DNA of 64,000 nucleotides, from assembly GCF_000011185.1 (NCBI RefSeq), contig NC_002689.2:992001-1056000 (forward strand), given 5' to 3'. The notes under the pieces are model-generated. The model saw only the letters and a program-made list of their open reading frames with translations. It was not told the origin of the DNA and ran no database searches. Each line of letters starts with the position of its first letter. Position 1 is the stretch's first letter. Source of the stretch: Thermoplasma volcanium GSS1. Its GTDB lineage: Archaea; Thermoplasmatota; Thermoplasmata; Thermoplasmatales; Thermoplasmataceae. The translations under genes were made by a program, and so were the position numbers. Positions 1-64,000 of this stretch are shown in pieces.

Positions 1-81
1 TTTCCACTTTTGAAGTTATTACTCTGTATTATTTAAGTTTCACTTTTTAGGCTAAAAATAGTTTAATATGGTGTACGTTAT

Positions 82-372
82 CTAATACTTTAGTTCAGAT
101 ATCTTTTTCTGGACGCTGTTCTCCGCGTCTATCCTGTGATCGATCTTCAGGTAGGTCTCCACCCTCTTTATGCCTTTCTGTATTATTGCTTCCTCGCCTC
201 TCTTCACAGCTTCAAAGATAGTCTCTAGATCTTTCGCTTCTATCACAGTGCCCATGCTATTGGGGTAGAAAGCTATGCCCATCTTTTTAAACTCAGCCAA
301 TGCAGCGTTAACATATTTAGAAGCAGACGTCCCCTCGCCTATTGGTATATACGTTATTTCTGCCAATATCAT
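82..372 (-). CDS. MTH1187/YkoF-type thiamine-binding-like protein (UPF0045)
   Basis: A 96-residue protein with the beta-alpha-beta layout of the MTH1187/UPF0045 family: an N-terminal strand (ILAEITYIPIG), a helix (SKYVNAALAEF) and a second strand carrying YPNSMGTVIEA. Family members are small cytosolic ferredoxin-like homotetramers. Some relatives bind thiamine or its precursors, so a thiamine-related role is inference. The length is typical and the ATG is clear. It stands alone, with its start facing the secreted-protein gene at 508. Family call fairly sure, function uncertain. Confidence 0.8.
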   Translation of the reverse strand: MILAEITYIPIGEGTSASKYVNAALAEFKKMGIAFYPNSMGTVIEAKDLETIFEAVKRGEEAIIQKGIKRVETYLKIDHRIDAENSVQKKISELKY

Positions 373-477
373 AATACTATATCATGCCATCCAATATATG
401 AATATTCCTTTAACTGGCATTAAAATGTCTGACATGCATTGAATTATACGAATGAACAAAGTTAGTTTGGGAAAAAA

Positions 478-487
478 ATTTAAGTAC
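478..487 (+). promoter_or_regulatory. TATA box for the 508 gene
   Basis: TTTAAGTA lies at 479-486, centred about 25 bp before the ATG at 508. This is the spacing expected when transcription starts on the start codon, giving a leaderless mRNA. The A-rich stretch just before it could serve as a BRE. Confidence 0.5.
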
Positions 488-507
488 TTATAATAGCTAT
501 TTTCATA

Positions 508-1143
508 ATGCGTCAGACATTATCGTTCCTGATCTTAATTTTTGCCGTATTTGCCTCATCGATGGTGGTAACTACAGGCATTGCCCTTCAGGAACAAGGT
601 ATGACGTCTGTCGCTATCGTAGGCCCGCTTACTATAAAAAACATAGAAAATGTTGATTCCCACTACTATCTAAATGTTAGAATTGCTCTTGTGAATAGGG
701 CATATACAGTCTCAGAGGTGACATTCTATCATGACGAAGTCATTGTCCCCGCTCTCACCTCCGTCCAGGCCAATGTACTCATCCCATTAGATATGAATAC
801 GTTATTAAAGAGCTGGCCAACACACTCTGTAAACATAACCATACCTTTTGAGGAACACGTATTCTTTGTAATATTCCAAAAGCATATAGATTTGAAACTG
901 CCTAAGTTGTTTGATAATTTCACTATTGAACAAAATGGGAGCAATATGGTCTTGACGGTTAAGCCATCTAACTTCACCAGTGGGAACACAATAACAGTAT
1001 ATGCAAATGGAAACCAGAAAAGCGGACAATTAGAATTAGGTCGTAGTTGGAGTTACGAATTTACCATTGTGTCCAACGACTCCTCTGGATATGCTGGCAT
1101 TGCTATTTCTATTTCCAATTTTACCTTTTATTATGTGCTCTGA
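508..1143 (+). CDS. Secreted or membrane-anchored hypothetical protein
   Basis: A 211-residue protein with an N-terminal hydrophobic segment ([21 protein letters not shown], about residues 5-25) that looks like a signal peptide or anchor. The rest is beta-rich with several N-glycosylation sequons (NFT, NGS, NIT, NDS), so it is probably outside the membrane and glycosylated. No family recognised. Its 3' end overlaps the convergent HAD gene by 13 bp. A TATA box about 25 bp upstream of the ATG supports this start. Confidence 0.7.
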
Positions 1144-1754
1144 GATTTACTCTCAATTTCCTCTATTATTTTGATTAAATCAGATATGTTTTCAATTTCA
1201 TAGTCGGCAAACGGGCTGTGGACGTCTCTTCCATGCTTAACTAAAACAGTTGTGCACATGATTTTTTTACCTGGTACCAAGTCATTTTCTATATCTCCTA
1301 CAACCACGCATTCCTTTGGCTCGACTGCCATCTTCTTCAATGCAATTATGTAAGGTTCTGGATCCGGCTTTCCTTTCGATACATCATCTATAGTTACTAC
1401 AGTATCAACGGGCAGATCAAAACGATTCATCACAGATCTACGCGTAGAAGTAACGACGGATACTTTAATGCCACGATCTTTTAACCTGTGTATGGTAGGT
1501 ATCACGTCTTGAAACAGTTTTACGCTGTCTATTTTTTTAAGAAAATAGTCTTCTTGTAGCATCTCAACATCCAAAGGATTATTGACAAACTTCCTGGCAA
1601 GATCTACTCCTGGATATCCTATCATTGGCTTGATCACGTCCCTAGGCACGTTAACTCCAAAGTCCTTAAATGCCTCTTGCCATGAAGTTATTCTGACGTC
1701 TACGGAATCCAAGAGTGTACCATCGAAGTCAAAGATCACTCCTTTAATTTTCAT
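1131..1754 (-). CDS. HAD-superfamily phosphatase (phosphoglycolate phosphatase-like)
   Basis: A 207-residue haloacid-dehalogenase hydrolase. Motif I is DFDGTLLDS near residue 9, motif II is in VVTSTRR, the motif III lysine is in GKPDPEP, and motif IV is [10 protein letters not shown]. The residues between motifs I and II form a helical C1-type cap, as in PGP/Gph/PpaX enzymes. Substrate cannot be read from sequence; small sugar phosphates or 2-phosphoglycolate are typical. It lies 12 bp after the E1-like gene on the same strand and may be co-transcribed with it. Confidence 0.85.
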
Positions 1755-1766
1755 TCAACACCACAG

Positions 1767-2552
1767 TTACGGTAAAAACTCTAGGCCTATATTTTTATAG
1801 CGATCGCTAAGATACTCGAAATGCTTTAAAACACAGCATTCACAGTCGTCCATCCTATCAATTGCTATGCGGTCTATCTCTTGTGTCCATGCGTCTATAT
1901 TGAACAGGCTACCATCTACCTCTTTTCCTGTAAGCACTTTAATGCCGAGGGTCCATGCTATCGAAGCCACCATTGTGACTAAAGAACTTAGGACGCCTAC
2001 TTCTGCGCAGGTTGGTTGTGCAAATGGCTCCCCGCTAAAATAACATCTATAGCACGATGTTTTTTCTGGTATTATAGCCTTTACCTGGCCGTATGTTTCT
2101 ATTGCAGAGGCCATTATCCAAGGCTTCATATTCTTAACTGCGGCATCGTTTAGGATTAACCGTGACGTTAAATTATCGGTGCCGTCCATTATAAGATCGG
2201 AAGATGATACTATTCTTTCAGCATTACCAGCATCGAAGGTCTCATTCCTTGCTTCAATTTCAACATCTGAGTTTACCTTGCTTAGGCGCCTCTTCGCTGC
2301 TTCTGCCTTTGAATCTCCAATGTCATTTTCATCGTAAAGGACCTGCCTATACAAGTTTGAAGAAGTTACGTAGTCTCTATCGACAATTATCAATTTCTTT
2401 ATTCCGGATCTAACAAACAAGTCGGCTATTAAGGAACCTACCCCTCCTACACCAATTACTGAGACGACAGAATTCCTGATCTTCTTCAAGTCATCGGCAT
2501 TAAACACCCTGAGGGCAATCTGCCTGGCATACTTGTAGTCGTCCTGCAACAT
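1767..2552 (-). CDS. ThiF/MoeB/HesA-family E1-like adenylyltransferase
   Basis: A 261-residue ubiquitin-activating-like enzyme that would adenylate the C-terminus of a ThiS/MoaD/SAMP-type protein. It has the nucleotide motif GVGGVGSLIADLFVRSG, the DxD-type IVDRDYVTSSNLYRQ segment, SDLIMDGTDNLTSR, two Cys pairs for zinc (CYRCYF and CECC) and PTCAEVGVLSS at the usual catalytic-Cys region. The ATG at 2552 (MLQDDYKYARQ) is chosen because the longer frame would run across the divergent dehydrogenase promoter. The partner sulfur carrier is not in this window. Confidence 0.85.
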   Translation of the reverse strand: MLQDDYKYARQIALRVFNADDLKKIRNSVVSVIGVGGVGSLIADLFVRSGIKKLIIVDRDYVTSSNLYRQVLYDENDIGDSKAEAAKRRLSKVNSDVEIEARNETFDAGNAERIVSSSDLIMDGTDNLTSRLILNDAAVKNMKPWIMASAIETYGQVKAIIPEKTSCYRCYFSGEPFAQPTCAEVGVLSSLVTMVASIAWTLGIKVLTGKEVDGSLFNIDAWTQEIDRIAIDRMDDCECCVLKHFEYLSDRYKNIGLEFLP

Positions 2553-2611
2553 CGCTTTGAGTATTGGGCCATTAGATAAATATATTGCCACCTGGCATTT
2601 GTAAGGACAAG

Positions 2612-2620
2612 CTTTAATAG
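2612..2620 (+). promoter_or_regulatory. TATA box for the MDR dehydrogenase
   Basis: CTTTAATAG is centred about 25 bp before the GTG at 2641, consistent with a leaderless transcript. The divergent E1-like gene starts at 2552, so the 88-bp gap must hold both promoters. Confidence 0.45.
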
Positions 2621-2640
2621 AATATTGAAAATAGCATGTT

Positions 2641-3648
2641 GTGAAAGCCGCTATCCTTAAGAAAATAAACGAACCCGTAAGCATAGATGATGTAGATATC
2701 CCTGATCCTGCTGAAAATGAAGTCTTAATAAAACAAGAATATGCAGGAGTATGCTACCGTGATTTGCTTGCAGCTACAGGTTTTTTCCCTAGAATTGCAC
2801 TCCCCATGATCCAGGGCCACGAGATAGGTGGTACAGTGGTTAAAGTTGGGGATAAAGTTGAAGCGTTCAGACCGGGTGATAAGGTCTCAAGCCTCATATA
2901 CATACCATGTGGAAAATGCGAATTCTGCCGATCTGGGAACGAGAATCTATGCCCGTACAAAAAGTCCTTGGGCGAAGAGGTGCAGGGAGGTTTCAGGCAG
3001 TACGTGAACATTCCTGAAATAAGTTTAGTAAAAGCCCCTAACAACGTTGATGGAGCTTCGCTTTCTCTTGCTGCGTGCGTTACTGGTATGCTATACCACG
3101 CATTGAAGAGAATGGGTAAAGCAGGCGAAGGAAAAAAAGTCCTAATTACAGGTGCAGGAGGTGGTGTTGGCATTCATGCAGTTGAAATGGCTAAAGCATT
3201 CGGTGCAACGGTAATTGCTGAAACAACATCACCGGAAAAACTCGATTTGCTAGAAAAAATAGGTGCAGATTACATTGTAGACGGGAACTCCAAGTTCAAT
3301 GAAGATGTTAAAAAATTAGGCGGAGCAGACATAGTTTTGGAATGTGTAGGCATATACACATTCGAGAGATCACTCCGCAGCCTCAACAATGGCGGAAAAA
3401 TGGTAATAATAGGCAACGTAAAGCCTGATCCGGTCAGCCTTCCGCTTGGCCTAATAATACTGAAGGGAAATACGATCAGGGGAAGCATAAGCTCTACGAA
3501 GAAGGATGTCGAGGAGGCCCTCAACATGGTAAGCAAAGGGATGATAAAGCCAATTGTGGGGAAAGAGATCGATATAAGCCAGATAAATGAAGCTTATAAA
3601 CTAATGAAAGATAAAAAATCAAGCGGCAGAATAATGATAAAATTCTGA
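2641..3648 (+). CDS. Zinc-dependent medium-chain dehydrogenase/reductase
   Basis: A 335-residue MDR enzyme starting at GTG. Catalytic-zinc ligands are in AGVCYRD and GHE, the structural zinc site is CGKCEFCRSGNENLC, and the Rossmann motif is GAGGGVGIHAVEMAKAFGA. It resembles archaeal alcohol dehydrogenases and also the acryloyl-CoA reductase-like group of Sulfolobales. Substrate (alcohol, aldehyde or enoyl-CoA) is therefore undecided. It would use NAD(P)H in the cytosol. Single gene, divergent from the E1-like enzyme. Confidence 0.88.
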   Translation: MKAAILKKINEPVSIDDVDIPDPAENEVLIKQEYAGVCYRDLLAATGFFPRIALPMIQGHEIGGTVVKVGDKVEAFRPGDKVSSLIYIPCGKCEFCRSGNENLCPYKKSLGEEVQGGFRQYVNIPEISLVKAPNNVDGASLSLAACVTGMLYHALKRMGKAGEGKKVLITGAGGGVGIHAVEMAKAFGATVIAETTSPEKLDLLEKIGADYIVDGNSKFNEDVKKLGGADIVLECVGIYTFERSLRSLNNGGKMVIIGNVKPDPVSLPLGLIILKGNTIRGSISSTKKDVEEALNMVSKGMIKPIVGKEIDISQINEAYKLMKDKKSSGRIMIKF

Positions 3649-3672
3649 TATTATTTTTTCGAAAGATCTAAT

Positions 3673-4071
3673 TTATACTTGTATTTCTTTTCCATGGGGG
3701 CATTTCTTAGGGTTTCCAAGGGCATTGGATATTTTCTTTGCATCGTCATAATCGACAAGAAAGTCAAAATTTCCAATCTTTTTGCAGGCCTCATCGGCAT
3801 CTATGCCGCTCCTGGAATAAAGAACTTCAAGAGTTCTATGAACCGTTACTATTCTTTTATACTCTTCTTCACCGTCGATCGTTAAAGCGATCATCCCCCT
3901 ATCCTTCTTTATAAGGCCCTTCTCCTCTAGCCTATTTAAAATTTCAAGAACAGATGGAGGCTTAATATTCATCATTCCGGAAAGGTCCTTGAGCCTTACA
4001 GGGAACACGCTATTCTTGAACTCTTTTATCATGATAAGGCAGTCTCTCTCCTTTTTAGTTATTGTCTTCAT
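3673..4071 (-). CDS. DtxR/MntR-like transcriptional regulator
   Basis: A 132-residue regulator with an N-terminal winged helix (MNIKPPSVLEILNRLEEKGLI recognition region) and a DtxR-type dimerisation tail ending in NPKKCPHGKEI, close to the family's CPHG motif. DtxR proteins repress metal-uptake or oxidative-stress genes when loaded with Fe(II) or Mn(II). The usual ExxxEH metal motif of the dimerisation helix reads FLVDYDDAKKIS here, so metal binding may differ. There is no C-terminal SH3-like domain. A 15-bp palindrome overlaps its start codon. Confidence 0.75.
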   Translation of the reverse strand: MKTITKKERDCLIMIKEFKNSVFPVRLKDLSGMMNIKPPSVLEILNRLEEKGLIKKDRGMIALTIDGEEEYKRIVTVHRTLEVLYSRSGIDADEACKKIGNFDFLVDYDDAKKISNALGNPKKCPHGKEIQV

Positions 4072-4084
4072 ACTATATTAGTAT
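4070..4084. promoter_or_regulatory. Palindrome at the DtxR-like gene start
   Basis: Perfect inverted repeat ATACTA-TAT-TAGTAT, overlapping the first two bases of the regulator's ATG. It is followed by TTAG-N7-CTAA (4079-4093). Position and symmetry suit an autoregulatory site, but in AT-rich DNA a 6-bp repeat could be chance. Confidence 0.3.
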
Positions 4085-4181
4085 TAATCTAACTTATTTA
4101 ATAGTTTCTAATGAATGGCAATGTTCAAAAAAAATTTATCAAAAACTTTAAGCCATTAACTATTTACACTAACCGATAGGT

Positions 4182-4343
4182 ATGGAAGAACTCATCTGCA
4201 ACATAGAATTTTCAAAGGAATCTGACACTGAGTATGTGGCAAAACTCAGGACAGAGATGGGAGGATTAAGGGAGTACACAGGAAGGACATTTGAAGACGT
4301 CCTGAATCAAGTCATAATAGAACTAGAAGAAGAGTTCTCGTAG
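4182..4343 (+). CDS. Small conserved-looking 53-residue protein
   Basis: An ATG ORF encoding MEELICNIEFSKESDTEYVA... and ending in an acidic helix (VIIELEEEFS). The layout (strand, AKLRTEMGGLREYTGRTFEDVL, amphipathic helix) and codon use look coding. CTTTAAGCC at 4147-4155 is a possible TATA element about 30 bp upstream. No family is recognised. It lies between the DtxR-like gene (divergent) and VAT (same strand, 177 bp on), with nothing else in the gap. Confidence 0.6.
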   Translation: MEELICNIEFSKESDTEYVAKLRTEMGGLREYTGRTFEDVLNQVIIELEEEFS

Positions 4344-4489
4344 GCCCAACAATTAATTTACAGAATCTTCAATTTTTCAAACTTTTGTTATTGAGCACAA
4401 CATTTCTACGAGAGCTCAATGTTATAACAGGATTCAATAATTTCCGTTTCGCCTGAAAAGTAATAACTTTTGAATTAAGCAATAAACAA

Positions 4490-4499
4490 TTTTAATATA
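4490..4499 (+). promoter_or_regulatory. TATA box of VAT
   Basis: TTTTAATATA is centred about 26 bp before the VAT ATG at 4521, so the mRNA should begin at or within a few bases of the start codon. Confidence 0.55.
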
Positions 4500-4520
4500 C
4501 CGATTTGACAATGTGGGATT

Positions 4521-6758
4521 ATGGATAACAGCAGCGGTATAATACTCAGGGTTGCCGAGGCAAACTCAACAGATCCAGGCATGTCTAGGGTTAGGCTTGA
4601 TGAATCGTCTAGGCGCCTGCTCGATGCCGAGATCGGCGATGTAGTAGAGATCGAGAAGGCCAGAAAAACTGTAGGCAGGGTATACAGGGCCAGGCCGGAG
4701 GACGAGAACAAGGGGATAGTAAGGATAGACAGTGTAATGAGGAATAACTGCGGCGCTTCCATAGGGGATAAGGTAAGGGTCAGAAAAGTAAGGACAGAGA
4801 TAGCCAAGAAAGTAACGCTTGCACCCATAATACGTAAAGATCAACGCTTAAAATTTGGCGAAGGCATAGAGGAATACGTCCAAAGGGCGCTTATAAGAAG
4901 GCCAATGCTCGAACAGGACAACATAAGCGTCCCAGGTTTAACGCTTGCAGGCCAAACCGGACTTTTATTTAAGGTTGTAAAAACTATGCCTGGCAAGGTA
5001 CCAGTTGAAATCGGAGAAGAGACAAAGATAGAGATAAGGGAGGAACCTGCCTCTGAAGTATTGGAGGAGGTATCTAGGGTTAGTTATGAAGATATAGGAG
5101 GTCTCTCAGAACAGCTGGGCAAGATCAGGGAGATGATCGAGCTTCCATTAAAGCATCCTGAACTATTCGAAAGGCTGGGCATTACACCTCCAAAGGGTGT
5201 TATACTATATGGGCCTCCTGGAACTGGAAAAACCCTTATTGCTAGAGCTGTTGCAAATGAATCTGGGGCCAATTTCCTGTCCATAAACGGACCGGAGATA
5301 ATGAGTAAGTACTATGGGCAGAGCGAGCAAAAGCTGAGAGAGATATTCTCAAAGGCAGAAGAAACAGCCCCATCTATAATATTCATAGATGAAATAGATT
5401 CGATTGCACCCAAGAGGGAAGAGGTACAGGGGGAGGTCGAAAGAAGAGTAGTTGCACAACTCCTTACTTTGATGGACGGTATGAAGGAACGCGGTCACGT
5501 AATAGTCATAGGTGCAACCAACAGGATAGACGCAGTGGATCCAGCGCTGAGAAGGCCAGGAAGGTTCGACAGAGAGATCGAAATAGGAGTTCCAGACCGC
5601 AATGGCAGAAAGGAAATCTTAATGATACATACCAGAAACATGCCTCTAGGCATGGACGAGGAGCAGAAAAACAAGTTCCTTGAGGAAATGGCTGACTACA
5701 CCTATGGATTTGTAGGAGCTGATCTTGCCGCCCTCGTAAGGGAGAGTGCAATGAACGCCCTAAGGAGGTATCTACCGGAAATCGACCTAGATAAGCCGAT
5801 ACCTACAGAAATATTGGAAAAAATGGTTGTTACTGAAGAAGACTTTAAGAATGCATTGAAGAACATTGAACCAAGCAGCCTCAGAGAGGTAATGGTCGAA
5901 GTGCCTAACGTACACTGGGATGACATAGGCGGTCTCGAAGATGTTAAGAGGGAGGTAAAGGAAACTGTAGAATTGCCGCTTCTAAAGCCAGATGTGTTTA
6001 AGAGATTAGGAATAAGGCCGTCGAAAGGTTTCTTGTTATACGGTCCGCCCGGAGTTGGAAAGACGCTGTTGGCCAAGGCGGTTGCCACAGAGAGCAACGC
6101 TAACTTTATATCTATTAAGGGCCCGGAGGTATTAAGCAAGTGGGTAGGAGAGAGCGAGAAGGCTATAAGGGAAATATTCAAGAAAGCAAAGCAAGTCGCC
6201 CCTGCTATAGTATTCCTCGATGAAATAGATTCTATAGCGCCAAGGAGAGGTACGACAAGCGACTCAGGCGTCACTGAAAGGATAGTTAATCAACTCCTAA
6301 CATCGCTCGATGGCATAGAGGTTATGAACGGAGTTGTAGCCATTGGGGCCACGAATAGGCCGGATATAATGGATCCAGCACTGCTTAGGGCTGGAAGATT
6401 TGATAAACTTATCTACATACCGCCACCGGACAAGGACGCACGCCTCAGCATATTAAAGGTACATACCAAAAATATGCCGCTCGCGCCGGATGTCGATCTG
6501 GACAGCATTGCCCAAAGGACAGAGGGCTACGTGGGTGCAGACCTTGAGAACCTATGCAGGGAAGCAGGTATGAATGCCTATCGAGAGAACCCAGATGCAA
6601 CTCAGGTTTCACAGAAGAACTTTATTGATGCCCTTAAGACTATAAGGCCATCCATAGATGAAGAAGTAATAAAGTTCTACAAGAGCATCAGCGAAACCAT
6701 GGGCAAATCGGTATCGGAAAAGAGGAAGGAGCTTCAGGATCAGGGACTGTATCTGTGA
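4521..6758 (+). CDS. vat: VAT, the VCP/p97/CDC48-like AAA ATPase of Thermoplasma
   Basis: A 745-residue type II AAA ATPase. Residues 1 to about 180 form the substrate-recruiting N-domain (double-psi barrel plus four-stranded part). D1 has Walker A GPPGTGKT near residue 231 and Walker [11 protein letters not shown]2 has Walker A GPPGVGKT near 508 and Walker [10 protein letters not shown]. Both have arginine fingers in RRPGRFD and LRAGRFD. It acts as a cytosolic hexamer that unfolds proteins and can feed the 20S proteasome; T. acidophilum VAT is the studied homologue. Sequence and length match that protein closely. Confidence 0.98.
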
Positions 6759-6822
6759 TTGCTTCACCGTAAAAATCTCTAAGAAAAATACTAATAATAA
6801 ATTTCTATATATTATATTGAAG

Positions 6823-7116
6823 ATGATGGACTTTTATTCTAGGCTAATAGAAAAACCAGTCATGTCAAGTTCTGGAGAAATTATAGGGCATGTTAAAAAT
6901 TTTAGCATAGACGAGAAATGGAATATCGTAACTATGATCGCTTCTCCAGCCAGCAAAAAATATGAAAATCTTCCCACTGATGATGATGGCAATTTCCTAA
7001 TACCTATGGCGAACGTGAACGTAGGGAAGGACGCCATAGTAGTAATGAACATAGAATCAATTAAGAGGTCTGTGAAGCAGGACCAAGGGATTGACCCGCA
7101 ATGGTTCCATCAGTAA
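6823..7116 (+). CDS. PRC-barrel domain protein
   Basis: About 97 residues with the PRC-barrel pattern: an N-terminal FYSRLIEKPVMSSSGEIIGHVKNFSID followed by strands ending in IPMANVNVGKDAIVV. Such domains bind partners in RNA processing (RimM), photosystems or, in archaea, CdpB-type cell-division proteins. No clear role here. An in-frame TTG at 6817 is an alternative start; the ATGs at 6823 and 6826 are preferred. Its 3' end overlaps the convergent pilin gene by 56 bp. Confidence 0.8.
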   Translation: MMDFYSRLIEKPVMSSSGEIIGHVKNFSIDEKWNIVTMIASPASKKYENLPTDDDGNFLIPMANVNVGKDAIVVMNIESIKRSVKQDQGIDPQWFHQ

Positions 7117-7549
7117 CTATATCGACAAGCTTAACATATTTTATGTATGGCGACGGGTTCCCTGGCTGACTCGTTATGGTTATCACCGTTAAGGCAGAAA
7201 GATAATCCGGCCCATGGACGGTAATTGCCCAGTCAGAAATGTATATAGTTCCAGGTGACAATGCCGCTTCCGTCACGTTCCCGTCCAGTGATATTATTTC
7301 AAGTTTTACATCTGTGAGTGAAACATTAGCATTGACGCTCGACACATATATAGAATAAATGCTGTCGGGAGATGTTGAGGAAGTTTCATTAGTTATGGTT
7401 ATCGAAGCTGTTGGAGTTGGTGAAGATATTAGCGAAACGTAACCACCGAGAAGCGAATATAGAGTAGCAGCTAAGACTATTGTTATAGCGATAAGCAATA
7501 TGGTTGCTATGATTGGCGATACTGCTTCGTCCTGGCGATTTAATTTCAT
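7061..7549 (-). CDS. Archaeal type IV pilin-like protein
   Basis: 162 residues from the ATG at 7549. It starts MKLNRQDEAVSPIIATILLI, a short charged leader followed by the AVSPIIATILLIAITIVLAATLY hydrophobic stalk typical of the archaeal type IV pilin N-terminal family (class III signal peptide). The remaining 110 or so residues are Ser/Thr-rich with sequons (NET, NVS, NVT). It would be processed by a prepilin peptidase and displayed on the surface. The upstream in-frame extension to 7630 would bury the leader and is rejected. Nothing for pilus assembly lies beside it. Confidence 0.85.
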   Translation of the reverse strand: MKLNRQDEAVSPIIATILLIAITIVLAATLYSLLGGYVSLISSPTPTASITITNETSSTSPDSIYSIYVSSVNANVSLTDVKLEIISLDGNVTEAALSPGTIYISDWAITVHGPDYLSALTVITITSQPGNPSPYIKYVKLVDIVTDGTIAGQSLGPASQTS

Positions 7550-7663
7550 AATACATTGATACATACATATTAATATTAAAATTAACTCGCTTGAAACAGC
7601 ATTTCGCCATACTTGCGCATCTTTTGTCATTTGATAATTTGTTATTAGTTTTATATTTTGAAT

Positions 7664-8425
7664 TTAGATCCCCGAAGACTTCGAAGTCATAATCCTATCT
7701 TCCATCACGATGTAATCTATTAGGTCTCTTGGCGTCTTATCAAAGTACTTGTTGATGCAATCGATCCCTTCTGCAATTTCATTGCAGCTGTGCAGTTGAA
7801 AGCCTGGATAAGTGTTATAGGTGAATTTTTCTTCGTATTTCATCGATATGGATAAAGAAATAAAGGGCTTTCCGAGCCTTCTAGCACAGAGTGCAAGTGG
7901 AAATGTGCCGATCTTGTGTATCAAAGTCATGTCGCCGAGGATAGAATCAGAACCTACTATGACTGCGTTTGCATTTTCAACAGCTACGCACATTGATGCA
8001 TCCGTTAATACAATGGCTCGAATGCCGGATGACTTTAGTTCCTTTGCCATAGCTGATCCTTCCAGCATGGGCCTGCTCTCTAATATATAGAGGGTGTCGA
8101 GTGACTTTGACGAGGTAACGAATTTCTTTAACATTGATCCTGCACTTATTGTAGCTACTTTCTTGAACGGAAATTCTGTAACAGCCAATTTTACCGCAGA
8201 TTCTTCTTCTTTCTTTAATTCAAGTTTTACTTCATGCGGCTGTACTTTATCTCCTGATCTTAGCCTCGATATTATGTTTCTAACAAGGCCCATGCCAGAA
8301 AATGCATTGTACAAGTATTCAACAGCAGAGTTATCCAGCTTACCATCTTCGTATAAGCTAAGGAGCTTTATCGCTATATCAGTCGACCCGGATTTATTGT
8401 CTGAGAGCAGATCCTTCATATCCAT
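7664..8425 (-). CDS. eIF2B alpha/R15P isomerase-like protein
   Basis: 253 residues of the eIF2B-alpha/beta/delta, MtnA, ribose-1,5-bisphosphate isomerase superfamily. Visible motifs are YILESRPMLEGSAMAKEL and AVIVGSDSILGDMTLIHKIGT. The family's catalytic-Cys strand reads VATISAGSMLKK with no cysteine, and the protein is shorter than the usual 310-330 residues. A working R15P isomerase or MtnA is therefore unlikely; a divergent IF2B-like protein is a safer name. Cytosolic, role unknown. Confidence 0.75.
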   Translation of the reverse strand: MDMKDLLSDNKSGSTDIAIKLLSLYEDGKLDNSAVEYLYNAFSGMGLVRNIISRLRSGDKVQPHEVKLELKKEEESAVKLAVTEFPFKKVATISAGSMLKKFVTSSKSLDTLYILESRPMLEGSAMAKELKSSGIRAIVLTDASMCVAVENANAVIVGSDSILGDMTLIHKIGTFPLALCARRLGKPFISLSISMKYEEKFTYNTYPGFQLHSCNEIAEGIDCINKYFDKTPRDLIDYIVMEDRIMTSKSSGI

Positions 8426-8456
8426 TTGTATTTCCTCTTATCATCTATTTACACAT

Positions 8457-9269
8457 TTATTCCCTTATCTCTACTGAATACGCAAATTCTATGGATTCAC
8501 CTGGATTTACAATTCTTAGCCCTATTCCATTATTGAATGCATCTACAGCCGACATCATTGGTTCGATTGCAACAGATTTTCCACCTGAGTATTTCCCGTT
8601 GTATATTACAAAGAAAGGCATGTTTTCCCTTTCTATTTGGATCATGTGTGATCCCATATCTACTACTATATCTTCATCCGCAAAAAACTGGTTGTCAAAT
8701 TCATGCATAAAGGAATCTTCTTCGAAAAGGAACTTGTCCATCTTTCCTGTAGGGAATTGCCCGTCATATTCAAGTTTCCAAGTGTCCCTTGGCTTCTTTA
8801 TTGCCCACCTACCATTGTAAAGGAAGTATGGATGGAAGCCCGCTGATACTGGCGCCCTTGTAAGGCCCCTGTTACTTGCCTTAACACGGCACGTATATTT
8901 TCCTTCAGACACTGTATGGGTTATGAAAATTTCAATGGGAGACGGATAACATTCATCCGCCATAATATACCTCATAGTGACTGAATTTTCTATTTTCTCA
9001 ACTAAATCGAATTTCTTTGAAAGTACAAGACCGTGAATGCTGTTGTTTTCATCATCCTTAGGCAAAAAATATCTCTTGCCGTCGAGTGTGAATTCACCAT
9101 TTCTAACCCTGTTAGCGTATGGAAAAAGAAATGCAGAACCAAAGTGGGTTGGACTGTCATCATATCTTTCTAGCAGGATAGCCGTTCCATTGAGATTCAA
9201 CTTATCTAGGTGCGATCCGACTATTGATATTACAGCTCCGTTACTATCATCGCCTATGCTTATGTCCAT
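8457..9269 (-). CDS. Aldose 1-epimerase (mutarotase) family protein
   Basis: A 270-residue galactose-mutarotase-like beta-sandwich protein. It has the expected FLFPYANRVRNG start region, His in SIHGLVLSKKF, the catalytic-type His in AGFHPYFLYN, and a late Glu in VAIEPMMSA. It would interconvert alpha and beta anomers of a hexose or hexose phosphate in the cytosol. The eIF2B-like gene follows 31 bp downstream on the same strand. Confidence 0.85.
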   Translation of the reverse strand: MDISIGDDSNGAVISIVGSHLDKLNLNGTAILLERYDDSPTHFGSAFLFPYANRVRNGEFTLDGKRYFLPKDDENNSIHGLVLSKKFDLVEKIENSVTMRYIMADECYPSPIEIFITHTVSEGKYTCRVKASNRGLTRAPVSAGFHPYFLYNGRWAIKKPRDTWKLEYDGQFPTGKMDKFLFEEDSFMHEFDNQFFADEDIVVDMGSHMIQIERENMPFFVIYNGKYSGGKSVAIEPMMSAVDAFNNGIGLRIVNPGESIEFAYSVEIRE

Positions 9270-9388
9270 ATATGTATAGATACAAAAAAGATTTAATGTT
9301 TCTGAATGAAGCTAATCAGAAATATACGACCGAATTTCTCAAATCTTCCATATCTACAGCTAATAATCCGAAAGACAGTATTTCAATC

Positions 9389-9742
9389 TTACCTGTATTT
9401 TTCTTTAAACAGTTTACCTGCAATTCTTTTCCCGTCTTTAGTGAGTTCATAGTAGATGCCTGCGGGCTTATAGTTTATTTCGCGTGCCTTTATCTTTATC
9501 CATGGTTTTACCGAGGAAGTTGGAGATCTTTTTAATGGCCCCTGAAAGACCCTTATAAGCCTAAGACTTTCCATTTTCTTGCATTTCTCCTTGATCTCTT
9601 TCTCATCGTAGGTAGGGGCCCAACCGCTGGCACCGAGGAGCCGATGCGCCATATATTTTGGGCTGTCTGGACCATACCTATAAATGTGTACTAGTATCTT
9701 CTCGCATAACTCACCCAACTCAGGTTCGTCTTGATTAACCAT
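9389..9742 (-). CDS. Small winged-helix-like protein
   Basis: 117 residues. The first 30 form a helical segment (ELCEKILVHIYRYGPDSPKYMAHRLL), and a later helix (EKCKKMESLRLIRVFQ) precedes a strand-rich end with YYELTKDGKRIAGKLF, the wing and final helix common in archaeal transcription regulators. Target unknown. Its ATG lies only 14 bp beyond the right end of the tnpB element, so its own promoter has apparently been displaced (see findings). Confidence 0.65.
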   Translation of the reverse strand: MVNQDEPELGELCEKILVHIYRYGPDSPKYMAHRLLGASGWAPTYDEKEIKEKCKKMESLRLIRVFQGPLKRSPTSSVKPWIKIKAREINYKPAGIYYELTKDGKRIAGKLFKEKYR

Positions 9743-9756
9743 CTCTCATTGGCTTT

Positions 9757-9780
9757 GTCAAATATCCGTTGATATTTGAC
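9757..9780 (-). repeat. Perfect hairpin at the tnpB right end
   Basis: GTCAAATATC and GATATTTGAC, 10-bp perfect arms around a 4-base loop. The hairpin encodes the last residues of TnpB (QISTDI) and contains the stop codon. It could be the subterminal structure recognised by TnpA and the 3' end of the reRNA/omega-RNA scaffold. Confidence 0.6.
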
Positions 9781-10939
9781 TTCCTGCCATCTGCTCCACA
9801 TCTTTTGACTGCTTCACAGCTTCACCTGGCAGGCCTTTATGGGATCGTTTCAGACATGTCCGATACCTGAATGCAATGTTTATGCATGCATTCACATCAC
9901 GGTCTATCTCAAGACCGCAGGAATCACACTTCAGGATCCTGCCATGCTCTATTCGGGTCAGTGACCCACATACCGAGCACATCCTGCTGGTGTTCCTTGT
10001 TTCCTTTCTTGTCAGCTCTATGACAGGAAGGCCTTCCCATGATGCCTTATACATTACCTGGGATGCAAGCATCCCATATGGAAATGCATTCTTAAGAAGG
10101 AATCTGTAATCCTTCCCTTTTCCATCGCCCTTCTTTGTAATCTTATTTATTCCCCTAATGTTCTCAAGGACAATCATCTCTTTTCTCGTGGATGCGTTAG
10201 AGACAATTGCCTTGCTTGTTTCATGCATGATCTGCTTTACCCTGTTTCTTTCCCTCTTTCCATACTTTGATAAAATCTTCTCTCGAATCCTCCTGTCATT
10301 CCTGTGGAAATGGGATTCCTTCTTCCTGTAGCGTTGCTTGATCTCAACGACATTTGAGAGATCATATATTTCATGATGGAATTCATTCCCTACTGTTGCA
10401 TTCCTTAAATTCCGATCAACACCGACTGTAGTGGTGCATTCAATAGCATCGACATCCCTCCCTATGGTGAGAGAGAGTGTGTACGCCGACAAAGCAAAAG
10501 AATGCACTTTCACCATCGATGTTGCATCTCTTACATATGCATTCAGTGGTATGCTTTCGTATTCCCTATTGGCTATTGGGATCATTAGGTTTCCGCCAAC
10601 TATCTTAAACCCATAATATGTGGATAGCATTGGTTTCTCGACGTGAGGCACGGTTGCCTTCTGCTTTTTCTTCAATCTCTTCCTGTATGTCTTCACAAGT
10701 GCAACTGCCTTGTTAATGGCTTCTATATAATAATACGAAGGTATCTCGTATTCCTTAAGTTTATGATAAACTTCATTCGATACAGAATTTCTTGATGTAA
10801 GATTCTTCTCAATCATAATATTTATCGTGAAATTGACCATATCAGTAAACTTATGCATAAGCACCTTCAGGTTATCAGAAGGATAGAAATACTGTTTTAC
10901 GGCCTTGAAAGCGTACACAAATACATATACCACTATCAT
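9758..10939 (-). CDS. tnpB: TnpB, RNA-guided RuvC endonuclease of an IS605-type element
   Basis: 393 residues, apparently full length. RuvC-I Asp175 is in TTVGVDRNLRN, RuvC-II Glu259 in MIVLENIRGI, and RuvC-III Asp348 in IDRDVNACIN. A four-Cys zinc site (C321, C324, C338, C341) is in MCSVCGS...CDSCGLE. TnpB nucleases cut DNA next to the transposon's target motif, guided by an RNA transcribed from the element's right end, which helps the element persist at its site. All catalytic residues are intact. The start codon lies about 30 bp from a TATA element that sits outside the mobile element. Confidence 0.92.
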   Translation of the reverse strand: MIVVYVFVYAFKAVKQYFYPSDNLKVLMHKFTDMVNFTINIMIEKNLTSRNSVSNEVYHKLKEYEIPSYYYIEAINKAVALVKTYRKRLKKKQKATVPHVEKPMLSTYYGFKIVGGNLMIPIANREYESIPLNAYVRDATSMVKVHSFALSAYTLSLTIGRDVDAIECTTTVGVDRNLRNATVGNEFHHEIYDLSNVVEIKQRYRKKESHFHRNDRRIREKILSKYGKRERNRVKQIMHETSKAIVSNASTRKEMIVLENIRGINKITKKGDGKGKDYRFLLKNAFPYGMLASQVMYKASWEGLPVIELTRKETRNTSRMCSVCGSLTRIEHGRILKCDSCGLEIDRDVNACINIAFRYRTCLKRSHKGLPGEAVKQSKDVEQMAGSQISTDI

Positions 10940-10965
10940 ACATAAATTTACTTACAGGTCAAAGG

Positions 10966-10973
10966 ATTAATAG
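10966..10973 (-). promoter_or_regulatory. TATA element upstream of tnpB, outside the element
   Basis: CTATTAAT on the minus strand, about 30 bp from the tnpB ATG. If the element is removed at the proposed ends, this box lies about 26 bp from the ATG of the 9389-9742 gene instead. Confidence 0.45.
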
Positions 10974-11102
10974 ATCAACTAAAATTTGCAAATGTCCCTA
11001 GATTGAAAAGTATATCTTCGTTCATAACGTTTTTTAAAATGCGGTCACGAAATTTGAGATTACCGTGATTAAAAATATTTATTTTAGGGAAATTAAGGAG
11101 CT

Positions 11103-11975
11103 GTGAAATACCAGGACAGCGCCGTGTCTGAAATAATAGGTACGGTTATACTCTTCGCCATAGTTGTTACTTTAGTAACGGCTTACATGTCTTGGTATGT
11201 TCCCTTACAGGAAGAAAGGTCCCAAGGGGAATACTATTCGGAAACATTGTCCGCAATAACCCAATTTGTGAGTAAAACTTACCAAAACAGCACCTTCGTA
11301 CAAGAGTTTCCTTCCGGCATATATTCAGGGATTGGCTCTACAGCTGATACAGCAGTCTCCTACAGTAATTCTTTAACGTCTTCTCTAAATGTAACTATGC
11401 AAATTGAGCTGAATGCCTCTGGCAAGCTGAAATATGTAAATGAAACGGAGGCATACACGACCGCGGGAATATTGAAAAGCTATCCTTATACAGATTTCTT
11501 AAAGGTTGAAACTTTCAATGTATATGGAAACTTTATATCTATTGATAAGACGTATTACGGACCTCTAAACTTCAACCTATCGAGCAACGAATTAAGATTC
11601 AATGGCGTTTCTTTATCTTCAAAGGGAAGCGTAGTTTCATCCCCGTCTTCTATATCTGTCTCAGGGGTTCCTGTTGAATCAAAGATCTTCCAAGCAGTCA
11701 AGGGGCAAATTCTGAATTTAAGCGGAACAAAAGGAATTGTAGAGAAAATAACAATACTCTCGCTAAACTATACTTTAAACGGAAGTTTTTCATTATCCTT
11801 ATTCCGCTATCTATCCTTCGCATTGAACGGGACTATAGAAGCGAACGAAGATAGTTTTAGATATAATAATATGACAATAAAATACGCTCAAAACTTTCTA
11901 AATGTTTCATCGATATCATCCTTCACTGTGAATGATTTCTATATCAACTACAGGGATTTCTATATTGCATTTTGA
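11103..11975 (+). CDS. Pilin-like archaeal surface protein
   Basis: 290 residues from GTG at 11103. The N-terminus MKYQDSAVSEIIGTVILFAI is a class III-type leader and hydrophobic stalk, matching archaeal type IV pilin/DUF1628-like proteins. The rest is a long Ser/Asn-rich extracellular region with many sequons (NST, NVT, NAS, NLS, NGT), so heavy N-glycosylation is likely. AAATATTTAT about 30 bp upstream may be the TATA box. No assembly ATPase or platform gene is nearby. Confidence 0.75.
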   Translation: MKYQDSAVSEIIGTVILFAIVVTLVTAYMSWYVPLQEERSQGEYYSETLSAITQFVSKTYQNSTFVQEFPSGIYSGIGSTADTAVSYSNSLTSSLNVTMQIELNASGKLKYVNETEAYTTAGILKSYPYTDFLKVETFNVYGNFISIDKTYYGPLNFNLSSNELRFNGVSLSSKGSVVSSPSSISVSGVPVESKIFQAVKGQILNLSGTKGIVEKITILSLNYTLNGSFSLSLFRYLSFALNGTIEANEDSFRYNNMTIKYAQNFLNVSSISSFTVNDFYINYRDFYIAF

Positions 11976-12342
11976 AAGATGCAGATGACTACCCATACAT
12001 ATTATTTAATCCAATGCTAAGGATTGTATTTGGCTTATTTTATTTTACTTCAAGGATATAGTCGTATTAAAATCTTAGAGAATCCGCAGCTAAAAAGGTA
12101 TTGACATTGTAGATTTCGTATAGGAAATGAAGTGCTGTATGCCATTCCAGTATTAAGGGATCCAATTATAAGGGATGGTAAGTCCTACATAGGGAGTTTA
12201 GAAGTTTAAGTCCTTAAAGATGATGTTTAATAGCCCAGCTTTTAACTATTTAATGCAATGGAATTTTTTGCGGTTATGCTATCGTACACAGGAACGCAAA
12301 TCATAATAAAATACTATTTATACCCAATTTCGATATAAACGC
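11976..12342. other. Long gap containing a degraded ORF
   Basis: This AT-rich gap separates the pilin-like gene from the glycosyltransferase. Its only coding-like content is the interrupted frame at 12024-12209. TATTTATA at 12315-12322 is a likely TATA box for the downstream gene. No tRNA, repeat or element end was seen. Confidence 0.5.
12024..12209 (+). pseudogene. Possible degraded small gene
   Basis: A frame starting at TTG 12024 and ending at TAA 12207-12209 has one in-frame TGA at 12102-12104. On either side it reads like protein: LQGYSRIKILENPQLKRY before and IGNEVLYAIPVLRDPIIRDG after. Not recognised. A decayed gene or chance are both possible. Confidence 0.25.
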
Positions 12343-12447
12343 ACGATTAGGATCTTAATATTTCTGTCCATACTTTTCAGTGTCATTTCGACAATTTACT
12401 ACTTTGCGAATAGCTACTTTTCATTCAGTTATAAAGAAGAAAATAAG

Positions 12448-13578
12448 ATGACAATAAGATATTCTACTAAGGACGTGACGATCGTTGTACCAGTATACAA
12501 CGAAGAAGTTGGTATATTTGCAGAAACCATGAAATCGCTAAGGAACCAGGGTGCAGTTGTTAAAGTCTTCGGCGACAGCTGTGATGGTGTTTACAAGCAA
12601 ATAGCAGAGTCCATGGGCTTCGATTTCATAAAGATAGAGGAACACGTAGGAAAGCGCGGCGTTCTCTCTAGATCTATGCAGTACGTTGATACTCCACTGG
12701 TAATGTTTGTAGACAGCGATACTGTACTGCCTCAGGGTGCTGTGTTAGACATGCTGAAATATTTCGATGATCATGTAGGCGGAGTTGGGACCAACATAAC
12801 GATAAACAAGAGTGGGCATCCTGTTTCTTATTCTTCCGAATTTGTAGAAAGAGTAAGGGAGGTTATATTCAAGTCTATATCCAAAAACAGTTCAGTAATG
12901 GTACTTGACGGTAGATGCGCCATGTACAGGGCAGATCTAGTGAAGCCTTTGCTTACTTCCAAGGAATTCACTGAAAACATAGTGATGGGCCGAAAAAGCA
13001 AGCTTGGTGATGATAGGCAAATTACTTCTTACTTAATAAGGCAGGGGTATAGAACGGTGAAAGATTATAATGTTTACGTCAGAACATACCAATATTCTAG
13101 TTTCAAGAAATTTTTTAGACAGCAGGTAAGGTGGGGAAGAGTCGGATGGACCTATTTCTTTAAGGATATATGGAATGGCACTGCAAGGAAAGCAGGGGCC
13201 CTTTATACTTTTGATTTGCTTTATATGTATCTGCTCCCTCTCTTCACTACTATTATAGCTATTCTCTCCTTAATTTACATTTTACCCCATATACACTTCT
13301 TCTTTGGTGGATCGGGGAAGATTGTGTATGCCGATGCGTACCTACGACTACGATTACACGATCCTTCGTTTATTCCTATTTTTTGGATCATCAGAACGAT
13401 AGTCGGATTCCTGAATACTGCAGCAATTGTCATCTTTGGCGTCACAATATCAGTTACTATCAAAAAGGAAAGATTTAGAGTTTTTGCTTATGGCGCACTA
13501 GGGCTGCTGCTAATGTACATTTCCACTATCTACGCGCTATTCACGTTCTTTAAGCAGGATAAATGGCTTACCCGCTGA
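12448..13578 (+). CDS. Family 2 glycosyltransferase, membrane-bound, hyaluronan-synthase-like
   Basis: 376 residues from the first ATG. The GT-A domain has TIVVPVYNEE, the nucleotide-sugar DSDTVLPQ motif, a DDRQ acceptor motif and QQVRWGR (QxxRW). Two to three transmembrane helices follow from about residue 255. This is the layout of processive GT2 enzymes that make or export polysaccharide. The frame is open for 46 codons before this ATG and encodes a basic stretch plus a transmembrane helix (ILIFLSILFSVISTIYYF) but has no ATG/GTG/TTG; an ACG at 12343 fits a leaderless start. The true protein probably begins there. Confidence 0.88.
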   Translation: MTIRYSTKDVTIVVPVYNEEVGIFAETMKSLRNQGAVVKVFGDSCDGVYKQIAESMGFDFIKIEEHVGKRGVLSRSMQYVDTPLVMFVDSDTVLPQGAVLDMLKYFDDHVGGVGTNITINKSGHPVSYSSEFVERVREVIFKSISKNSSVMVLDGRCAMYRADLVKPLLTSKEFTENIVMGRKSKLGDDRQITSYLIRQGYRTVKDYNVYVRTYQYSSFKKFFRQQVRWGRVGWTYFFKDIWNGTARKAGALYTFDLLYMYLLPLFTTIIAILSLIYILPHIHFFFGGSGKIVYADAYLRLRLHDPSFIPIFWIIRTIVGFLNTAAIVIFGVTISVTIKKERFRVFAYGALGLLLMYISTIYALFTFFKQDKWLTR

Positions 13579-13628
13579 TCGATCAGGCTTATCGCAATAT
13601 TTCATTAGCCATCGTAATATGCACCTTC

Positions 13629-14378
13629 ATGATATTGACGTCATCAGATGAGGATTGCACTTTAGAAAATAAAACTGTGAATTGCAAAAACAAGAAGATC
13701 TTCATTCCTCCAAATTTCGTTGCTTCACCTGGAGACTTAATAAGCGTAGACGGCCAACCCTTTATTGTAGCCAAATTTATGCCATTCAACTATGGGAGGC
13801 TTATCAAAAGGCGTACCCAGATAATATCGCCAGCTGATGCTGCATACATTATTATGAGGACTGGCTTGGGCATAGGAATGAAGGCAATGGAGATAGGAGT
13901 GGGTTCAGGCAACCTGAGTGCATATATATTGTGGGCTATAGGAAAGGAGGGGCATCTTACACTCGTTGACAGGGAAATGGAGAGCATTCAATTTTCTCTT
14001 AACAATTTATCAAAGTTTTATGATCTGGAGAATGTAGATTATGTGATAGGAGATCCATCATCTCTAAAGGTGAACAACGATTACGATGCCCTGTTTGTCG
14101 ATATACCAAATCCGTGGAATTATTTAGAAAATCTCAAAATGGTTTTAAAGCCCGGATCTATGGCAGAGTTCTATTTGCCGAACTTTGACCAGGTAGAAAA
14201 AACTGTTCTTGGGCTGGAAGAACATGGTTTCGTTCACCTAGAAACTGCTGAAATACAAAGGAGAAGGTTAATCGTAAGAAAGGACGCAACAAGGCCAGCT
14301 AGCGATGATCTTACGCATTCAGCATATATGGTCTTCTCTATATTCACAAGTGGATTAAAAGCATCATTGAAGCCGTAA
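13629..14378 (+). CDS. trmI: tRNA (adenine-N1)-methyltransferase TrmI
   Basis: About 249 residues. An N-terminal small beta domain (SPGDLISVDGQPFIVAKF, then YGRLIKRRTQIISPADAAYI) is followed by a Rossmann methyltransferase fold with SAM motif MEIGVGSGNLSAYI and active-site motif FVDIPNPW. The family makes m1A58 (archaea also m1A57) in the tRNA T-loop. The ATG at 13629 is preferred to 13563 because the longer frame overlaps the glycosyltransferase and adds a hydrophobic tail foreign to the family. Its placement next to surface genes seems incidental. Confidence 0.88.
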   Translation: MILTSSDEDCTLENKTVNCKNKKIFIPPNFVASPGDLISVDGQPFIVAKFMPFNYGRLIKRRTQIISPADAAYIIMRTGLGIGMKAMEIGVGSGNLSAYILWAIGKEGHLTLVDREMESIQFSLNNLSKFYDLENVDYVIGDPSSLKVNNDYDALFVDIPNPWNYLENLKMVLKPGSMAEFYLPNFDQVEKTVLGLEEHGFVHLETAEIQRRRLIVRKDATRPASDDLTHSAYMVFSIFTSGLKASLKP

Positions 14379-14485
14379 AACCAATGCAAAAGCTAAGAAA
14401 ATAACAAAGTCTCAAATAAAAATATACAAATGTTTTCTTATTTATCCGGTGAATATAATCTCTTGATAATTAACGAAATATGGGT

Positions 14486-15034
14486 TCAGTAATAACTATC
14501 TATTACTGAGCATATCATGTGTATGGCAGCTATGTGAGCCTCCTGTATTATCGAAGTTACTTCGGAATCTATCATTATCGCTTCTTCGGCAACCTTAGCA
14601 ATTTTGCCTCCAGATCTTCCCGTCATTGCTAATGTTTTGCATCCTAGCTCTTTTGCCCGCTCTAGTCCTTTTACTACGTTCACCGAATTACCAGAAGTGC
14701 TTATCCCAACAACATAATCACCTGGCTTAGCAAAAGCTTCCAATTGCCTTGAGAAAACAACGTCGTAAGAGTAATCATTGGATATAGCCGTTAAAGCTGA
14801 AGTATTCACCGTAAGAGCCATAGCCGGCAGCGCCTTCCTTTCTTTACTAAAATGGCCACTTAATTCAGCAACGAAATGCTGTGAATCTGCTGCGGAACCT
14901 CCATTTCCGAACACGATCAGCTTGCCCCCAGAATTAAATACATTAACTATATCCCTCCCTATCTTTTCAATATGGTTTAAGTCTATGCTCCTCCTTGCCT
15001 TGTTCCCCGCTTCAATGTAATCAGAAAGATCCAT
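14486..15034 (-). CDS. gmhA: Phosphoheptose isomerase (SIS domain)
   Basis: About 182 residues from ATG 15034 (MDLSDYIEAGNKARRS). The single SIS domain has GNGGSAADSQHFVAELSGHF, TVNTSALTAISND and GISTSGNSVNVVKGLERA, all characteristic of GmhA, which converts sedoheptulose-7-phosphate to glycero-manno-heptose-7-phosphate. A TTG at 15076 would add 14 residues. GmhA beside glycosyltransferase genes suggests heptose-containing surface glycans, but no HddA/HddC/GmhB partner is in this window. Confidence 0.88.
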   Translation of the reverse strand: MDLSDYIEAGNKARRSIDLNHIEKIGRDIVNVFNSGGKLIVFGNGGSAADSQHFVAELSGHFSKERKALPAMALTVNTSALTAISNDYSYDVVFSRQLEAFAKPGDYVVGISTSGNSVNVVKGLERAKELGCKTLAMTGRSGGKIAKVAEEAIMIDSEVTSIIQEAHIAAIHMICSVIDSYY

Positions 15035-15164
15035 GAGCTTATAGTGTATAAGGGCATATTTATCCTTTCGTCCCAAATTCTATCATCATTATTTTTTCTG
15101 ATATCTCAAACAAATTCCATACATAGGCTGATAGGTAAAAAACTTATATATCGATGCCTAATAT

Positions 15165-15935
15165 ATGATTGTGAATTCGTTACTGAAAAAAGCCACCATA
15201 ATAATAGTAGCTGTAGCGGTAATAGTTCCTGCAGCTTACTTTGCTATACAGCTTAACAATAAATCTTCGGAAAGTTCGGATCCCCTTTACTATGTTCCTT
15301 CCTCATCGGAGGCTATTGGATATATTAATGTTAACAATACTCGGGCATATTTCTTCTATTCCAACAATTCGTTGGCACTTGTAATTAACACTGGAAGCAT
15401 GGGTGGTACTTTGAATTTCACAGGCCATTTAAGCGATAAAAGCTCCAGTAATAAAACTTCGAATTTAAAATTGTATGAAAGTTTCATGGGCAACAATATA
15501 TACATGATTAGCAATCTTTCATTTTCGATGTATTCATTTACAATAAGGAACGTGACTTTTTACGCTTATGAAAGCAACGGCTTTATAGTTATAGGAAACC
15601 TAAGTGCTGTAAAGTACTCTATCGAAGCTTCAATTAAGGGAAACAATGCAATTTCTATGCATTCTTCCTTAAATACGTCAGCAAACATATCATTATATAT
15701 CCATCCTCTCAATTCTACTGTACTAAAATACGCGTATGCCAACGTTAGCGGCCAAAACTTAACCGCTACTATATCGTTCACCAATTACACCGAAGAATCA
15801 TATTTCCTGTCTATTATATTAAGTTTCAAATCCATAAAGGTAAGGGAAATAAACAATTTAACTGTGAAAATTAGTGGCACTCTACCAAGCAAAGGAGAAA
15901 TAGGTAATATCTTGGGGACCCTTCATGCCGAGTAG
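15165..15935 (+). CDS. Membrane-anchored extracellular protein coupled to an ABC exporter
   Basis: 256 residues. An N-terminal transmembrane anchor (ATIIIVAVAVIVPAAYFAI, about residues 10-28) is followed by a Ser/Asn-rich beta domain with more than ten N-glycosylation sequons. No family recognised. Its end overlaps the ABC permease start by 11 bp, so the three genes to 17639 are probably one translationally coupled operon. It could be an accessory or sensor subunit of the transporter or its cargo; this is inference. Confidence 0.7.
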   Translation: MIVNSLLKKATIIIVAVAVIVPAAYFAIQLNNKSSESSDPLYYVPSSSEAIGYINVNNTRAYFFYSNNSLALVINTGSMGGTLNFTGHLSDKSSSNKTSNLKLYESFMGNNIYMISNLSFSMYSFTIRNVTFYAYESNGFIVIGNLSAVKYSIEASIKGNNAISMHSSLNTSANISLYIHPLNSTVLKYAYANVSGQNLTATISFTNYTEESYFLSIILSFKSIKVREINNLTVKISGTLPSKGEIGNILGTLHAE

Positions 15936-16755
15936 GTTCAGAGTCGCATACTCTTACTATTTAAAAAATTACTACAGATCGAGAAGCTTTTATTTAATGC
16001 TAGTTCTAATTATTATAATAACTAGCATAATGACGTATTTTTCATTTCGCTATCAGCAAAAAATAAATACGTTTCTATCCAAGTTTGGAACAGGCGTACC
16101 CTCCGTATCTCTAAAGTCCAGAGCTCTGGATTATATATGGTCATTTGTACTGGCTGACGTTCCGGTGTACGCCGCTGTATTTTTTGGATCTCCTTCCATA
16201 TCCAGCGAAATTGAAGATCGGACGTCGTTTCATATATTCGCATTGCCTATAGACAGATATACGTTACTCATCTCGAAATACGCAGCTGCTTACACTGTTA
16301 CTCTTATCATTTCTACTATATACGTAATATTTGAAGCTGCAGTTACAAGCATCGTCTATGGAAAGTTAGAAACTTCTCTCTTCTTGGAATCTTACGGCAT
16401 ATTGCTAATATTTATAGCATCCATATTAGCGTTTACATTTTTCATAAGCAGCGTATACAATAGGAACATATACGCCTACATAACAGTGTTAATAATATAT
16501 TTCTTAGTATTTAATGCTGTAGATGTTATTACGAGCTTACTCTACAACGTAACTTCGCCGTATCTACTCAACAACGCAGCCACAGTGCTTATGAGGGTAT
16601 TTATAAACGTGAACCTATTCTCATTTTCCCCAACAATATCCCTTTCGCCGGCACCAACCACAACCGTACTTCTTGCAGTTATCGTGATGATAATATATTT
16701 AGTTGGTTCAATTTCAGCTGCTTCAATTATATTTGAGAGGAAAGAGGCAAAATGA
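15925..16755 (+). CDS. ABC-2 type transporter permease
   Basis: 276 residues with about six transmembrane helices. The first (SFYLMLVLIIIITSIMTYFS) follows a short basic N-terminus, and SEIEDRTSFHIFALPIDRYT matches the cytoplasmic ISxExExGT-like segment of ABC-2 permeases. It would pair with the ATPase that follows (4-bp ATGA overlap) to export lipid, polysaccharide, peptide or drug substrate. Substrate unknown. Confidence 0.85.
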   Translation: MPSRFRVAYSYYLKNYYRSRSFYLMLVLIIIITSIMTYFSFRYQQKINTFLSKFGTGVPSVSLKSRALDYIWSFVLADVPVYAAVFFGSPSISSEIEDRTSFHIFALPIDRYTLLISKYAAAYTVTLIISTIYVIFEAAVTSIVYGKLETSLFLESYGILLIFIASILAFTFFISSVYNRNIYAYITVLIIYFLVFNAVDVITSLLYNVTSPYLLNNAATVLMRVFINVNLFSFSPTISLSPAPTTTVLLAVIVMIIYLVGSISAASIIFERKEAK

Positions 16756-17639
16756 ACAAGGTATCTGTTGAAAAAATTTCGAAATCATACGGGAAGTTTA
16801 GAGCTCTTGATAACGTTAGCTTTGAAGTTGAAGGAAACGGGTGCCTTGTTTTGCTTGGACCCAATGGCGCCGGGAAAACTACGTTGATGAAGACCATGAC
16901 GAACATTATTAGGCCTACATCAGGAAATGTGAAGATAAACGATATAAATGTAAGAGAGAATCCTAAAAAAGCACTCATGAATGTCGGATCGCTGATCGAA
17001 CAGCCCGAGTTTTACTCATACATAACTGGTTACGAGGCATTAATGTTTACTTGCATGATGAGAGGCCTTGATAGGAAGACCTGCGAATCGGAAGTTGAAA
17101 ACCTTGCACGTTTAACAAACTCAAAGGGGTATCTGACTAGGAAGACTAGAGAATATTCAAGAGGTATGAAGCAAAGAGTAGGCTTGGCATCGGCAATGAT
17201 AGGCGACCCGAACATAATAATATTAGACGAACCGACGTTCGGACTCGATCCTTCAGGAATGAAAGAGGTTAGGGATCTCATAATTAAGCTGAAAAAGGAG
17301 AAGTTGATAATACTTAGTACTCATCTTCTTTACGAGGCCCAGCAGCTTGCAGACTGGGTAGCTATCATCAATTCTGGTAAACTGCAATACTACGGAGAGC
17401 AGGAAAAAGAGAACTATATAGAGATAACTGGTAATGTAGATGTAAAGAAACTACCAAATAGTATAGATTCCGTTATATATGCTGGGCAAAATCGCATAAT
17501 AGTCAAGAAAAAAACCGGGGCCAGAAACTCAGAAATAATAGAGAATCTCATAGAATTAGGGAATACGGTCGATACTTTCAACTACTACAGCATTCTGGAA
17601 GATTTATATGTTAACCAGGTTGGAATGACCTCAGACTGA
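16752..17639 (+). CDS. ABC transporter ATP-binding protein
   Basis: 295 residues. Walker A is GPNGAGKTT near residue 39, the Q-loop in SLIEQPEF, the signature YSRGMKQRV, Walker B IIILDEPTFGLDP and the H-loop in LSTHLL. About 80 residues after the NBD resemble the C-terminal extension of exporter-type (CcmA/NatA-like) ATPases. Partner of the upstream ABC-2 permease. Confidence 0.92.
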   Translation: MNKVSVEKISKSYGKFRALDNVSFEVEGNGCLVLLGPNGAGKTTLMKTMTNIIRPTSGNVKINDINVRENPKKALMNVGSLIEQPEFYSYITGYEALMFTCMMRGLDRKTCESEVENLARLTNSKGYLTRKTREYSRGMKQRVGLASAMIGDPNIIILDEPTFGLDPSGMKEVRDLIIKLKKEKLIILSTHLLYEAQQLADWVAIINSGKLQYYGEQEKENYIEITGNVDVKKLPNSIDSVIYAGQNRIIVKKKTGARNSEIIENLIELGNTVDTFNYYSILEDLYVNQVGMTSD

Positions 17640-17838
17640 CGGTAACATATTTAAATCCAAGATAATTTTATGTTGAATCGTGAACATGCATAATCATGCT
17701 AACTGTCCAATATTAAATGGATCAGATCACACACTATTTCAAGATTTCACCTGAAGTACTGATACATTAAAAAATCAACAAAAAATTGACAACATCGATT
17801 ACACAAAACTTATCAGTCAAATATTGTTATTGTGACAT
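17640..17838. other. Intergenic gap before the dehydrogenase-glycosyltransferase run
   Basis: AT-rich, with a TATA-like ATATTTAAAT near 17647-17656 and only very short ORFs (22 codons from ATG 17686). Nothing supportable as a gene. Confidence 0.4.
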
Positions 17839-18750
17839 ATGCATGTTTATGTTAATTTTCCAGTAGAAGATAAATTCAAGAAGATAGGTGAAAGTATTCT
17901 TGACAACTATGACGTTCATTGGTATCCTGATTATTATGATGCAGATGCGATACTCATAAAAAACACTTACGTTATAGGCAAAAACACAAAGATGATACAG
18001 ACGTTGAGTGCTGGCGTCGACCATATAGATGTTCAAGGCATTCCTGAAAATGTTGTTTTATGCTCGAATGCTGGTGCTTACTCAATTTCCGTTGCGGAGC
18101 ATGCCTTCGCACTTCTCTTGGCCAGAGCCAAGAATGTGATAGAGAACGACATGAACATGAAGAATGGGAAGTTTATACAATCACCGACAAAGCTTCTTTA
18201 TTCTAAAACCTTAGGGATCCTGGGCTATGGAGGCATAGGAAGAAGAGTAGCCGAGCTTGGAAAGGCGTTCGGTATGGACATTGCAGTATTCACAAGAACT
18301 CTGGTTAAGGAGGGTGGCGTTAGATTTTACAAAGAACCTGGACCAGTACTTGAAAATTCTGATGTAGTTGTCATATCTCTACCACTTACCGATAATACAA
18401 GGGGAATGATAAATTCCTCAAAACTAGAAATGATGAAGAAAGACGCAATGCTCATTAACGTGGCTAGGGCAGACATAGTTGTCAAAGAAGATATTCTTAA
18501 ACATCTAATTTCGAACCCTGACTTTACCTATATTTCTGATGTTTGGTGGAATGAACCAAACATAACCGAAACAAACATCAAAAATACGATCCTATCACCG
18601 CATATAGCAGGAGGCATGTCAGGCGAAATAATGGAACTAGCCTACGAGCAGGCATTTCGAAATATCAAGGCGTTCTTTGAGGGGAAGCCAAATAATATCG
18701 TTCGCAAGGAGGAATACAAAAAGAGGAACGAGAGGTTTGTGGGAATATAG
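17839..18750 (+). CDS. D-isomer-specific 2-hydroxyacid dehydrogenase
   Basis: 303 residues. The NAD-binding motif is GILGYGGIGRRVAELGKAFG. Catalytic Arg lies in INVARADIV, Glu in WWNEPNI and His in SPHIAGGM. It would reduce a 2-keto acid to the D-hydroxy acid, or the reverse, with NAD(P). The next gene begins 5 bp later, so it heads a likely operon with surface-glycan genes; a link to glycan precursor synthesis is inference, and the substrate cannot be told. Confidence 0.9.
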   Translation: MHVYVNFPVEDKFKKIGESILDNYDVHWYPDYYDADAILIKNTYVIGKNTKMIQTLSAGVDHIDVQGIPENVVLCSNAGAYSISVAEHAFALLLARAKNVIENDMNMKNGKFIQSPTKLLYSKTLGILGYGGIGRRVAELGKAFGMDIAVFTRTLVKEGGVRFYKEPGPVLENSDVVVISLPLTDNTRGMINSSKLEMMKKDAMLINVARADIVVKEDILKHLISNPDFTYISDVWWNEPNITETNIKNTILSPHIAGGMSGEIMELAYEQAFRNIKAFFEGKPNNIVRKEEYKKRNERFVGI

Positions 18751-18754
18751 GGAC

Positions 18755-19675
18755 ATGATGAAAAGAATGGTTTATCCTGTCAGGATAGATACGATAAGAT
18801 ACGACAGGAAGTTTTCCTTCGTAGTATTTGTAGAGGATATACAGTCCTCGCATCAGATAATAGATAATATTATGGACATAGGGGATGAAATAGGGTATCC
18901 TTATGAAGTAATAGTGTCTGCCAAAGATCAGGTAACGGATGATTATTATTCAGACGAAATAAAAGTTGTTGGCACTGGCCTTAATAGAAGATCGGATGGC
19001 ATACAGAGATCCCTTAAAAGCAGCACTGGTAACTACTTCGTAATATTCGATCCAAATATAAGGTATAGTTTGTCCTATGCGGATCTTTTATACGGATATG
19101 CAGAAACAGGCTCTAGCGAGGTTCTTGTTAGTGAAATTTTGGGTTTTCAGACGGATGTATTGAGGTCAGTAGGTGGCTGGAGAGACCTATCCTATGGGGA
19201 AGATATAGATCTTCTTGTTAGAGTAATAGATAATTATGGAGTAATTACCTATCCATTTTATGGCCTCAAACAAATAGACCTAACCGAATTGATAAAGAGC
19301 ACCGATTCAATAAGATCGGGGAAAATAAAAAAGCTGCGCGATCTGATTATTTCATGCAATTTTAAATACCAAGACATAAAGACAATTGCTAAAATTCTCG
19401 ACAAATCTTCTAGAATCTCGAGGCTTCTCTATTTATCAAAGATACTCTCAAATTTTGCGAGAATAAGGCCCTATGAAAGACCAAAGAATAATTATCTAAC
19501 GATCATGGAACGCATTATGGAGTCTATTCTGGCCAAAGAATTTTTAAAAATTACAACTGTTGATTTTAAACCAAGCCTGGCTATCTCCACCAAAACGGCA
19601 GAATACTTAGCAGGAGAGAGCCCACTCTGGCGTATAACGGAAGAAAATGGAAATTTCGTAAGAGAGAAAATATAG
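18755..19675 (+). CDS. Divergent GT-A (family 2-like) glycosyltransferase
   Basis: 306 residues from ATG 18755, 5 bp after the dehydrogenase stop. The N-terminal strand FSFVVFVEDIQSSHQI and YVVIFDPN-like segment (NYFVIFDPNIRY) take the places of the GT2 opening and DxD motifs. VGGWRDLSYGEDIDLLVRV is the GT2 acceptor-side GEDxDL motif. The nucleotide-binding Asp pattern is weak (DPN), so activity is plausible but unproven. The longer in-frame start at 18677 overlaps the upstream gene and is rejected. Confidence 0.7.
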   Translation: MMKRMVYPVRIDTIRYDRKFSFVVFVEDIQSSHQIIDNIMDIGDEIGYPYEVIVSAKDQVTDDYYSDEIKVVGTGLNRRSDGIQRSLKSSTGNYFVIFDPNIRYSLSYADLLYGYAETGSSEVLVSEILGFQTDVLRSVGGWRDLSYGEDIDLLVRVIDNYGVITYPFYGLKQIDLTELIKSTDSIRSGKIKKLRDLIISCNFKYQDIKTIAKILDKSSRISRLLYLSKILSNFARIRPYERPKNNYLTIMERIMESILAKEFLKITTVDFKPSLAISTKTAEYLAGESPLWRITEENGNFVREKI

Positions 19676-19779
19676 ACATATTCGTTAAATGCCGTAGTTA
19701 TTGTCCGACCTATATTGAGTGAAAGACAATTACTATGAAGAAAGATTTATGAGATCAGATTACGATAGCCTTCTTCGTC

Positions 19780-20727
19780 ATGCTCAATAACACTCAAAAG
19801 GCAATATCCGAGTATTATTATGATCCATTATCAATTTTGTCAGACAAAACTCTGATCGTGATTACTAACGATGAAGACATACCTAAGAACGTTCCTCCAT
19901 TTGGTGAAATTAAGGTTTTTAATAGATCGGCCATAGAAAAAGATAAGCAGAAGTTTAAATCGACACTTAGCGAAAGCACATATTATATGATTGTTGATGG
20001 CGGTTACGGTTCAAATGCTATAGAGAATGATGTATCGTTGCTTGATAGGTATGACATAATAGTGGAAAGAAGAAAATTACGTTGGCTTTTAAAAATATTC
20101 AAGAAAGTTTTGGATGAAGATGAGAGATTAGCTGAAACCTCACTCGACGTAATACTAACAAATTCGAAAGTAATGGAATACATAATAAACAGAGGTTATA
20201 AGATATCGAGGGAAACGATCCTGAAAGTTATTTCCAGTAATAGGTTCAACGTTAAGTACGTAGATACGAACATCTTGCAAAATGTATCAAGTTTTTTTTA
20301 TGTGACACTATTCGAGATATCCCATAGTTCACTGTTGAGATACCTTGCAGTTGGGACTTCTGGCATAGTGGTAAATGAGATGCTACTTAAATTGCTTTCA
20401 TACCATATCCCACTTACATTTGCAGATGCGTTGGCTATAGAGACTAGCATATCCACAAACTTTTTACTGAACGAATACTGGACTTTCAGAGGTAGGAAGG
20501 TCTCGAAATCTGTAAAAAATATATTTAAGAGAATGGGCCTGCATAACTTTACTTCCCTTCTAGGGCTTGGAATTAACCTTGGGATATTCACTTTGCTCGT
20601 TTATGGAGGAACAGAGATACTTATTGCCAACATGATCGGCATAACTGCAGCATTTTTATCTCGGTATCTTATGTCATCTAGAATAATATGGAAAAATAAA
20701 AATGAAAAAGATATAATATCGCCTTGA
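19780..20727 (+). CDS. GtrA-type membrane protein fused to a degenerate GT2-like domain
   Basis: 315 residues. The C-terminal 130 are a GtrA domain with four helices (LRYLAVGTSGIVVNEMLLKL, NEYWTFRG, LLGLGINLGIFTLLVYG, LSRYLMSSRIIWK). The first 180 follow the order of a dolichol-phosphate-mannose-synthase-like GT2, but the expected DAD/DxD is VDGGYGSN and no ED motif is visible, so this half is probably inactive. GtrA proteins are thought to help move lipid-linked sugars across the membrane. Adjacent to GT-C-like genes. Confidence 0.75.
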   Translation: MLNNTQKAISEYYYDPLSILSDKTLIVITNDEDIPKNVPPFGEIKVFNRSAIEKDKQKFKSTLSESTYYMIVDGGYGSNAIENDVSLLDRYDIIVERRKLRWLLKIFKKVLDEDERLAETSLDVILTNSKVMEYIINRGYKISRETILKVISSNRFNVKYVDTNILQNVSSFFYVTLFEISHSSLLRYLAVGTSGIVVNEMLLKLLSYHIPLTFADALAIETSISTNFLLNEYWTFRGRKVSKSVKNIFKRMGLHNFTSLLGLGINLGIFTLLVYGGTEILIANMIGITAAFLSRYLMSSRIIWKNKNEKDIISP

Positions 20728-22811
20728 TTATCTTGATTGGAATGAATCGGTTTCGGTCATGGGACGTTGCACTCTCAATCACCCTTATAATTTATGCCTC
20801 GGTAGCATGGCTATCGGTAGGCTACGACGACTTGGCAGCCCTGATACTAGTTTGGATTGAGCTCTTTACTGCGGCGTTCCTGCTTATACAGTCCGTAACT
20901 TCTATATCTGTCAGAACTAGGGGCGCGCTCATATACTTCTCGATCTTAACTTCGCTTCTTCTCCTGGTTACCATTTCAGTTAAATACGTATCTTCATCTC
21001 AGTTGGAGGATGAAATACTGATACAGACGAACGCCGCATACCTGTTCTTGCACGGCCAAGATCCTTATGTAAAGGCGAATATGCTCAAACTTTTCAGCGT
21101 ATCCACTGTTCCAATTTTCAACACACCTGCCCTCACTGGAGGGTATGTTTATTATCTGATCTATCCTGGCCTCTCTGTTCTTCTTTTCTTGCCTTCTGTT
21201 TATTTTCATTTTTATCCCGCATACGTAATAATAACGTTTAATTTTCTTTCAATTATACTGCTAATAGAGTATTATAGAAGACAAAAAATGCAATTGCAGG
21301 TTCCATTGATAATAACAATCGTAATGGTGTCTGCATTTTACCTAGGCTTCACAGTTGCAGGGGTATCATCCATTATATGGGTCTTCTTCCTAGCCGCTGC
21401 ATACGTTTCAAGAAAGAATCCTTATATATCCGGCGCACTATTTGGACTTTCTGCAGCTTATAAGCAGGATCCCATTATTGTTCTACCCTTCTTCATCTAT
21501 TTCCTCTATAAAGAATATGGAACTTTGCACGCAGGAAAATTTGTAGGGTTAGCGTCTGCCTCCTTTTTGCTGGTTAACCTTCCCTTTATTATTATGGGCC
21601 CGTATGCCTGGTTTACCTCTGTATTAGGTGTAGCCACGCAGAAAGTAATAGGCGTTGGTTTTGGGCCGTCTATTCTGTCCTTTGCAGGCTACATCAACAT
21701 ATCGCCGCTATATTTTATCGCCCTCTTAATAGCAGCCGAACTTGTACTATTCTATTTCTACGCAAAATACTATAACGCACTCAAATGGTCATTCTTTGCC
21801 TTTCCAGCTCTCGTAATGCTTCTCAACTACAGAGTCCTTATCAGCTATTTAATATATTGGCCATTTCTCATAATGCTGGTGTTGCCTGATGTAAACATAC
21901 TGGAGAACACGATTAAGCCGCTAAGGATAAAAAGAAAGGTCTTCATAGCCATATCTATTATAATTGTGCTGATAACAGCAGGGTTTATGGTTCCCGTACA
22001 AGCGAACCATAGCACAATGAAGATCAACGGTATACCCGAATATGGCGACAACCTATCTGTTCCTGGTTATTTAGACTATATGCTTGTTTCAATCAACTAC
22101 GAACCAGGAAACGGCGATAATAGCACCACGCCTGTGTACTTTAGAATATTCCCTGATGTCGGAATGCAGAATTACAATATCAACGGGCTCCTCTGGCATA
22201 CCCCTGTAAAGCTAAGGCCTGGCCATAACATTGTACCTATATACCCAGACAATTACTACGATTTACTGCCCTCAAACGTTTCCTTTAATATAGAAGCATA
22301 CTATGGAAAAGTTAGCACATTTTTCCACTCAAGTGGGATATATGCAAGCCCAAAATATCCAATAGATAATCCAATGCTGCTTTATCCTTCTTACGATAAA
22401 GCAAGTCCTTTTCCCGGATGGACGCTTTACGGGAAAAATTACAGTTTCAATTATACCAGTAGCGGATTTTTAATTAGGTCCGAAGGATGGGTCTATATCG
22501 AATCACCTGTTGATATTTTAAACCCAAATATATCGAACTTTACTCTTAGTTATCGGATCAGTGGTTACGGCGTATATGGTTATTCCATAGATTTTAGTGG
22601 CTTTAATTACACAGTCAGCTCAACCAAATTTGAATATAATAGCAATACAACATTCTTCACCATAAGCAACAATATTTCACTGGTTAATTTTACTGAAGCC
22701 CGTGACGTTGCATATGAGTACAAATGGCCGATGTATAGTACTACCTTTGTGTTCTTCTGTGGTCCCAATTCCTACATTTCAGTTGGTGATGGAAATGCAA
22801 CGTATAGATAA
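20724..22811 (+). CDS. GT-C-like multispan membrane glycosyltransferase, first of a tandem pair
   Basis: Up to 695 residues (TTG 20724 overlapping the GtrA stop; ATG 20742 is the alternative). About ten or more transmembrane helices cover residues 10-430, with a GT-C-type first loop (AYLFLHGQDPYVKANM) and the repeat-like LFGLSAAYKQDPIIVLPFF. Residues 440-695 are extracellular and beta-rich with many sequons. It resembles family 39/87 mannosyltransferases that use polyprenyl-phosphate sugars. Its helical half and first beta domain match the next gene; the last 150 residues are extra. Confidence 0.7.
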   Translation: MIILIGMNRFRSWDVALSITLIIYASVAWLSVGYDDLAALILVWIELFTAAFLLIQSVTSISVRTRGALIYFSILTSLLLLVTISVKYVSSSQLEDEILIQTNAAYLFLHGQDPYVKANMLKLFSVSTVPIFNTPALTGGYVYYLIYPGLSVLLFLPSVYFHFYPAYVIITFNFLSIILLIEYYRRQKMQLQVPLIITIVMVSAFYLGFTVAGVSSIIWVFFLAAAYVSRKNPYISGALFGLSAAYKQDPIIVLPFFIYFLYKEYGTLHAGKFVGLASASFLLVNLPFIIMGPYAWFTSVLGVATQKVIGVGFGPSILSFAGYINISPLYFIALLIAAELVLFYFYAKYYNALKWSFFAFPALVMLLNYRVLISYLIYWPFLIMLVLPDVNILENTIKPLRIKRKVFIAISIIIVLITAGFMVPVQANHSTMKINGIPEYGDNLSVPGYLDYMLVSINYEPGNGDNSTTPVYFRIFPDVGMQNYNINGLLWHTPVKLRPGHNIVPIYPDNYYDLLPSNVSFNIEAYYGKVSTFFHSSGIYASPKYPIDNPMLLYPSYDKASPFPGWTLYGKNYSFNYTSSGFLIRSEGWVYIESPVDILNPNISNFTLSYRISGYGVYGYSIDFSGFNYTVSSTKFEYNSNTTFFTISNNISLVNFTEARDVAYEYKWPMYSTTFVFFCGPNSYISVGDGNATYR

Positions 22812-24708
22812 AAACGATGAATGGGAGGTACTTACTAGATTTGAATACATAGGCTTCTCCATAGTTTTGTTTATGATCTCATACTACATCTGGACATCAG
22901 AGGGCTATTTATCGATGTTTTTTGACCTTGCAGAGTGGTTCATGATTTTCGGATCTTCTGCCGTGATAATATTTTCACTGCTACCTATTGATCCGACCTT
23001 AGGAAAAGTGAAAGCGACACTTCTTGCTGCGCTTGATATATCTTTTATCATAGTACTTGCATTAAGATTCGGTATATTAAATGGTATTCTTGTTCCAGTA
23101 TACATATTTTTTACGTTTCTTGCTATCTTTGTAGTTAAGAAAGCCTTCGACATTAAAAAAGTAAACATGAAGCGCTTTTCTTATATATTTGCGATATCCG
23201 TACAGGTGTTGCTTATATTTGTAGCAATATTTATGCAGGGTACTTTGATTGAGATCGCCCTTGCGATCATCTTGTTGTTCCTTTCTATGATTTCGTACTT
23301 CCGTTTTAAGTATCTTATATATTTTTCTTTTATTGGCACGATAATACTATTTGCGTTAGCTATTCTCCCATATTATCCGTTTCTTGGTACTGATGAACTT
23401 ACTTTAGATCTCTATGCATCTCACCTTTTGATCCTAGGATTTGATCCATACAAAGAAGTGTTCATGTCTAATGCATTTTCCTATTTTCATTTTCCTCTCT
23501 ATTATACAACTCCATACACAACAGGAGGATACGTTGAGAACTTTTCATATCCTGTTCTAATAGCCATTTTATTGGTGCCAGCTGAAATATTTAAATTTAA
23601 CCCGAATCTTGAAATCCTCGCTTTCACTATCGGGTTAATATCTGTTATCGTTGCCTACTTTATCAAAAAAGGCATGTATTACTCTGCACTTATATCAGCA
23701 GTACTAACGATTGTAGACATAAATGTAATTAATTTTGCCGATGGTTCCGTTCCGGATGCGATATGGGCCTTCTTCCTCGCTCTCTCCCTGATATCGATGC
23801 CACGAACGAAGATTTCATCCCTATTTTACGGCCTCTCCATTTCCACAAAGCAGATCCCCTTAATAATACTCCCATTTTTGCTGTTCTATATCTATAAAGA
23901 ATATGGATTCAAGAAGATGCTTCTGTTTACTGGAATATTTATTGGCGTGTTCACCATAATCAATGGTTACTTTATAATTTTATCACCTACTGCCTATGTA
24001 TCATCGATCCTTTCACCTATTTCAGGTAATTTAATAGGTGTAGGGCAGGGTATAAGCATGATAAGTTTTGCCGGTTTTTATGCTTTGAAACCACTATACT
24101 TTGCCTTAATGGAGATATATTCCTTCGTATTCCTTTTCGTTATTTATATCCGCTATTACGAGAACATCAAATTTGCTTATCTAATATTCCCTGTTATAGT
24201 TCTGTTTTTCAATTATAGGTTTCTCTTTAACTATATAATCTTTTGGCCGATACTGTCAATGATAGTAATACCGCTTGTACTGGCAAAGAGAAAAGTAAAG
24301 ACAATAAGAGTTGACCGAAGGAAAGCCGCCGCTCTAACCTTAATATTTTTTTTGGTTCCTGCTGTATCGGCATTACCAATGCACCAGTCAGAACAGTTCA
24401 AGATAACATCAGTTTCAAATTTTATATTTAACGGGGAAAACGTAACAGAAATGAACGTTAATATAACATTTTCTGGTGGAGAAATACCAGGAATGCGTTT
24501 CAGATTCTTTCCCTATGGTGATCTAGGAAACCTTAACGGATACCTTTGGAAATCGGTTCAAACGATTGAAGGGAATACCTGGATAAACTTTACGATTATG
24601 CCACTATACAGCAATTCGGTGCTTTCTAACAGTTATTCCTATCGCCTCGATGCCTATTACGGCAACGCAAACGCTTTCTTTTCAATAAATTTTGAAAATA
24701 ATCTATGA
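22789..24708 (+). CDS. GT-C-like multispan membrane glycosyltransferase, second of the tandem pair
   Basis: About 639 residues from ATG 22789, overlapping the previous gene by 23 bp. It has more than ten helices, the loop motif HLLILGFDPYKEV, FYGLSISTKQIPLIILPFLL and LIGVGQGISMISFAGF, each aligning with the upstream paralogue. One C-terminal extracellular beta domain ends near FEN. The pair looks like an old duplication with different tails. Role in surface glycan or lipid-linked oligosaccharide assembly is inferred from topology and neighbours. Confidence 0.7.
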   Translation: MEMQRIDKNDEWEVLTRFEYIGFSIVLFMISYYIWTSEGYLSMFFDLAEWFMIFGSSAVIIFSLLPIDPTLGKVKATLLAALDISFIIVLALRFGILNGILVPVYIFFTFLAIFVVKKAFDIKKVNMKRFSYIFAISVQVLLIFVAIFMQGTLIEIALAIILLFLSMISYFRFKYLIYFSFIGTIILFALAILPYYPFLGTDELTLDLYASHLLILGFDPYKEVFMSNAFSYFHFPLYYTTPYTTGGYVENFSYPVLIAILLVPAEIFKFNPNLEILAFTIGLISVIVAYFIKKGMYYSALISAVLTIVDINVINFADGSVPDAIWAFFLALSLISMPRTKISSLFYGLSISTKQIPLIILPFLLFYIYKEYGFKKMLLFTGIFIGVFTIINGYFIILSPTAYVSSILSPISGNLIGVGQGISMISFAGFYALKPLYFALMEIYSFVFLFVIYIRYYENIKFAYLIFPVIVLFFNYRFLFNYIIFWPILSMIVIPLVLAKRKVKTIRVDRRKAAALTLIFFLVPAVSALPMHQSEQFKITSVSNFIFNGENVTEMNVNITFSGGEIPGMRFRFFPYGDLGNLNGYLWKSVQTIEGNTWINFTIMPLYSNSVLSNSYSYRLDAYYGNANAFFSINFENNL

Positions 24709-24718
24709 TAATATACTT

Positions 24719-25915
24719 TTAATTATCCATTGGATTGTTCTTAGATAGCGTTGTTAAAGTCTTATCGCTGAAATAGGAGTAAATAAGCCACGCGACTGGA
24801 AATAAATCAATTATAAATGCACCTGTAACTCCGTATTTATAAAGTGAAAATTCCCAGTATCTTGTCGGTTCAAAAACAACTGGAACAAATGAATGCCACC
24901 AAGAATAGGTTAATGCATATAGCGGTGCACCAATGAAAGTTAAGCCAATAAAAGTGAGAATAGCCTGTACATTGCCTGATCCCATCCTCCATTCCATACT
25001 GTAAGTGCAATTGTAAGCTAGGCCCATTCCGAGACCAAATATGTAACCGCCTATGATCTGGTATAGTATGCTTTCGCTCTGGTCAAAGAAGAAATTGACC
25101 TTAACATGAAAATCAATAATAGCCATCTGAGAAAGAATACTGTAAACAAGTAGCGAAATAGCTAGTATTCGCGCCATCGTTTTGCCAGTGTTCTTGCTAA
25201 TTGTTTCCCTAAACGATGTTTGAAAACACATAGCTCCGCTATATCCAATTGCACCAAGAATAAGGCCAAATACGTACCAGAGTCGTACCATCGTATATGA
25301 AAAGAACACAATTATGAGTATCGATGCTCCAACTGTTAAACCTAATATCGAATACTGTATCCGCTCTGAAGGTAATATAAAGATGCTTTTGACTTTCGCA
25401 AGTTTTCTAATACGATGTGGTAAAACCCTAGATAGTGCAATTATCGTCCCGATACCTGAAACCATGGCTAGGAAGAAAAATATTGCCCATGCGCTTCCTG
25501 TCGCGAAGCCGGAATAAAAATCCCCGATGTTGCATCCTCCAGCCATTCTCGTTCCATAGCCTATTAGTATTCCTCCAGCCACAGCTTCTAGGGCAAGATA
25601 CCTGTTCGGTACCTGCCTTACCGAAAATTCCTTCTTAGACGAGGAAACTATAAGGGGACCTAATATTATTCCAAAGACTAAAAACCATGTAAACGCCTCT
25701 GAAAACGGTGGTATTGGGTATACTCGATAATACGCTAAATTATGTATTTTCAAGCCAAAAAGACTCCAAAAGACACCGCCCATCTGACTCTCTGCACCTG
25801 TTACACCCCACCACAAACCTACACCTGTGATACTATAAGAAAGTAAAGCTAGCCCAAAGCTAGCTACTGCGAGAAGGATTCCATAAATATATCCAGAAAT
25901 ATAGATTCGCTTCAT
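24719..25915 (-). CDS. YeeE/YedE-family sulfur-compound transporter
   Basis: 398 residues with about ten transmembrane helices and the two YeeE/YedE (DUF395) half-repeats. The conserved Cys-Gly motifs are GTRMAGGCNIGDFYSG in the first half and GLAYNCTYSMEWRMGSGN in the second; GAMCFQTSF is a further conserved Cys site. Characterised relatives (TsuA) take up thiosulfate through persulfide-like Cys relay. Thermoplasma respires sulfur, so thiosulfate or sulfur-compound uptake is a reasonable inference. Confidence 0.85.
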   Translation of the reverse strand: MKRIYISGYIYGILLAVASFGLALLSYSITGVGLWWGVTGAESQMGGVFWSLFGLKIHNLAYYRVYPIPPFSEAFTWFLVFGIILGPLIVSSSKKEFSVRQVPNRYLALEAVAGGILIGYGTRMAGGCNIGDFYSGFATGSAWAIFFFLAMVSGIGTIIALSRVLPHRIRKLAKVKSIFILPSERIQYSILGLTVGASILIIVFFSYTMVRLWYVFGLILGAIGYSGAMCFQTSFRETISKNTGKTMARILAISLLVYSILSQMAIIDFHVKVNFFFDQSESILYQIIGGYIFGLGMGLAYNCTYSMEWRMGSGNVQAILTFIGLTFIGAPLYALTYSWWHSFVPVVFEPTRYWEFSLYKYGVTGAFIIDLFPVAWLIYSYFSDKTLTTLSKNNPMDN

Positions 25916-26246
25916 AAAGGTCTGATTTTAATTCCGTATATCGACATGTCCATAGGTGCAAAATATGCATCAATATTAAAATTTAAATACGAGTTAGTTA
26001 AATTTGATGTCGAGATTCTAAATGTAAGAAATAAATCCATGAACATGAATTGACAAGCAATATCTATGTTGAAATTTAATATTTACAACTATATGAATCT
26101 AAACCGTCCTCTAATAACGCCTTTATTAAACATATATAGTTATATTAAAACTATCGATTTATTTATCTTGTGAAACTAATATGGCATTGCGAGTTTCGAT
26201 CAATGTTAGTAAAATGTTTATATAAATTATAAATCTCGTACTTGAA
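25916..26246. other. Long divergent regulatory gap
   Basis: 331 bp without a gene between the YeeE-like gene (leftward) and the PhoU-like gene (rightward). It is very AT-rich, includes an ATAGTT-N7-AACTAT inverted repeat near 26140 and the PhoU-gene TATA box. No ORF above about 20 codons was supportable. Confidence 0.45.
26217..26226 (+). promoter_or_regulatory. TATA box of the PhoU-like gene
   Basis: TTTATATAAA is centred 25 bp before ATG 26247, a near-consensus archaeal TATA box at the leaderless spacing. Confidence 0.65.
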
Positions 26247-27152
26247 ATGTCAACCAATTTAAGAAGAATACAAAAGATAAAAGGAGGAAGCTATATAGTT
26301 TCACTCCCGTCTGACTGGGTCAGAGAAAACGGGCTAGATGTCTCAAGGGAAGTTGAAGTTTTCGAGTCTTCTGGAATTATAAAAATAAGGCCAAAGAAAG
26401 ACTTCAACTTCGAAAGGATTATAGATTTTACAGATGAGGAAACTGCAGAATATCTCACTTCAGTATACTACATGCAGGGAATGACTAAAATAACTATACA
26501 GTCAAAGGATGTTATATCGAGAGATGTCAAAGACAAGATTAAAATGCTGCAACTTGAGCTACCAGGCCTTAACCTGAAAGAAGAGAGCTTCAATTCAATA
26601 ACCTTTGAGGTAGACGAGGAGATACTAAAGGTGCAGGATTCATTCTTTGACTTTTCAAACAAAGCCCTCTCGATTCTCAAAGACGTGACCAAAATCATAG
26701 AGACGCCGAGGGAAGACATGAAGCAGGATCTTACCTCGAGGTGCCTTGCGCTAAATTCTGATTATTTCAAGCTGATAAGAAGCATAGCATTGACAGTACA
26801 GAGAGATGACAAATATAAGCTGGATGTACCAGTCAAGGATATAATACTGTATGCTGTAGCTTCAAGGGATCTAGGGCGTTTCATTACCCATACTAGACTC
26901 CTTATAGGCAACATAAAGCAGGAAGACATGAAAATGAGAGATCAGGTTCTTCTTTTAATAAATACCATGGAGAACATAATAACAATGTTCAAGACAGAAG
27001 ATATAAACATGGCCTCCAGGATCAGGAAGAACGCCCATGAAATACTAGAGAGCGTAAAATCAACGTCAGAAGCCAACAAGGAATTAGAGAGAATGACTGG
27101 GTATGCCCTAGCCTTAATGGATGATGCTGTGCACAAGGCAGTTCACCTGTAG
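26247..27152 (+). CDS. AbrB-PhoU fusion regulator (phosphate-uptake-type)
   Basis: 301 residues. An N-terminal AbrB/SpoVT-like DNA-binding domain (RRIQKIKGGSYIVSLPSDWVRENG, residues 4-50) precedes a helical PhoU-type domain to the end. This layout is common in archaea and is usually annotated as a phosphate uptake regulator. No Pst or Pit transporter is nearby; the next gene is a TauE-type transporter 97 bp on, so the regulated target may be anion transport more broadly (inference). Confidence 0.88.
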   Translation: MSTNLRRIQKIKGGSYIVSLPSDWVRENGLDVSREVEVFESSGIIKIRPKKDFNFERIIDFTDEETAEYLTSVYYMQGMTKITIQSKDVISRDVKDKIKMLQLELPGLNLKEESFNSITFEVDEEILKVQDSFFDFSNKALSILKDVTKIIETPREDMKQDLTSRCLALNSDYFKLIRSIALTVQRDDKYKLDVPVKDIILYAVASRDLGRFITHTRLLIGNIKQEDMKMRDQVLLLINTMENIITMFKTEDINMASRIRKNAHEILESVKSTSEANKELERMTGYALALMDDAVHKAVHL

Positions 27153-27248
27153 AGCGTCTTCATTTATTAATTTATTTACTTTTTTTCCATTACTCTGTTC
27201 AATAAATAATATTTAAGCATAAAGTAGTAGTAGTGAATACCAACCCCA

Positions 27249-27998
27249 ATGGATATTTTAGAATTTATTCTCCTTGGGATACTAGTTGGTGCCCTAACAG
27301 GAATAACAGGTTCCAGCGGCGTGGTAGCTGTTGTACCTGCACTCTCCATCATAAACCGTTACGATGTGGCAACAGCCATTGGAACTAGCTTATTTATTGA
27401 TATAGTAACATCGTCAATAGTTTTTATTGTATACCTCAAAAATAAAAATGTGAATACATCCATAATGCTCCCATTCGCCATTGGATCCATAATTGGCTCA
27501 CAGGCCGGCGTTAGGATAGCTGTTAGTATCCCTTCCTTTATCCTCAAAGATGTATTTGGTTCCTTTCTTCTCTTAATGGGAGTCTATTCCGTATTAAGAA
27601 GGAAAAAGAATGTGACATCCAAGAATAGTATTCTGGGCGGAAAGTGTAAGTTCCTGCTTGCTTTTTCTATAAGCATAATAATTTCGCTCGCAACGGGCTT
27701 AATGGGTGCAAGTGGAGGCATAATGTATCTTATCGCCATGCTGTTCATTTTTAAGGAAGATGTTAGGGTAGCAGTCGGCACCGCAACGGCCCTTATGATA
27801 ATATCCGCTAGTAGCGGTGCAACAGGTTATTTTTTCTACGGCAGAATTGATCTTATCGCAGGCATAGTAATAGGAGTAACATCCCTCATATCAGGCTATT
27901 TCTTTGCGAAGCTAGGTAACAAGATCAAAAGGGAAACTGTAAATAAGGTGCTAATAGTTATGTTCTTTACAATAGGAATTATACAAATAGCGTACTAA
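27249..27998 (+). CDS. TauE/SafE-family anion (sulfite/sulfur compound) transporter
   Basis: 249 residues with seven to eight helices and the duplicated TauE/SafE motifs: GALTGITGSSGVVAVVPAL in the first half and GLMGASGGIMYLIAML in the second. The family exports sulfite, sulfoacetate or related organosulfur anions. With YeeE/YedE 1.3 kb away, this is a small sulfur-transport neighbourhood. Confidence 0.88.
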   Translation: MDILEFILLGILVGALTGITGSSGVVAVVPALSIINRYDVATAIGTSLFIDIVTSSIVFIVYLKNKNVNTSIMLPFAIGSIIGSQAGVRIAVSIPSFILKDVFGSFLLLMGVYSVLRRKKNVTSKNSILGGKCKFLLAFSISIIISLATGLMGASGGIMYLIAMLFIFKEDVRVAVGTATALMIISASSGATGYFFYGRIDLIAGIVIGVTSLISGYFFAKLGNKIKRETVNKVLIVMFFTIGIIQIAY

Positions 27999-28029
27999 TA
28001 AAACATTGCACTTCTTAACTTTTATAAAA

Positions 28030-28572
28030 TCAATTTATAACTACCGTATAATAATAGGATATGTCTATGCCATCAAATATATAATTGAAGGAGAGAGTTG
28101 TTTTGGAATATTTCATGTTCGTCACAACAAACTCAAAAGAACTCCCAGATACAATATGTATAGGCTTGCCTGGACTGTATTCGTATGCATAGTTAGATCC
28201 TGGCGTGTAGTTTACAATAATAAAATTGCTAGGGAAACTACCGTTTATATAGAGCGTGACGCCATCGATCGTTGTGTTTATCTGAACCTGCGGCATATAA
28301 TATCTATCAAAAATAGTTATTGCAGAAATAATTGAATAGTTAACATAAATGGTTGAATTGCTTTGGATGGTACCGTTGTTAAATGGGACGTATAGACCTC
28401 CCAACTCTTCAGATATATTGTAATAAGTAGAATTCGTAATTAAAGTGTTTGGCTTTAAATCAATTGAATTAATTGTTTGACTATACAATGAAACAGGGCT
28501 AGCTACAACTGCGGACATAGACATTGCTAGAAAAATGATTATAATTGATAGTATTACATTAATTTTATTCAT
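28030..28572 (-). CDS. Secreted surface protein, second of a paralogous pair
   Basis: 180 residues with signal peptide MNKINVILSIIIIFLAMSMS and a likely cleavage region VVASPVS. The mature part is beta-rich with many sequons. GKPIHIVSGSSFEFVV aligns with GSPINLVSGHTYYISFV in the upstream gene, and YINGSFPSNF with YLNGSLPSGI, so they are paralogues. Start overlaps the upstream gene by 8 bp. No known family. Confidence 0.7.
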   Translation of the reverse strand: MNKINVILSIIIIFLAMSMSAVVASPVSLYSQTINSIDLKPNTLITNSTYYNISEELGGLYVPFNNGTIQSNSTIYVNYSIISAITIFDRYYMPQVQINTTIDGVTLYINGSFPSNFIIVNYTPGSNYAYEYSPGKPIHIVSGSSFEFVVTNMKYSKTTLSFNYIFDGIDISYYYTVVIN

Positions 28573-29134
28573 AATAGTAGTTTATTGCTATGCTAGAGCT
28601 TCCCGTTGAACCAGATGCAAAAGATGAGGCATCGATGACAAATGATATGTAGTAAGTATGACCGGAGACCAAATTAATAGGAGATCCAAATGAATATGCA
28701 GTCATTGGACCAGTTGAATTTGTTACTGTTAATGATGGTGAATTTGCGGAACCCTTGAGATATGCCTCGCTGTTGTTGCTTATGTAGATGGAGATCCCAC
28801 TTGGCAGAGATCCGTTGAGATACATTACTCCAGAAACATCGTTATCATTAACTTCGAGGACATTAAGCAGATAGTCTGTACCTGAACCGTAGGTGTAGTT
28901 TACCATTATGGTAGATCCTGAAGTTATATTTTTGGGGTTTCCAGATGAAACTGGCGCATATATGTACTTATATGCGTTTGCAGAAACGTAATTTGGGCCA
29001 TCTGTCAAGTACACGCCCGGAGCATGACCTGACGTAGTTACTGTGTAAGTGTTGCTGATTATTACTGAAGCGGTCGCTACTGAGGGCAATAATACTGCAA
29101 TTGCCAATAAAGGAAGAAATTTCTTAATTTTCAT
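28565..29134 (-). CDS. Secreted surface protein, first of a paralogous pair
   Basis: About 189 residues from ATG 29134 (a TTG one codon earlier is possible). Signal peptide MKIKKFLPLLAIAVLLPSVA with a cleavage site near TAS. The mature part is Ser/Thr/Tyr-rich beta sequence with sequons (NIT, NGS, NNS, NST). No anchor is visible at the C-terminus, so it may be released or assemble on the surface. Co-transcribed with the downstream paralogue. Confidence 0.7.
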   Translation of the reverse strand: MKIKKFLPLLAIAVLLPSVATASVIISNTYTVTTSGHAPGVYLTDGPNYVSANAYKYIYAPVSSGNPKNITSGSTIMVNYTYGSGTDYLLNVLEVNDNDVSGVMYLNGSLPSGISIYISNNSEAYLKGSANSPSLTVTNSTGPMTAYSFGSPINLVSGHTYYISFVIDASSFASGSTGSSSIAINYYYE

Positions 29135-29244
29135 CAAGGATAAATAATCAAAGTATATTTAAATTTATCTTCGTACATTATATTAAGCGGATTAATTATC
29201 GTAAATCCAACAATTTTCAGCTCTAAATAAATTCTATGAGAATA

Positions 29245-29317
29245 AGCCACTGGAGGGCATCGATCCCCCGACCTGCTGATTACGAATCAGCTGCTCTACC
29301 AACTGAGCTACAGTGGC
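29245..29317 (-). tRNA. tRNA-Thr (anticodon CGU)
   Basis: Minus strand: acceptor GCCACTG pairs with CAGTGGC; D-arm AGCTCAGTTGGTAGAGC; anticodon arm GCTGA-TTCGTAA-TCAGC with anticodon CGT; T-arm GGGGG-ATCGATG-CCCTC. Discriminator U73 (29245) fits archaeal tRNA-Thr. CCA is not encoded and there is no intron. Position 54 reads A rather than the usual U. TTTTTTATTATT about 30 bp upstream may be the TATA region. Confidence 0.95.
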
Positions 29318-29364
29318 ATTTTCTGCGCGTTATGAATAACAATAATAATAAAAAACATTTGCAT

Positions 29365-30522
29365 TCAGCTCAATCTCAGCTCAAGAGCTGTATCTATTGC
29401 AAGGCCGGAAGGTATCTTGGGATAAAAATAGGTAGACTTCTGCGGCAATTTTCTTCCAGAGAGCAATGTTTCTATAAGTTTCATTTTATCCCATCTGGGA
29501 AGAATTATGCCGAACGAATATGAACCGCTGTTTACAAGGCTCATCAGCTCATATATATCATGTGTATAGATGACCTCATTCTCAATGTCCGTGTAGTTCA
29601 TAGAGGCTGACTTGCTGAGTATGAAGTCGTTCGAAGCGTCAATTAAATTATCGTAGACGGGAATCCTGATCTTCAAAGAGTACAGACGGCCGTTGAATAG
29701 ATTAATGTTTGTTTCGTCTAGCCTTTCTACTTGATTTATCTCAAAGTATTTTGAGAGCACATTCATATCCAAGCGAAATTTATTTGATACCACCCGATTG
29801 ACGCCACCAACTAAAACACCAGGATCATGGATAGATGTTATGTAGGCCATAGCGTAACTCCAAAACTCCCTCTCCCCTCCTGACTTGCGTGCTGCAATAT
29901 TCTTTGTGGCCTGGAGCCTGTGATGCCCGTCCGCCACTATTGATTTGTCCTCTGCAAGAAGACTTATGATTTTATTTATCTTCCTTTTGTCGTTGATGTA
30001 ATAAACGAAGTTTTCCACGTTTTCAGGGCCGAAATATGTGTTATCTTCCTTCAAGCCATCGGTTATTGCCTTTAGATAACCAGGGAGATCATTCTTTAGT
30101 GTAACTAAAAATATTGGCTCAAGCTGGCTACTTATTCCGTCCATGAGTGTTTCTCTTTCCTTAACATACATATCGAAGGTCCTTTCGTGCGGTATTACAT
30201 CACCGCTCTCAGGGAATACTTTTACCTTTGCTATGAGGCCATAGCGGTTAATGCACTCATCCCCAACATAAAAACGTTGGCGGAGTACTATAAAGACATC
30301 CTCTTTCATAGGGATAAGTACTCCATTTTCAAGCCAAGACTGGAGAAGCATCTTTGCATGCGGTATGCCGTCCCTCCCCTTCGGTAGCGTCAAGTAAGTT
30401 ATGTTGTATTTATTTCTTTTAAGTTCTACTTCTTCCTTTGGTGTTATTGCGTCAAAAGGAGGAGCTATCATGCCGTCGATTTCTTTTCTATATATGAGAG
30501 GTCTGAATGGCTTTACTTCCAA
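29365..30522 (-). CDS. DUF1015-family protein
   Basis: 385 residues of the DUF1015 (PF06245) family. Visible hallmarks are VKPFRPLIYR, MIAPPFDAITP, IPHERTFDMYVKERETLM and the VADGHHRLQATK motif, which resembles a ParB/SerK-like nucleotide-binding signature. Biochemical role not established. Its ATG directly abuts the endonuclease IV stop, so trmB-like, nfo and this gene form a likely operon on the minus strand. Confidence 0.85.
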   Translation of the reverse strand: MEVKPFRPLIYRKEIDGMIAPPFDAITPKEEVELKRNKYNITYLTLPKGRDGIPHAKMLLQSWLENGVLIPMKEDVFIVLRQRFYVGDECINRYGLIAKVKVFPESGDVIPHERTFDMYVKERETLMDGISSQLEPIFLVTLKNDLPGYLKAITDGLKEDNTYFGPENVENFVYYINDKRKINKIISLLAEDKSIVADGHHRLQATKNIAARKSGGEREFWSYAMAYITSIHDPGVLVGGVNRVVSNKFRLDMNVLSKYFEINQVERLDETNINLFNGRLYSLKIRIPVYDNLIDASNDFILSKSASMNYTDIENEVIYTHDIYELMSLVNSGSYSFGIILPRWDKMKLIETLLSGRKLPQKSTYFYPKIPSGLAIDTALELRLS

Positions 30523-31365
30523 TTATTCACCCAATTTTTTCCGTATATATTTGAGGTTTTCTTCAAACTTTGCTTCCCCGTAAGGTGTTTCCATTATTTT
30601 TGGCTTTCCGAAAAGACGGACATCGGATATTAATTTAATAAGCCCCTCTCCAATCTTTCCCCTGCCGATAAGTTCATGCCTGTCTATATTGCTTCCAAGA
30701 TCCTTCATAGCATCATTAAGATGAAAAGCATAGATTCTGTCAAGGCCTATAGCACTGTCTAGCTCATCAATGAATTCATCGTATTTGTTAGTTATATCGT
30801 ATCCTGCAGCCCATGCATGGCAAGTATCGATGCACACACCAACGCTAGAATCAAATCCATCAATTATTTGACCGATTTCGTAAATAGTGCTGCCTATTAC
30901 GTTTCCCTGCCCTGCTGTGTTCTCGACAAGCAATTTTACCTTATGTGTTTCAACCTTCTCAATGGCTTCCTTGATTTTTCTTATCCCTTCATCTTTGTTA
31001 CCGTTGGATCCAGGATGAAACGTGAGAAATGTTGCATCGATTCTTTCTGCTCTTTGTATCTCCTCAACAAATGCATTAAATGACTTTTGATGAAGTTCAT
31101 TGGAACTGGAAGCCAGGTTTATGAGATACGATGCGTGAACCATAGTCGAAGAAATCGAATGTGATGACACTTCAGAAATAAAACGCAAAGCTTCTTCTTC
31201 ACTTATTGGGGTAGAATTCCATCTCATCTGGTTCTTGGAAAAAAACTGAAAAGTTCTGAAGCCAAAGATAGATGCCCTCTCTGGCGCCAGATGTAGCCCT
31301 CCTGAAACAGATATATGACCTCCGATGTAGTATTTCGAGGCGATACTCTTAAGATCGTCGTCCAT
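30523..31365 (-). CDS. nfo: Endonuclease IV (AP endonuclease)
   Basis: About 280 residues. It cuts DNA 5' to abasic sites in base-excision repair. Metal ligands and motifs are all present: GGHISVSGGLHLA, TFHPGSN, LLVENTAGQGN, CIDTCHAWAAGYD, YAFHLNDA, DRHELIGRGKIG and MVETP-like IMETPYGE. ATG 31365 is used; a GTG at 31374 overlapping the TrmB-like stop (GTGA) is possible and would show translational coupling. Confidence 0.93.
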   Translation of the reverse strand: MDDDLKSIASKYYIGGHISVSGGLHLAPERASIFGFRTFQFFSKNQMRWNSTPISEEEALRFISEVSSHSISSTMVHASYLINLASSSNELHQKSFNAFVEEIQRAERIDATFLTFHPGSNGNKDEGIRKIKEAIEKVETHKVKLLVENTAGQGNVIGSTIYEIGQIIDGFDSSVGVCIDTCHAWAAGYDITNKYDEFIDELDSAIGLDRIYAFHLNDAMKDLGSNIDRHELIGRGKIGEGLIKLISDVRLFGKPKIMETPYGEAKFEENLKYIRKKLGE

Positions 31366-31370
31366 AAATC

Positions 31371-32084
31371 TCACTGGCTTTCGGGTCTGTTTACCATCGT
31401 ATTAATGAACTGGTAAACGTGCATGCACAAGGTTGGATTGTCACTATACCCGCAAGTCTCTAAGTTAGGATCAGCTATGAGCGCCCTGATTTGATCGCTA
31501 ACTATGTCAGTTGCTATTAAGCCTTCCTTCCTATAAACTATTACGTTGGCAGGAACTCTCTTGTTTGGTGGAATGACAAATATGACCCTAGCACCTCTTT
31601 TAACAGCATTTTCAATGGGTTTTTTCATCTGTTTCCTTATCTCTATAATCTTCGGTGTTGATATGATGATCTCTCTTTCCGTCATGTTGATCATTTCTTC
31701 GATCTTTTCCATGACCTTTTCCGTGCCGTTGATAGTGTAGATAAGCTGCGGCTCACCTCTTGAGGGAGCGTTTTCCTCTAACTCTTTAAGATCCCTAAAA
31801 AGCTGCTGTAGCTTATCCTCATAGTAGTCCCTAATCTCTTCCATCTTTGCAGGCTTAAACATCCTTGGCCTACCTTCTGTTGCTTTCGCCAGCCCCTTCT
31901 TCACAAGAGATTCCATAACTTTGTAAGCCGATGTCCTTGGTATGTTGGCCGTCGTGGCAATAGTGTCTGCATTAGCCACTCCGTGATAAACAAGTGCTGC
32001 AAATCCTTGGGCCTCATAAGAGGAGAGCCCGAACATCTTTAGCATCTCCTCTATCCTCTGCATTTTCTCGTTATTAGCTTCCAC
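31371..32084 (-). CDS. TrmB-family transcriptional regulator
   Basis: 237 residues from GTG 32084 (ATG 32063 possible). The N-terminal TrmB winged helix (LKMFGLSSYEAQGFAALVYHG, then IPRTSAYKVMESLVKKGL) is followed by a helix and a PLD-like effector domain (EIIISTPKIIEIRKQMKK). The C-terminus has Cys residues in TCGYSDNPTLCMHVYQF, possibly sensing metal or redox. TrmB proteins usually control sugar metabolism; here it precedes nfo and DUF1015. Confidence 0.85.
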   Translation of the reverse strand: MEANNEKMQRIEEMLKMFGLSSYEAQGFAALVYHGVANADTIATTANIPRTSAYKVMESLVKKGLAKATEGRPRMFKPAKMEEIRDYYEDKLQQLFRDLKELEENAPSRGEPQLIYTINGTEKVMEKIEEMINMTEREIIISTPKIIEIRKQMKKPIENAVKRGARVIFVIPPNKRVPANVIVYRKEGLIATDIVSDQIRALIADPNLETCGYSDNPTLCMHVYQFINTMVNRPESQ

Positions 32085-32311
32085 GACTACTAATATAATT
32101 ATTAATTAAAAATCTTTCCAATTAGGTTGATTTACTAGATAAAGAGTTGATTAGGCTTAAAAATTTTCATGTTAATTTATTAATATTATGTAATTATATT
32201 CATATTTTCAATTTTGAAAATTGCATCAAATTAAAGTTATTGGCGTTATGAATTCGAGTTTGCGGAGAAATGACCAGCAAATTATCTATTAGTTGAGGAT
32301 ATCCCTATACT
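32085..32311. other. Divergent gap between the TrmB-like gene and coaBC
   Basis: 227 bp of AT-rich sequence holding both promoters. No ORF or clear palindrome was found. Confidence 0.4.
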
Positions 32312-33493
32312 ATGCTTCCATATGATAAGGAAATGTATGCACGCATGCTCGAGGGCCGTACAGTTATAGTAGCCACAACTGCTAGTATATCCATATATCG
32401 AATTCCGGATCTGATACGTGATTTGAGAAGGGAAGGCGCAGAGGTAATTGTTGGAATGAGCGAGAGCTCAGAAGAGCTGGTTGGCCCGGAGACTATGAGG
32501 TGGGCCTCCGAACATGACGTTGTAACGAAAATAACAGGAAACGTTGAGCATATTAATCTCTTCATAAACGATAAGGATAAGAAGGCCTTACTCATCGCAC
32601 CGGCTTCATATGATACCATTGGCAAGATGGCCTCCGGCGTTACCGATACTATACCCCCGCTATTCTTTTCCTTTGCCTTTGGTTATGGCGTGAAGACGAT
32701 TGTGGCGCCTGCAATGCATAGGAGCATGATGGAGAATCCAATAAACAAGGAGAACGTTGAGAAGCTCAGGAGACTTGGAGTTGACATAGTGGATCCCATA
32801 TACGATGAAGAAAAAGCTAAACTATCAGGCAACCAGTGCATAATAGATCACGTCTGTAGGGCCTTTTACAATAAATACGATGGGAAGAGCATACTGATAA
32901 TATCTGGAAGGGGAGAAGAGAGGATAGATCCAGTCAGATCGATCACAAATGATAGCACCGGATACACGGGATACTGGATAGCGCGTGTAGCGTACAGAAT
33001 GGGCTTTTCTCATATTACGTATATAGGAAACAGCATCGTTGATCTTCCCACATACGTGAATTATAGGGCTGCCTACACCGTAGATGAATTCGAAAGGCTT
33101 TCTGAAGAGGAAGCCTCAAATAACTACGATTACATCGTAGTAAATGCTGCGCTTCCGGACTTTAAGGTAATCGAAAAATCTGAGAAAAAATACAGCAGCA
33201 ACGAAAGCCACAAGTTAACTTTAGAACCTAGAGAAAAATTAGTCGATAAACTAAGCAACATCTCGAAGGGAAAGATAGTAGCGTTTAGGCTTACAGAAAA
33301 TATAGGCGAAGATCCGTTCAAGCATTTTTCGAAAAGGATAGATATGGCAGTAGTAAACTCTTATAAAACAGGCCCATTTGGAAAAACTGAAAATGAGTAT
33401 CGATTTGTCTCCAAGAAATTTGATGTCGATCTCGGAAGGATGCCGAAGCCCATTCTCGCGAAGAACTTAGTTGAAAGGCTAGGTGATCTATAG
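32312..33493 (+). CDS. coaBC: Phosphopantothenoylcysteine decarboxylase/synthetase
   Basis: 393 residues, bifunctional in coenzyme A synthesis. Residues 1-190 form the FMN-binding CoaC part (VATTASISIYRIPDLIRDL, GNVEHINLFI with the catalytic-type His, IAPASYDTIGKMASG, and APAMHRSMMENP at the PxMNxxM position). Residues 195-393 form CoaB (SGRGEERIDPVRSITNDSTG, IVVNAALPDFKV). His replaces the usual Asn in the PxMN motif. Cys in NQCIIDHVC matches the CoaC substrate lid. Nitrilase gene overlaps downstream. Confidence 0.9.
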   Translation: MLPYDKEMYARMLEGRTVIVATTASISIYRIPDLIRDLRREGAEVIVGMSESSEELVGPETMRWASEHDVVTKITGNVEHINLFINDKDKKALLIAPASYDTIGKMASGVTDTIPPLFFSFAFGYGVKTIVAPAMHRSMMENPINKENVEKLRRLGVDIVDPIYDEEKAKLSGNQCIIDHVCRAFYNKYDGKSILIISGRGEERIDPVRSITNDSTGYTGYWIARVAYRMGFSHITYIGNSIVDLPTYVNYRAAYTVDEFERLSEEEASNNYDYIVVNAALPDFKVIEKSEKKYSSNESHKLTLEPREKLVDKLSNISKGKIVAFRLTENIGEDPFKHFSKRIDMAVVNSYKTGPFGKTENEYRFVSKKFDVDLGRMPKPILAKNLVERLGDL

Positions 33494-33494
33494 C

Positions 33495-34247
33495 TTGAAT
33501 GAATTAAGTATAACTGCAGTTCAGCTCCATCGCCAACACTTCGAGGACGGCCTTGCATACCTTGAAAAGGTTATTGATGCGAAAAACTCCGATTTTCTTG
33601 TGCTTCCTGAGAAATGGTCAACAGAAGTGATGGATCAGCAGGCCGTAATAGATCTAATAAAAGATAGTATCGTATCAAAATTTAATATAGCAGTGCCAGG
33701 ATCTTTCTCTATAAAGGAGAACGGCTTTCTCTACAACAGGGCTTACATATTCCATACGGGAAAATTAATAGGATACCAGGATAAAATTTCATTGTATGGA
33801 AACGAAGGCAGGCACTATAACTCTGGAAGTGAAATAAGAATATTCCGAAAGGATGATCTAAGGATAGGCATAGCCATATGCTACGACATAGATTTCCCCT
33901 ATTATCCAAAGTTGCTGGCAAAAAACAAGGCAGATATTATTGCGAATCCATCGCTTATAAGGTCTATATTTTCTGATGAATGGCACCTATACGTATCTGC
34001 AAGATCTTTGGAAAATAGAATACCCGTTCTTTCTGTGAATTCACTTTCTGATCCATACAAAGGCAAATCCATCTTTTCGCATCCATACGAATACCAAGGG
34101 GGAGGAAAGCTTAGGTTGGAAATATTCGATGATGAGGCCTTCACCGTAACGCTTAACAAGAAGGATTTTACAGAGCTGAGGGACAGGAGAATAAACGAAG
34201 ATCCAGGTGTTTATTCAGGATATAAAGTAAATATTGTTGATTTTTGA
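33495..34247 (+). CDS. Carbon-nitrogen hydrolase (nitrilase superfamily)
   Basis: About 250 residues. The Glu-Lys-Cys triad is in VLPEKW, YQDKISLYGNE and GIAICYDIDFPYY. Such enzymes hydrolyse amides or nitriles; Nit2-like omega-amidase or metabolite repair are common roles in this size class. TTG 33495 is chosen because AGGTGAT lies 8 bp before it; GTG 33483 would overlap coaBC. Confidence 0.88.
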   Translation: MNELSITAVQLHRQHFEDGLAYLEKVIDAKNSDFLVLPEKWSTEVMDQQAVIDLIKDSIVSKFNIAVPGSFSIKENGFLYNRAYIFHTGKLIGYQDKISLYGNEGRHYNSGSEIRIFRKDDLRIGIAICYDIDFPYYPKLLAKNKADIIANPSLIRSIFSDEWHLYVSARSLENRIPVLSVNSLSDPYKGKSIFSHPYEYQGGGKLRLEIFDDEAFTVTLNKKDFTELRDRRINEDPGVYSGYKVNIVDF

Positions 34248-34249
34248 TT

Positions 34250-34954
34250 CTAAACTATATTTTCATTTAATATTTTCGCCAATATCTGTGGATGCGTCCT
34301 CTGTGGAGTATGTTTTGCTGCTGGGATTTCGTAGAGCTTGCTGTTCTGTATTAGGTCATGAAGCTTCCTTCCATAATCTATGCTTAGTATGTTGTCAGCT
34401 GTTCCCCAAATAATTATTGTTGGTACGGACAGATTTTTTAGGTCTTCTTCTTTTATTTTCCACTCATGTTTCGCGTTATTCCTAATTATGTTTCTTATCA
34501 CTTCTTCATCGTTTCCATCTTCGACGCCCATAACCTTCTGAACAAAACTCTCTATCATTTCCTCTCCGCTTTCTCCAACCGTCTTATTTATACCAGCGCT
34601 GTCTATAAGTATCAATTTGTCTGGCTTTGCTATGTGTATTGAAAGATATAGAGATACCCAGCCACCGTACGAGTTTCCGGCTATTGAAAATCTGCTTATC
34701 CCAAGGGAATTAATAGCCTCATGTATGGCTTTAGCTTGCACTTCGACAGTATATTCGATCTTCGGCTTATCACTCTGGCCGTGACCCAATAGATCGAAAA
34801 AGATTAACCTGAACCTTGGCGCCAGAAATCGATCTAAACGAAGCCAGTTATTACTTGACCCGCCAAGCCCATGAAGGAAAATCAAAGGGTATTCACCGGG
34901 TCTCTCGAGATAGGATAGATTTCCAAAAGTTGTCTTAATAAATTTTCTCTCCAT
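34250..34954 (-). CDS. Alpha/beta-hydrolase
   Basis: 234 residues. Oxyanion-hole motif [11 protein letters not shown], nucleophile elbow GNSYGGW (Ser), acid in WGTADNILS (Asp) and His in [12 protein letters not shown]. The order and lid (residues 120-165) match esterase/MhpC-like hydrolases. Substrate unknown. It converges on the nitrilase gene with a 2-bp gap. Confidence 0.9.
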
Positions 34955-35095
34955 ATAAAAACTTTATCATACGAAACATATAAATTTTCCACCTCATGTA
35001 CTATTATCGTAAAATCTGGTTATGATTTCGTAGTATAATTTTTTCAAGCCAAAGTTAAGGAGAAAAATCCTTTTTATATGACCAAATAAGACGGC

Positions 35096-37756
35096 GTGGC
35101 GCAAACAAAAAAATATATATACCTCTTTGAAGAGGGTGGAAAGGAGTTAGTCGATCTGTTAGGTGGGAAGGGTGCAGGCCTTGCTGAGATGACCAAAATA
35201 GGCCTTAATGTCCCGCCCGGTTTTACAATAACAACTGAGGCCTGCATTGATTTCCTAAGAGATGGTAATTTCCCAAAAGGAATGATGGAACAGACTATGG
35301 ACGCACTACATATGATAGAGGAGAAAGTAAGCAGAAAGTTTGGCAACCCGGAGAATCCCCTGCTCGTTTCTGTAAGATCGGGGGCTCCTGTAAGTATGCC
35401 GGGCATGATGGATACAGTCCTAAATGTAGGGCTAAACGACGAAACTGTCAAGGGCCTCGCTTTCATGACGGACAACGAAAGGTTTGCACTTGATGCCTAT
35501 AGAAGGCTCATACAGATGTTTGGAGAGATCGTTTACGGACTACCTCATGAGGAATTCAGGGGGCTTATTGAGAAGGTAAAAAGGGAGAAGGGGTATGATG
35601 AGGACAAATTTACAACCTCTGATATTACTGAGATAATAAAGGGAGAAAATGAGATATATCGCAAGCACAAAAAGAGCTTCCCGCAGGATCCACAAGAACA
35701 GCTTGTTGAATCTATAAAAGCTGTATTTAATTCATGGAACAGCAGAAGGGCCAAGACCTACAGAGAGATAAACCATATCCCTGAAAATATGGGCACAGCT
35801 GTAAGCATAGTCACCATGGTATTTGGAAATATGGGAAGCGATTCAGCCACTGGGGTCGCATTCACAAGGGATCCGAATACTGGTGAGAAAAGGATTTTTG
35901 CTGAATACCTAACCAATGCCCAGGGAGAGGACGTAGTAGCGGGCATTAGGACCCCTAAGTACATAGATGACATGAAGATGGAGATGCCCCAGGCCTATTC
36001 TGATCTCATTAGAATGTGCGATATTCTGGAACACCACTATCGGGACATGCAGGATATCGAATTTACCATAGAACGCGGAAAACTGTACATGCTTCAAACT
36101 AGAACCGGCAAAAGGAGCGCGAAGGCAGCTATAAGGATAGCTGTTGAGATGTATGAAGAAGGAATAATCAGCGAAGAAGAAGCCATAATGAGGGTTACTC
36201 CCGAGATATTCGACAGGATCCTTCATCCACAGGTCAAGACAAACGGCAAAGAAACCCCGCTTGGCAAGGGCCTTGCAGCTTCCCCTGGAGCTGCAATAGG
36301 TTCCATAGTTTTTTCATCTGAAAGGGCTATAGAGCTAGGGAAATCCAAAAAGATGATCCTAGTTAGGCCGGAGACGACAGCAGACGATGTCCGTGGAATG
36401 GCAGTCTGTGAAGGGTTCCTAACTCAGAAAGGCGGCATGACGTCACATGCAGCAGTGGTAGCTAGGGCAATGGGCAAGCCTGCAGTTGTTGGCGTAGAAA
36501 CCATGCACGTAGATACCACAAACAACACGCTGACCATAAACGGCAAGACCCTGCATGAGGGAGACGTAGTAACAATAGATGGAACATCTGGTTTATTTTA
36601 CTTAGGAGAATTGCCTGTTGAAAAGCCAGAGATCGATAAGTTTTCAAAAAAACTTCTTGAATTGGCCGACAAAAACAGGAAGCTGGGTGTAAGGGCCAAT
36701 GCAAACACACCGGAGGAAGCACACTTGGCCAGAGAAAATGGTGCAGAAGGAATTGGATTGGCCAGAACAGAAAGGATGTTCCTTGGAAACGAGCGCATAC
36801 CTATAATGAGATCCATGATAATGAGCGAAAGCAAGGAGGAGAGGCAAAAGTATCTGGAACAACTACTTCCAATGCAGATTTCCGACTTCGTGGAATTCTT
36901 CAAAACTATGGAGGGCTACCCGGTGATCATAAGGCTGCTCGATCCGCCTCTGCATGAATTCCTTCCTGATAAAGAAACTATATTGAACAAAATATACGAA
37001 ATAAAATCTGGAAAGAACGGATCAGATGAATTGCAATACTATGAAAAGCTTCTAAAAACGGTCCGTGATCTTGAAGAATTTAACCCTATGCTTGGCTTCA
37101 GGGGCTGCAGGGTAGGCTTAGTGTATCCAGAAATATACGATATGCAGGTCAGAGCCATAATGGAAGCTGCTGTAAGGGTTCAAAAAGAAGGAAGAAGGAT
37201 AATGCCGGAAATAATGATACCACTTGTTGGACACCACAACGAATTAAAGATTTTGATGGAACGGTTAGAAAAAACAGCAAAATCAGTAAAGGACTCCGAT
37301 CAAGTTGACTATAAGTTTGGCACGATGATAGAAATACCGAGAGCATGTGTGACTGCTGATAAAATAGCAAAATATGCAGACTTCTTCTCATTTGGTACAA
37401 ACGACCTAACTCAAATGACGTTCGGATACAGCAGGGACGATGCGGAAGGAAAATTCATGTTCTTTTATTTAGAAAACGGCATACTAGAAAAAGATCCGTT
37501 TTCTTCCGTTGACGAAGATGGTGTAGGTGAGCTTATGAGAATGGCAGTGGAAAAGGGAAGGAAATCAAACGAAAAGTTAGAAGTAGGTATATGCGGTGAG
37601 CAGGGCGGAGATCCAGACACCATATATTTCTGCCATAAAATCGGACTGGATTACGTATCAGCATCACCATATAGAATACCAATAGCTAGGCTAGCCGCTG
37701 CAAGGGCAAATATATCGGAGATGAAGCCAGAGCTTGCCTCCACATATAGATATTGA
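35096..37756 (+). CDS. ppdK: Pyruvate, phosphate dikinase
   Basis: 886 residues, full length, start GTG. Interconverts pyruvate, ATP and Pi with PEP, AMP and PPi in glycolysis/gluconeogenesis. N-terminal ATP-grasp domain (LLGGKGAGLAEM, VSVRSGAPVSMPGMMDT), phosphohistidine domain with catalytic His in TQKGGMTSHAAVVARAMGKPAVVG, and C-terminal PEP barrel (GIGLARTERMF, FRGCRVGLVYPEIY, FGTNDLTQMTFG, GICGEQGGDP with catalytic Cys). TTTTTATATG at 35071-35080 is the probable TATA box. Confidence 0.97.
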   Translation: MAQTKKYIYLFEEGGKELVDLLGGKGAGLAEMTKIGLNVPPGFTITTEACIDFLRDGNFPKGMMEQTMDALHMIEEKVSRKFGNPENPLLVSVRSGAPVSMPGMMDTVLNVGLNDETVKGLAFMTDNERFALDAYRRLIQMFGEIVYGLPHEEFRGLIEKVKREKGYDEDKFTTSDITEIIKGENEIYRKHKKSFPQDPQEQLVESIKAVFNSWNSRRAKTYREINHIPENMGTAVSIVTMVFGNMGSDSATGVAFTRDPNTGEKRIFAEYLTNAQGEDVVAGIRTPKYIDDMKMEMPQAYSDLIRMCDILEHHYRDMQDIEFTIERGKLYMLQTRTGKRSAKAAIRIAVEMYEEGIISEEEAIMRVTPEIFDRILHPQVKTNGKETPLGKGLAASPGAAIGSIVFSSERAIELGKSKKMILVRPETTADDVRGMAVCEGFLTQKGGMTSHAAVVARAMGKPAVVGVETMHVDTTNNTLTINGKTLHEGDVVTIDGTSGLFYLGELPVEKPEIDKFSKKLLELADKNRKLGVRANANTPEEAHLARENGAEGIGLARTERMFLGNERIPIMRSMIMSESKEERQKYLEQLLPMQISDFVEFFKTMEGYPVIIRLLDPPLHEFLPDKETILNKIYEIKSGKNGSDELQYYEKLLKTVRDLEEFNPMLGFRGCRVGLVYPEIYDMQVRAIMEAAVRVQKEGRRIMPEIMIPLVGHHNELKILMERLEKTAKSVKDSDQVDYKFGTMIEIPRACVTADKIAKYADFFSFGTNDLTQMTFGYSRDDAEGKFMFFYLENGILEKDPFSSVDEDGVGELMRMAVEKGRKSNEKLEVGICGEQGGDPDTIYFCHKIGLDYVSASPYRIPIARLAAARANISEMKPELASTYRY

Positions 37757-37777
37757 GGATTTCCTCCTCACCTATTT

Positions 37778-38194
37778 TTATTTTATCACAAGTTTGTATA
37801 AACCATCGCTGTTATCGAGTTCTCTGGACATGCTGAAGCCAGTTATTTTCATGATCTGTATTTCTACAAGAGGATCTACCTTCGCTGAAAAAAGGTGACC
37901 TCCTACGATTCCGTGGTTCCCTCTTGCTCCGGCTGCGTGTATATGAAATCTTGGATCATTCTCTGCAATTGATCCATGCAGGGATACAAGTTCGAGCCTC
38001 TCTCTGAAAGTTTCCTTTTCATAATCATTTCCGTTCCAATAACCAATCTGGAACTCTTTTAGCATTCCTATAGCCCATAGTACGGTGCCTGATTTAACTT
38101 CATATTTGTTGCAAAGATCGACAAGGTCCGTAAAAAAATCTGTTTCCTTATCAAACCTCGCTGTAATGATGCTTCCTTCAATCTTGGAATACAT
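37778..38194 (-). CDS. PPC (DUF296) domain protein
   Basis: 138 residues with the PPC fold found alone in archaea and bacteria and fused to AT-hooks in plants: GTVLWAIGMLKEFQIGY, FHIHAAGARGNHGIVGGHLFSA. The His residues of FHIHA and GGHL are conserved and may bind metal. Function is not established; it forms trimers in known structures. Convergent with ppdK. Confidence 0.85.
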   Translation of the reverse strand: MYSKIEGSIITARFDKETDFFTDLVDLCNKYEVKSGTVLWAIGMLKEFQIGYWNGNDYEKETFRERLELVSLHGSIAENDPRFHIHAAGARGNHGIVGGHLFSAKVDPLVEIQIMKITGFSMSRELDNSDGLYKLVIK

Positions 38195-38249
38195 ATTTAT
38201 GTAATGATCTCTTTAAAAATAAAGTTAATGAATTCACAAACAAGGAAAC

Positions 38250-38594
38250 TTAGTCTGTATCCACTTCAAGAAATCCGTTGTTTTCAAGAACTTTGAAGGT
38301 CTTCAAAGGTTCTCCGATGCTATCGTACTCGCATGGGGCTTCTGGCTTTATCTGCGGCTCTGATACTTTATTTCCGTTAGTAACGTCATATCTAGCCCCA
38401 TGTGCTGGGCATACAGCCTCTTTCCCTTCTACCTTATTGAGGATTGCACAACCCATATGTCCACAAACTGCTTCCATAGCGAAATAATCTCCATTATACT
38501 TAGTAAGAAGCACAGGTTTATGGGCTATCCAGGTAACTACTGAATTCGTCTTTTCAAAAATCTTTGTAGAGATAGATACTTTACGAAATACCAT
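38250..38594 (-). CDS. Rieske-type [2Fe-2S] ferredoxin
   Basis: About 114 residues from ATG 38594 (MVFRKVSIS). Cluster ligands are C-G-H and C-P-A-H in VCGHMGCAILN and AVCPAHGARYD. There is no transmembrane helix, so it is a soluble Rieske ferredoxin for electron transfer, perhaps to an oxygenase or reductase. The longer start at 38666 adds a lysine- and isoleucine-rich tail encoded in AT-rich promoter DNA and is rejected. Confidence 0.88.
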   Translation of the reverse strand: MVFRKVSISTKIFEKTNSVVTWIAHKPVLLTKYNGDYFAMEAVCGHMGCAILNKVEGKEAVCPAHGARYDVTNGNKVSEPQIKPEAPCEYDSIGEPLKTFKVLENNGFLEVDTD

Positions 38595-38680
38595 AAAACT
38601 CGATTGATTTATTTTATAAATAATTTTGTACTTAATGAGTTTCCAGAAAAAACTTATGATGTACATTACTATATTTTTGT

Positions 38681-39550
38681 ATGGCTTTCCTTGCCTATTT
38701 CGGACACCTTAACATAGACGTGCGTATACTAGTCGAAAACCTGCCAAAGGAAGGATCTGTTAATGCGAAAAATGTGGAAGAAAAATATGGTGGCACTGCT
38801 GGAAACTTTGCAATTGTATCAAAGAAGCTTGGGCTCGACTTTGATATATACTCAGCGGTTGGGTCAAAGACTCATTCCGGCTATTTGTCGTTCCTTAAGG
38901 ACTCTGGCATCGGGATAGACCATATTAAAGTAACTGATGAATACGGCCCGATATGCTATATTGCCAGTGATACCAAGAAGCAGGTAGCTTATATGTATCA
39001 GGGTCCGATGTTGAACTGGTCTCCACGTTTGGAAAGCCATTACGAATACATTCACCTCAGTACTGGCCCAAAATATACAGGTTTAATAGAAAATAAAGAA
39101 TCGAAGTTGGTATTTGATCCCTCGCAAGAGATATGGAAGTTTTCCGGTGAAGAGCTTAAGAGATTTTACGAAGCTTCGTATATTTCATTCTTCAACGGAA
39201 ATGAAATGAAGGTGTTTCGAGAAGCGACTGGCTTAAAAAGCTTCGATAGGATCGTCATAGAAACGGTTGGTCCTCGCGGATCTATACTATACAAGGATTC
39301 TACAAAGAAGGTCTTCCCTGCACTTCCATCCAGCGGCGATACTATAGGCGCCGGAGATGCGTTCAGGGCCGGATTCTACTACGCTCTATTCAGGAAAAAA
39401 AGCATAGAAACTGCAATGGTGTACGGTACAATAGCGGCTCACCATATGATTGAGGATGGTATAGACGGTTTTTCTTTAGACGCCAATAGTATTGAACAAG
39501 AATCGCAGGTATATAAGAAGACATTCGGAATTCAGAGCACATCACTCTAA
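38681..39550 (+). CDS. PfkB-family sugar/nucleoside kinase
   Basis: 289 residues. N-terminal substrate motif GHLNIDVRILVENLP and GGTAGNFAIVSKKLG; C-terminal anion hole DTIGAGDAFRAGFYYALF with the catalytic Asp. The family covers ribokinase, adenosine/nucleoside kinase and 2-keto-3-deoxygluconate kinase. The ordering resembles archaeal nucleoside kinases, but substrate is not settled. Single gene, divergent from the Rieske protein. Confidence 0.85.
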   Translation: MAFLAYFGHLNIDVRILVENLPKEGSVNAKNVEEKYGGTAGNFAIVSKKLGLDFDIYSAVGSKTHSGYLSFLKDSGIGIDHIKVTDEYGPICYIASDTKKQVAYMYQGPMLNWSPRLESHYEYIHLSTGPKYTGLIENKESKLVFDPSQEIWKFSGEELKRFYEASYISFFNGNEMKVFREATGLKSFDRIVIETVGPRGSILYKDSTKKVFPALPSSGDTIGAGDAFRAGFYYALFRKKSIETAMVYGTIAAHHMIEDGIDGFSLDANSIEQESQVYKKTFGIQSTSL

Positions 39551-39697
39551 ATTTCAAATCTTAAATTTTGAATAAGCATGAGAAATACCCTTACGTTCTA
39601 TCACCAACAAACAGATACTTACTATTGGTAAACGACGAATTAAATAAAGAAGAATTAAGATCAAAAATAATTTTTAGTTCCTTACCTTTTACCAACA

Positions 39698-40219
39698 ATG
39701 ATATACGAGTTTGAAGGCAGGGTGCCGGATATTGATCCGAGTGCATACGTGAGTGAGAGTGCGACAGTAATTGGAAAGGTGAAAATCGGGAAAGAAGTAT
39801 GGATTGGCCCTGGTGCAGTACTAAGGGGAGACTATGGTGAAATTGAAGTCGGGGACTATTCAGCTATAGAGGATAACTGCGTTATTCATGCAAGACCAGG
39901 AGAAAAGACGTTTATAGGCCAGCACGTAACAATAGGGCACCTTTCTGTCATACATACAGGAAGAATAAGGGATTGGGCCGTTATAGGCATGGGATCAACA
40001 GTCTCTGATTTCGCAGTTGTAGGAGTATGGGCTGCAATAGGTGAAGGGGCAGTTGTTAAAAACAGGCAGGAGATACCAGACGAGAGTATTGCCGTCGGTG
40101 TACCCGCTAAAGTAATAGGAAAAATAGATGAGGACTACAAGAAGTTATGGACAGACTACAAGCATAATTACAATACATTCAGCAGCAGGTATAAGACAAA
40201 TTTAAAAAAGATGAAATAA
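39698..40219 (+). CDS. Gamma-carbonic anhydrase-like hexapeptide protein
   Basis: 173 residues forming a left-handed beta-helix (repeats AYVSESATVIGKVKIGKEVWIGPGAV...). Zinc-site histidines appear in CVIHARPGEK and TIGHLSVIHTG, as in YrdA/Cam-type trimers. Carbonic anhydrase activity is possible but many close relatives lack it. Enolase follows 34 bp on. Confidence 0.85.
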   Translation: MIYEFEGRVPDIDPSAYVSESATVIGKVKIGKEVWIGPGAVLRGDYGEIEVGDYSAIEDNCVIHARPGEKTFIGQHVTIGHLSVIHTGRIRDWAVIGMGSTVSDFAVVGVWAAIGEGAVVKNRQEIPDESIAVGVPAKVIGKIDEDYKKLWTDYKHNYNTFSSRYKTNLKKMK

Positions 40220-40253
40220 ACAAGTTTTATCATTAATGTAACATTTATCTACT

Positions 40254-41459
40254 ATGGAACTTCCGATAGAAGATGTTAGGGTAAGAAAAGTACTGGATTC
40301 AAGGGGAAACTTCACTGTAGAAGCAGATGTATACATTCCAGGCGGTTTTGGCAGAACCTCTGCCCCAGCTGGAGCCAGCACAGGTGAAACTGAGGTTATA
40401 GCCTTTTCGAAGAAGGGAATTGACGAATCAATAAAATTTTTTGAGACAAACGTGAGGAGGTCAATAATAGGGTTCAATGCCCTCGATCAAAAGGGCTTCG
40501 ACGCTTTAATTACCGATCTTGATGGAAGCGGTAATTTTTCTAACCTAGGAGGAAACTTGTCAACTGCCCTATCTATGTCTGTAGCAAAGGCCGTTTCGGC
40601 GCACCTTGGCATTCCACTTTATAGATACGTCGGTGGAATAAACCACTCGATGCCTAGGCCGATTGGAAACGTTATTGGGGGCGGGAAGCATGCAAGAAAT
40701 GGGACATCTATCCAGGAGTTTCTTGTTTCGGCCCAAGGAAAAACGTTCATGGAATCCGCTTATGTGAATGTACTCGTACATAGAAAAATAGGAGATATTC
40801 TATCCGAGAAAATGAAAGACATTAGCATTGGTGTTGGTGATGAGAGAGCTTGGAGCGTCAACATATCTGACGAAGAAGCTTTCGAAGTGCTGAACCAAGC
40901 AGTAAATGAAGTCTCCTCTGAAACAAAGGTAAAAATATATACGGGGTTGGATTTTGCCGCTGACTCTCTTTATGAGAATGGCAAGTACGTCTACAAGCAT
41001 ACCGTTAGAAGCAGGGATGAACAGATAGATTACGCAATATCCATAAATAAGGACTTTGGCGTATACTATATAGAAGATCCAATGTTCGATACCGATTTCG
41101 AGGGTTTTGCTGAAATAACAAAGAAAATAGGGGACAAGGCAATGATAGTAGGCGATGATCTATACACTACAAACCCAGACAGAATAAGGAAAGGTATCGA
41201 ACTCGGTTCTACGAATGCAGTCCTAATAAAGGTAAACCAGATAGGCACTCTAACGAAGGCACAGGAAGCGGCAAGCTTGGCTTCTTCGGCTGGCCTTAAG
41301 AACGTAGTTTCACACAGATCTGGAGAAACTACAGACGACTTTCTCGCCCACCTGTCTGTCGCTTTCTCTTCTACGTTTGTAAAAACAGGCACGATCGGAG
41401 GTGAAAGGATCGCAAAACTAAACGAACTGATGAGGATAGAAGAATGCTTAACATCATAG
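40254..41459 (+). CDS. eno: Enolase
   Basis: 401 residues. Dehydrates 2-phosphoglycerate to PEP. Substrate loop [15 protein letters not shown] and [10 protein letters not shown], catalytic Glu in [10 protein letters not shown], Mg ligands in [10 protein letters not shown] and [11 protein letters not shown], catalytic Lys in [13 protein letters not shown] and [15 protein letters not shown]. Slightly shorter than bacterial enolases, usual for this lineage. Its end overlaps dphB by 16 bp, suggesting co-transcription. Confidence 0.96.
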
Positions 41460-42194
41460 GCATAGGGCTAAGGGGTACAGGAAGCCTAACCCTTGATGAA
41501 TTTGATGCGCTTAGGACAAGTGATATAGTCTACCTGGATATTTATACATCCATAGGTCCAAAAGATATACTCGAAAAACTTAGGAATATAGCGGATAGAG
41601 AAATCATTCCAGCCGATCGTAACATGATAGAGTCAGAATCCATACTAAAGGATGCAGAAAAGCTGAACGTGAGCCTTCTGGTTATCGGCGACGGTTTGAC
41701 AGCAACGACACACAACCAGTTGAGGTATTCTGCTATGGAGAAGGGGATAAAGGTTAAAATATTTGAAAATGCCTCGGCTGTTAATACAGCCGCTGGAAAG
41801 ATAGGGCTCCTTCACTATAAGGTTGGGCCGCCTGTTTCCCTGCCCTTTGTATCCTCTAACTTCTTTCCATTAAGCGTAATAGACAAGGTGAAGAGAAACT
41901 ACGATTCGGGGTTGCACACGCCCATATTAATAGACCTTAAGGACGGCCAAAACATGCCATTCGCTAGCGCATGGAACATTATTATGGAGATGCAGAAACG
42001 AAAGGGGGTATGCAATAATAGACGAAAATGTATGCGTTGTCTCGAGGCTTTCATTTCCGGATGAATACATAGTATACGGCAGACTTTCATACGTGGATCC
42101 AGAGAAAATCCTGTCTCCATACCTGATATTTATAACATCAAACCTAGACCCGAACGAAGAGCGCTTCATAAAAAAGTTTGCTATACACGTCTAG
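41444..42194 (+). pseudogene. dphB: Diphthine synthase, frameshifted at a G5 run
   Basis: SAM-dependent methylase that makes diphthine on the EF2 histidine. Motifs are [41 protein letters not shown] and a [12 protein letters not shown] stretch. As given, frame 1 stops at 42064 after MEMQKRKG. Dropping one G of the run at 42004-42008 continues into [20 protein letters not shown]... and stops at 42194, giving 249 residues, close to the usual 255-265. Sequencing error, strain mutation or slippage are possible. The restored stop shares CTAG with the convergent gene's stop. Confidence 0.85.
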
Positions 42195-42796
42195 GCACGT
42201 GTGCCTTCGTCTAGTACTATGCCTTTTGACTTAAGTATTTTTAAAACAATTTCCAGCGGAAGCGCAGTCCTTCTGGAAACTTCCTCTACATCAAAGGTAT
42301 TGAGGTATTCCAAAACTATTTCCCTTGTAATCGGATCCTCGTCTTCAAGCTGATACTTAATAGCGGCCATCAATTCATCTTTTTTCTTAACGAGTTCGGT
42401 TCTCTTCTTTGTAAGCTCTTCGATATGGTGCTGAATCGATTCTAGCTTTGAAATAGCCTCATCAAATGAAACCGATACGCGTTCTGAATCATTCTCCAAC
42501 GGTATCCTCTGTATCATAAGGAAGTTCCTTCCATAGTCAACTATAAGTGTTGAGAATCCCGTAGGTTCATAAAGCTTCCGTTTTGCCCCTACAGAGCTTG
42601 GTACGAAACCTATGCTCGTTACTAGGTTTGCCCTTTCAAGCATTTCCAGCTGTTTCAAGATAGCTTGCTGAGAAAGACCAATACTTCTGCTCAACTCGAG
42701 AGCATAAGATCTCTCGAATTGAGTGAGCATCCTTATTATTTCACGCCTCGTAGAATTTTCTATGGCAGCAATAAAATTATCTATATCATCTATCAT
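42191..42796 (-). CDS. ArsR-like winged-helix regulator with coiled coil
   Basis: 201 residues. The N-terminal wHTH (IENSTRREIIRMLTQFERSYALELSRSIGLSQQAILKQLEMLE, residues 11-53) is ArsR/HTH_20-like. It is followed by a small domain, a charged coiled coil (about 118-145: IQHHIEELTKKRTELVKKKD) and a C-terminal helical repeat. No metal-binding Cys motif is seen. It begins 2 bp after hsp20, so the two form an operon; a heat-shock or proteotoxic-stress repressor acting on the upstream palindrome is inferred. Confidence 0.8.
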   Translation of the reverse strand: MIDDIDNFIAAIENSTRREIIRMLTQFERSYALELSRSIGLSQQAILKQLEMLERANLVTSIGFVPSSVGAKRKLYEPTGFSTLIVDYGRNFLMIQRIPLENDSERVSVSFDEAISKLESIQHHIEELTKKRTELVKKKDELMAAIKYQLEDEDPITREIVLEYLNTFDVEEVSRRTALPLEIVLKILKSKGIVLDEGTRA

Positions 42797-42798
42797 TT

Positions 42799-43338
42799 TT
42801 ACTGTATAGAGACCTTTCTGCCACCACTTTCTTTGCTTGTAGCCTTCTCTACCGTTACATCGAGCAAGCCGTTGTTGAACTTGGCAACAGCAGTTTCTGG
42901 TTTTAACTTGTAGTCGAAGTCAATGCTCTTGTAGTATTTCCTCTGGTCTTCGTCCACGTTAAGCGTAATGTTGTATTCAGATATCTTTAGATCGATGCTC
43001 TCCTTGCTTACGCCGGGAAGCTCGAATGTTAAGTATACTTTTTTATCATCGTCGTTTATGTCTGTTATAGGTTCCCTAACACCTCTCTCTATAGGCCTCA
43101 CCCCCCTGGTAATCCCAGGCACGTTGCCGAATTCCTGGAATATCGGCTTTCCATCTGACCCAATCCTGTAAGTAAATCCATAGACATAAGGCTCTGATGA
43201 TGTTATGTTTGGATCATTGAGTATCCTGTTCCAGATCCTCATGAACCTGTTGTTCAGAGACTTTATATCGATTCCGAAGTCTTTGAAGAATTCGTCGAAC
43301 ATGTCGTCCCAATCATCAAATTCATCCTTCTTTGCCAT
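42799..43338 (-). CDS. hsp20: Small heat-shock protein (Hsp20/alpha-crystallin family)
   Basis: About 179 residues from ATG 43338, preceded by GGTGGT with a 4-base gap; a GTG at 43350 is less likely. An acidic N-terminal arm (FDDWDDMFDEFFKDFG) precedes the alpha-crystallin domain (KVYLTFELPGVSKESIDLKISEYNITLNVD) ending in FNNGLLDVTVEKA. It holds unfolding proteins as oligomers in the cytosol. No clear C-terminal IXI motif (ends KVSIQ). Confidence 0.93.
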   Translation of the reverse strand: MAKKDEFDDWDDMFDEFFKDFGIDIKSLNNRFMRIWNRILNDPNITSSEPYVYGFTYRIGSDGKPIFQEFGNVPGITRGVRPIERGVREPITDINDDDKKVYLTFELPGVSKESIDLKISEYNITLNVDEDQRKYYKSIDFDYKLKPETAVAKFNNGLLDVTVEKATSKESGGRKVSIQ

Positions 43339-43350
43339 ATCAACCACCAC

Positions 43351-43371
43351 TTGTCAACCTCAAGTTGACAA
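43351..43371. promoter_or_regulatory. Perfect inverted-repeat operator candidate upstream of hsp20
   Basis: TTGTCAAC-N5-GTTGACAA, two perfect 8-bp arms. It lies between the TATA box (TTTATA on the minus strand, about 43382-43377) and the hsp20 ribosome site, covering the predicted transcription start near 43354. A protein bound here would block initiation. Confidence 0.6.
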
Positions 43372-43376
43372 CCATG

Positions 43377-43383
43377 TATAAAA
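43377..43383 (-). promoter_or_regulatory. TATA box of the hsp20 operon
   Basis: TTTTATA on the minus strand, about 26 bp from the expected start of a short 16-base leader. Confidence 0.5.
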
Positions 43384-43392
43384 TCATAGTAT

Positions 43393-46300
43393 TTAATGCT
43401 TTTGGATCTTTGATGGCCACCAGTTCAGATGCTTCATTAACAGCATTACTGCTGGGACAAAGAATGGCCAGCTTAGGAATGTATCTATAAGGACACCTAT
43501 CGCAAGCCCACCGCCAATCTCTTCTATCAGCTGCAAGTCGCTAAAGTACAGTGATCCGAACGTAACGAATAGCAGAGAGCCTAGAGTAACGATTATCCCG
43601 CCGTTCTCCTTTATGCTTGTCGTTATAGCCTCCTCGTCACTCATTCCCTTAATCACGCCCTCCCTAGCCCTGGTGATCATAAATATATCGTAGTCTAAGC
43701 CCACGGCTAAAAGCGTCACAAATGTAAACATAGGCATGAATACTATTATAGGCAACCCATAAATGTAGTACACTATTGCATATATTATCACAAGACCGAC
43801 TATCACTGAAGCAAGAACCATAAGTATTAGCCTTATTGGCGTGAAAACCGAGCTAAGCTGTATCAGCAGTATAACGAATATCGATCCTGTGATTATAGGG
43901 ATCATCTCCTCGAAAGTATGCAATGTATGTGAATATGCAGCATCTAGGCCGGCTGTGAGACCACCGACATAGAAAACCAAAGAATTTCCAAATTTATCTG
44001 AGATCATTGACGGCAACTTATTGATGAATGACGTGGCAGGATCTGACCAACTAATGTCATGCAATTCAAACTCGACCATTACGTACTCCGGGTTCTTTCC
44101 TATGTATGTAGAAATTTGCTTCTTATACTCAGATGCATAGCTGCTTGGTAAATTCGTAACGTTAACAAAGTAGCCATACGGGTAGGATGGCCCATAAACG
44201 TTCGCTATTTCACTTTGGTTTTTTAGGAAAGATTCTAAATTCGTTACTTGTAACATTTCTGTTGTGTTATAGGTGCCGTTAGACAAAATTGGGCTTGAAA
44301 ATTTAAGTATAACAAAGCTAGTAAAGAAGAGGTCTCCGTGAAAACTCTGGTTTACTACGACTGCAGACTGAATGCCGCTGCTCGGAGGTATGAGGTTGAA
44401 TACGTCCATGTTTGTGGGCGTAATCGCATAAACAAAGAGGGAGGCCATTGCGACAACTACAAATATCACAACTATCTTTTTCTTGTTGTTTATTACAATT
44501 TTCGAGATCTTATCCATGGTGTTCTCCATGGGTATCTTCTTAGATCTGAACGGCCAGAATATTTTGCCCTTCATCTTTGAAAGTAAAGCTATGAGGAATG
44601 TGTTGCCGAGCATAACTGAAACTATTACTCCAACAGCGTTTGTAATGCCGGCATCACTGAATATTGGAACATTAAAGAGGTATAGGACGATATATGACAA
44701 CGCTACGGTTATGCCGGAGGTAAAAACAGCATGACCAGCCCACATAGAGCTTTCTGCTATTGCATCTAGATTATTTCTTATGAGCTCCCTTCTGAATCTT
44801 GACATGATGTATACAACGTAATCGCTTGTTAGTCCGAGCAGCAGTATAAGGAGCAAAGTCGGTGTAACGAATGATACCGAAGAATGCAAGATGTGCTCGT
44901 AAAGCAGGGAGTTTATGCCAAATGAAATAATAGATGACATAAGGAAAAGAGAAAATGGAATAAAAGCCGCTACGGGAGATCTAAAGAACAGCCCAACGAT
45001 AACTATCGAAAGCACTATGCCTATTATGAGTGCACGGATTAGACCGTCCATCACTTCCTGTTCGATCTGTTGATCGAGAACAGTTGTCCCTGCGGTGTAA
45101 TAAGACCCATTTATAGGATCAACCGATACATAGCTGCTGGCTATTTTGTTAACATGGTTGAGAGTGGATATGCTGTAGTTTTTATTAAGGCCAAAGGCAA
45201 AAATTTCAGTTGTGTTTCCATAACCAACAAAAGATCTAAACACATAGTTAGATGGGATTATAGGATACTGCGAAAATGTTTCATAATAAAGCGTAGAGTT
45301 TACAGTGTTGTTTACCTGGGCGAAGTTACCCTTGCCTCCGTCAAGCAAAGCGGATAGATATGGTTCGAGATATTTCGTGTTGAGAGAAACGAGCGGGTTT
45401 CCCTGGAATAGGTATACGGTTCCGTTATATACCTCCAAGGAAGTTAAATCCGGTACGCCTGCACTATTGCCTGAAAGAGAAAGGTTCACTATTGATCTTG
45501 AGAAGTTAGTAACTGTTGTGTGCAGATTCTTAGAAATTAAGTCTGTATAATTAGATAACTGTTCCGATATAGTTGATACACTATAGTTGTAAGAATAATT
45601 TAAGAAGTCCTTTTTCACGTTAAAAGTGCGAAGAGTCAAGTTATGATCGACAGATATAAGTATAGGGCCAAAAGGACCAGCTTTTCCAGCAATACCTGTA
45701 ACGGTTTCGTTGACCGCATAATTAACAAGATCGAGCACCTCATGAATATTGCTGGAATTAAGTGTATTATTTAATAGCAAAGAAAAACCGTTCACGTAAG
45801 GCATGTAGAGTTCCTCATATGGTGTTTCATTAAACAAGGTTCGATTATCAACCGTATAATTATAAGCTAAATGTTCGGATACATTTAGATCACCTGATTT
45901 TTTGTAAGCAGTTAAAAGCGTTGAATAGTATATTGTGGCCGGAAGGAACAAGAAATTGGCTGTAAGGTCAAGGGTTTTATTTATCGTGAGCACAGAATTG
46001 TAAAGTTTTTCGTTAAGATCGTATATGCTCTTCAACTCACCATATAGGGATAATGAAACGGATCTTAAGGTGTTATTTTCTACTACCAAAATGCTGCTCA
46101 CATTAACTGAGAAACCCTCGCTATTCAAATACGACATTATTGCTTCCTGCATATTCATTAATGCCGTCAGCGATAATTGCTGATCTATGCTAGTATCATT
46201 CGTAACAATTACAAAGGAGGAATCGTTAGACGTATTGAATTCCGAAGTCTGTAAGTTTGATGCGATATTGGCAGGTGAATTTGTAGGTACTATATCACTA

Positions 46301-46440
46301 GCTATATTGTAATTAGTATGCGTGAAAAGCGATGGTGCAAACGGTGCAAGCACAAGGAGCAGCAAAATCCAAGATATTATAACGGCTGTGCTGTGTCTCG
46401 CAGAAAATAGCCCTATCCCTTTGAATGTGCTCTCAAACAC
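43393..46440 (-). CDS. MMPL/RND-superfamily membrane transporter
   Basis: 1,015 residues with two repeats, each one helix, a large extracellular domain, then five or six helices. The first extracellular domain (about residues 45-470) is unusually sequon-rich. Second-repeat core motifs appear in FVTLLAVGLDYDIFMITRAREG and first-repeat ones in LLLGLTSDYVVYIMSRFRREL, with the Asp typical of proton-driven RND/MMPL and SSD proteins. Substrate likely lipid or hydrophobic compounds; unknown. Single gene ending 54 bp before hsp20. Confidence 0.9.
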   Translation of the reverse strand: MFESTFKGIGLFSARHSTAVIISWILLLLVLAPFAPSLFTHTNYNIASDIVPTNSPANIASNLQTSEFNTSNDSSFVIVTNDTSIDQQLSLTALMNMQEAIMSYLNSEGFSVNVSSILVVENNTLRSVSLSLYGELKSIYDLNEKLYNSVLTINKTLDLTANFLFLPATIYYSTLLTAYKKSGDLNVSEHLAYNYTVDNRTLFNETPYEELYMPYVNGFSLLLNNTLNSSNIHEVLDLVNYAVNETVTGIAGKAGPFGPILISVDHNLTLRTFNVKKDFLNYSYNYSVSTISEQLSNYTDLISKNLHTTVTNFSRSIVNLSLSGNSAGVPDLTSLEVYNGTVYLFQGNPLVSLNTKYLEPYLSALLDGGKGNFAQVNNTVNSTLYYETFSQYPIIPSNYVFRSFVGYGNTTEIFAFGLNKNYSISTLNHVNKIASSYVSVDPINGSYYTAGTTVLDQQIEQEVMDGLIRALIIGIVLSIVIVGLFFRSPVAAFIPFSLFLMSSIISFGINSLLYEHILHSSVSFVTPTLLLILLLGLTSDYVVYIMSRFRRELIRNNLDAIAESSMWAGHAVFTSGITVALSYIVLYLFNVPIFSDAGITNAVGVIVSVMLGNTFLIALLSKMKGKIFWPFRSKKIPMENTMDKISKIVINNKKKIVVIFVVVAMASLFVYAITPTNMDVFNLIPPSSGIQSAVVVNQSFHGDLFFTSFVILKFSSPILSNGTYNTTEMLQVTNLESFLKNQSEIANVYGPSYPYGYFVNVTNLPSSYASEYKKQISTYIGKNPEYVMVEFELHDISWSDPATSFINKLPSMISDKFGNSLVFYVGGLTAGLDAAYSHTLHTFEEMIPIITGSIFVILLIQLSSVFTPIRLILMVLASVIVGLVIIYAIVYYIYGLPIIVFMPMFTFVTLLAVGLDYDIFMITRAREGVIKGMSDEEAITTSIKENGGIIVTLGSLLFVTFGSLYFSDLQLIEEIGGGLAIGVLIDTFLSWPFFVPAVMLLMKHLNWWPSKIQKH

Positions 46441-46521
46441 ATATCCGGCATTTCAACCCAGTAGTTAAAAGTTTATGAGTTAAACGATCAACATTTAAGT
46501 CATTCTGTAGTATTAAGTGTC

Positions 46522-47754
46522 ATGGCAGAGGGCAAAGGTTTTTTGAGACTTGAATGGGCACGGGATCATATGCCTGTAATTGCCGAAATAAGAAAGAGGT
46601 TCCTTGATGAAAAGCCATTCAAGGGGATAAATATAGCTATGGCGCTTCACGTTGAGGCAAAAACTGGTATATTCTCACTCTTGCTCAAGGAAGGTGGTGC
46701 GAACGTTAGAATGGCTTCATGCAATCCTTTAAGTTCAGACGATTCAGTTGTTGAAAGCCTGAAAACTGATTATGGAATGCCTGTTTTTGCACGCAAAGGG
46801 GAAACGCAGGAAGAATATTACGAAAACCTTCAAAGAACGCTGGAAAAGCCGCCAGATATAATAATAGATGATGGTGGAGACCTTACCAAACTCGTACACA
46901 CTGAGAGAAAAGACCTATCTAAAAATATAATGGGCGGAAATGAAGAGACTACCACTGGGGTAGTAAGATTAAAGGCTATGGAAAAGGCAGGAGTACTTTT
47001 ATTCCCAATGTTTGATGTTAATGATGCAAATATGAAGCATTTATTCGACAACAGGTATGGTACAGGACAGAGCACGCTCGACGGAATAATGAACTCGACC
47101 AACCTGCTTATAGCTGGCCGAAACGTGGTAGTTGCCGGTTACGGATACTGTGGCAGGGGAATAGCCATGAGGTTAAAAGGGATGGGGGCAAATGTCATAG
47201 TAACTGAAATCGATCCAATAAAAGCAAACGAAGCGATAATGGATGGCTTTCAAGTCAGGAGAATGAATGATGCCATTAGGTACGCAGATATGGTTATAAC
47301 TGCAACAGGTATGAAAGACGTAGTAAAGTACGAAGACGCACTTGTCGCTAAGAAAAACATAGTATTGGCAAATGCTGGGCATTTTGACAACGAAGTAGCT
47401 GTGAAGGAGATAGAAAAGCATTCGCTGGAAAAACGTGAAGTGAGGGAATTCGTTAAAAGATACAGGCTTGAGAATGGCAATACAGTAGATGTAATAGCTG
47501 ATGGCAGGCTGGTTAATCTAGCTGCTGGCCAGGGGCACCCTGTGGAAATAATGGACCTTAGCTTTGCACTTCAGGCACTAACAGCTGAATACCTAGTAAA
47601 GAACCACCAAAATCTTGAGAAAAAAGTCTATCCTGTACCTCCGGAAATCGACAGATATGTGGCTGAGATCAGGCTGAAGCAGTTTGGCGGAGAGCTCGAT
47701 ACATTAACTGAAGACCAGATAAAATACCTTAATTCATGGGATGAGGGTACCTAA
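46522..47754 (+). CDS. ahcY: Adenosylhomocysteinase
   Basis: 410 residues. Hydrolyses S-adenosylhomocysteine to adenosine and homocysteine with bound NAD. Substrate motifs are MALHVEAKTGIF, MASCNPLSSDD, IIDDGGDLTKLVH and NEETTTGVVRL; the NAD motif is VVAGYGYCGRGIAMRLKGMG; late motifs are NAGHFDNEV and LAAGQGHPVEIMD. Supports the several methyltransferases in the window by removing their product. It converges on serS with a 4-bp gap. Confidence 0.97.
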   Translation: MAEGKGFLRLEWARDHMPVIAEIRKRFLDEKPFKGINIAMALHVEAKTGIFSLLLKEGGANVRMASCNPLSSDDSVVESLKTDYGMPVFARKGETQEEYYENLQRTLEKPPDIIIDDGGDLTKLVHTERKDLSKNIMGGNEETTTGVVRLKAMEKAGVLLFPMFDVNDANMKHLFDNRYGTGQSTLDGIMNSTNLLIAGRNVVVAGYGYCGRGIAMRLKGMGANVIVTEIDPIKANEAIMDGFQVRRMNDAIRYADMVITATGMKDVVKYEDALVAKKNIVLANAGHFDNEVAVKEIEKHSLEKREVREFVKRYRLENGNTVDVIADGRLVNLAAGQGHPVEIMDLSFALQALTAEYLVKNHQNLEKKVYPVPPEIDRYVAEIRLKQFGGELDTLTEDQIKYLNSWDEGT

Positions 47755-47758
47755 ACCC

Positions 47759-49084
47759 TCATTCCTTATCTATATACTGGAATCCTGTATATGGCACAAG
47801 GACATCAGGTATTCTTATCCTGCCATCTTCCTGGAAATTTTCCATAATTGCAACCAGTATCCTCGTGGTAGCTATGGCTGTGCTGTTCAGCGTATGAACG
47901 AACTCGTTCCCGCCGCTCTTCCTGTACTTTATGTTAAGGGAACGTGCTTGATAATCTGTATCGTTAGATGCAGATACAATCTCCCTGAATTTACCCTGTG
48001 CCGGGAACCAGGCCTCAATATCGTATTTCTTTGCGGCCAGCCTACCTAGTTCACCTGAGCAGACATTTACGACACGATAGGGGATTCCTAACGACCTGTA
48101 GATCTCCTCTGCGTTTGAAAGGATCTCCTCAAGATAATCCCATGAATCTTCTGGCTTGCAGAATATGAACTGCTCTATCTTGTTGAACTGATGTACCCTG
48201 AATATACCCTTTGTATCTTTTCCATGAGCGCCTGCCTCGCGCCTGAAGCAAGCCGAAACTCCGGCAACGCGTATTGGAAGCTCTTTTTCTTCAAGAAATT
48301 CATTAGAAAGCATTGAAGCTATTGAATGTTCAGACGTTGCTATTAAATAAAGGTCTTCATCTTCGATTTTATAAAGCGTATCCTTGAACGTTTCGAGGTC
48401 TGTTGCACCCCTCATACTTTCAAGGTTCAGCATATACGGCGGCTCGACTACGGTAAAGCCTCTTTGCGAAAGGAAATCCACTGCATAGTTTTCGAGTGCC
48501 ATTTCCAGCTTCAACAACCTATTTTTTATAAAATAAAACCTCGCTCCTGATATTTTCGCTGCACTTTCTAAATCAATTATTCCGAGCTCCTGGCCTAAAT
48601 CTACATGGCTTTTCGGCCTCTCGTCGATGACTTCGTAATCTCCATTGCCTCCTGATCCTTTGAGAAACTCCTCTTCATCATCCCTATATACCTTAGCGTG
48701 CCCTACGTACCTAACTATTTTATTATTTTCATCACCAAAGCATATAGGTACACTTTCATGTATCAAATTCGGAATGGTCCACAGAACTCGATCTCGTTCT
48801 TCCTCTATCTCCCTGATCTTTTTTTCCAAAGAAACTATCTTTTCGTTTATCAACTCTACTCGATCTTTCTCATTACTTACAATTTTGCCTCTTTTTAGGG
48901 ACTCTGCGATAGCCCTAGTCATGCGATTCTTTTCAGCCCTTTGACCATTCAACTCCCTGTTTACAGATCTCCATTCTTCATCCAGCTTGAAAAATTGATC
49001 TATAATTGCCTTATCTACACCTCTATACTCACAATTCTTCTCAAATAGTTCTCTGTTTGAGCGCAGAAGCTTAACATCTATCAT
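47759..49084 (-). CDS. serS: Seryl-tRNA synthetase
   Basis: 441 residues, standard (bacterial-like) class II SerRS rather than the rare methanogen type. N-terminal antiparallel coiled coil (residues 25-105), motif 2 in ACFRREAGAHGKDTKGIFRVHQFNKIEQ split by FRVHQF, and motif 3 in STAIATTRILVAIMENFQ. Charges tRNA-Ser in the cytosol. Confidence 0.96.
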   Translation of the reverse strand: MIDVKLLRSNRELFEKNCEYRGVDKAIIDQFFKLDEEWRSVNRELNGQRAEKNRMTRAIAESLKRGKIVSNEKDRVELINEKIVSLEKKIREIEEERDRVLWTIPNLIHESVPICFGDENNKIVRYVGHAKVYRDDEEEFLKGSGGNGDYEVIDERPKSHVDLGQELGIIDLESAAKISGARFYFIKNRLLKLEMALENYAVDFLSQRGFTVVEPPYMLNLESMRGATDLETFKDTLYKIEDEDLYLIATSEHSIASMLSNEFLEEKELPIRVAGVSACFRREAGAHGKDTKGIFRVHQFNKIEQFIFCKPEDSWDYLEEILSNAEEIYRSLGIPYRVVNVCSGELGRLAAKKYDIEAWFPAQGKFREIVSASNDTDYQARSLNIKYRKSGGNEFVHTLNSTAIATTRILVAIMENFQEDGRIRIPDVLVPYTGFQYIDKE

Positions 49085-49140
49085 TGAAGGAGTATTTTAA
49101 CATGATATATATTTATGCTTTTCTCATCAGAAATCAAAGA

Positions 49141-50187
49141 TTATCCTTTTATAGCCTCTTCCACTTCCTTCTTGTTCTTTGCCAGAAATACGACGTAGTC
49201 ACCAGCACCTATCTTATATGATCGGTCAGGTGGATATTCGATTTTTCCCTTTGAGATCACTGAAATTATTACACAAACTTCGGCTAAGTTGGAGGCTGCA
49301 TCCTTAACGGTCATCCCTGGTAGGATACCGCAAGCTTCAATAGAGAATATCTTAAAATCTTCTGTCTCGGATAAAGACTTCAATATGAAATCGGTCAGTC
49401 CGGGATTGGATATTGATCTGGAGATTAACCTGGAACTAAGCTCTCCTACTGACAGTACTTCGGTAGCACCTGCACTAACTGCATGCTTTTTGTTCTTTTC
49501 GTCCCTTACCTCAGCTATTATTTCCACAGCGTTGTTCAATTTCCTAACAGTGAATATCGATAATAGAGTTTTAGCATCCAACAGGTCTTCAGGAATTGCG
49601 TTGTTTTCAATATCGCTCATGATCACAACTCTGGCAGCATCCTCTATTGCGGCATTCTTAAGATCGTCTTCACTTGTACAATCGCCTTTGACAAAGAAAA
49701 CATTTTGGTATTTTTCAGAATTATCGGTATTTTCGGATAGGATGACTATAGGTGCCGCTTCCTCGTCTCTATTTCCCTCAATTATGTTTCTAGTATACGC
49801 ATTCCAATTGCATATGATCGTATGATTTTTCAATCGCTTCTCCAATTTTCCCCTCCTCTCAATCCTTATTTGAAATAAATATGCGGATATTGTTGCGGTT
49901 AAAGTACCTAGCAATCCTATGCCTGACACCATTATTAACATTGCCACTACACGGCCTAAATTAGATACAGGAACAACGTCTCCATATCCAACTGTTGTTA
50001 CAGTCTCCATTGTGAACCATATGGCCGTGAAATAATTCTTGATCTCTGAATATTTTACGTTTCTCTGTGTAAGGAATTCAAGATAAGACCCGATCAGTAC
50101 GACTATGATGAAAGCCATAAAAACTTTCGTAAGAGGGCTGCTCTCTATTTTTTGCAATACTTTCACTAATGTTCTAAATGGCCTCAT
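49141..50187 (-). CDS. Potassium channel with RCK (TrkA-N/C) gating domain
   Basis: 348 residues. Two transmembrane helices flank a pore with selectivity filter TVTTVGYGDVVPVS. A cytosolic RCK domain follows (HTIICNWNAYTRNIIEG in place of the GxGxxG strand, VVIMSDIENNAI) and a TrkA-C domain (GILPGMTVKDAA...). The layout matches MthK-type Ca2+- or ligand-gated channels. No internal Met exists where MthK makes its separate RCK subunit, so that mechanism is not evident here. Confidence 0.92.
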   Translation of the reverse strand: MRPFRTLVKVLQKIESSPLTKVFMAFIIVVLIGSYLEFLTQRNVKYSEIKNYFTAIWFTMETVTTVGYGDVVPVSNLGRVVAMLIMVSGIGLLGTLTATISAYLFQIRIERRGKLEKRLKNHTIICNWNAYTRNIIEGNRDEEAAPIVILSENTDNSEKYQNVFFVKGDCTSEDDLKNAAIEDAARVVIMSDIENNAIPEDLLDAKTLLSIFTVRKLNNAVEIIAEVRDEKNKKHAVSAGATEVLSVGELSSRLISRSISNPGLTDFILKSLSETEDFKIFSIEACGILPGMTVKDAASNLAEVCVIISVISKGKIEYPPDRSYKIGAGDYVVFLAKNKKEVEEAIKG

Positions 50188-50258
50188 ATCACCGCTAAGT
50201 ATATCTTTGAATAATAAAAATAATGACGAATTTGGAAAGTGAAACTAAGCAAGAAAAC

Positions 50259-50268
50259 ATTATATATT
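50259..50268 (+). promoter_or_regulatory. TATA box for the AbrB-like small gene
   Basis: ATTATATATT; its best octamer is centred about 25 bp before the ACG at 50288 and only about 18 bp before the out-of-frame ATG at 50281. Confidence 0.45.
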
Positions 50269-50287
50269 GATCCTTTGATAATGAATC

Positions 50288-50449
50288 ACGCCGAAGACAT
50301 TAATCGATGTTTCGCACGTTTCCAGCAGGGGTTCGTCCCTGAGGATCACGATACCCAAGAAGGTAATCCAGAAGCTAAAGATTAACCCAGAAGACATAAT
50401 AGGCTTTTACGAAGAAGATGGTAAGATCTACATAGAAAAAATAGAGTGA
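50288..50449 (+). CDS. AbrB/SpoVT-type small DNA-binding protein with apparent ACG start
   Basis: 53 residues from ACG 50288: (M)PKTLIDVSHVSSRGSSLR, then ITIPKKVIQKLKINPEDIIG and FYEEDGKIYIEKIE. This is a complete swapped-hairpin AbrB domain, as in archaeal antitoxin-like or transcription regulators. In this frame no ATG, GTG or TTG exists after the stop at 50282. ACG sits at the leaderless position; alternatively, a one-base insertion just after ATG 50281 broke the start. It ends immediately before the convergent tyrS stop. No toxin partner is adjacent. Confidence 0.75.
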   Translation, partial: TPKTLIDVSHVSSRGSSLRITIPKKVIQKLKINPEDIIGFYEEDGKIYIEKIE

Positions 50450-51445
50450 TCAGGAAAATATACTTAAATCCATATCATACGCGACCTTCCTAGCCGGCTC
50501 GATCATTTCATCTAAGATAGGTATCATTGCTTTTTTGAGCTCAGTTGGTGCAATTTTGCCGGATATATAGTCATTCTGGAACTGATCAACATTTTCTATT
50601 CGAACATTTCCAGATGGTTTCTCAATGATTATATCTCTTCCATAGTACGGGATTAATACGTACTTCATTATTTCAGCAAGTGGATTCCCATCTACTTTTT
50701 CGGGTGGGCAGAAAGCAGCATTGACTTTTCTTTCAATGTCCTTGTATTCATCATTTATGAGAATGGCCGAGTTCGGATCACTCTTGGACATCTTTACAAA
50801 ATTATCCATCCTCGTATTTCCCTTTAGGCTGCTCAACAGGTATCCGTGGACTGATACTGCTTTTTTCACCTTCATCTTATCGGCTATGTCTCTGGCAAGC
50901 ATATGAGCATGTCGCTGATCCATCCCTCCAAATGCAATATCAACATCCAGGTAAAATATGTCGGTAACCTGCATTATAGGGTAAATGTACATACTAAAGT
51001 CTTTTTCTGCATCGGCCTCAGTTCTTCCCATAATCGGAAGGGCTCTTGTGAGCCGTTTTAACGTGCTTCTCTTTGCTGTTTTAATGAACATTTCCCAATA
51101 ATTCGAAGAAGAAACTAGTTGAGATGCCCATAAGTACTCGGCCTTTGTAAGGCCTTCAGCCATAAATGATCGTTTTAATAATTCCCCTCCCTTCCTTATT
51201 AAATCAAGGTCACCATGCAGCTTGTTATTTATCATTGCATGCCAATCAGCAAGCAAAACATAGATCTTAATGTCATCTTGAAGTTCAGCAAGTTTTCTAG
51301 GCCACATAACAGCGGTTGCAACGTGAGGTATACCTGACGGTTCTATCCCAATGTAAGATTTCACGCCTGCCTTCTGATCGAGTTTCTGGGCATCCTCCAA
51401 AGTAACGATCTCCCTTGTATTCTTCATGAGCTTATCTATCAGCAT
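50450..51445 (-). CDS. tyrS: Tyrosyl-tRNA synthetase
   Basis: 331 residues of the compact archaeal/eukaryotic class I TyrRS. HIGH-like motif IGIEPSGIPHVATAV, Tyr-binding region YPIMQVTDIFYLDVDIAFGG (in parts), GGMDQRHAHMLARD and KMSKSDPNSAI. MDQRH rather than a Trp-specific motif separates it from TrpRS. Confidence 0.94.
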   Translation of the reverse strand: MLIDKLMKNTREIVTLEDAQKLDQKAGVKSYIGIEPSGIPHVATAVMWPRKLAELQDDIKIYVLLADWHAMINNKLHGDLDLIRKGGELLKRSFMAEGLTKAEYLWASQLVSSSNYWEMFIKTAKRSTLKRLTRALPIMGRTEADAEKDFSMYIYPIMQVTDIFYLDVDIAFGGMDQRHAHMLARDIADKMKVKKAVSVHGYLLSSLKGNTRMDNFVKMSKSDPNSAILINDEYKDIERKVNAAFCPPEKVDGNPLAEIMKYVLIPYYGRDIIIEKPSGNVRIENVDQFQNDYISGKIAPTELKKAMIPILDEMIEPARKVAYDMDLSIFS

Positions 51446-51573
51446 TGATGGCTGATTGAAGCACCATTTATAATTTTTGGTTTTTTTAACTAAATTAGCT
51501 GAGAATTTAATAACTTAATTTGAGTTGTTATGCTTACAGTAATTTTATAAATGCATTTCCGATCATATATTTG

Positions 51574-51834
51574 ATGCACGTCAACAGAAACTGGAAGGCA
51601 AAAAAGGGGCTGATCAGAGTTTCAATGGATGTAGAAAACGGTGTCATAAATAACATAAAGATCTCTGGCGATTTCTTCATGTTTCCAGAGGAATCAATAA
51701 ATGAACTTGAAAACATGCTCAAAGGTTCGAAAATAGATAATATAAAATCGATCATTGATAAGTTTTACAATGAAGGCATCATTACACCAGGAGTGGAACC
51801 GCAGGATTTTGTTAATGCGATAGCAGGTGAGTAA
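51574..51834 (+). CDS. lplB: LplB, C-terminal subunit of the split lipoate-protein ligase
   Basis: 86 residues from ATG 51574. It matches the separate C-terminal domain known from T. acidophilum: GLIRVSMDVENGVINNIKIS, FFMFPEESINELENML and NAIAGE at the end. LplB is needed with LplA for lipoate activation and transfer. The longer start at 51520 is rejected because it adds a hydrophobic, unfamiliar tail. Its stop lies within one base of lplA. Confidence 0.92.
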   Translation: MHVNRNWKAKKGLIRVSMDVENGVINNIKISGDFFMFPEESINELENMLKGSKIDNIKSIIDKFYNEGIITPGVEPQDFVNAIAGE

Positions 51835-51835
51835 A

Positions 51836-52624
51836 ATGGACGGGAGGTTGCTATTTCTAGAGACTCCAGGAAACACAAGGATGAGCCTCGCGTATGACGA
51901 ATCTCTTTACAGGAGTTTCAAGGAAGGAGATAAGCCCATACTAAGGTTTTACAGGCACGATCGATCCGTAATAATAGGATATTTTCAGATAGCTGAAGAA
52001 GAAGTTGACCTAGACTACATGAAAAGAAATAATATAATGCTCGCAAGGCGGTATACAGGCGGCGGAGCAGTATACCACGATTTGGGCGATTTGAACTTCT
52101 CGGTGATTACAGAAAGCCACGATATGAACATAACTGCTATGTTTAGAACAATGAACGAAGCAGTAGTTCGATCTCTGTCGTACCTCGGCCTGCAGGCGAG
52201 GCCTGGAGAATTAAACGACGTGTCTATTCCTATCAACAAAAAAACGGATATTATGGCAGGCGAGAAGAAGATCATGGGTGCGGCTGGAGCAATGAGAAAG
52301 GGCAGCAAGCTATGGCACGCTGCAATGCTCGTTAAAACAGATTTAGATATGTTATCGGCTGTCTTAAAAGTCCCAGATGAAAAATTCAGGGATAAGCTTG
52401 CGAAGAGCACAAGGGAAAGGGTTGCAAATGTCACAGACTTCGTAGACGTCTCAATTGAAGATGTAGAAAAAAGCTTGATCAAGGGGATATCAGAGGTACT
52501 AAAAATAGATTTCAAAGAGGATACTTTAAGGGACGACGAGGAGAACTTGGCGAAGGACTTATACGACAAAAAATACAGTACAGAGGAGTGGAATATGGGC
52601 CTGCTGAGGAAACAGGTTGCATAA
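51836..52624 (+). CDS. lplA: LplA, catalytic subunit of lipoate-protein ligase
   Basis: 262 residues from ATG 51836 (MDGRLLFLETPGN); a GTG at 51827 is possible. Motifs are LRFYRHDRSVIIGYFQ, ARRYTGGGAVYHDLGDLNFSV and the adenylate-binding Lys in KKTDIMAGEKKIMGAAGAMRKG. Activates lipoate with ATP and attaches it to E2 or GcvH proteins, together with LplB. Nearly identical in order and length to the crystallised T. acidophilum enzyme, which is the basis for the name. Confidence 0.96.
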   Translation: MDGRLLFLETPGNTRMSLAYDESLYRSFKEGDKPILRFYRHDRSVIIGYFQIAEEEVDLDYMKRNNIMLARRYTGGGAVYHDLGDLNFSVITESHDMNITAMFRTMNEAVVRSLSYLGLQARPGELNDVSIPINKKTDIMAGEKKIMGAAGAMRKGSKLWHAAMLVKTDLDMLSAVLKVPDEKFRDKLAKSTRERVANVTDFVDVSIEDVEKSLIKGISEVLKIDFKEDTLRDDEENLAKDLYDKKYSTEEWNMGLLRKQVA

Positions 52625-52701
52625 CTTTTTTCCGCATAACCGATCATAAAAATATATTTTATTTCTAATATGTTTTAGGTTAATAGCACCGTGATCAGTA
52701 T

Positions 52702-52711
52702 ATCTTAATAT
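52702..52711 (+). promoter_or_regulatory. TATA box of srp54
   Basis: TCTTAATA-type element centred about 28 bp before ATG 52736. Confidence 0.4.
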
Positions 52712-52735
52712 CCGGAATTCAATGTAGATAATACT

Positions 52736-54103
52736 ATGGTCCTCGAAAGTTTATCAAGCTCCCTGAGGGAAACTATCCGAAAAATAACTGGTTCAACCTA
52801 TATAGATAAGAATACGGTTAAGGAGATATCAAAGGATCTTCAACGTATACTGCTTAAGGCCGATGTAAATGTACAAACCGTTCTTAATATTACAAAGGAA
52901 ATGGAGAGGAGGGCCCTAGAGGAGAAGCCCCCGGTCGGCATGGCCCACCAGGACTACATGGTCAAGATAATTTACGAAGAGCTTTTGAAAATACTCGGCG
53001 AACCTTCAAATGTAGAGCTGAAACCTCAGACTATAATGCTCGTGGGGCTCTACGGGCACGGGAAGACCACATCCGCTGGAAAATTGTCCAGGTTCTTCAT
53101 GAAGAAGGGGCTATCGGCAGGCTTGATAGCGGCAGATGTCCACAGGTATGCCGCTTACGAACAGCTCCAGCAAATTGCAGAATCGGTAAACGCAAAGTTT
53201 TATGGAGACCCTAAAGAAAAAGATCCAGTAAAAATAATAAAGAATGGCCTAGAGGTTCTTAAGGACGCTCAGGTTAAGATAATAGATACTAGCGGTAGGG
53301 ATTCCCTCGATTCAGATCTTATAGAGGAAATAAGAAGGATAAAGGAAGCAGTAAAGCCAGATCAGGTGCTTATGGTTATAGACGCTACTATGGGCCAGCA
53401 GGCTGGACCAGAGTCAAAAGCAATAAATGATGCTGTAGGCGTTACAGGCATAATAATAACTAAGATGGATGGTACAGCTAAAGGTGGAGGAGCACTAAGC
53501 GCTGTAGCTAAGATGCGTGTGCCGATTTACTTTATAGGTACAGGAGAACATATGGACGACATGGAGATTTTCGATCCCAAGAAGTTTTTGTCAAGACTCT
53601 TGGGGCTGGGAGATCTTGAGACACTATTCGAAACAGTTAAAGAAGCAAACATTACAGAGGAGGAGGCCCAGAAATCCTTTGAGAAACTGATGACTGGAAA
53701 ATTCAACCTTAAGGACATGTACGATGTTTGGGAGAAATTTTCCAGACCAGGCCTTATGAAAAAGCTAGTTGATTCTTTGCCTTTGGCGAAGCTCCCAGGC
53801 AGCCAAAAGATCAACGACGACCAGATACTTACTGCGGAGCAAAAGCTGCAGAGATATAGGATAATAATGGACTCGATGACATTTCAGGAGCTTGAGAATC
53901 CGGAAATAATAAATGCGAAGCGCATAACAAGAATTGCACGCGGAGCCGGTGTAAGGGAAGAGGATGTAAGGATGCTTCTCAAGGAGTTTAAAGCTATGAA
54001 AAATAATATGAAATTAATGAAAGGGAACAGGGGCTTCAAAAAAATTTTACAGTCCAATTTCCGTTCTGGAAACTTTGGGCTTGATGATCTTGGCCTCAAA
54101 TGA
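52736..54103 (+). CDS. srp54: Signal recognition particle GTPase SRP54
   Basis: 455 residues. N domain (1-90), G domain with P-loop GLYGHGKTTSAGKL (His where Ser/Gly is usual), DVHRYAAYEQLQ, IDTSGRD, TKMDGTAKGGGALS, and a helical Met-containing M domain (330-455) that binds 7S RNA and signal peptides. Targets nascent membrane proteins to FtsY/SecYEG. The SRP RNA was not found in the window. Overlaps the convergent GGR gene by 8 bp. Confidence 0.96.
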   Translation: MVLESLSSSLRETIRKITGSTYIDKNTVKEISKDLQRILLKADVNVQTVLNITKEMERRALEEKPPVGMAHQDYMVKIIYEELLKILGEPSNVELKPQTIMLVGLYGHGKTTSAGKLSRFFMKKGLSAGLIAADVHRYAAYEQLQQIAESVNAKFYGDPKEKDPVKIIKNGLEVLKDAQVKIIDTSGRDSLDSDLIEEIRRIKEAVKPDQVLMVIDATMGQQAGPESKAINDAVGVTGIIITKMDGTAKGGGALSAVAKMRVPIYFIGTGEHMDDMEIFDPKKFLSRLLGLGDLETLFETVKEANITEEEAQKSFEKLMTGKFNLKDMYDVWEKFSRPGLMKKLVDSLPLAKLPGSQKINDDQILTAEQKLQRYRIIMDSMTFQELENPEIINAKRITRIARGAGVREEDVRMLLKEFKAMKNNMKLMKGNRGFKKILQSNFRSGNFGLDDLGLK

Positions 54104-55286
54104 GGTCTTCAAGCTCTTTCACAACTTCTGGATATTTTTCTGCAATCGCCTTCAGTATGGCTTCGACGGATATTGTTGTAAGAACCTGTTCTGATACTAT
54201 GTCAACAAGCTTGTCCAGAGTCTCATCCGATAGCTGTGCAAGCTTCTCTTTCGCAACCCAGTTTCTAAGGTGTTTTCTTTCAAAGCGATCCTTGACTAAC
54301 TTTTCATACTTGCCCATCATCTGCGGCGAGTAGTCGTTGCTCTCTATCGCTTCCTTAGAGACTTGCGCAGCGTACATACCAGATACTATCGCGTTTGCAA
54401 TGCCACCTCCTGTGATTGGATCTATGAGCCTTGCTGCATCTCCAACCAGCATCAGGCCTGGCATAGTTATCGGCATCTTCACCTTGGAAACTGAAACACC
54501 GCCAGTTACAAGCTGTATGTCCTGTCCCTTCTTAAGGCCCGGGTGGTTCTCTATAAATCTGTCCAAGTAATTCTTGAGCTCTAGCCTGTTATGTATAAAG
54601 TTTATGGATGATCCTATACCAACGTTGGCCATACCTTCGCCTTTTGGGAATACCCATATGTATCCACCAGGGGCTATTGATCCAAGATAGAAGTCTGTGT
54701 AGTCTGGATCGACATCTATGTTTATCATTCTATATTGGAGAGCAGATATGATGTCATTCCTGGCGAGTATCACACTCTTTAAGCCTGCCCACCTGCCAAA
54801 TTCGCTTTCGAAACCATCGGCAGCTATCACCATCTTGGCTCTGACTTCCACTACATTGTTTTCATGCCTTATCTTTGCACCGGCTACCTTGCCGTCTTCC
54901 TTTATTACGCCTAGTGCAGGAGACTTGACCCATACGTCTGCTCCTGCCTTGGCAGCCAAAGCAGCTAGGTGTTTGTCGAACTTGTCCCTCTCAAGAACAA
55001 ATCCTACTTCGTTGCCAGCCTTCTCGCTCTGAAGTATTATTGGCCTCTTCTCTGAAGGCCCGTATATTCTTGCACCTTTTACTTCATTAGCTATGAACGA
55101 TTTATCAGGTTTTATATCTGCCTCGTTTAGTATTCCCTTTGACAGGCCCTCGCCGCACCTAACAGGTGATCCTATCTCAGGCCTCTTCTCTATCATTAAA
55201 GTCCGTAGGCCGTACTTTGCCGCATACCTGGCAGCTGTGCTGCCTCCAGGGCCTCCTCCTATGACGAGGACATCATAAGTTTCCAT
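54096..55286 (-). CDS. Digeranylgeranylglycerophospholipid reductase
   Basis: 396 residues from ATG 55286 (METYDVLVIGGGPGGSTAAR). FAD-binding GXGXXG, RCGEGLSKG, GYIWVFPKGEGMANVGIG and VGDAARLIDPITGGGI are all features of the archaeal geranylgeranyl reductase; the T. acidophilum homologue has a known structure. It saturates the isoprenoid chains of archaeal ether lipids at the membrane. Its start overlaps the ferredoxin gene end by 14 bp. Confidence 0.95.
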   Translation of the reverse strand: METYDVLVIGGGPGGSTAARYAAKYGLRTLMIEKRPEIGSPVRCGEGLSKGILNEADIKPDKSFIANEVKGARIYGPSEKRPIILQSEKAGNEVGFVLERDKFDKHLAALAAKAGADVWVKSPALGVIKEDGKVAGAKIRHENNVVEVRAKMVIAADGFESEFGRWAGLKSVILARNDIISALQYRMINIDVDPDYTDFYLGSIAPGGYIWVFPKGEGMANVGIGSSINFIHNRLELKNYLDRFIENHPGLKKGQDIQLVTGGVSVSKVKMPITMPGLMLVGDAARLIDPITGGGIANAIVSGMYAAQVSKEAIESNDYSPQMMGKYEKLVKDRFERKHLRNWVAKEKLAQLSDETLDKLVDIVSEQVLTTISVEAILKAIAEKYPEVVKELEDLI

Positions 55287-55485
55287 GGAACCACTCCGCA
55301 TTTATTGCCCCAGTTGGGCATCCAACTATGCAAAAACCACACTCTATGCATTTTTCCTCGTGGATCTTGATTACTGTCTCATCGAGCCATATGGCATCGG
55401 TTGGACACATACCTACACAGGCTCCGCAGTAATTGCAGAGGTTTCTATCTACATCCATCTCTGTTTTAACTTTCAGCTCCACCAT
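55273..55485 (-). CDS. 2[4Fe-4S] ferredoxin
   Basis: About 70 residues from ATG 55485. Two complete cluster motifs, CNYCGACVGMCPTDAI and CIECGFCIVGCPTGAI. It overlaps the GGR gene, so it is the likely electron donor for lipid saturation; in Methanosarcina acetivorans a neighbouring ferredoxin is known to support GGR. Confidence 0.93.
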   Translation of the reverse strand: MVELKVKTEMDVDRNLCNYCGACVGMCPTDAIWLDETVIKIHEEKCIECGFCIVGCPTGAINAEWFHGNL

Positions 55486-55494
55486 CTGGTACAC

Positions 55495-55700
55495 CTAGAA
55501 TTAATGATAAAACGGTAAGCTGTATATTTGATTTTTGTTATGTTGGCGTTGTCAATGTTGTATGTGATCTGTACTCTGCTAACATTTTAAGAGAACTTGC
55601 AAAATTAAAGCAATCTGGATTTCATATCCAAGTTGCATTCAATAATCGAACTAATGTTGTCATTCTTAAAATTACAATGCATATTGTATTTTATTTTCGC
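55495..55700. other. Gap with an unexplained open frame
   Basis: 206 bp upstream of the ferredoxin gene. On the plus strand one frame is open from about 55480 to 55843 without ATG/GTG/TTG until 55676, and reads protein-like around VNVVCDLYSANILRELAKL. No start or promoter supports it; it may be a remnant or chance. Confidence 0.25.
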
Positions 55701-56567
55701 TTATTGGCTCTTTTTAAGCTCTCTTGCGTTTATTTTTTCAAATTCTCTCTTGGTCATTTTGTTAATCAATGTATCATAGCGAGTAAAAATATCATTGTAA
55801 CTATCCTTCAACTTCTTAATCTCTGCATCACGCTGAAGAATTAAGTCTTTCAGCTGAGAAACCGTAGAGAGTGCAGTTGCAAGATCAGCACGAGTTTTTT
55901 CATACTCCTCTAGAGTTTTCTTCATGCTTTCATTTTCTTCGAACACGGCCTTTATTCTCTCGTCTATGCCTGCCTGTATATCCTCGATCTGTTTTTGCAT
56001 CTCTGCGATCGCTTGTTCCAGTTCGCTCTTCTTCGCGTTTAAATCGTTTATCTCTGCGCTTAGCTGCGATATTTCAGACTGCATCTGATCTTTCTTTGAG
56101 TTTAGGTACCCTATTTCGCTTTCTATTGCCTTCTTCTCACCAACTAGGCCGTTATCTGAGTATATGGAATCTTTTACCTCCATTATGGGCTTCATGGCCT
56201 CTCTTACCAAATCTAGTTCAAAGGGGCTTTCAATATTAGTCATGTCCTCAATGACAAACTCCCTCAAGTCTTTGAGTTTTTCATCTGAAGGGTTTTTTTC
56301 CAACATCTGCGTTATCCTGTGATAAACATATCGTACAAACTTCTTATTGTAATCGTTTAACTCCAATGACTTAAAGTGATTAAAAAGGATTATTCGATTT
56401 GCCTTCTCTGGTTCAAATACCCATTCTGGAATATTATCGTTATTTTGAGAACCATTAAAATATTCATAAATTATTTCCTTGTAAGTTTTACCTGATTCCT
56501 TAACTCTCCTATCGAGGTCTTCTTGTATCTTGAACCTGACATCCTTCGTAGGGATGCTTTCTACCAT
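55701..56567 (-). CDS. Coiled-coil protein of unknown function
   Basis: 288 residues. Residues 1-35 look like a ribbon-helix-helix or helical start (VRFKIQEDLDRRVKESGKTYKEII), 50-140 are a helical domain, and 140-270 form a long coiled coil (EIGYLNSKKDQMQSEISQLS... to ILQRDAEIKKLKD). No transmembrane segment. Could be a DNA-binding or scaffolding protein; not recognised. Confidence 0.75.
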   Translation of the reverse strand: MVESIPTKDVRFKIQEDLDRRVKESGKTYKEIIYEYFNGSQNNDNIPEWVFEPEKANRIILFNHFKSLELNDYNKKFVRYVYHRITQMLEKNPSDEKLKDLREFVIEDMTNIESPFELDLVREAMKPIMEVKDSIYSDNGLVGEKKAIESEIGYLNSKKDQMQSEISQLSAEINDLNAKKSELEQAIAEMQKQIEDIQAGIDERIKAVFEENESMKKTLEEYEKTRADLATALSTVSQLKDLILQRDAEIKKLKDSYNDIFTRYDTLINKMTKREFEKINARELKKSQ

Positions 56568-56761
56568 ATTAACTCAAATTGTTATACTCTAATAAATATT
56601 TGTACTTTTAACTTTGCAGGTCTCAAATCATATGGAATCGCATAACTATACGAAATAAAACCTTCGAAAATACCATTCCCGCCCAATATTTTAAATCAGA
56701 TCAGAACGGATGTAATTTTCTCGCTGTAAAGTTTTATTTTGTAATTCAAAATAACGGTGCG

Positions 56762-58051
56762 ATGTTATCCATAGCTGAAGCGTCCAGCGAAGCACATGTT
56801 GGTTCTGAAGTATCCGTAAGAGGCTGGGTCTATAGGATCCGGAGCAGCGGTGGAGTTACGTTCATAGTCATAAGGGACTCTACGGGCATAGTCCAGTGCA
56901 CTGCCAAGAAAAATGAGCTAACTCCAGAACAATACGATGAGATCTCTTCACTTGGGATAGAGAGCAGCCTTTCCCTGATAGGGACTATGAAAAAAGAGCC
57001 TAGATCCCCAACAGGATACGAAATATCTATTCATAAGTTTACGGTATATCAGAAAAACGATGTTTTTCCCATCACTAAGGATCAGGGAGAAGAGTTTCTG
57101 CTGGACAACAGGCACCTTTGGCTGAGAAGCCGCGAATTCACTTCTATTTTAAAAGTCCGATCAACAATATTCAGATCTTTTGCTGACTTCTTTTACGATC
57201 AGGGATATTACCAGGTTCATACTCCTTTCATGGTCTCAACGGCAGTTGAAGGTGGCTCCACCTTATTTAAAGTAGACTTCTTTGGCGAACCCATCTTTCT
57301 AAATCAAAGTGCGCAGTTCTACTTGGAAACAATGATATACAGCCTCGAAAAGGTATTCACAATAGCACCGAGCTTTAGAGCTGAAAAATCAAGGACTAGG
57401 CGGCATCTTACTGAATACTGGCATGCGGAAGCAGAAGTAGCATGGATCGATAATAGAGAAATGATGGATGTAGAGGAAAACATGATATATTATATCATAC
57501 AGAGGGTAATCGAAGAAAACTATGACGACTTGAAGCTGTTGGGCAGGGACCCGGAAGCTCTGAGGGCTATGAAGCCTCCTTTCCCAAGAGTGAAGTATTC
57601 AGACATAATCAAGGTAGCCAACGAAATAGGCATGCAGCTGAAATATGGAGACGATCTCGGCGCAGACGAAGAAAGACAGATAACTATGCGGTATTGCAAG
57701 CCAGTGTTCGTAACAAACTATCCAAAGGAGCTGAAGCCGTTTTATATGCCGCAGGATCCGGATAACCCGTCAGAGGTTCTCAACCACGACCTGCTTGCAC
57801 CGGAGGGGTACGGAGAAATTATAGGCGGAAGCCAAAGGATATGGGATTACAAAGAATTAATGCAGAGGATCAGGGAAGCTGGCCTAGATGAATCTGCTTA
57901 CTATTGGTATATAGACCTCAGGAAGTACGGCAGCGTGCCGCATTCAGGGTTTGGACTTGGTATGGACAGGCTAGCAATGTGGATAATGCATCTCGACAAC
58001 ATCAGGGAAGCGATACCGTATCCTAGGACTATAAGGAGGACAAAGCCGTAA
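56762..58051 (+). CDS. asnS: Asparaginyl-tRNA synthetase
   Basis: 429 residues of class IIb. An OB-fold anticodon domain ([20 protein letters not shown]) leads into a catalytic core with motif 2 [24 protein letters not shown] and motif 3 [13 protein letters not shown]. The EYWHAEAE form points to AsnRS rather than AspRS. A direct AsnRS means Asn-tRNA need not be made by transamidation. Confidence 0.93.
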
Positions 58052-58097
58052 ATAAATATAATATGGAAATGAAATTACGGATTTTTATTGAAATGGA

Positions 58098-58802
58098 TTA
58101 GACAATTAAGGCCGCAGACGCAGCCACCGTAAGGAATGAGGCCAGGAAATTCACCTGCCCTTTATTCAATTTTCCCCTGTTCTCAAAGAGACTTCCTAAT
58201 ACACTATCTATCTGGCAACCAGCGAATCCGGCTAGCGTAACCAGAGCCACAGGATAAGCTTGCACAGACCTATAGGCAAACAGGGAATATGATATTGCGA
58301 TAATAAAACCGCCAAGAAGGGCAGCTAATTCGCCGGTTAGAGATACACCTCCATTTACGCCTGGATTAACCTTCTTGAAATTCGTTATCATGTAAACTTT
58401 CTTGTCGATTACCCCAATTTCCGAGGCAAATGTATCTGAATTTATTACTGCAAAAGATATAGCAAACAGTTCGAAGAAGTAATTCTGCATGTGTGGATAC
58501 AATGCGTAAATGAATGTTATTATGATACCAGTTACAGCGGCGTAGGTTACGTTTGATGCTTTCCTCTCACCATTTTGTCCCTCCTGTACCTTCATAAGCT
58601 TCTTTGTTTTGAAAAATGCCTTTGTAGCTATAAACGATGAAGCTACGAATATCAACATCAATATAAGCCAATATATAGAACCAATGAATGAGATAAATGC
58701 ACCTATGAAAAGGGCGATCGTGCTCCCCCTAAGGTCCAGTACGTTGAGTTTTAACGAGGCAACGAAAAGAATCCCAAGAATGAGAATAGTTAGGAGCACC
58801 AT
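58098..58802 (-). CDS. DUF92 (TMEM19-like) membrane protein
   Basis: About 234 residues from ATG 58802 with six to seven helices and the DUF92 hallmarks NSDTFASEIGVI, VNPGVNGGVSLTGELAALLGG and GCQIDSVLGSLFE. Relatives include phytyl-phosphate kinases and TMEM19, so a polyprenol-phosphate role is possible. The frame extends to 58862 and then overlaps pdxS by 47 bp; the shorter start is preferred. Confidence 0.8.
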   Translation of the reverse strand: MVLLTILILGILFVASLKLNVLDLRGSTIALFIGAFISFIGSIYWLILMLIFVASSFIATKAFFKTKKLMKVQEGQNGERKASNVTYAAVTGIIITFIYALYPHMQNYFFELFAISFAVINSDTFASEIGVIDKKVYMITNFKKVNPGVNGGVSLTGELAALLGGFIIAISYSLFAYRSVQAYPVALVTLAGFAGCQIDSVLGSLFENRGKLNKGQVNFLASFLTVAASAALIV

Positions 58803-58815
58803 CGCCAGTGTCGTA

Positions 58816-59826
58816 TTACCATCCTCTTTCTTGAAGCCTAGAGTCTCTTGGTATACTCTCAATATCTATGCCAGGCATTCCCTGGAGGCCTTCTGAAACC
58901 CTCGCAACTACATCGTAATCCTTGTAATTCTCCACAGCTTCGACTATGCTCTTTGCCATTTTCTCGGGATCCGGTGATTTGAATATCCCGCTGCCAACAA
59001 AGACGCCATCCGCTCCGAGCTCCATCATCAAGGCACCATCTGCAGGAGTAGCAACACCGCCAGCTGCGAAGTTTACCACTGGTAAGCGGTTAAGCTTTCT
59101 AATCTGCCTTAATATGTCAGAAATGCCCTTCACTATCTTCTCACGGCTCATCCCATAATATACATCATCATACAGTACTTTTCCTGATTGGCCGAACAAA
59201 TCAGTAGAGGCTTCGTTCCTAAGTTGAAAATACGAAGAAGCTATGTTTTCTGCCGCGGTCTTTATCTCGTCCTGTGTCATCCTTCTTACGATCGCTATCT
59301 CTTCATTTACCTTTCTTATGTGCCTAACCGCCTCGATTATATTTCCTGTACCTGCCTCGCCCTTCGTCCTAACCATGGCAGCACCTTCAAATATTCGCCG
59401 AACGGCTTCCGGCAAATTCCTAGCACCCGAAACTACCGGGACAGTCAATTTCTTCTTGTAAAGGTGGAAGAATGGATCGGCCGGCGTTAAAACTTCGCTT
59501 TCGTCAAGCATATCCACGCCTAGCTTCTCTAACGTATAAGCTTCCGATATATGCCCAATCCTCACTTTAGCCATAACCGGTATCGTGACAGCATCAAGTA
59601 TTTCTCTTATTTTCTTTGGATCGGCCATCCTCGCAACCCCGCCTGCAGCCCTTATATCTGCGGGAACGCGCTCTAGGGCCATAACTGCAACCGCACCGGC
59701 CTTCTCAGCTATCTTAGCCTGCTCTGCGGTTGTCACGTCCATGATCACTCCACCCTTTGTCATAGATGAGAAGCCTCTCTTAATGAGCTCCGTTCCAAAC
59801 TTTAGCTTTTCAAGATCGAGAGCCAT
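58816..59826 (-). CDS. pdxS: Pyridoxal 5'-phosphate synthase, PdxS subunit
   Basis: 336 residues. TIM barrel that makes PLP from ribose-5-phosphate, glyceraldehyde-3-phosphate and ammonia. Motifs are [52 protein letters not shown] with catalytic Lys, [19 protein letters not shown] and [21 protein letters not shown]. The glutaminase PdxT is not in this window. Confidence 0.97.
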
Positions 59827-59949
59827 AATAATTGATATACTATTACGTAATATAAAGTTTTTATAGTTTTCCGGAAATGTCCGGATAAGTTACATAATGA
59901 GATCAAATCTGATCACAAATTTTTAGATACTTCATCTGATTAGAGCGGG

Positions 59950-61296
59950 ATGGTAGTCTCCCCATTAGAGTATAGATACGGCAGGGAACAGATAAAGAGA
60001 ATATTTGACGATGAAAACCGCCTCTACTATATGCTTAAAGTAGAGGCAGCAATATCAAAGGCAGAAGCGGAATATGGTATTATACCGCCCGAGGCCGCCG
60101 AAGATATTGGGAAAGTAGTCGCAGACCGCATAGTACAGCTGCAGAGAGTAAGAGAAATAGAAGCAGAGATAAAGCACGATGTAATGGCTATGGTGAAAGC
60201 GTTATCAGAAAAATGCAAAGTTGGCGCCAGTTACGTACATTACGGCGTCACATCTAACGACGTAAACGATACGGCAACAGCACTGCAAATGCATGATTTC
60301 TTTTCTTTCCTGAAGCAGGATATAGAAGATATTATGGAGACACTCATCGAATTGACGTTAAGATATAAATCGAGCCCAATGATGGGTAGGACGCATGGCC
60401 AGCACGCTTCACCAATCACTATCGGCCTAAAATTTGCCGTTTACCTTTCAGAGTTTTCAAGGCACTATGATCGTATGATTGAAATGTCAAAAAGAGCTTT
60501 CGCTGGCAAAGTGCTCGGGCCGGTAGGAACAGGTGCTGCCCTAGGCCCCAAAGCCCTTGATATACAGAATAGAGTTATGGAGATACTGGGTATATACGCA
60601 GAAGAGGGCCCAACACAGATAGTAAATAGAGACCGATACATAGAATATCTATCCGTAATAAACGGGATCTCTGTAACATTAGAAAAGATAGGTACAGAGA
60701 TAAGGAACCTGCAGAGGCCAGAGATAGATGAGATGTCCGAATATTTTGATGTGGAGAGGCAGGTCGGTTCTAGTTCAATGCCCAGCAAGGTGAACCCAAT
60801 AAATTCTGAAAATGTAGTTAGTTTATCGAGGCTTATAAGATCCATGATAATACCGGAATACGAGGCTGGCGTTACATGGCACGAAAGGGATCTGACGAAC
60901 AGCGCTCTGGAAAGGTTTACGATACCATATTCTTCGATACTTGTGGATTATATCCTTGTTAAGATGAACTCAATCCTATCTAGCCTTATTATTAAGGAGG
61001 ATAAGATTAGGAAAAATCTTGAAATGGATGACAGCATATTTTCTGAGAGCTTGGTAGCTGCTCTTACTCAGGCCGGCATGCCAAGGCAGGACGCACACGA
61101 ATTCATAAGGAGATGTTCAATGAAAGCAAGATCTGAAGGCAAGACACTGAAACATGTAGTCGTAGAAGAGGGCATAACCAATTATATAAGAAGAGATGAG
61201 CTAGATCGCCTGATGGATCCTGCAAACTTCATTGGTTCCGCACCAGAAATATGTGATATAGTGGTAAATAATGCAAGGAGGAGGCTGATCAACTGA
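59950..61296 (+). CDS. purB: Adenylosuccinate lyase
   Basis: 448 residues of the fumarase/ASL superfamily. Catalyses two steps of purine synthesis. Motifs are YVHYGVTSNDVNDTATALQ, GRTHGQHASPITIGLKFAV with the catalytic His, and the signature loop VGSSSMPSKVNPINSENV. The next gene starts on the base after its stop. Confidence 0.96.
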   Translation: MVVSPLEYRYGREQIKRIFDDENRLYYMLKVEAAISKAEAEYGIIPPEAAEDIGKVVADRIVQLQRVREIEAEIKHDVMAMVKALSEKCKVGASYVHYGVTSNDVNDTATALQMHDFFSFLKQDIEDIMETLIELTLRYKSSPMMGRTHGQHASPITIGLKFAVYLSEFSRHYDRMIEMSKRAFAGKVLGPVGTGAALGPKALDIQNRVMEILGIYAEEGPTQIVNRDRYIEYLSVINGISVTLEKIGTEIRNLQRPEIDEMSEYFDVERQVGSSSMPSKVNPINSENVVSLSRLIRSMIIPEYEAGVTWHERDLTNSALERFTIPYSSILVDYILVKMNSILSSLIIKEDKIRKNLEMDDSIFSESLVAALTQAGMPRQDAHEFIRRCSMKARSEGKTLKHVVVEEGITNYIRRDELDRLMDPANFIGSAPEICDIVVNNARRRLIN

Positions 61297-61887
61297 ATGA
61301 CAGGAACGCTTCCAGACAATAAACAGCTGATAGACATAATAATAGGGGCCTTACAGAAGGGCGAACAATCGATCTCCTCTCTAGGGAAGATCCTGGAGGA
61401 GAACGGCCATAAGATGCATAGGATAATGCTTTCTGGTTACCTAAAGGCCCTCGTTGATGTGGGCATTCTAAAGGAGCGCAGGATAAAACCAGTGGCACTT
61501 TACTCCATAGCGAAGAAGAACGATCAGGATATCTATGAGATAGTAGGATCAGTGGCCAGAGGCGTAAAAAACTCTGTTGATGGTGACGTGGCACTGCTGC
61601 TGCTTTATAACGTCTTGAAACGGCCTATTTTCATAAGTGAGATTGATAGGTGCAACGTAAGAAGGCCGACTAACTTTCAATACGTATCTTCCGATAAAAG
61701 GATGGATCTTATAAAAAAGCTTGCAGAAGCGGGGATAAGGATCTCTGAAGCGGACATGTTGGTTAGGCCTAACAGCCAATCAGATGAATTCGTACTTAAT
61801 GTATTAGTGAATTTCGTGGAATCAATCATCGACTTGAAAAAGTACACTATACCTTTTAACGAAAAAAAGCAAAAGACCCTCGACTGA
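61297..61887 (+). CDS. Winged-helix-like protein coupled to purB
   Basis: 196 residues. The first 70 (IIIGALQKGEQSISSLGKILEENGHKMHRIMLSGYLKALVDVGILK in outline) form a winged-helix pattern; the rest is alpha/beta with no recognised motif. ATG follows the purB TGA with no gap, so it is translated from the same message. A regulator or RNA-binding role is a guess. Confidence 0.7.
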   Translation: MTGTLPDNKQLIDIIIGALQKGEQSISSLGKILEENGHKMHRIMLSGYLKALVDVGILKERRIKPVALYSIAKKNDQDIYEIVGSVARGVKNSVDGDVALLLLYNVLKRPIFISEIDRCNVRRPTNFQYVSSDKRMDLIKKLAEAGIRISEADMLVRPNSQSDEFVLNVLVNFVESIIDLKKYTIPFNEKKQKTLD

Positions 61888-61892
61888 CGATC

Positions 61893-62513
61893 TTATGATT
61901 CTATCCGGTCTATAATGAAATATCCGCCTGACCCACTCCATACACGATGGCCCTGCACCCTCTTCACCTTAGAGCCATAACCAAAGACGAAGCTCTCATA
62001 TTCACCACCTTCGCCACTTATATTTATACCATACCTTTTCTCCAACGATTTGAGATGATCTAAGTAAGGCAAGTTTATCTCCTTTCCTAGATCTTGCTCA
62101 CCTAACCCTTCGGCAGATACTGAGACTATCATCGCCCTTATCCCTGCGTTTATTATTTCCCTGATTATTCGTTCTTGATCAATCTTCCAGAGTGGTGTGA
62201 ATGAAACTATTTTGTTTGCAGTGCATAGCCTTTCGATCCTTGTCTTCTGGTATTCAGAAGCGATAGCTCCAGATACGATAGCGTTAAGACCTTCTCCAGC
62301 AAGTTCGGAGATCTTCCTTTCGAAGTGAGCCTCGTCGACAAATTCATATTCCAGGTCAAGAAGTGAGGCAGTTTCTGTTGCGTATAACACGTTTGGAAAG
62401 TGAAACATGTACGAATACTCACTTGGCTTCACAATAAGGGCTTTTTCTAATTCAAGACCCTGTTCTATGGCTATAACGGCCGACAAGAATGAATCTTTTC
62501 CGCCAGACATCAA
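61893..62513 (-). CDS. dph6: Dph6-type diphthine-ammonia ligase (ATP-PPase)
   Basis: At least 206 residues. The HUP-fold ATP motif SGGKDSFL opens it and the Dph6 motif GEGGEYESFVFG lies near the end. It would form the amide of diphthamide on EF2, the step after DphB. From the TTG shown, or the next ATG, almost nothing precedes SGGKDS, removing the first beta strand. The same frame upstream reads TRAVALMSGGKDS from an ACG at 62528, with AGGTGA 6 bases before it, so the real start is probably ACG 62528 (211 residues). Confidence 0.85.
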   Translation of the reverse strand: MMSGGKDSFLSAVIAIEQGLELEKALIVKPSEYSYMFHFPNVLYATETASLLDLEYEFVDEAHFERKISELAGEGLNAIVSGAIASEYQKTRIERLCTANKIVSFTPLWKIDQERIIREIINAGIRAMIVSVSAEGLGEQDLGKEINLPYLDHLKSLEKRYGINISGEGGEYESFVFGYGSKVKRVQGHRVWSGSGGYFIIDRIES

Positions 62514-62534
62514 CGCAACTGCCCTCGTAACCTC

Positions 62535-62540
62535 TCACCT
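62535..62540 (-). promoter_or_regulatory. Shine-Dalgarno site pointing to the ACG start of dph6
   Basis: AGGTGA on the minus strand overlaps the thiL stop codon and lies 6 bases before ACG 62528. It is about 21 bases from the first TTG, too far for that start. Confidence 0.5.
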
Positions 62541-63508
62541 TATTTCGCCAAGCTGTGGTTTTGGCCTGAAATGTTCGTAGCCTTCATCCTTCATCTTCGT
62601 CCAAGTCTTCCCATCGAATACAATGTTTTCTCCTTCCCAAGTCTCACCTATAAAATGCACTTCTATGTTGTTTGATTCCATAGCTTGGGCGAAATCCCTG
62701 TAATTTTCTTCAGGAACTGTGAATAAAAGTTCATAATCGCCTCCATAGCCGCATGCAATATCATATACACTCGCACCGGAAATCTCGGCAGCCTTCCTAG
62801 CACTATCATCGTAAACAACCTCATCTTCCACGATTTTGAAGCCTACACCGTAATCTGCCTTCATCTGGTTCAACGATGAATAGAGGCCGTCTGAGAGATC
62901 CATCATAAATTTGGCTCCATATTCGCTTATAATCCTGGCTTCCTCTAGCCGTGGAGTGATGCCAAGCATCATGTTTATCCCTTCCACACTGTCGTATCCG
63001 CTTTTGTAGAATATATAGCCACTGGCAGCCCTTCCAAGCTTATTAGTATAGGCAACCATCTGTTTCCTTCCTATGTCAGATCTCTTCCTAGTAAGCGTTT
63101 TTTTCTGTTTTCCTATAGCTATACCAGTCAATATCAAGTCCATGCCTTCCTTGAGGTCTCCGCCTATGAAATCCACGTCGTACATCTTCAATACCTTCAT
63201 AATTCCAGATTCTATATCCTCCAAAAAGGATATTTCAATTTCTGGGGAAATCGAATAAGCTGTCATAAATGAAATAGGTATGCCAGCCATAGCTGCAACA
63301 TCACTAAGATTTATGGATGCAAAGAATTTCCCTATCAGTTCGCCGGCGGGCCTGACGGCATGTGTGTTTTCCTGCCTATAACATCTGTGGTTATGAGTAT
63401 GTATTCATCACCGTTATCAATGTACGAGCAATCATCCTTGTAAGATAATCCTGTGATGCTGTTGAGCCTGTTTATTATTGCCCTCTCTCCAAGTTCCTTT
63501 AACTTCAT
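62535..63508 (-). pseudogene. thiL: Thiamine-monophosphate kinase, frameshifted
   Basis: Two adjoining pieces of one ThiL. The 5' piece (MKLKELGERAIINRLN..., ending ITTDVIGRKTHMPSG) has the metal-binding DD in SYKDDCSYI and TTD. It then runs into a stop at 63333-63335. The 3' piece continues in another frame with GELIGKFFASINLSDVAAMAGIP, FIGGDLKEG, FMMDLSDGLYSS and YGGDYELLF. Adding one base in the GC-rich run at 63341-63353 joins them into about 324 residues, the normal length. Either a strain mutation or a base missed in sequencing. Confidence 0.85.
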
Positions 63509-63577
63509 CTTTACCATTCTCCGGCAGTCCCGTACTTTAATCCAGAACGTTATTTCATTAATGACTGTTTCCAGTGG

Positions 63578-64000
63578 CTAGTTACGGATTCTCGAAGTTT
63601 TCTCCTGCACTTCAATTGAGTGGCCAATTTCTTCATCTATGAATTTGAGGAAATCGCCCATCCTGTCCGCAGGTATATTTGCACCCGCTGCCAGGTCGTG
63701 ACCTCCGCCAACACCACCTGTCTTGACTGCTGCCCTTCTAAACAGATCCGCTAGATCGATCCCAGAACTAAGAAAGCTTTTGCCTGCCCGTACACTTATC
63801 TTTATAGTGCCTGGATCCGAATCTGCCATTGTTACAAGTGGCCTCATTGTTTCGCCGGTCTTGGCTAGCACCATGTTTGCTATTATGCCAACTATATTCT
63901 CATTTATATCTTTGCCTGCGTAAAAATAATCAACGTTTTTAAGCGACTTCAAGCCCTTTGACAATATCTGGTTATAACCATTTACCAAGTTCTTTCTGTG
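63578..64000 (-). CDS. RecJ-like/GAN DHH-DHHA1 exonuclease (5' part outside the window)
   Basis: Only the C-terminal 140 residues are in the window; the frame runs open through the right edge (HRKNLVNGYNQILSKG). The DHHA1 domain signature GGVGGGHDLAAGANIP is present, with ISVRAGKSFLSSGIDLADLFRR before it. Archaeal RecJ-like proteins associate with GINS or trim Okazaki fragments. The DHH catalytic half cannot be seen, so activity is inferred. Confidence 0.8.
   Translation of the reverse strand, partial: HRKNLVNGYNQILSKGLKSLKNVDYFYAGKDINENIVGIIANMVLAKTGETMRPLVTMADSDPGTIKISVRAGKSFLSSGIDLADLFRRAAVKTGGVGGGHDLAAGANIPADRMGDFLKFIDEEIGHSIEVQEKTSRIRN

Follow-up and report, generated by a model that had tools for sequence, protein, structure and literature searches.

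Where does the GT2 glycosyltransferase gene near position 12343 of this Thermoplasma volcanium DNA begin? Archaeal start sites are assumed to use three codons only, which is why a start at ACG would matter. The window that we analysed is a stretch of 64,000 nucleotides (bases 992001-1056000 of the single-contig genome of 1,584,804 bases). In it, the GT2 frame runs open for 46 sense codons between two consecutive TAA stops at 12304-12309 and ATG 12448, without one ATG, GTG or TTG, just as the first-pass annotation had described. The translated N-terminal stretch (NTIYTQFRYKRTIRILIFLSILFSVISTIYYF...) also agrees with that annotation, and the hydrophobic segment is present. From the TATA box to ACG 12343, no ATG, GTG or TTG was found in any frame. 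The features on which the argument rests are as follows.

12304..12309, + strand: in-frame stops TAA TAA, the upstream bound of the GT2 open frame
12315..12322, + strand: TATA box TATTTATA, centred 24.5 nt before ACG 12343, with a counterpart in all five Thermoplasma
12343..12345, + strand: putative start codon ACG, its A being the putative transcription start; ACG in 5/5 Thermoplasma species, aligned with orthologue starts
12343..13578, + strand: GT2 coding sequence, 411 codons plus TGA
12346..12426, + strand: N-terminal membrane helix, residues 2-28, in the AlphaFold2 model (pLDDT about 79-90 there); conserved in orthologues, across genera too
12448..12450, + strand: ATG of residue 36, the first in frame and the start expected from a gene finder restricted to ATG, GTG and TTG; Met at this residue not conserved among congeners
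12712..12720, + strand: DSD motif, residues 124-126, a DxD-type donor and metal site, invariant in 26 orthologues
13120..13134, + strand: QxxRW motif (QQVRW), residues 260-264, with Q, R and W invariant in 26 orthologues
13198..13542, + strand: C-terminal region with long membrane-type helices at residues 286-321, 344-372 and 377-400 (AlphaFold2 secondary structure)

The reading that we favour, with a probability of about 0.86, is that the gene would give a leaderless mRNA whose first codon, ACG, is read by the initiator Met-tRNA and opens the coding sequence of a membrane GT2 enzyme resembling NodC and hyaluronan synthase. The computed observations behind it are the absence of canonical starts, the conservation of the ACG and of its TATA spacing, the alignment with orthologue starts and the presence of a single initiator tRNA.

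Conservation of the start region

A GT2 orthologue is present in all five Thermoplasma genomes examined, and in none of these species is there an in-frame ATG, GTG or TTG between the TATA box and the helix. ATG, looked for at the aligned codon of the congeners, is not there; the other four species have ACG as well, 24 nt 3' of the TATA core, the start-region codons across the genus being ACG ATT AGG, ACG GTA AGG, ACG ATA AGA, ACG ATA AGA and ACG ATA AGG. The codon after ACG varies within the genus, whereas ACG is invariant including its third base. By comparison, codon identity across the five species is seen in none of the 10 other columns with an invariant Thr and in 0 of 64 other invariant four-fold-degenerate columns, so the constancy of the ACG exceeds amino-acid conservation. 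ACG makes up 18% of threonine codons in the long open frames of our T. volcanium sample, which comprises the window and 20 further stretches (464 kb, 29% of the genome, 391 called genes).

Between ACG and Met36, the codons of T. volcanium and KMA_Bin19 differ by 18, 6 and 24 changes at positions 1, 2 and 3, respectively, and in pairwise comparisons over this interval changes are most frequent at third positions and rarest at second positions. By this substitution pattern, the N-terminal stretch between ACG and Met36 is coding. One orthologue, that of G002, is cut by TAG at codon 388 from the ACG, and its C-terminal 27 residues match a separate stretch (L033 / G002:C24:22068-22148); this early stop is either an assembly error or a frameshift.

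For comparison beyond the genus, orthologue starts were positioned relative to the first GT-A strand (VTIVxPVY). In most genes of the family, the canonical start falls at codons -44 to -47 from this strand, and the ACG lies at -44 in T. volcanium and at -46 in its congeners, owing to a two-residue indel. The orthologues of other genera mostly carry ATG, GTG or TTG at the aligned codon and share the N-terminal helix; the helix therefore belongs to the protein, and the ACG occupies the start position. Eight genomes have no canonical start but an ACG within codons -53 to -41, namely, the five Thermoplasma, two MAGs of a second genus (G017, WH2.bin120, and G033, WY2.bin136; ACG ATA ATC at -44) and one genome of a third genus (G016; ACG at -51 rather than -44), the three outside Thermoplasma being drafts. 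As expected of a near-cognate start, the N-terminal coding sequence is conserved, a canonical start is lacking, and a near-cognate codon is kept where the orthologues begin. A further orthologue, from the high-GC MAG L184, lacks ACG as well as any canonical start in the interval from codon -53 to codon -41.

These comparisons bear on two other places where translation might begin. It is improbable that the ribosome uses the internal ATG 12448 and that the hydrophobic stretch upstream of it is untranslated or a fortuitous open frame. In favour of this ATG, no canonical start precedes it in the frame and the GT-A domain proper begins just 3' of it. Met36, however, is not kept by the congeners, in which the first canonical codons fall within or past the helix; the helix is conserved as protein inside and outside the genus in orthologues that start upstream of it, and no TATA box was seen at the leaderless spacing 5' of ATG 12448. 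The orthologue alignment, ACG in 5/5 species and the TATA spacing strongly support the earlier proposal, in which GT2 starts at ACG 12343 and not at ATG 12448. Slightly less probable still is a start at a neighbouring near-cognate codon (ATT 12346 or its counterparts), which would make ACG the last leader codon. ATT 12346 adjoins ACG, and the second codon is ATA in three congeners and two further genomes, but it is GTA in KMA_Bin19 and AAT in G016 while ACG is invariant. The adjacent ATT, suggested at first as an alternative initiator, is accordingly disfavoured (ATT, GTA, ATA, ATA, ATA in the genus), and the aligned codons favour ACG over its neighbour as the GT2 start.

Promoter spacing and probable leaderless transcription

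The first-pass annotation had placed TATTTATA at the spacing of leaderless genes. The box at 12315-12322 is indeed centred 24.5 nt 5' of ACG 12343, and the comparison genes 26247, 4521 and 508 each carry a TATA-like box about 25 nt 5' of their ATG. Across the genus, a TATA core lies 23-24 nt 5' of the ACG in 5/5 species. When the spacing was scored with 6-mer TATA cores over the 464 kb, the enrichment at 23-28 nt before in-frame codons was 5-fold for ATG, 1.9-fold for GTG, 1.6-fold for TTG and 1.0-fold for ACG. It follows that the spacing is a real leaderless signal and that leaderless genes are common in T. volcanium and mostly begin with ATG, the GT2 gene being exceptional and not a member of a large ACG class. 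Within the sampled 29% of the genome, this test gave no enrichment that would indicate general use of ACG at the leaderless position.

Other genes with long extensions lacking canonical starts were inspected by eye, and none was seen with ACG behind a TATA box; by the same inspection, the cases could be put down to overlap with an upstream gene, to an interrupted gene or to noise. At L108:18184-18189 (genome about 978184), an in-frame TAA precedes an argininosuccinate-synthase-like frame whose protein seems, by eye, to extend upstream; the gene is possibly interrupted. At L106:947-2758 (- strand), a permease-like frame 604 codons long opens with 82 codons that lack ATG, GTG and TTG, include membrane-like stretches and overlap the end of an upstream frame.

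In the eight ACG genes, the TATA core lies at -24 from the ACG in six and at -23 in one, and the eighth has TATATATA at about -24; all eight have a pyrimidine at -1 and A at +1. In GTG orthologues, TATA cores cluster at -23 to -27 from the start. The motif TGnACC stands exactly 40 nt before the ACG in G016, G017 and G033 and at an equal distance in the GTG orthologues L006, L020, L029, L050 and L053. A longer element, TGnACC(A/T)ATAA, just 5' of the TATA box and 40-46 nt before the GT2 start, was noticed in L006, L014, L020, L021, L025, L026, L029, L050, L061, L072 and others, though not at that place in Thermoplasma; from its sequence and position, it is possibly a regulator site.

Could the ACG be conserved as a DNA element at the transcription start, an operator or initiator, instead of as an initiation codon? 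We regard this as very improbable. ACGATA is repeated just 5' of the ACG in T. acidophilum, but such repeats are not common to all eight ACG genes, the conserved N-terminus lacks any canonical start, and the promoter geometry is unchanged in orthologues that start with GTG, TTG or ATG and have no ACG. It is even harder to credit that ribosomes first enter an upstream mini-ORF (ATG or GTG, in another frame) and reach the GT2 frame by a -1 shift at the ACG. In 5/8 ACG genomes, an ATG or GTG out of frame does open a reading that runs to a stop overlapping the ACG region, but these codons are too near the TATA box for a transcript beginning 25 nt downstream. T. volcanium, Thermoplasma sp. FL and G016 have no such mini-ORF, and on this ground we reject the frameshift.

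The encoded membrane glycosyltransferase

The GT2 protein scores above the cut-off for GT2 Pfam models. Its best NCBIfam matches are NodC and PgaC; at 83.7 bits, below the curated NodC cut-off of 550, it is not NodC proper. The only PDB sequence matched by phmmer was Xenopus hyaluronan synthase 1. We built an AlphaFold2 model from 26 homologues (mean pLDDT 86.9), and the best folds matching it were the Chlorella virus and Xenopus hyaluronan synthases (best E 2e-16), the Pyrobaculum mannosyltransferase PcManGT and BcsA. Like the membrane GT2 synthases NodC, hyaluronan synthase and BcsA, the protein has a GT-A domain with DxD and QxxRW motifs and membrane helices at both the N and C termini, and this combination marks the polysaccharide-synthase type. 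It differs in lying far under the NodC cut-off and in sharing 14-18% identity with the structures.

The N-terminal transmembrane helix that had been claimed is present in the AlphaFold2 model and conserved in the orthologues. NodC has one N-terminal helix, and bacterial hyaluronan synthase has two. The description of the enzyme as hyaluronan-synthase-like is supported by the fold, but at the N-terminus the model has one helix and not the hyaluronan-synthase pair. One helix followed by basic residues, as in NodC, suggests by analogy that the N-terminus is outside and the GT-A domain cytoplasmic. The enzyme probably builds sugar chains; that the product is a surface glycan or lipoglycan is our guess.

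Upstream of the gene, the protein encoded at window positions 11103-11975 (+ strand) has a weak archaellin/type IV pilin N-terminal match, and a pilin-like gene adjoins the GT2 gene in other Thermoplasma genomes too. The tRNA-methyltransferase-like gene that lies downstream was not found in the GT2 flanks examined of other Thermoplasma. Farther upstream, an open frame at 9758-10939 (- strand) resembles, to the eye, a transposon protein of the IS200/IS605 type (TnpB-like) and carries CxxC zinc motifs towards its C-terminus.

Proposed initiation at ACG and its evolution

A tRNA search returned 45 places, in which the sole initiator-type tRNA has the anticodon CAU and an A1-U72 pair. A special initiator tRNA matched to ACG was sought among these 45 places and not found, and tRNA-Thr(CGU) has an ordinary acceptor stem. 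As in near-cognate initiation elsewhere, then, the initiator is tRNA(CAU), with none matched to ACG. Since CAU is the only initiator anticodon found, the ACG would have to be read across a central C-A mismatch and is expected to be a weak start. In the mechanism that we propose for the favoured reading, RNA polymerase would start from the TATA promoter at the A of ACG 12343 and produce a leaderless mRNA beginning with ACG. The ribosome with Met-tRNAi(CAU) would initiate at this 5'-terminal codon, with A and G paired and the central mismatch tolerated. Initiation would probably be inefficient and insert Met. The resulting membrane GT2, of the polysaccharide-synthase type, would have 411 residues, a single N-terminal helix and about three helices at the C terminus. 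Retention of so poor a start codon probably serves to keep synthesis low.

We know of no mRNA editing in Thermoplasma, which speaks against C-to-U editing of the message that would turn ACG into AUG, as happens with some chloroplast start codons. A single C-to-U change would suffice, and plant organelles are known for editing that creates starts (PMC12548569); we nevertheless give this possibility hardly any weight.

How does the favoured ACG start compare with known systems? Archaeal mRNAs of all leader lengths start at AUG, GUG and UUG, fully leaderless Sulfolobus solfataricus genes avoid UUG, and Thermoplasma is listed among the wide users of leaderless mRNA (PMC7531240). On bacterial data, codon-anticodon pairing is regarded as a main contact that places a leaderless mRNA on the ribosome (PMC7531240). 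In haloarchaeal tests, GUG was weak and UUG undetectable on mRNA with a very short leader (PMC4574771), and in S. solfataricus the factor aIF1 selects against starts that are non-canonical (PMC8211752). Against the favoured reading stand the haloarchaeal result, the lack of general ACG enrichment in the 29% sampled, the draft state of the three genomes outside Thermoplasma, the -51 position in G016, and L184 with neither kind of start. The GT2 gene resembles the leaderless genes of Sulfolobus, Haloferax and Halobacterium in having a TATA box about 25 nt before its start and no Shine-Dalgarno-type leader, but differs from them in its first codon, ACG, there being no AUG, GUG or UUG in frame before the helix in the five species. 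Near-cognate ACG initiation occurs in eukaryotes and some viruses. Chloroplasts use non-AUG starts (PMC9845219). With these systems the GT2 gene shares a codon one base from AUG, an initiator tRNA(CAU) and a presumed low efficiency; those systems, in contrast, work by scanning or on leadered mRNA, whereas the GT2 gene appears leaderless and depends on archaeal machinery. The sequence comparisons thus support a case of leaderless initiation with a near-cognate start beyond the accepted codon set. No report of an archaeal ACG start was found in our searches of the open-access literature.

Among 79 unique GT2 orthologues, the start codons are 31 GTG, 27 ATG, 13 TTG and 8 ACG (non-ATG in 52/79), a choice among several possible canonical codons being settled in favour of the one nearest -45. 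ATG predominates among TATA-supported starts in general, in the T. volcanium genome as well as in the genes flanking the orthologues. From its sequences, the non-ATG skew of the family suggests selection for weak initiation, and we infer that a low yield of this membrane polysaccharide synthase has been selected for. On the maximum-likelihood tree of the 79 sequences, the ACG label needs at least three changes; these also fit one gain and two losses, yet supported branches with other starts separate the ACG groups. Overall, we think it likely that the 5'-terminal ACG is an evolutionarily stable leaderless start in Thermoplasma, serving as a translational brake on a polysaccharide synthase and reached three times in the family; archaeal ribosomes would then tolerate a central C-A mismatch when they initiate on leaderless mRNA.

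If this is true, a conserved natural ACG start widens the archaeal start-codon set and provides a natural test case for start-codon stringency on archaeal leaderless mRNA, and gene finders limited to three starts mis-trim conserved proteins. Here, the ACG start would restore the N-terminal membrane helix of a GT2 widespread in acidophilic archaea, a helix that a three-codon gene finder would lose in Thermoplasma. Relatives of GT2 were also seen in Micrarchaeota MAGs and Sulfolobaceae from acidic sites (L142, L153, L177, L178, L181, L188, L190 and L195), which suggests either gene exchange among acidophilic archaea or misbinned contigs.
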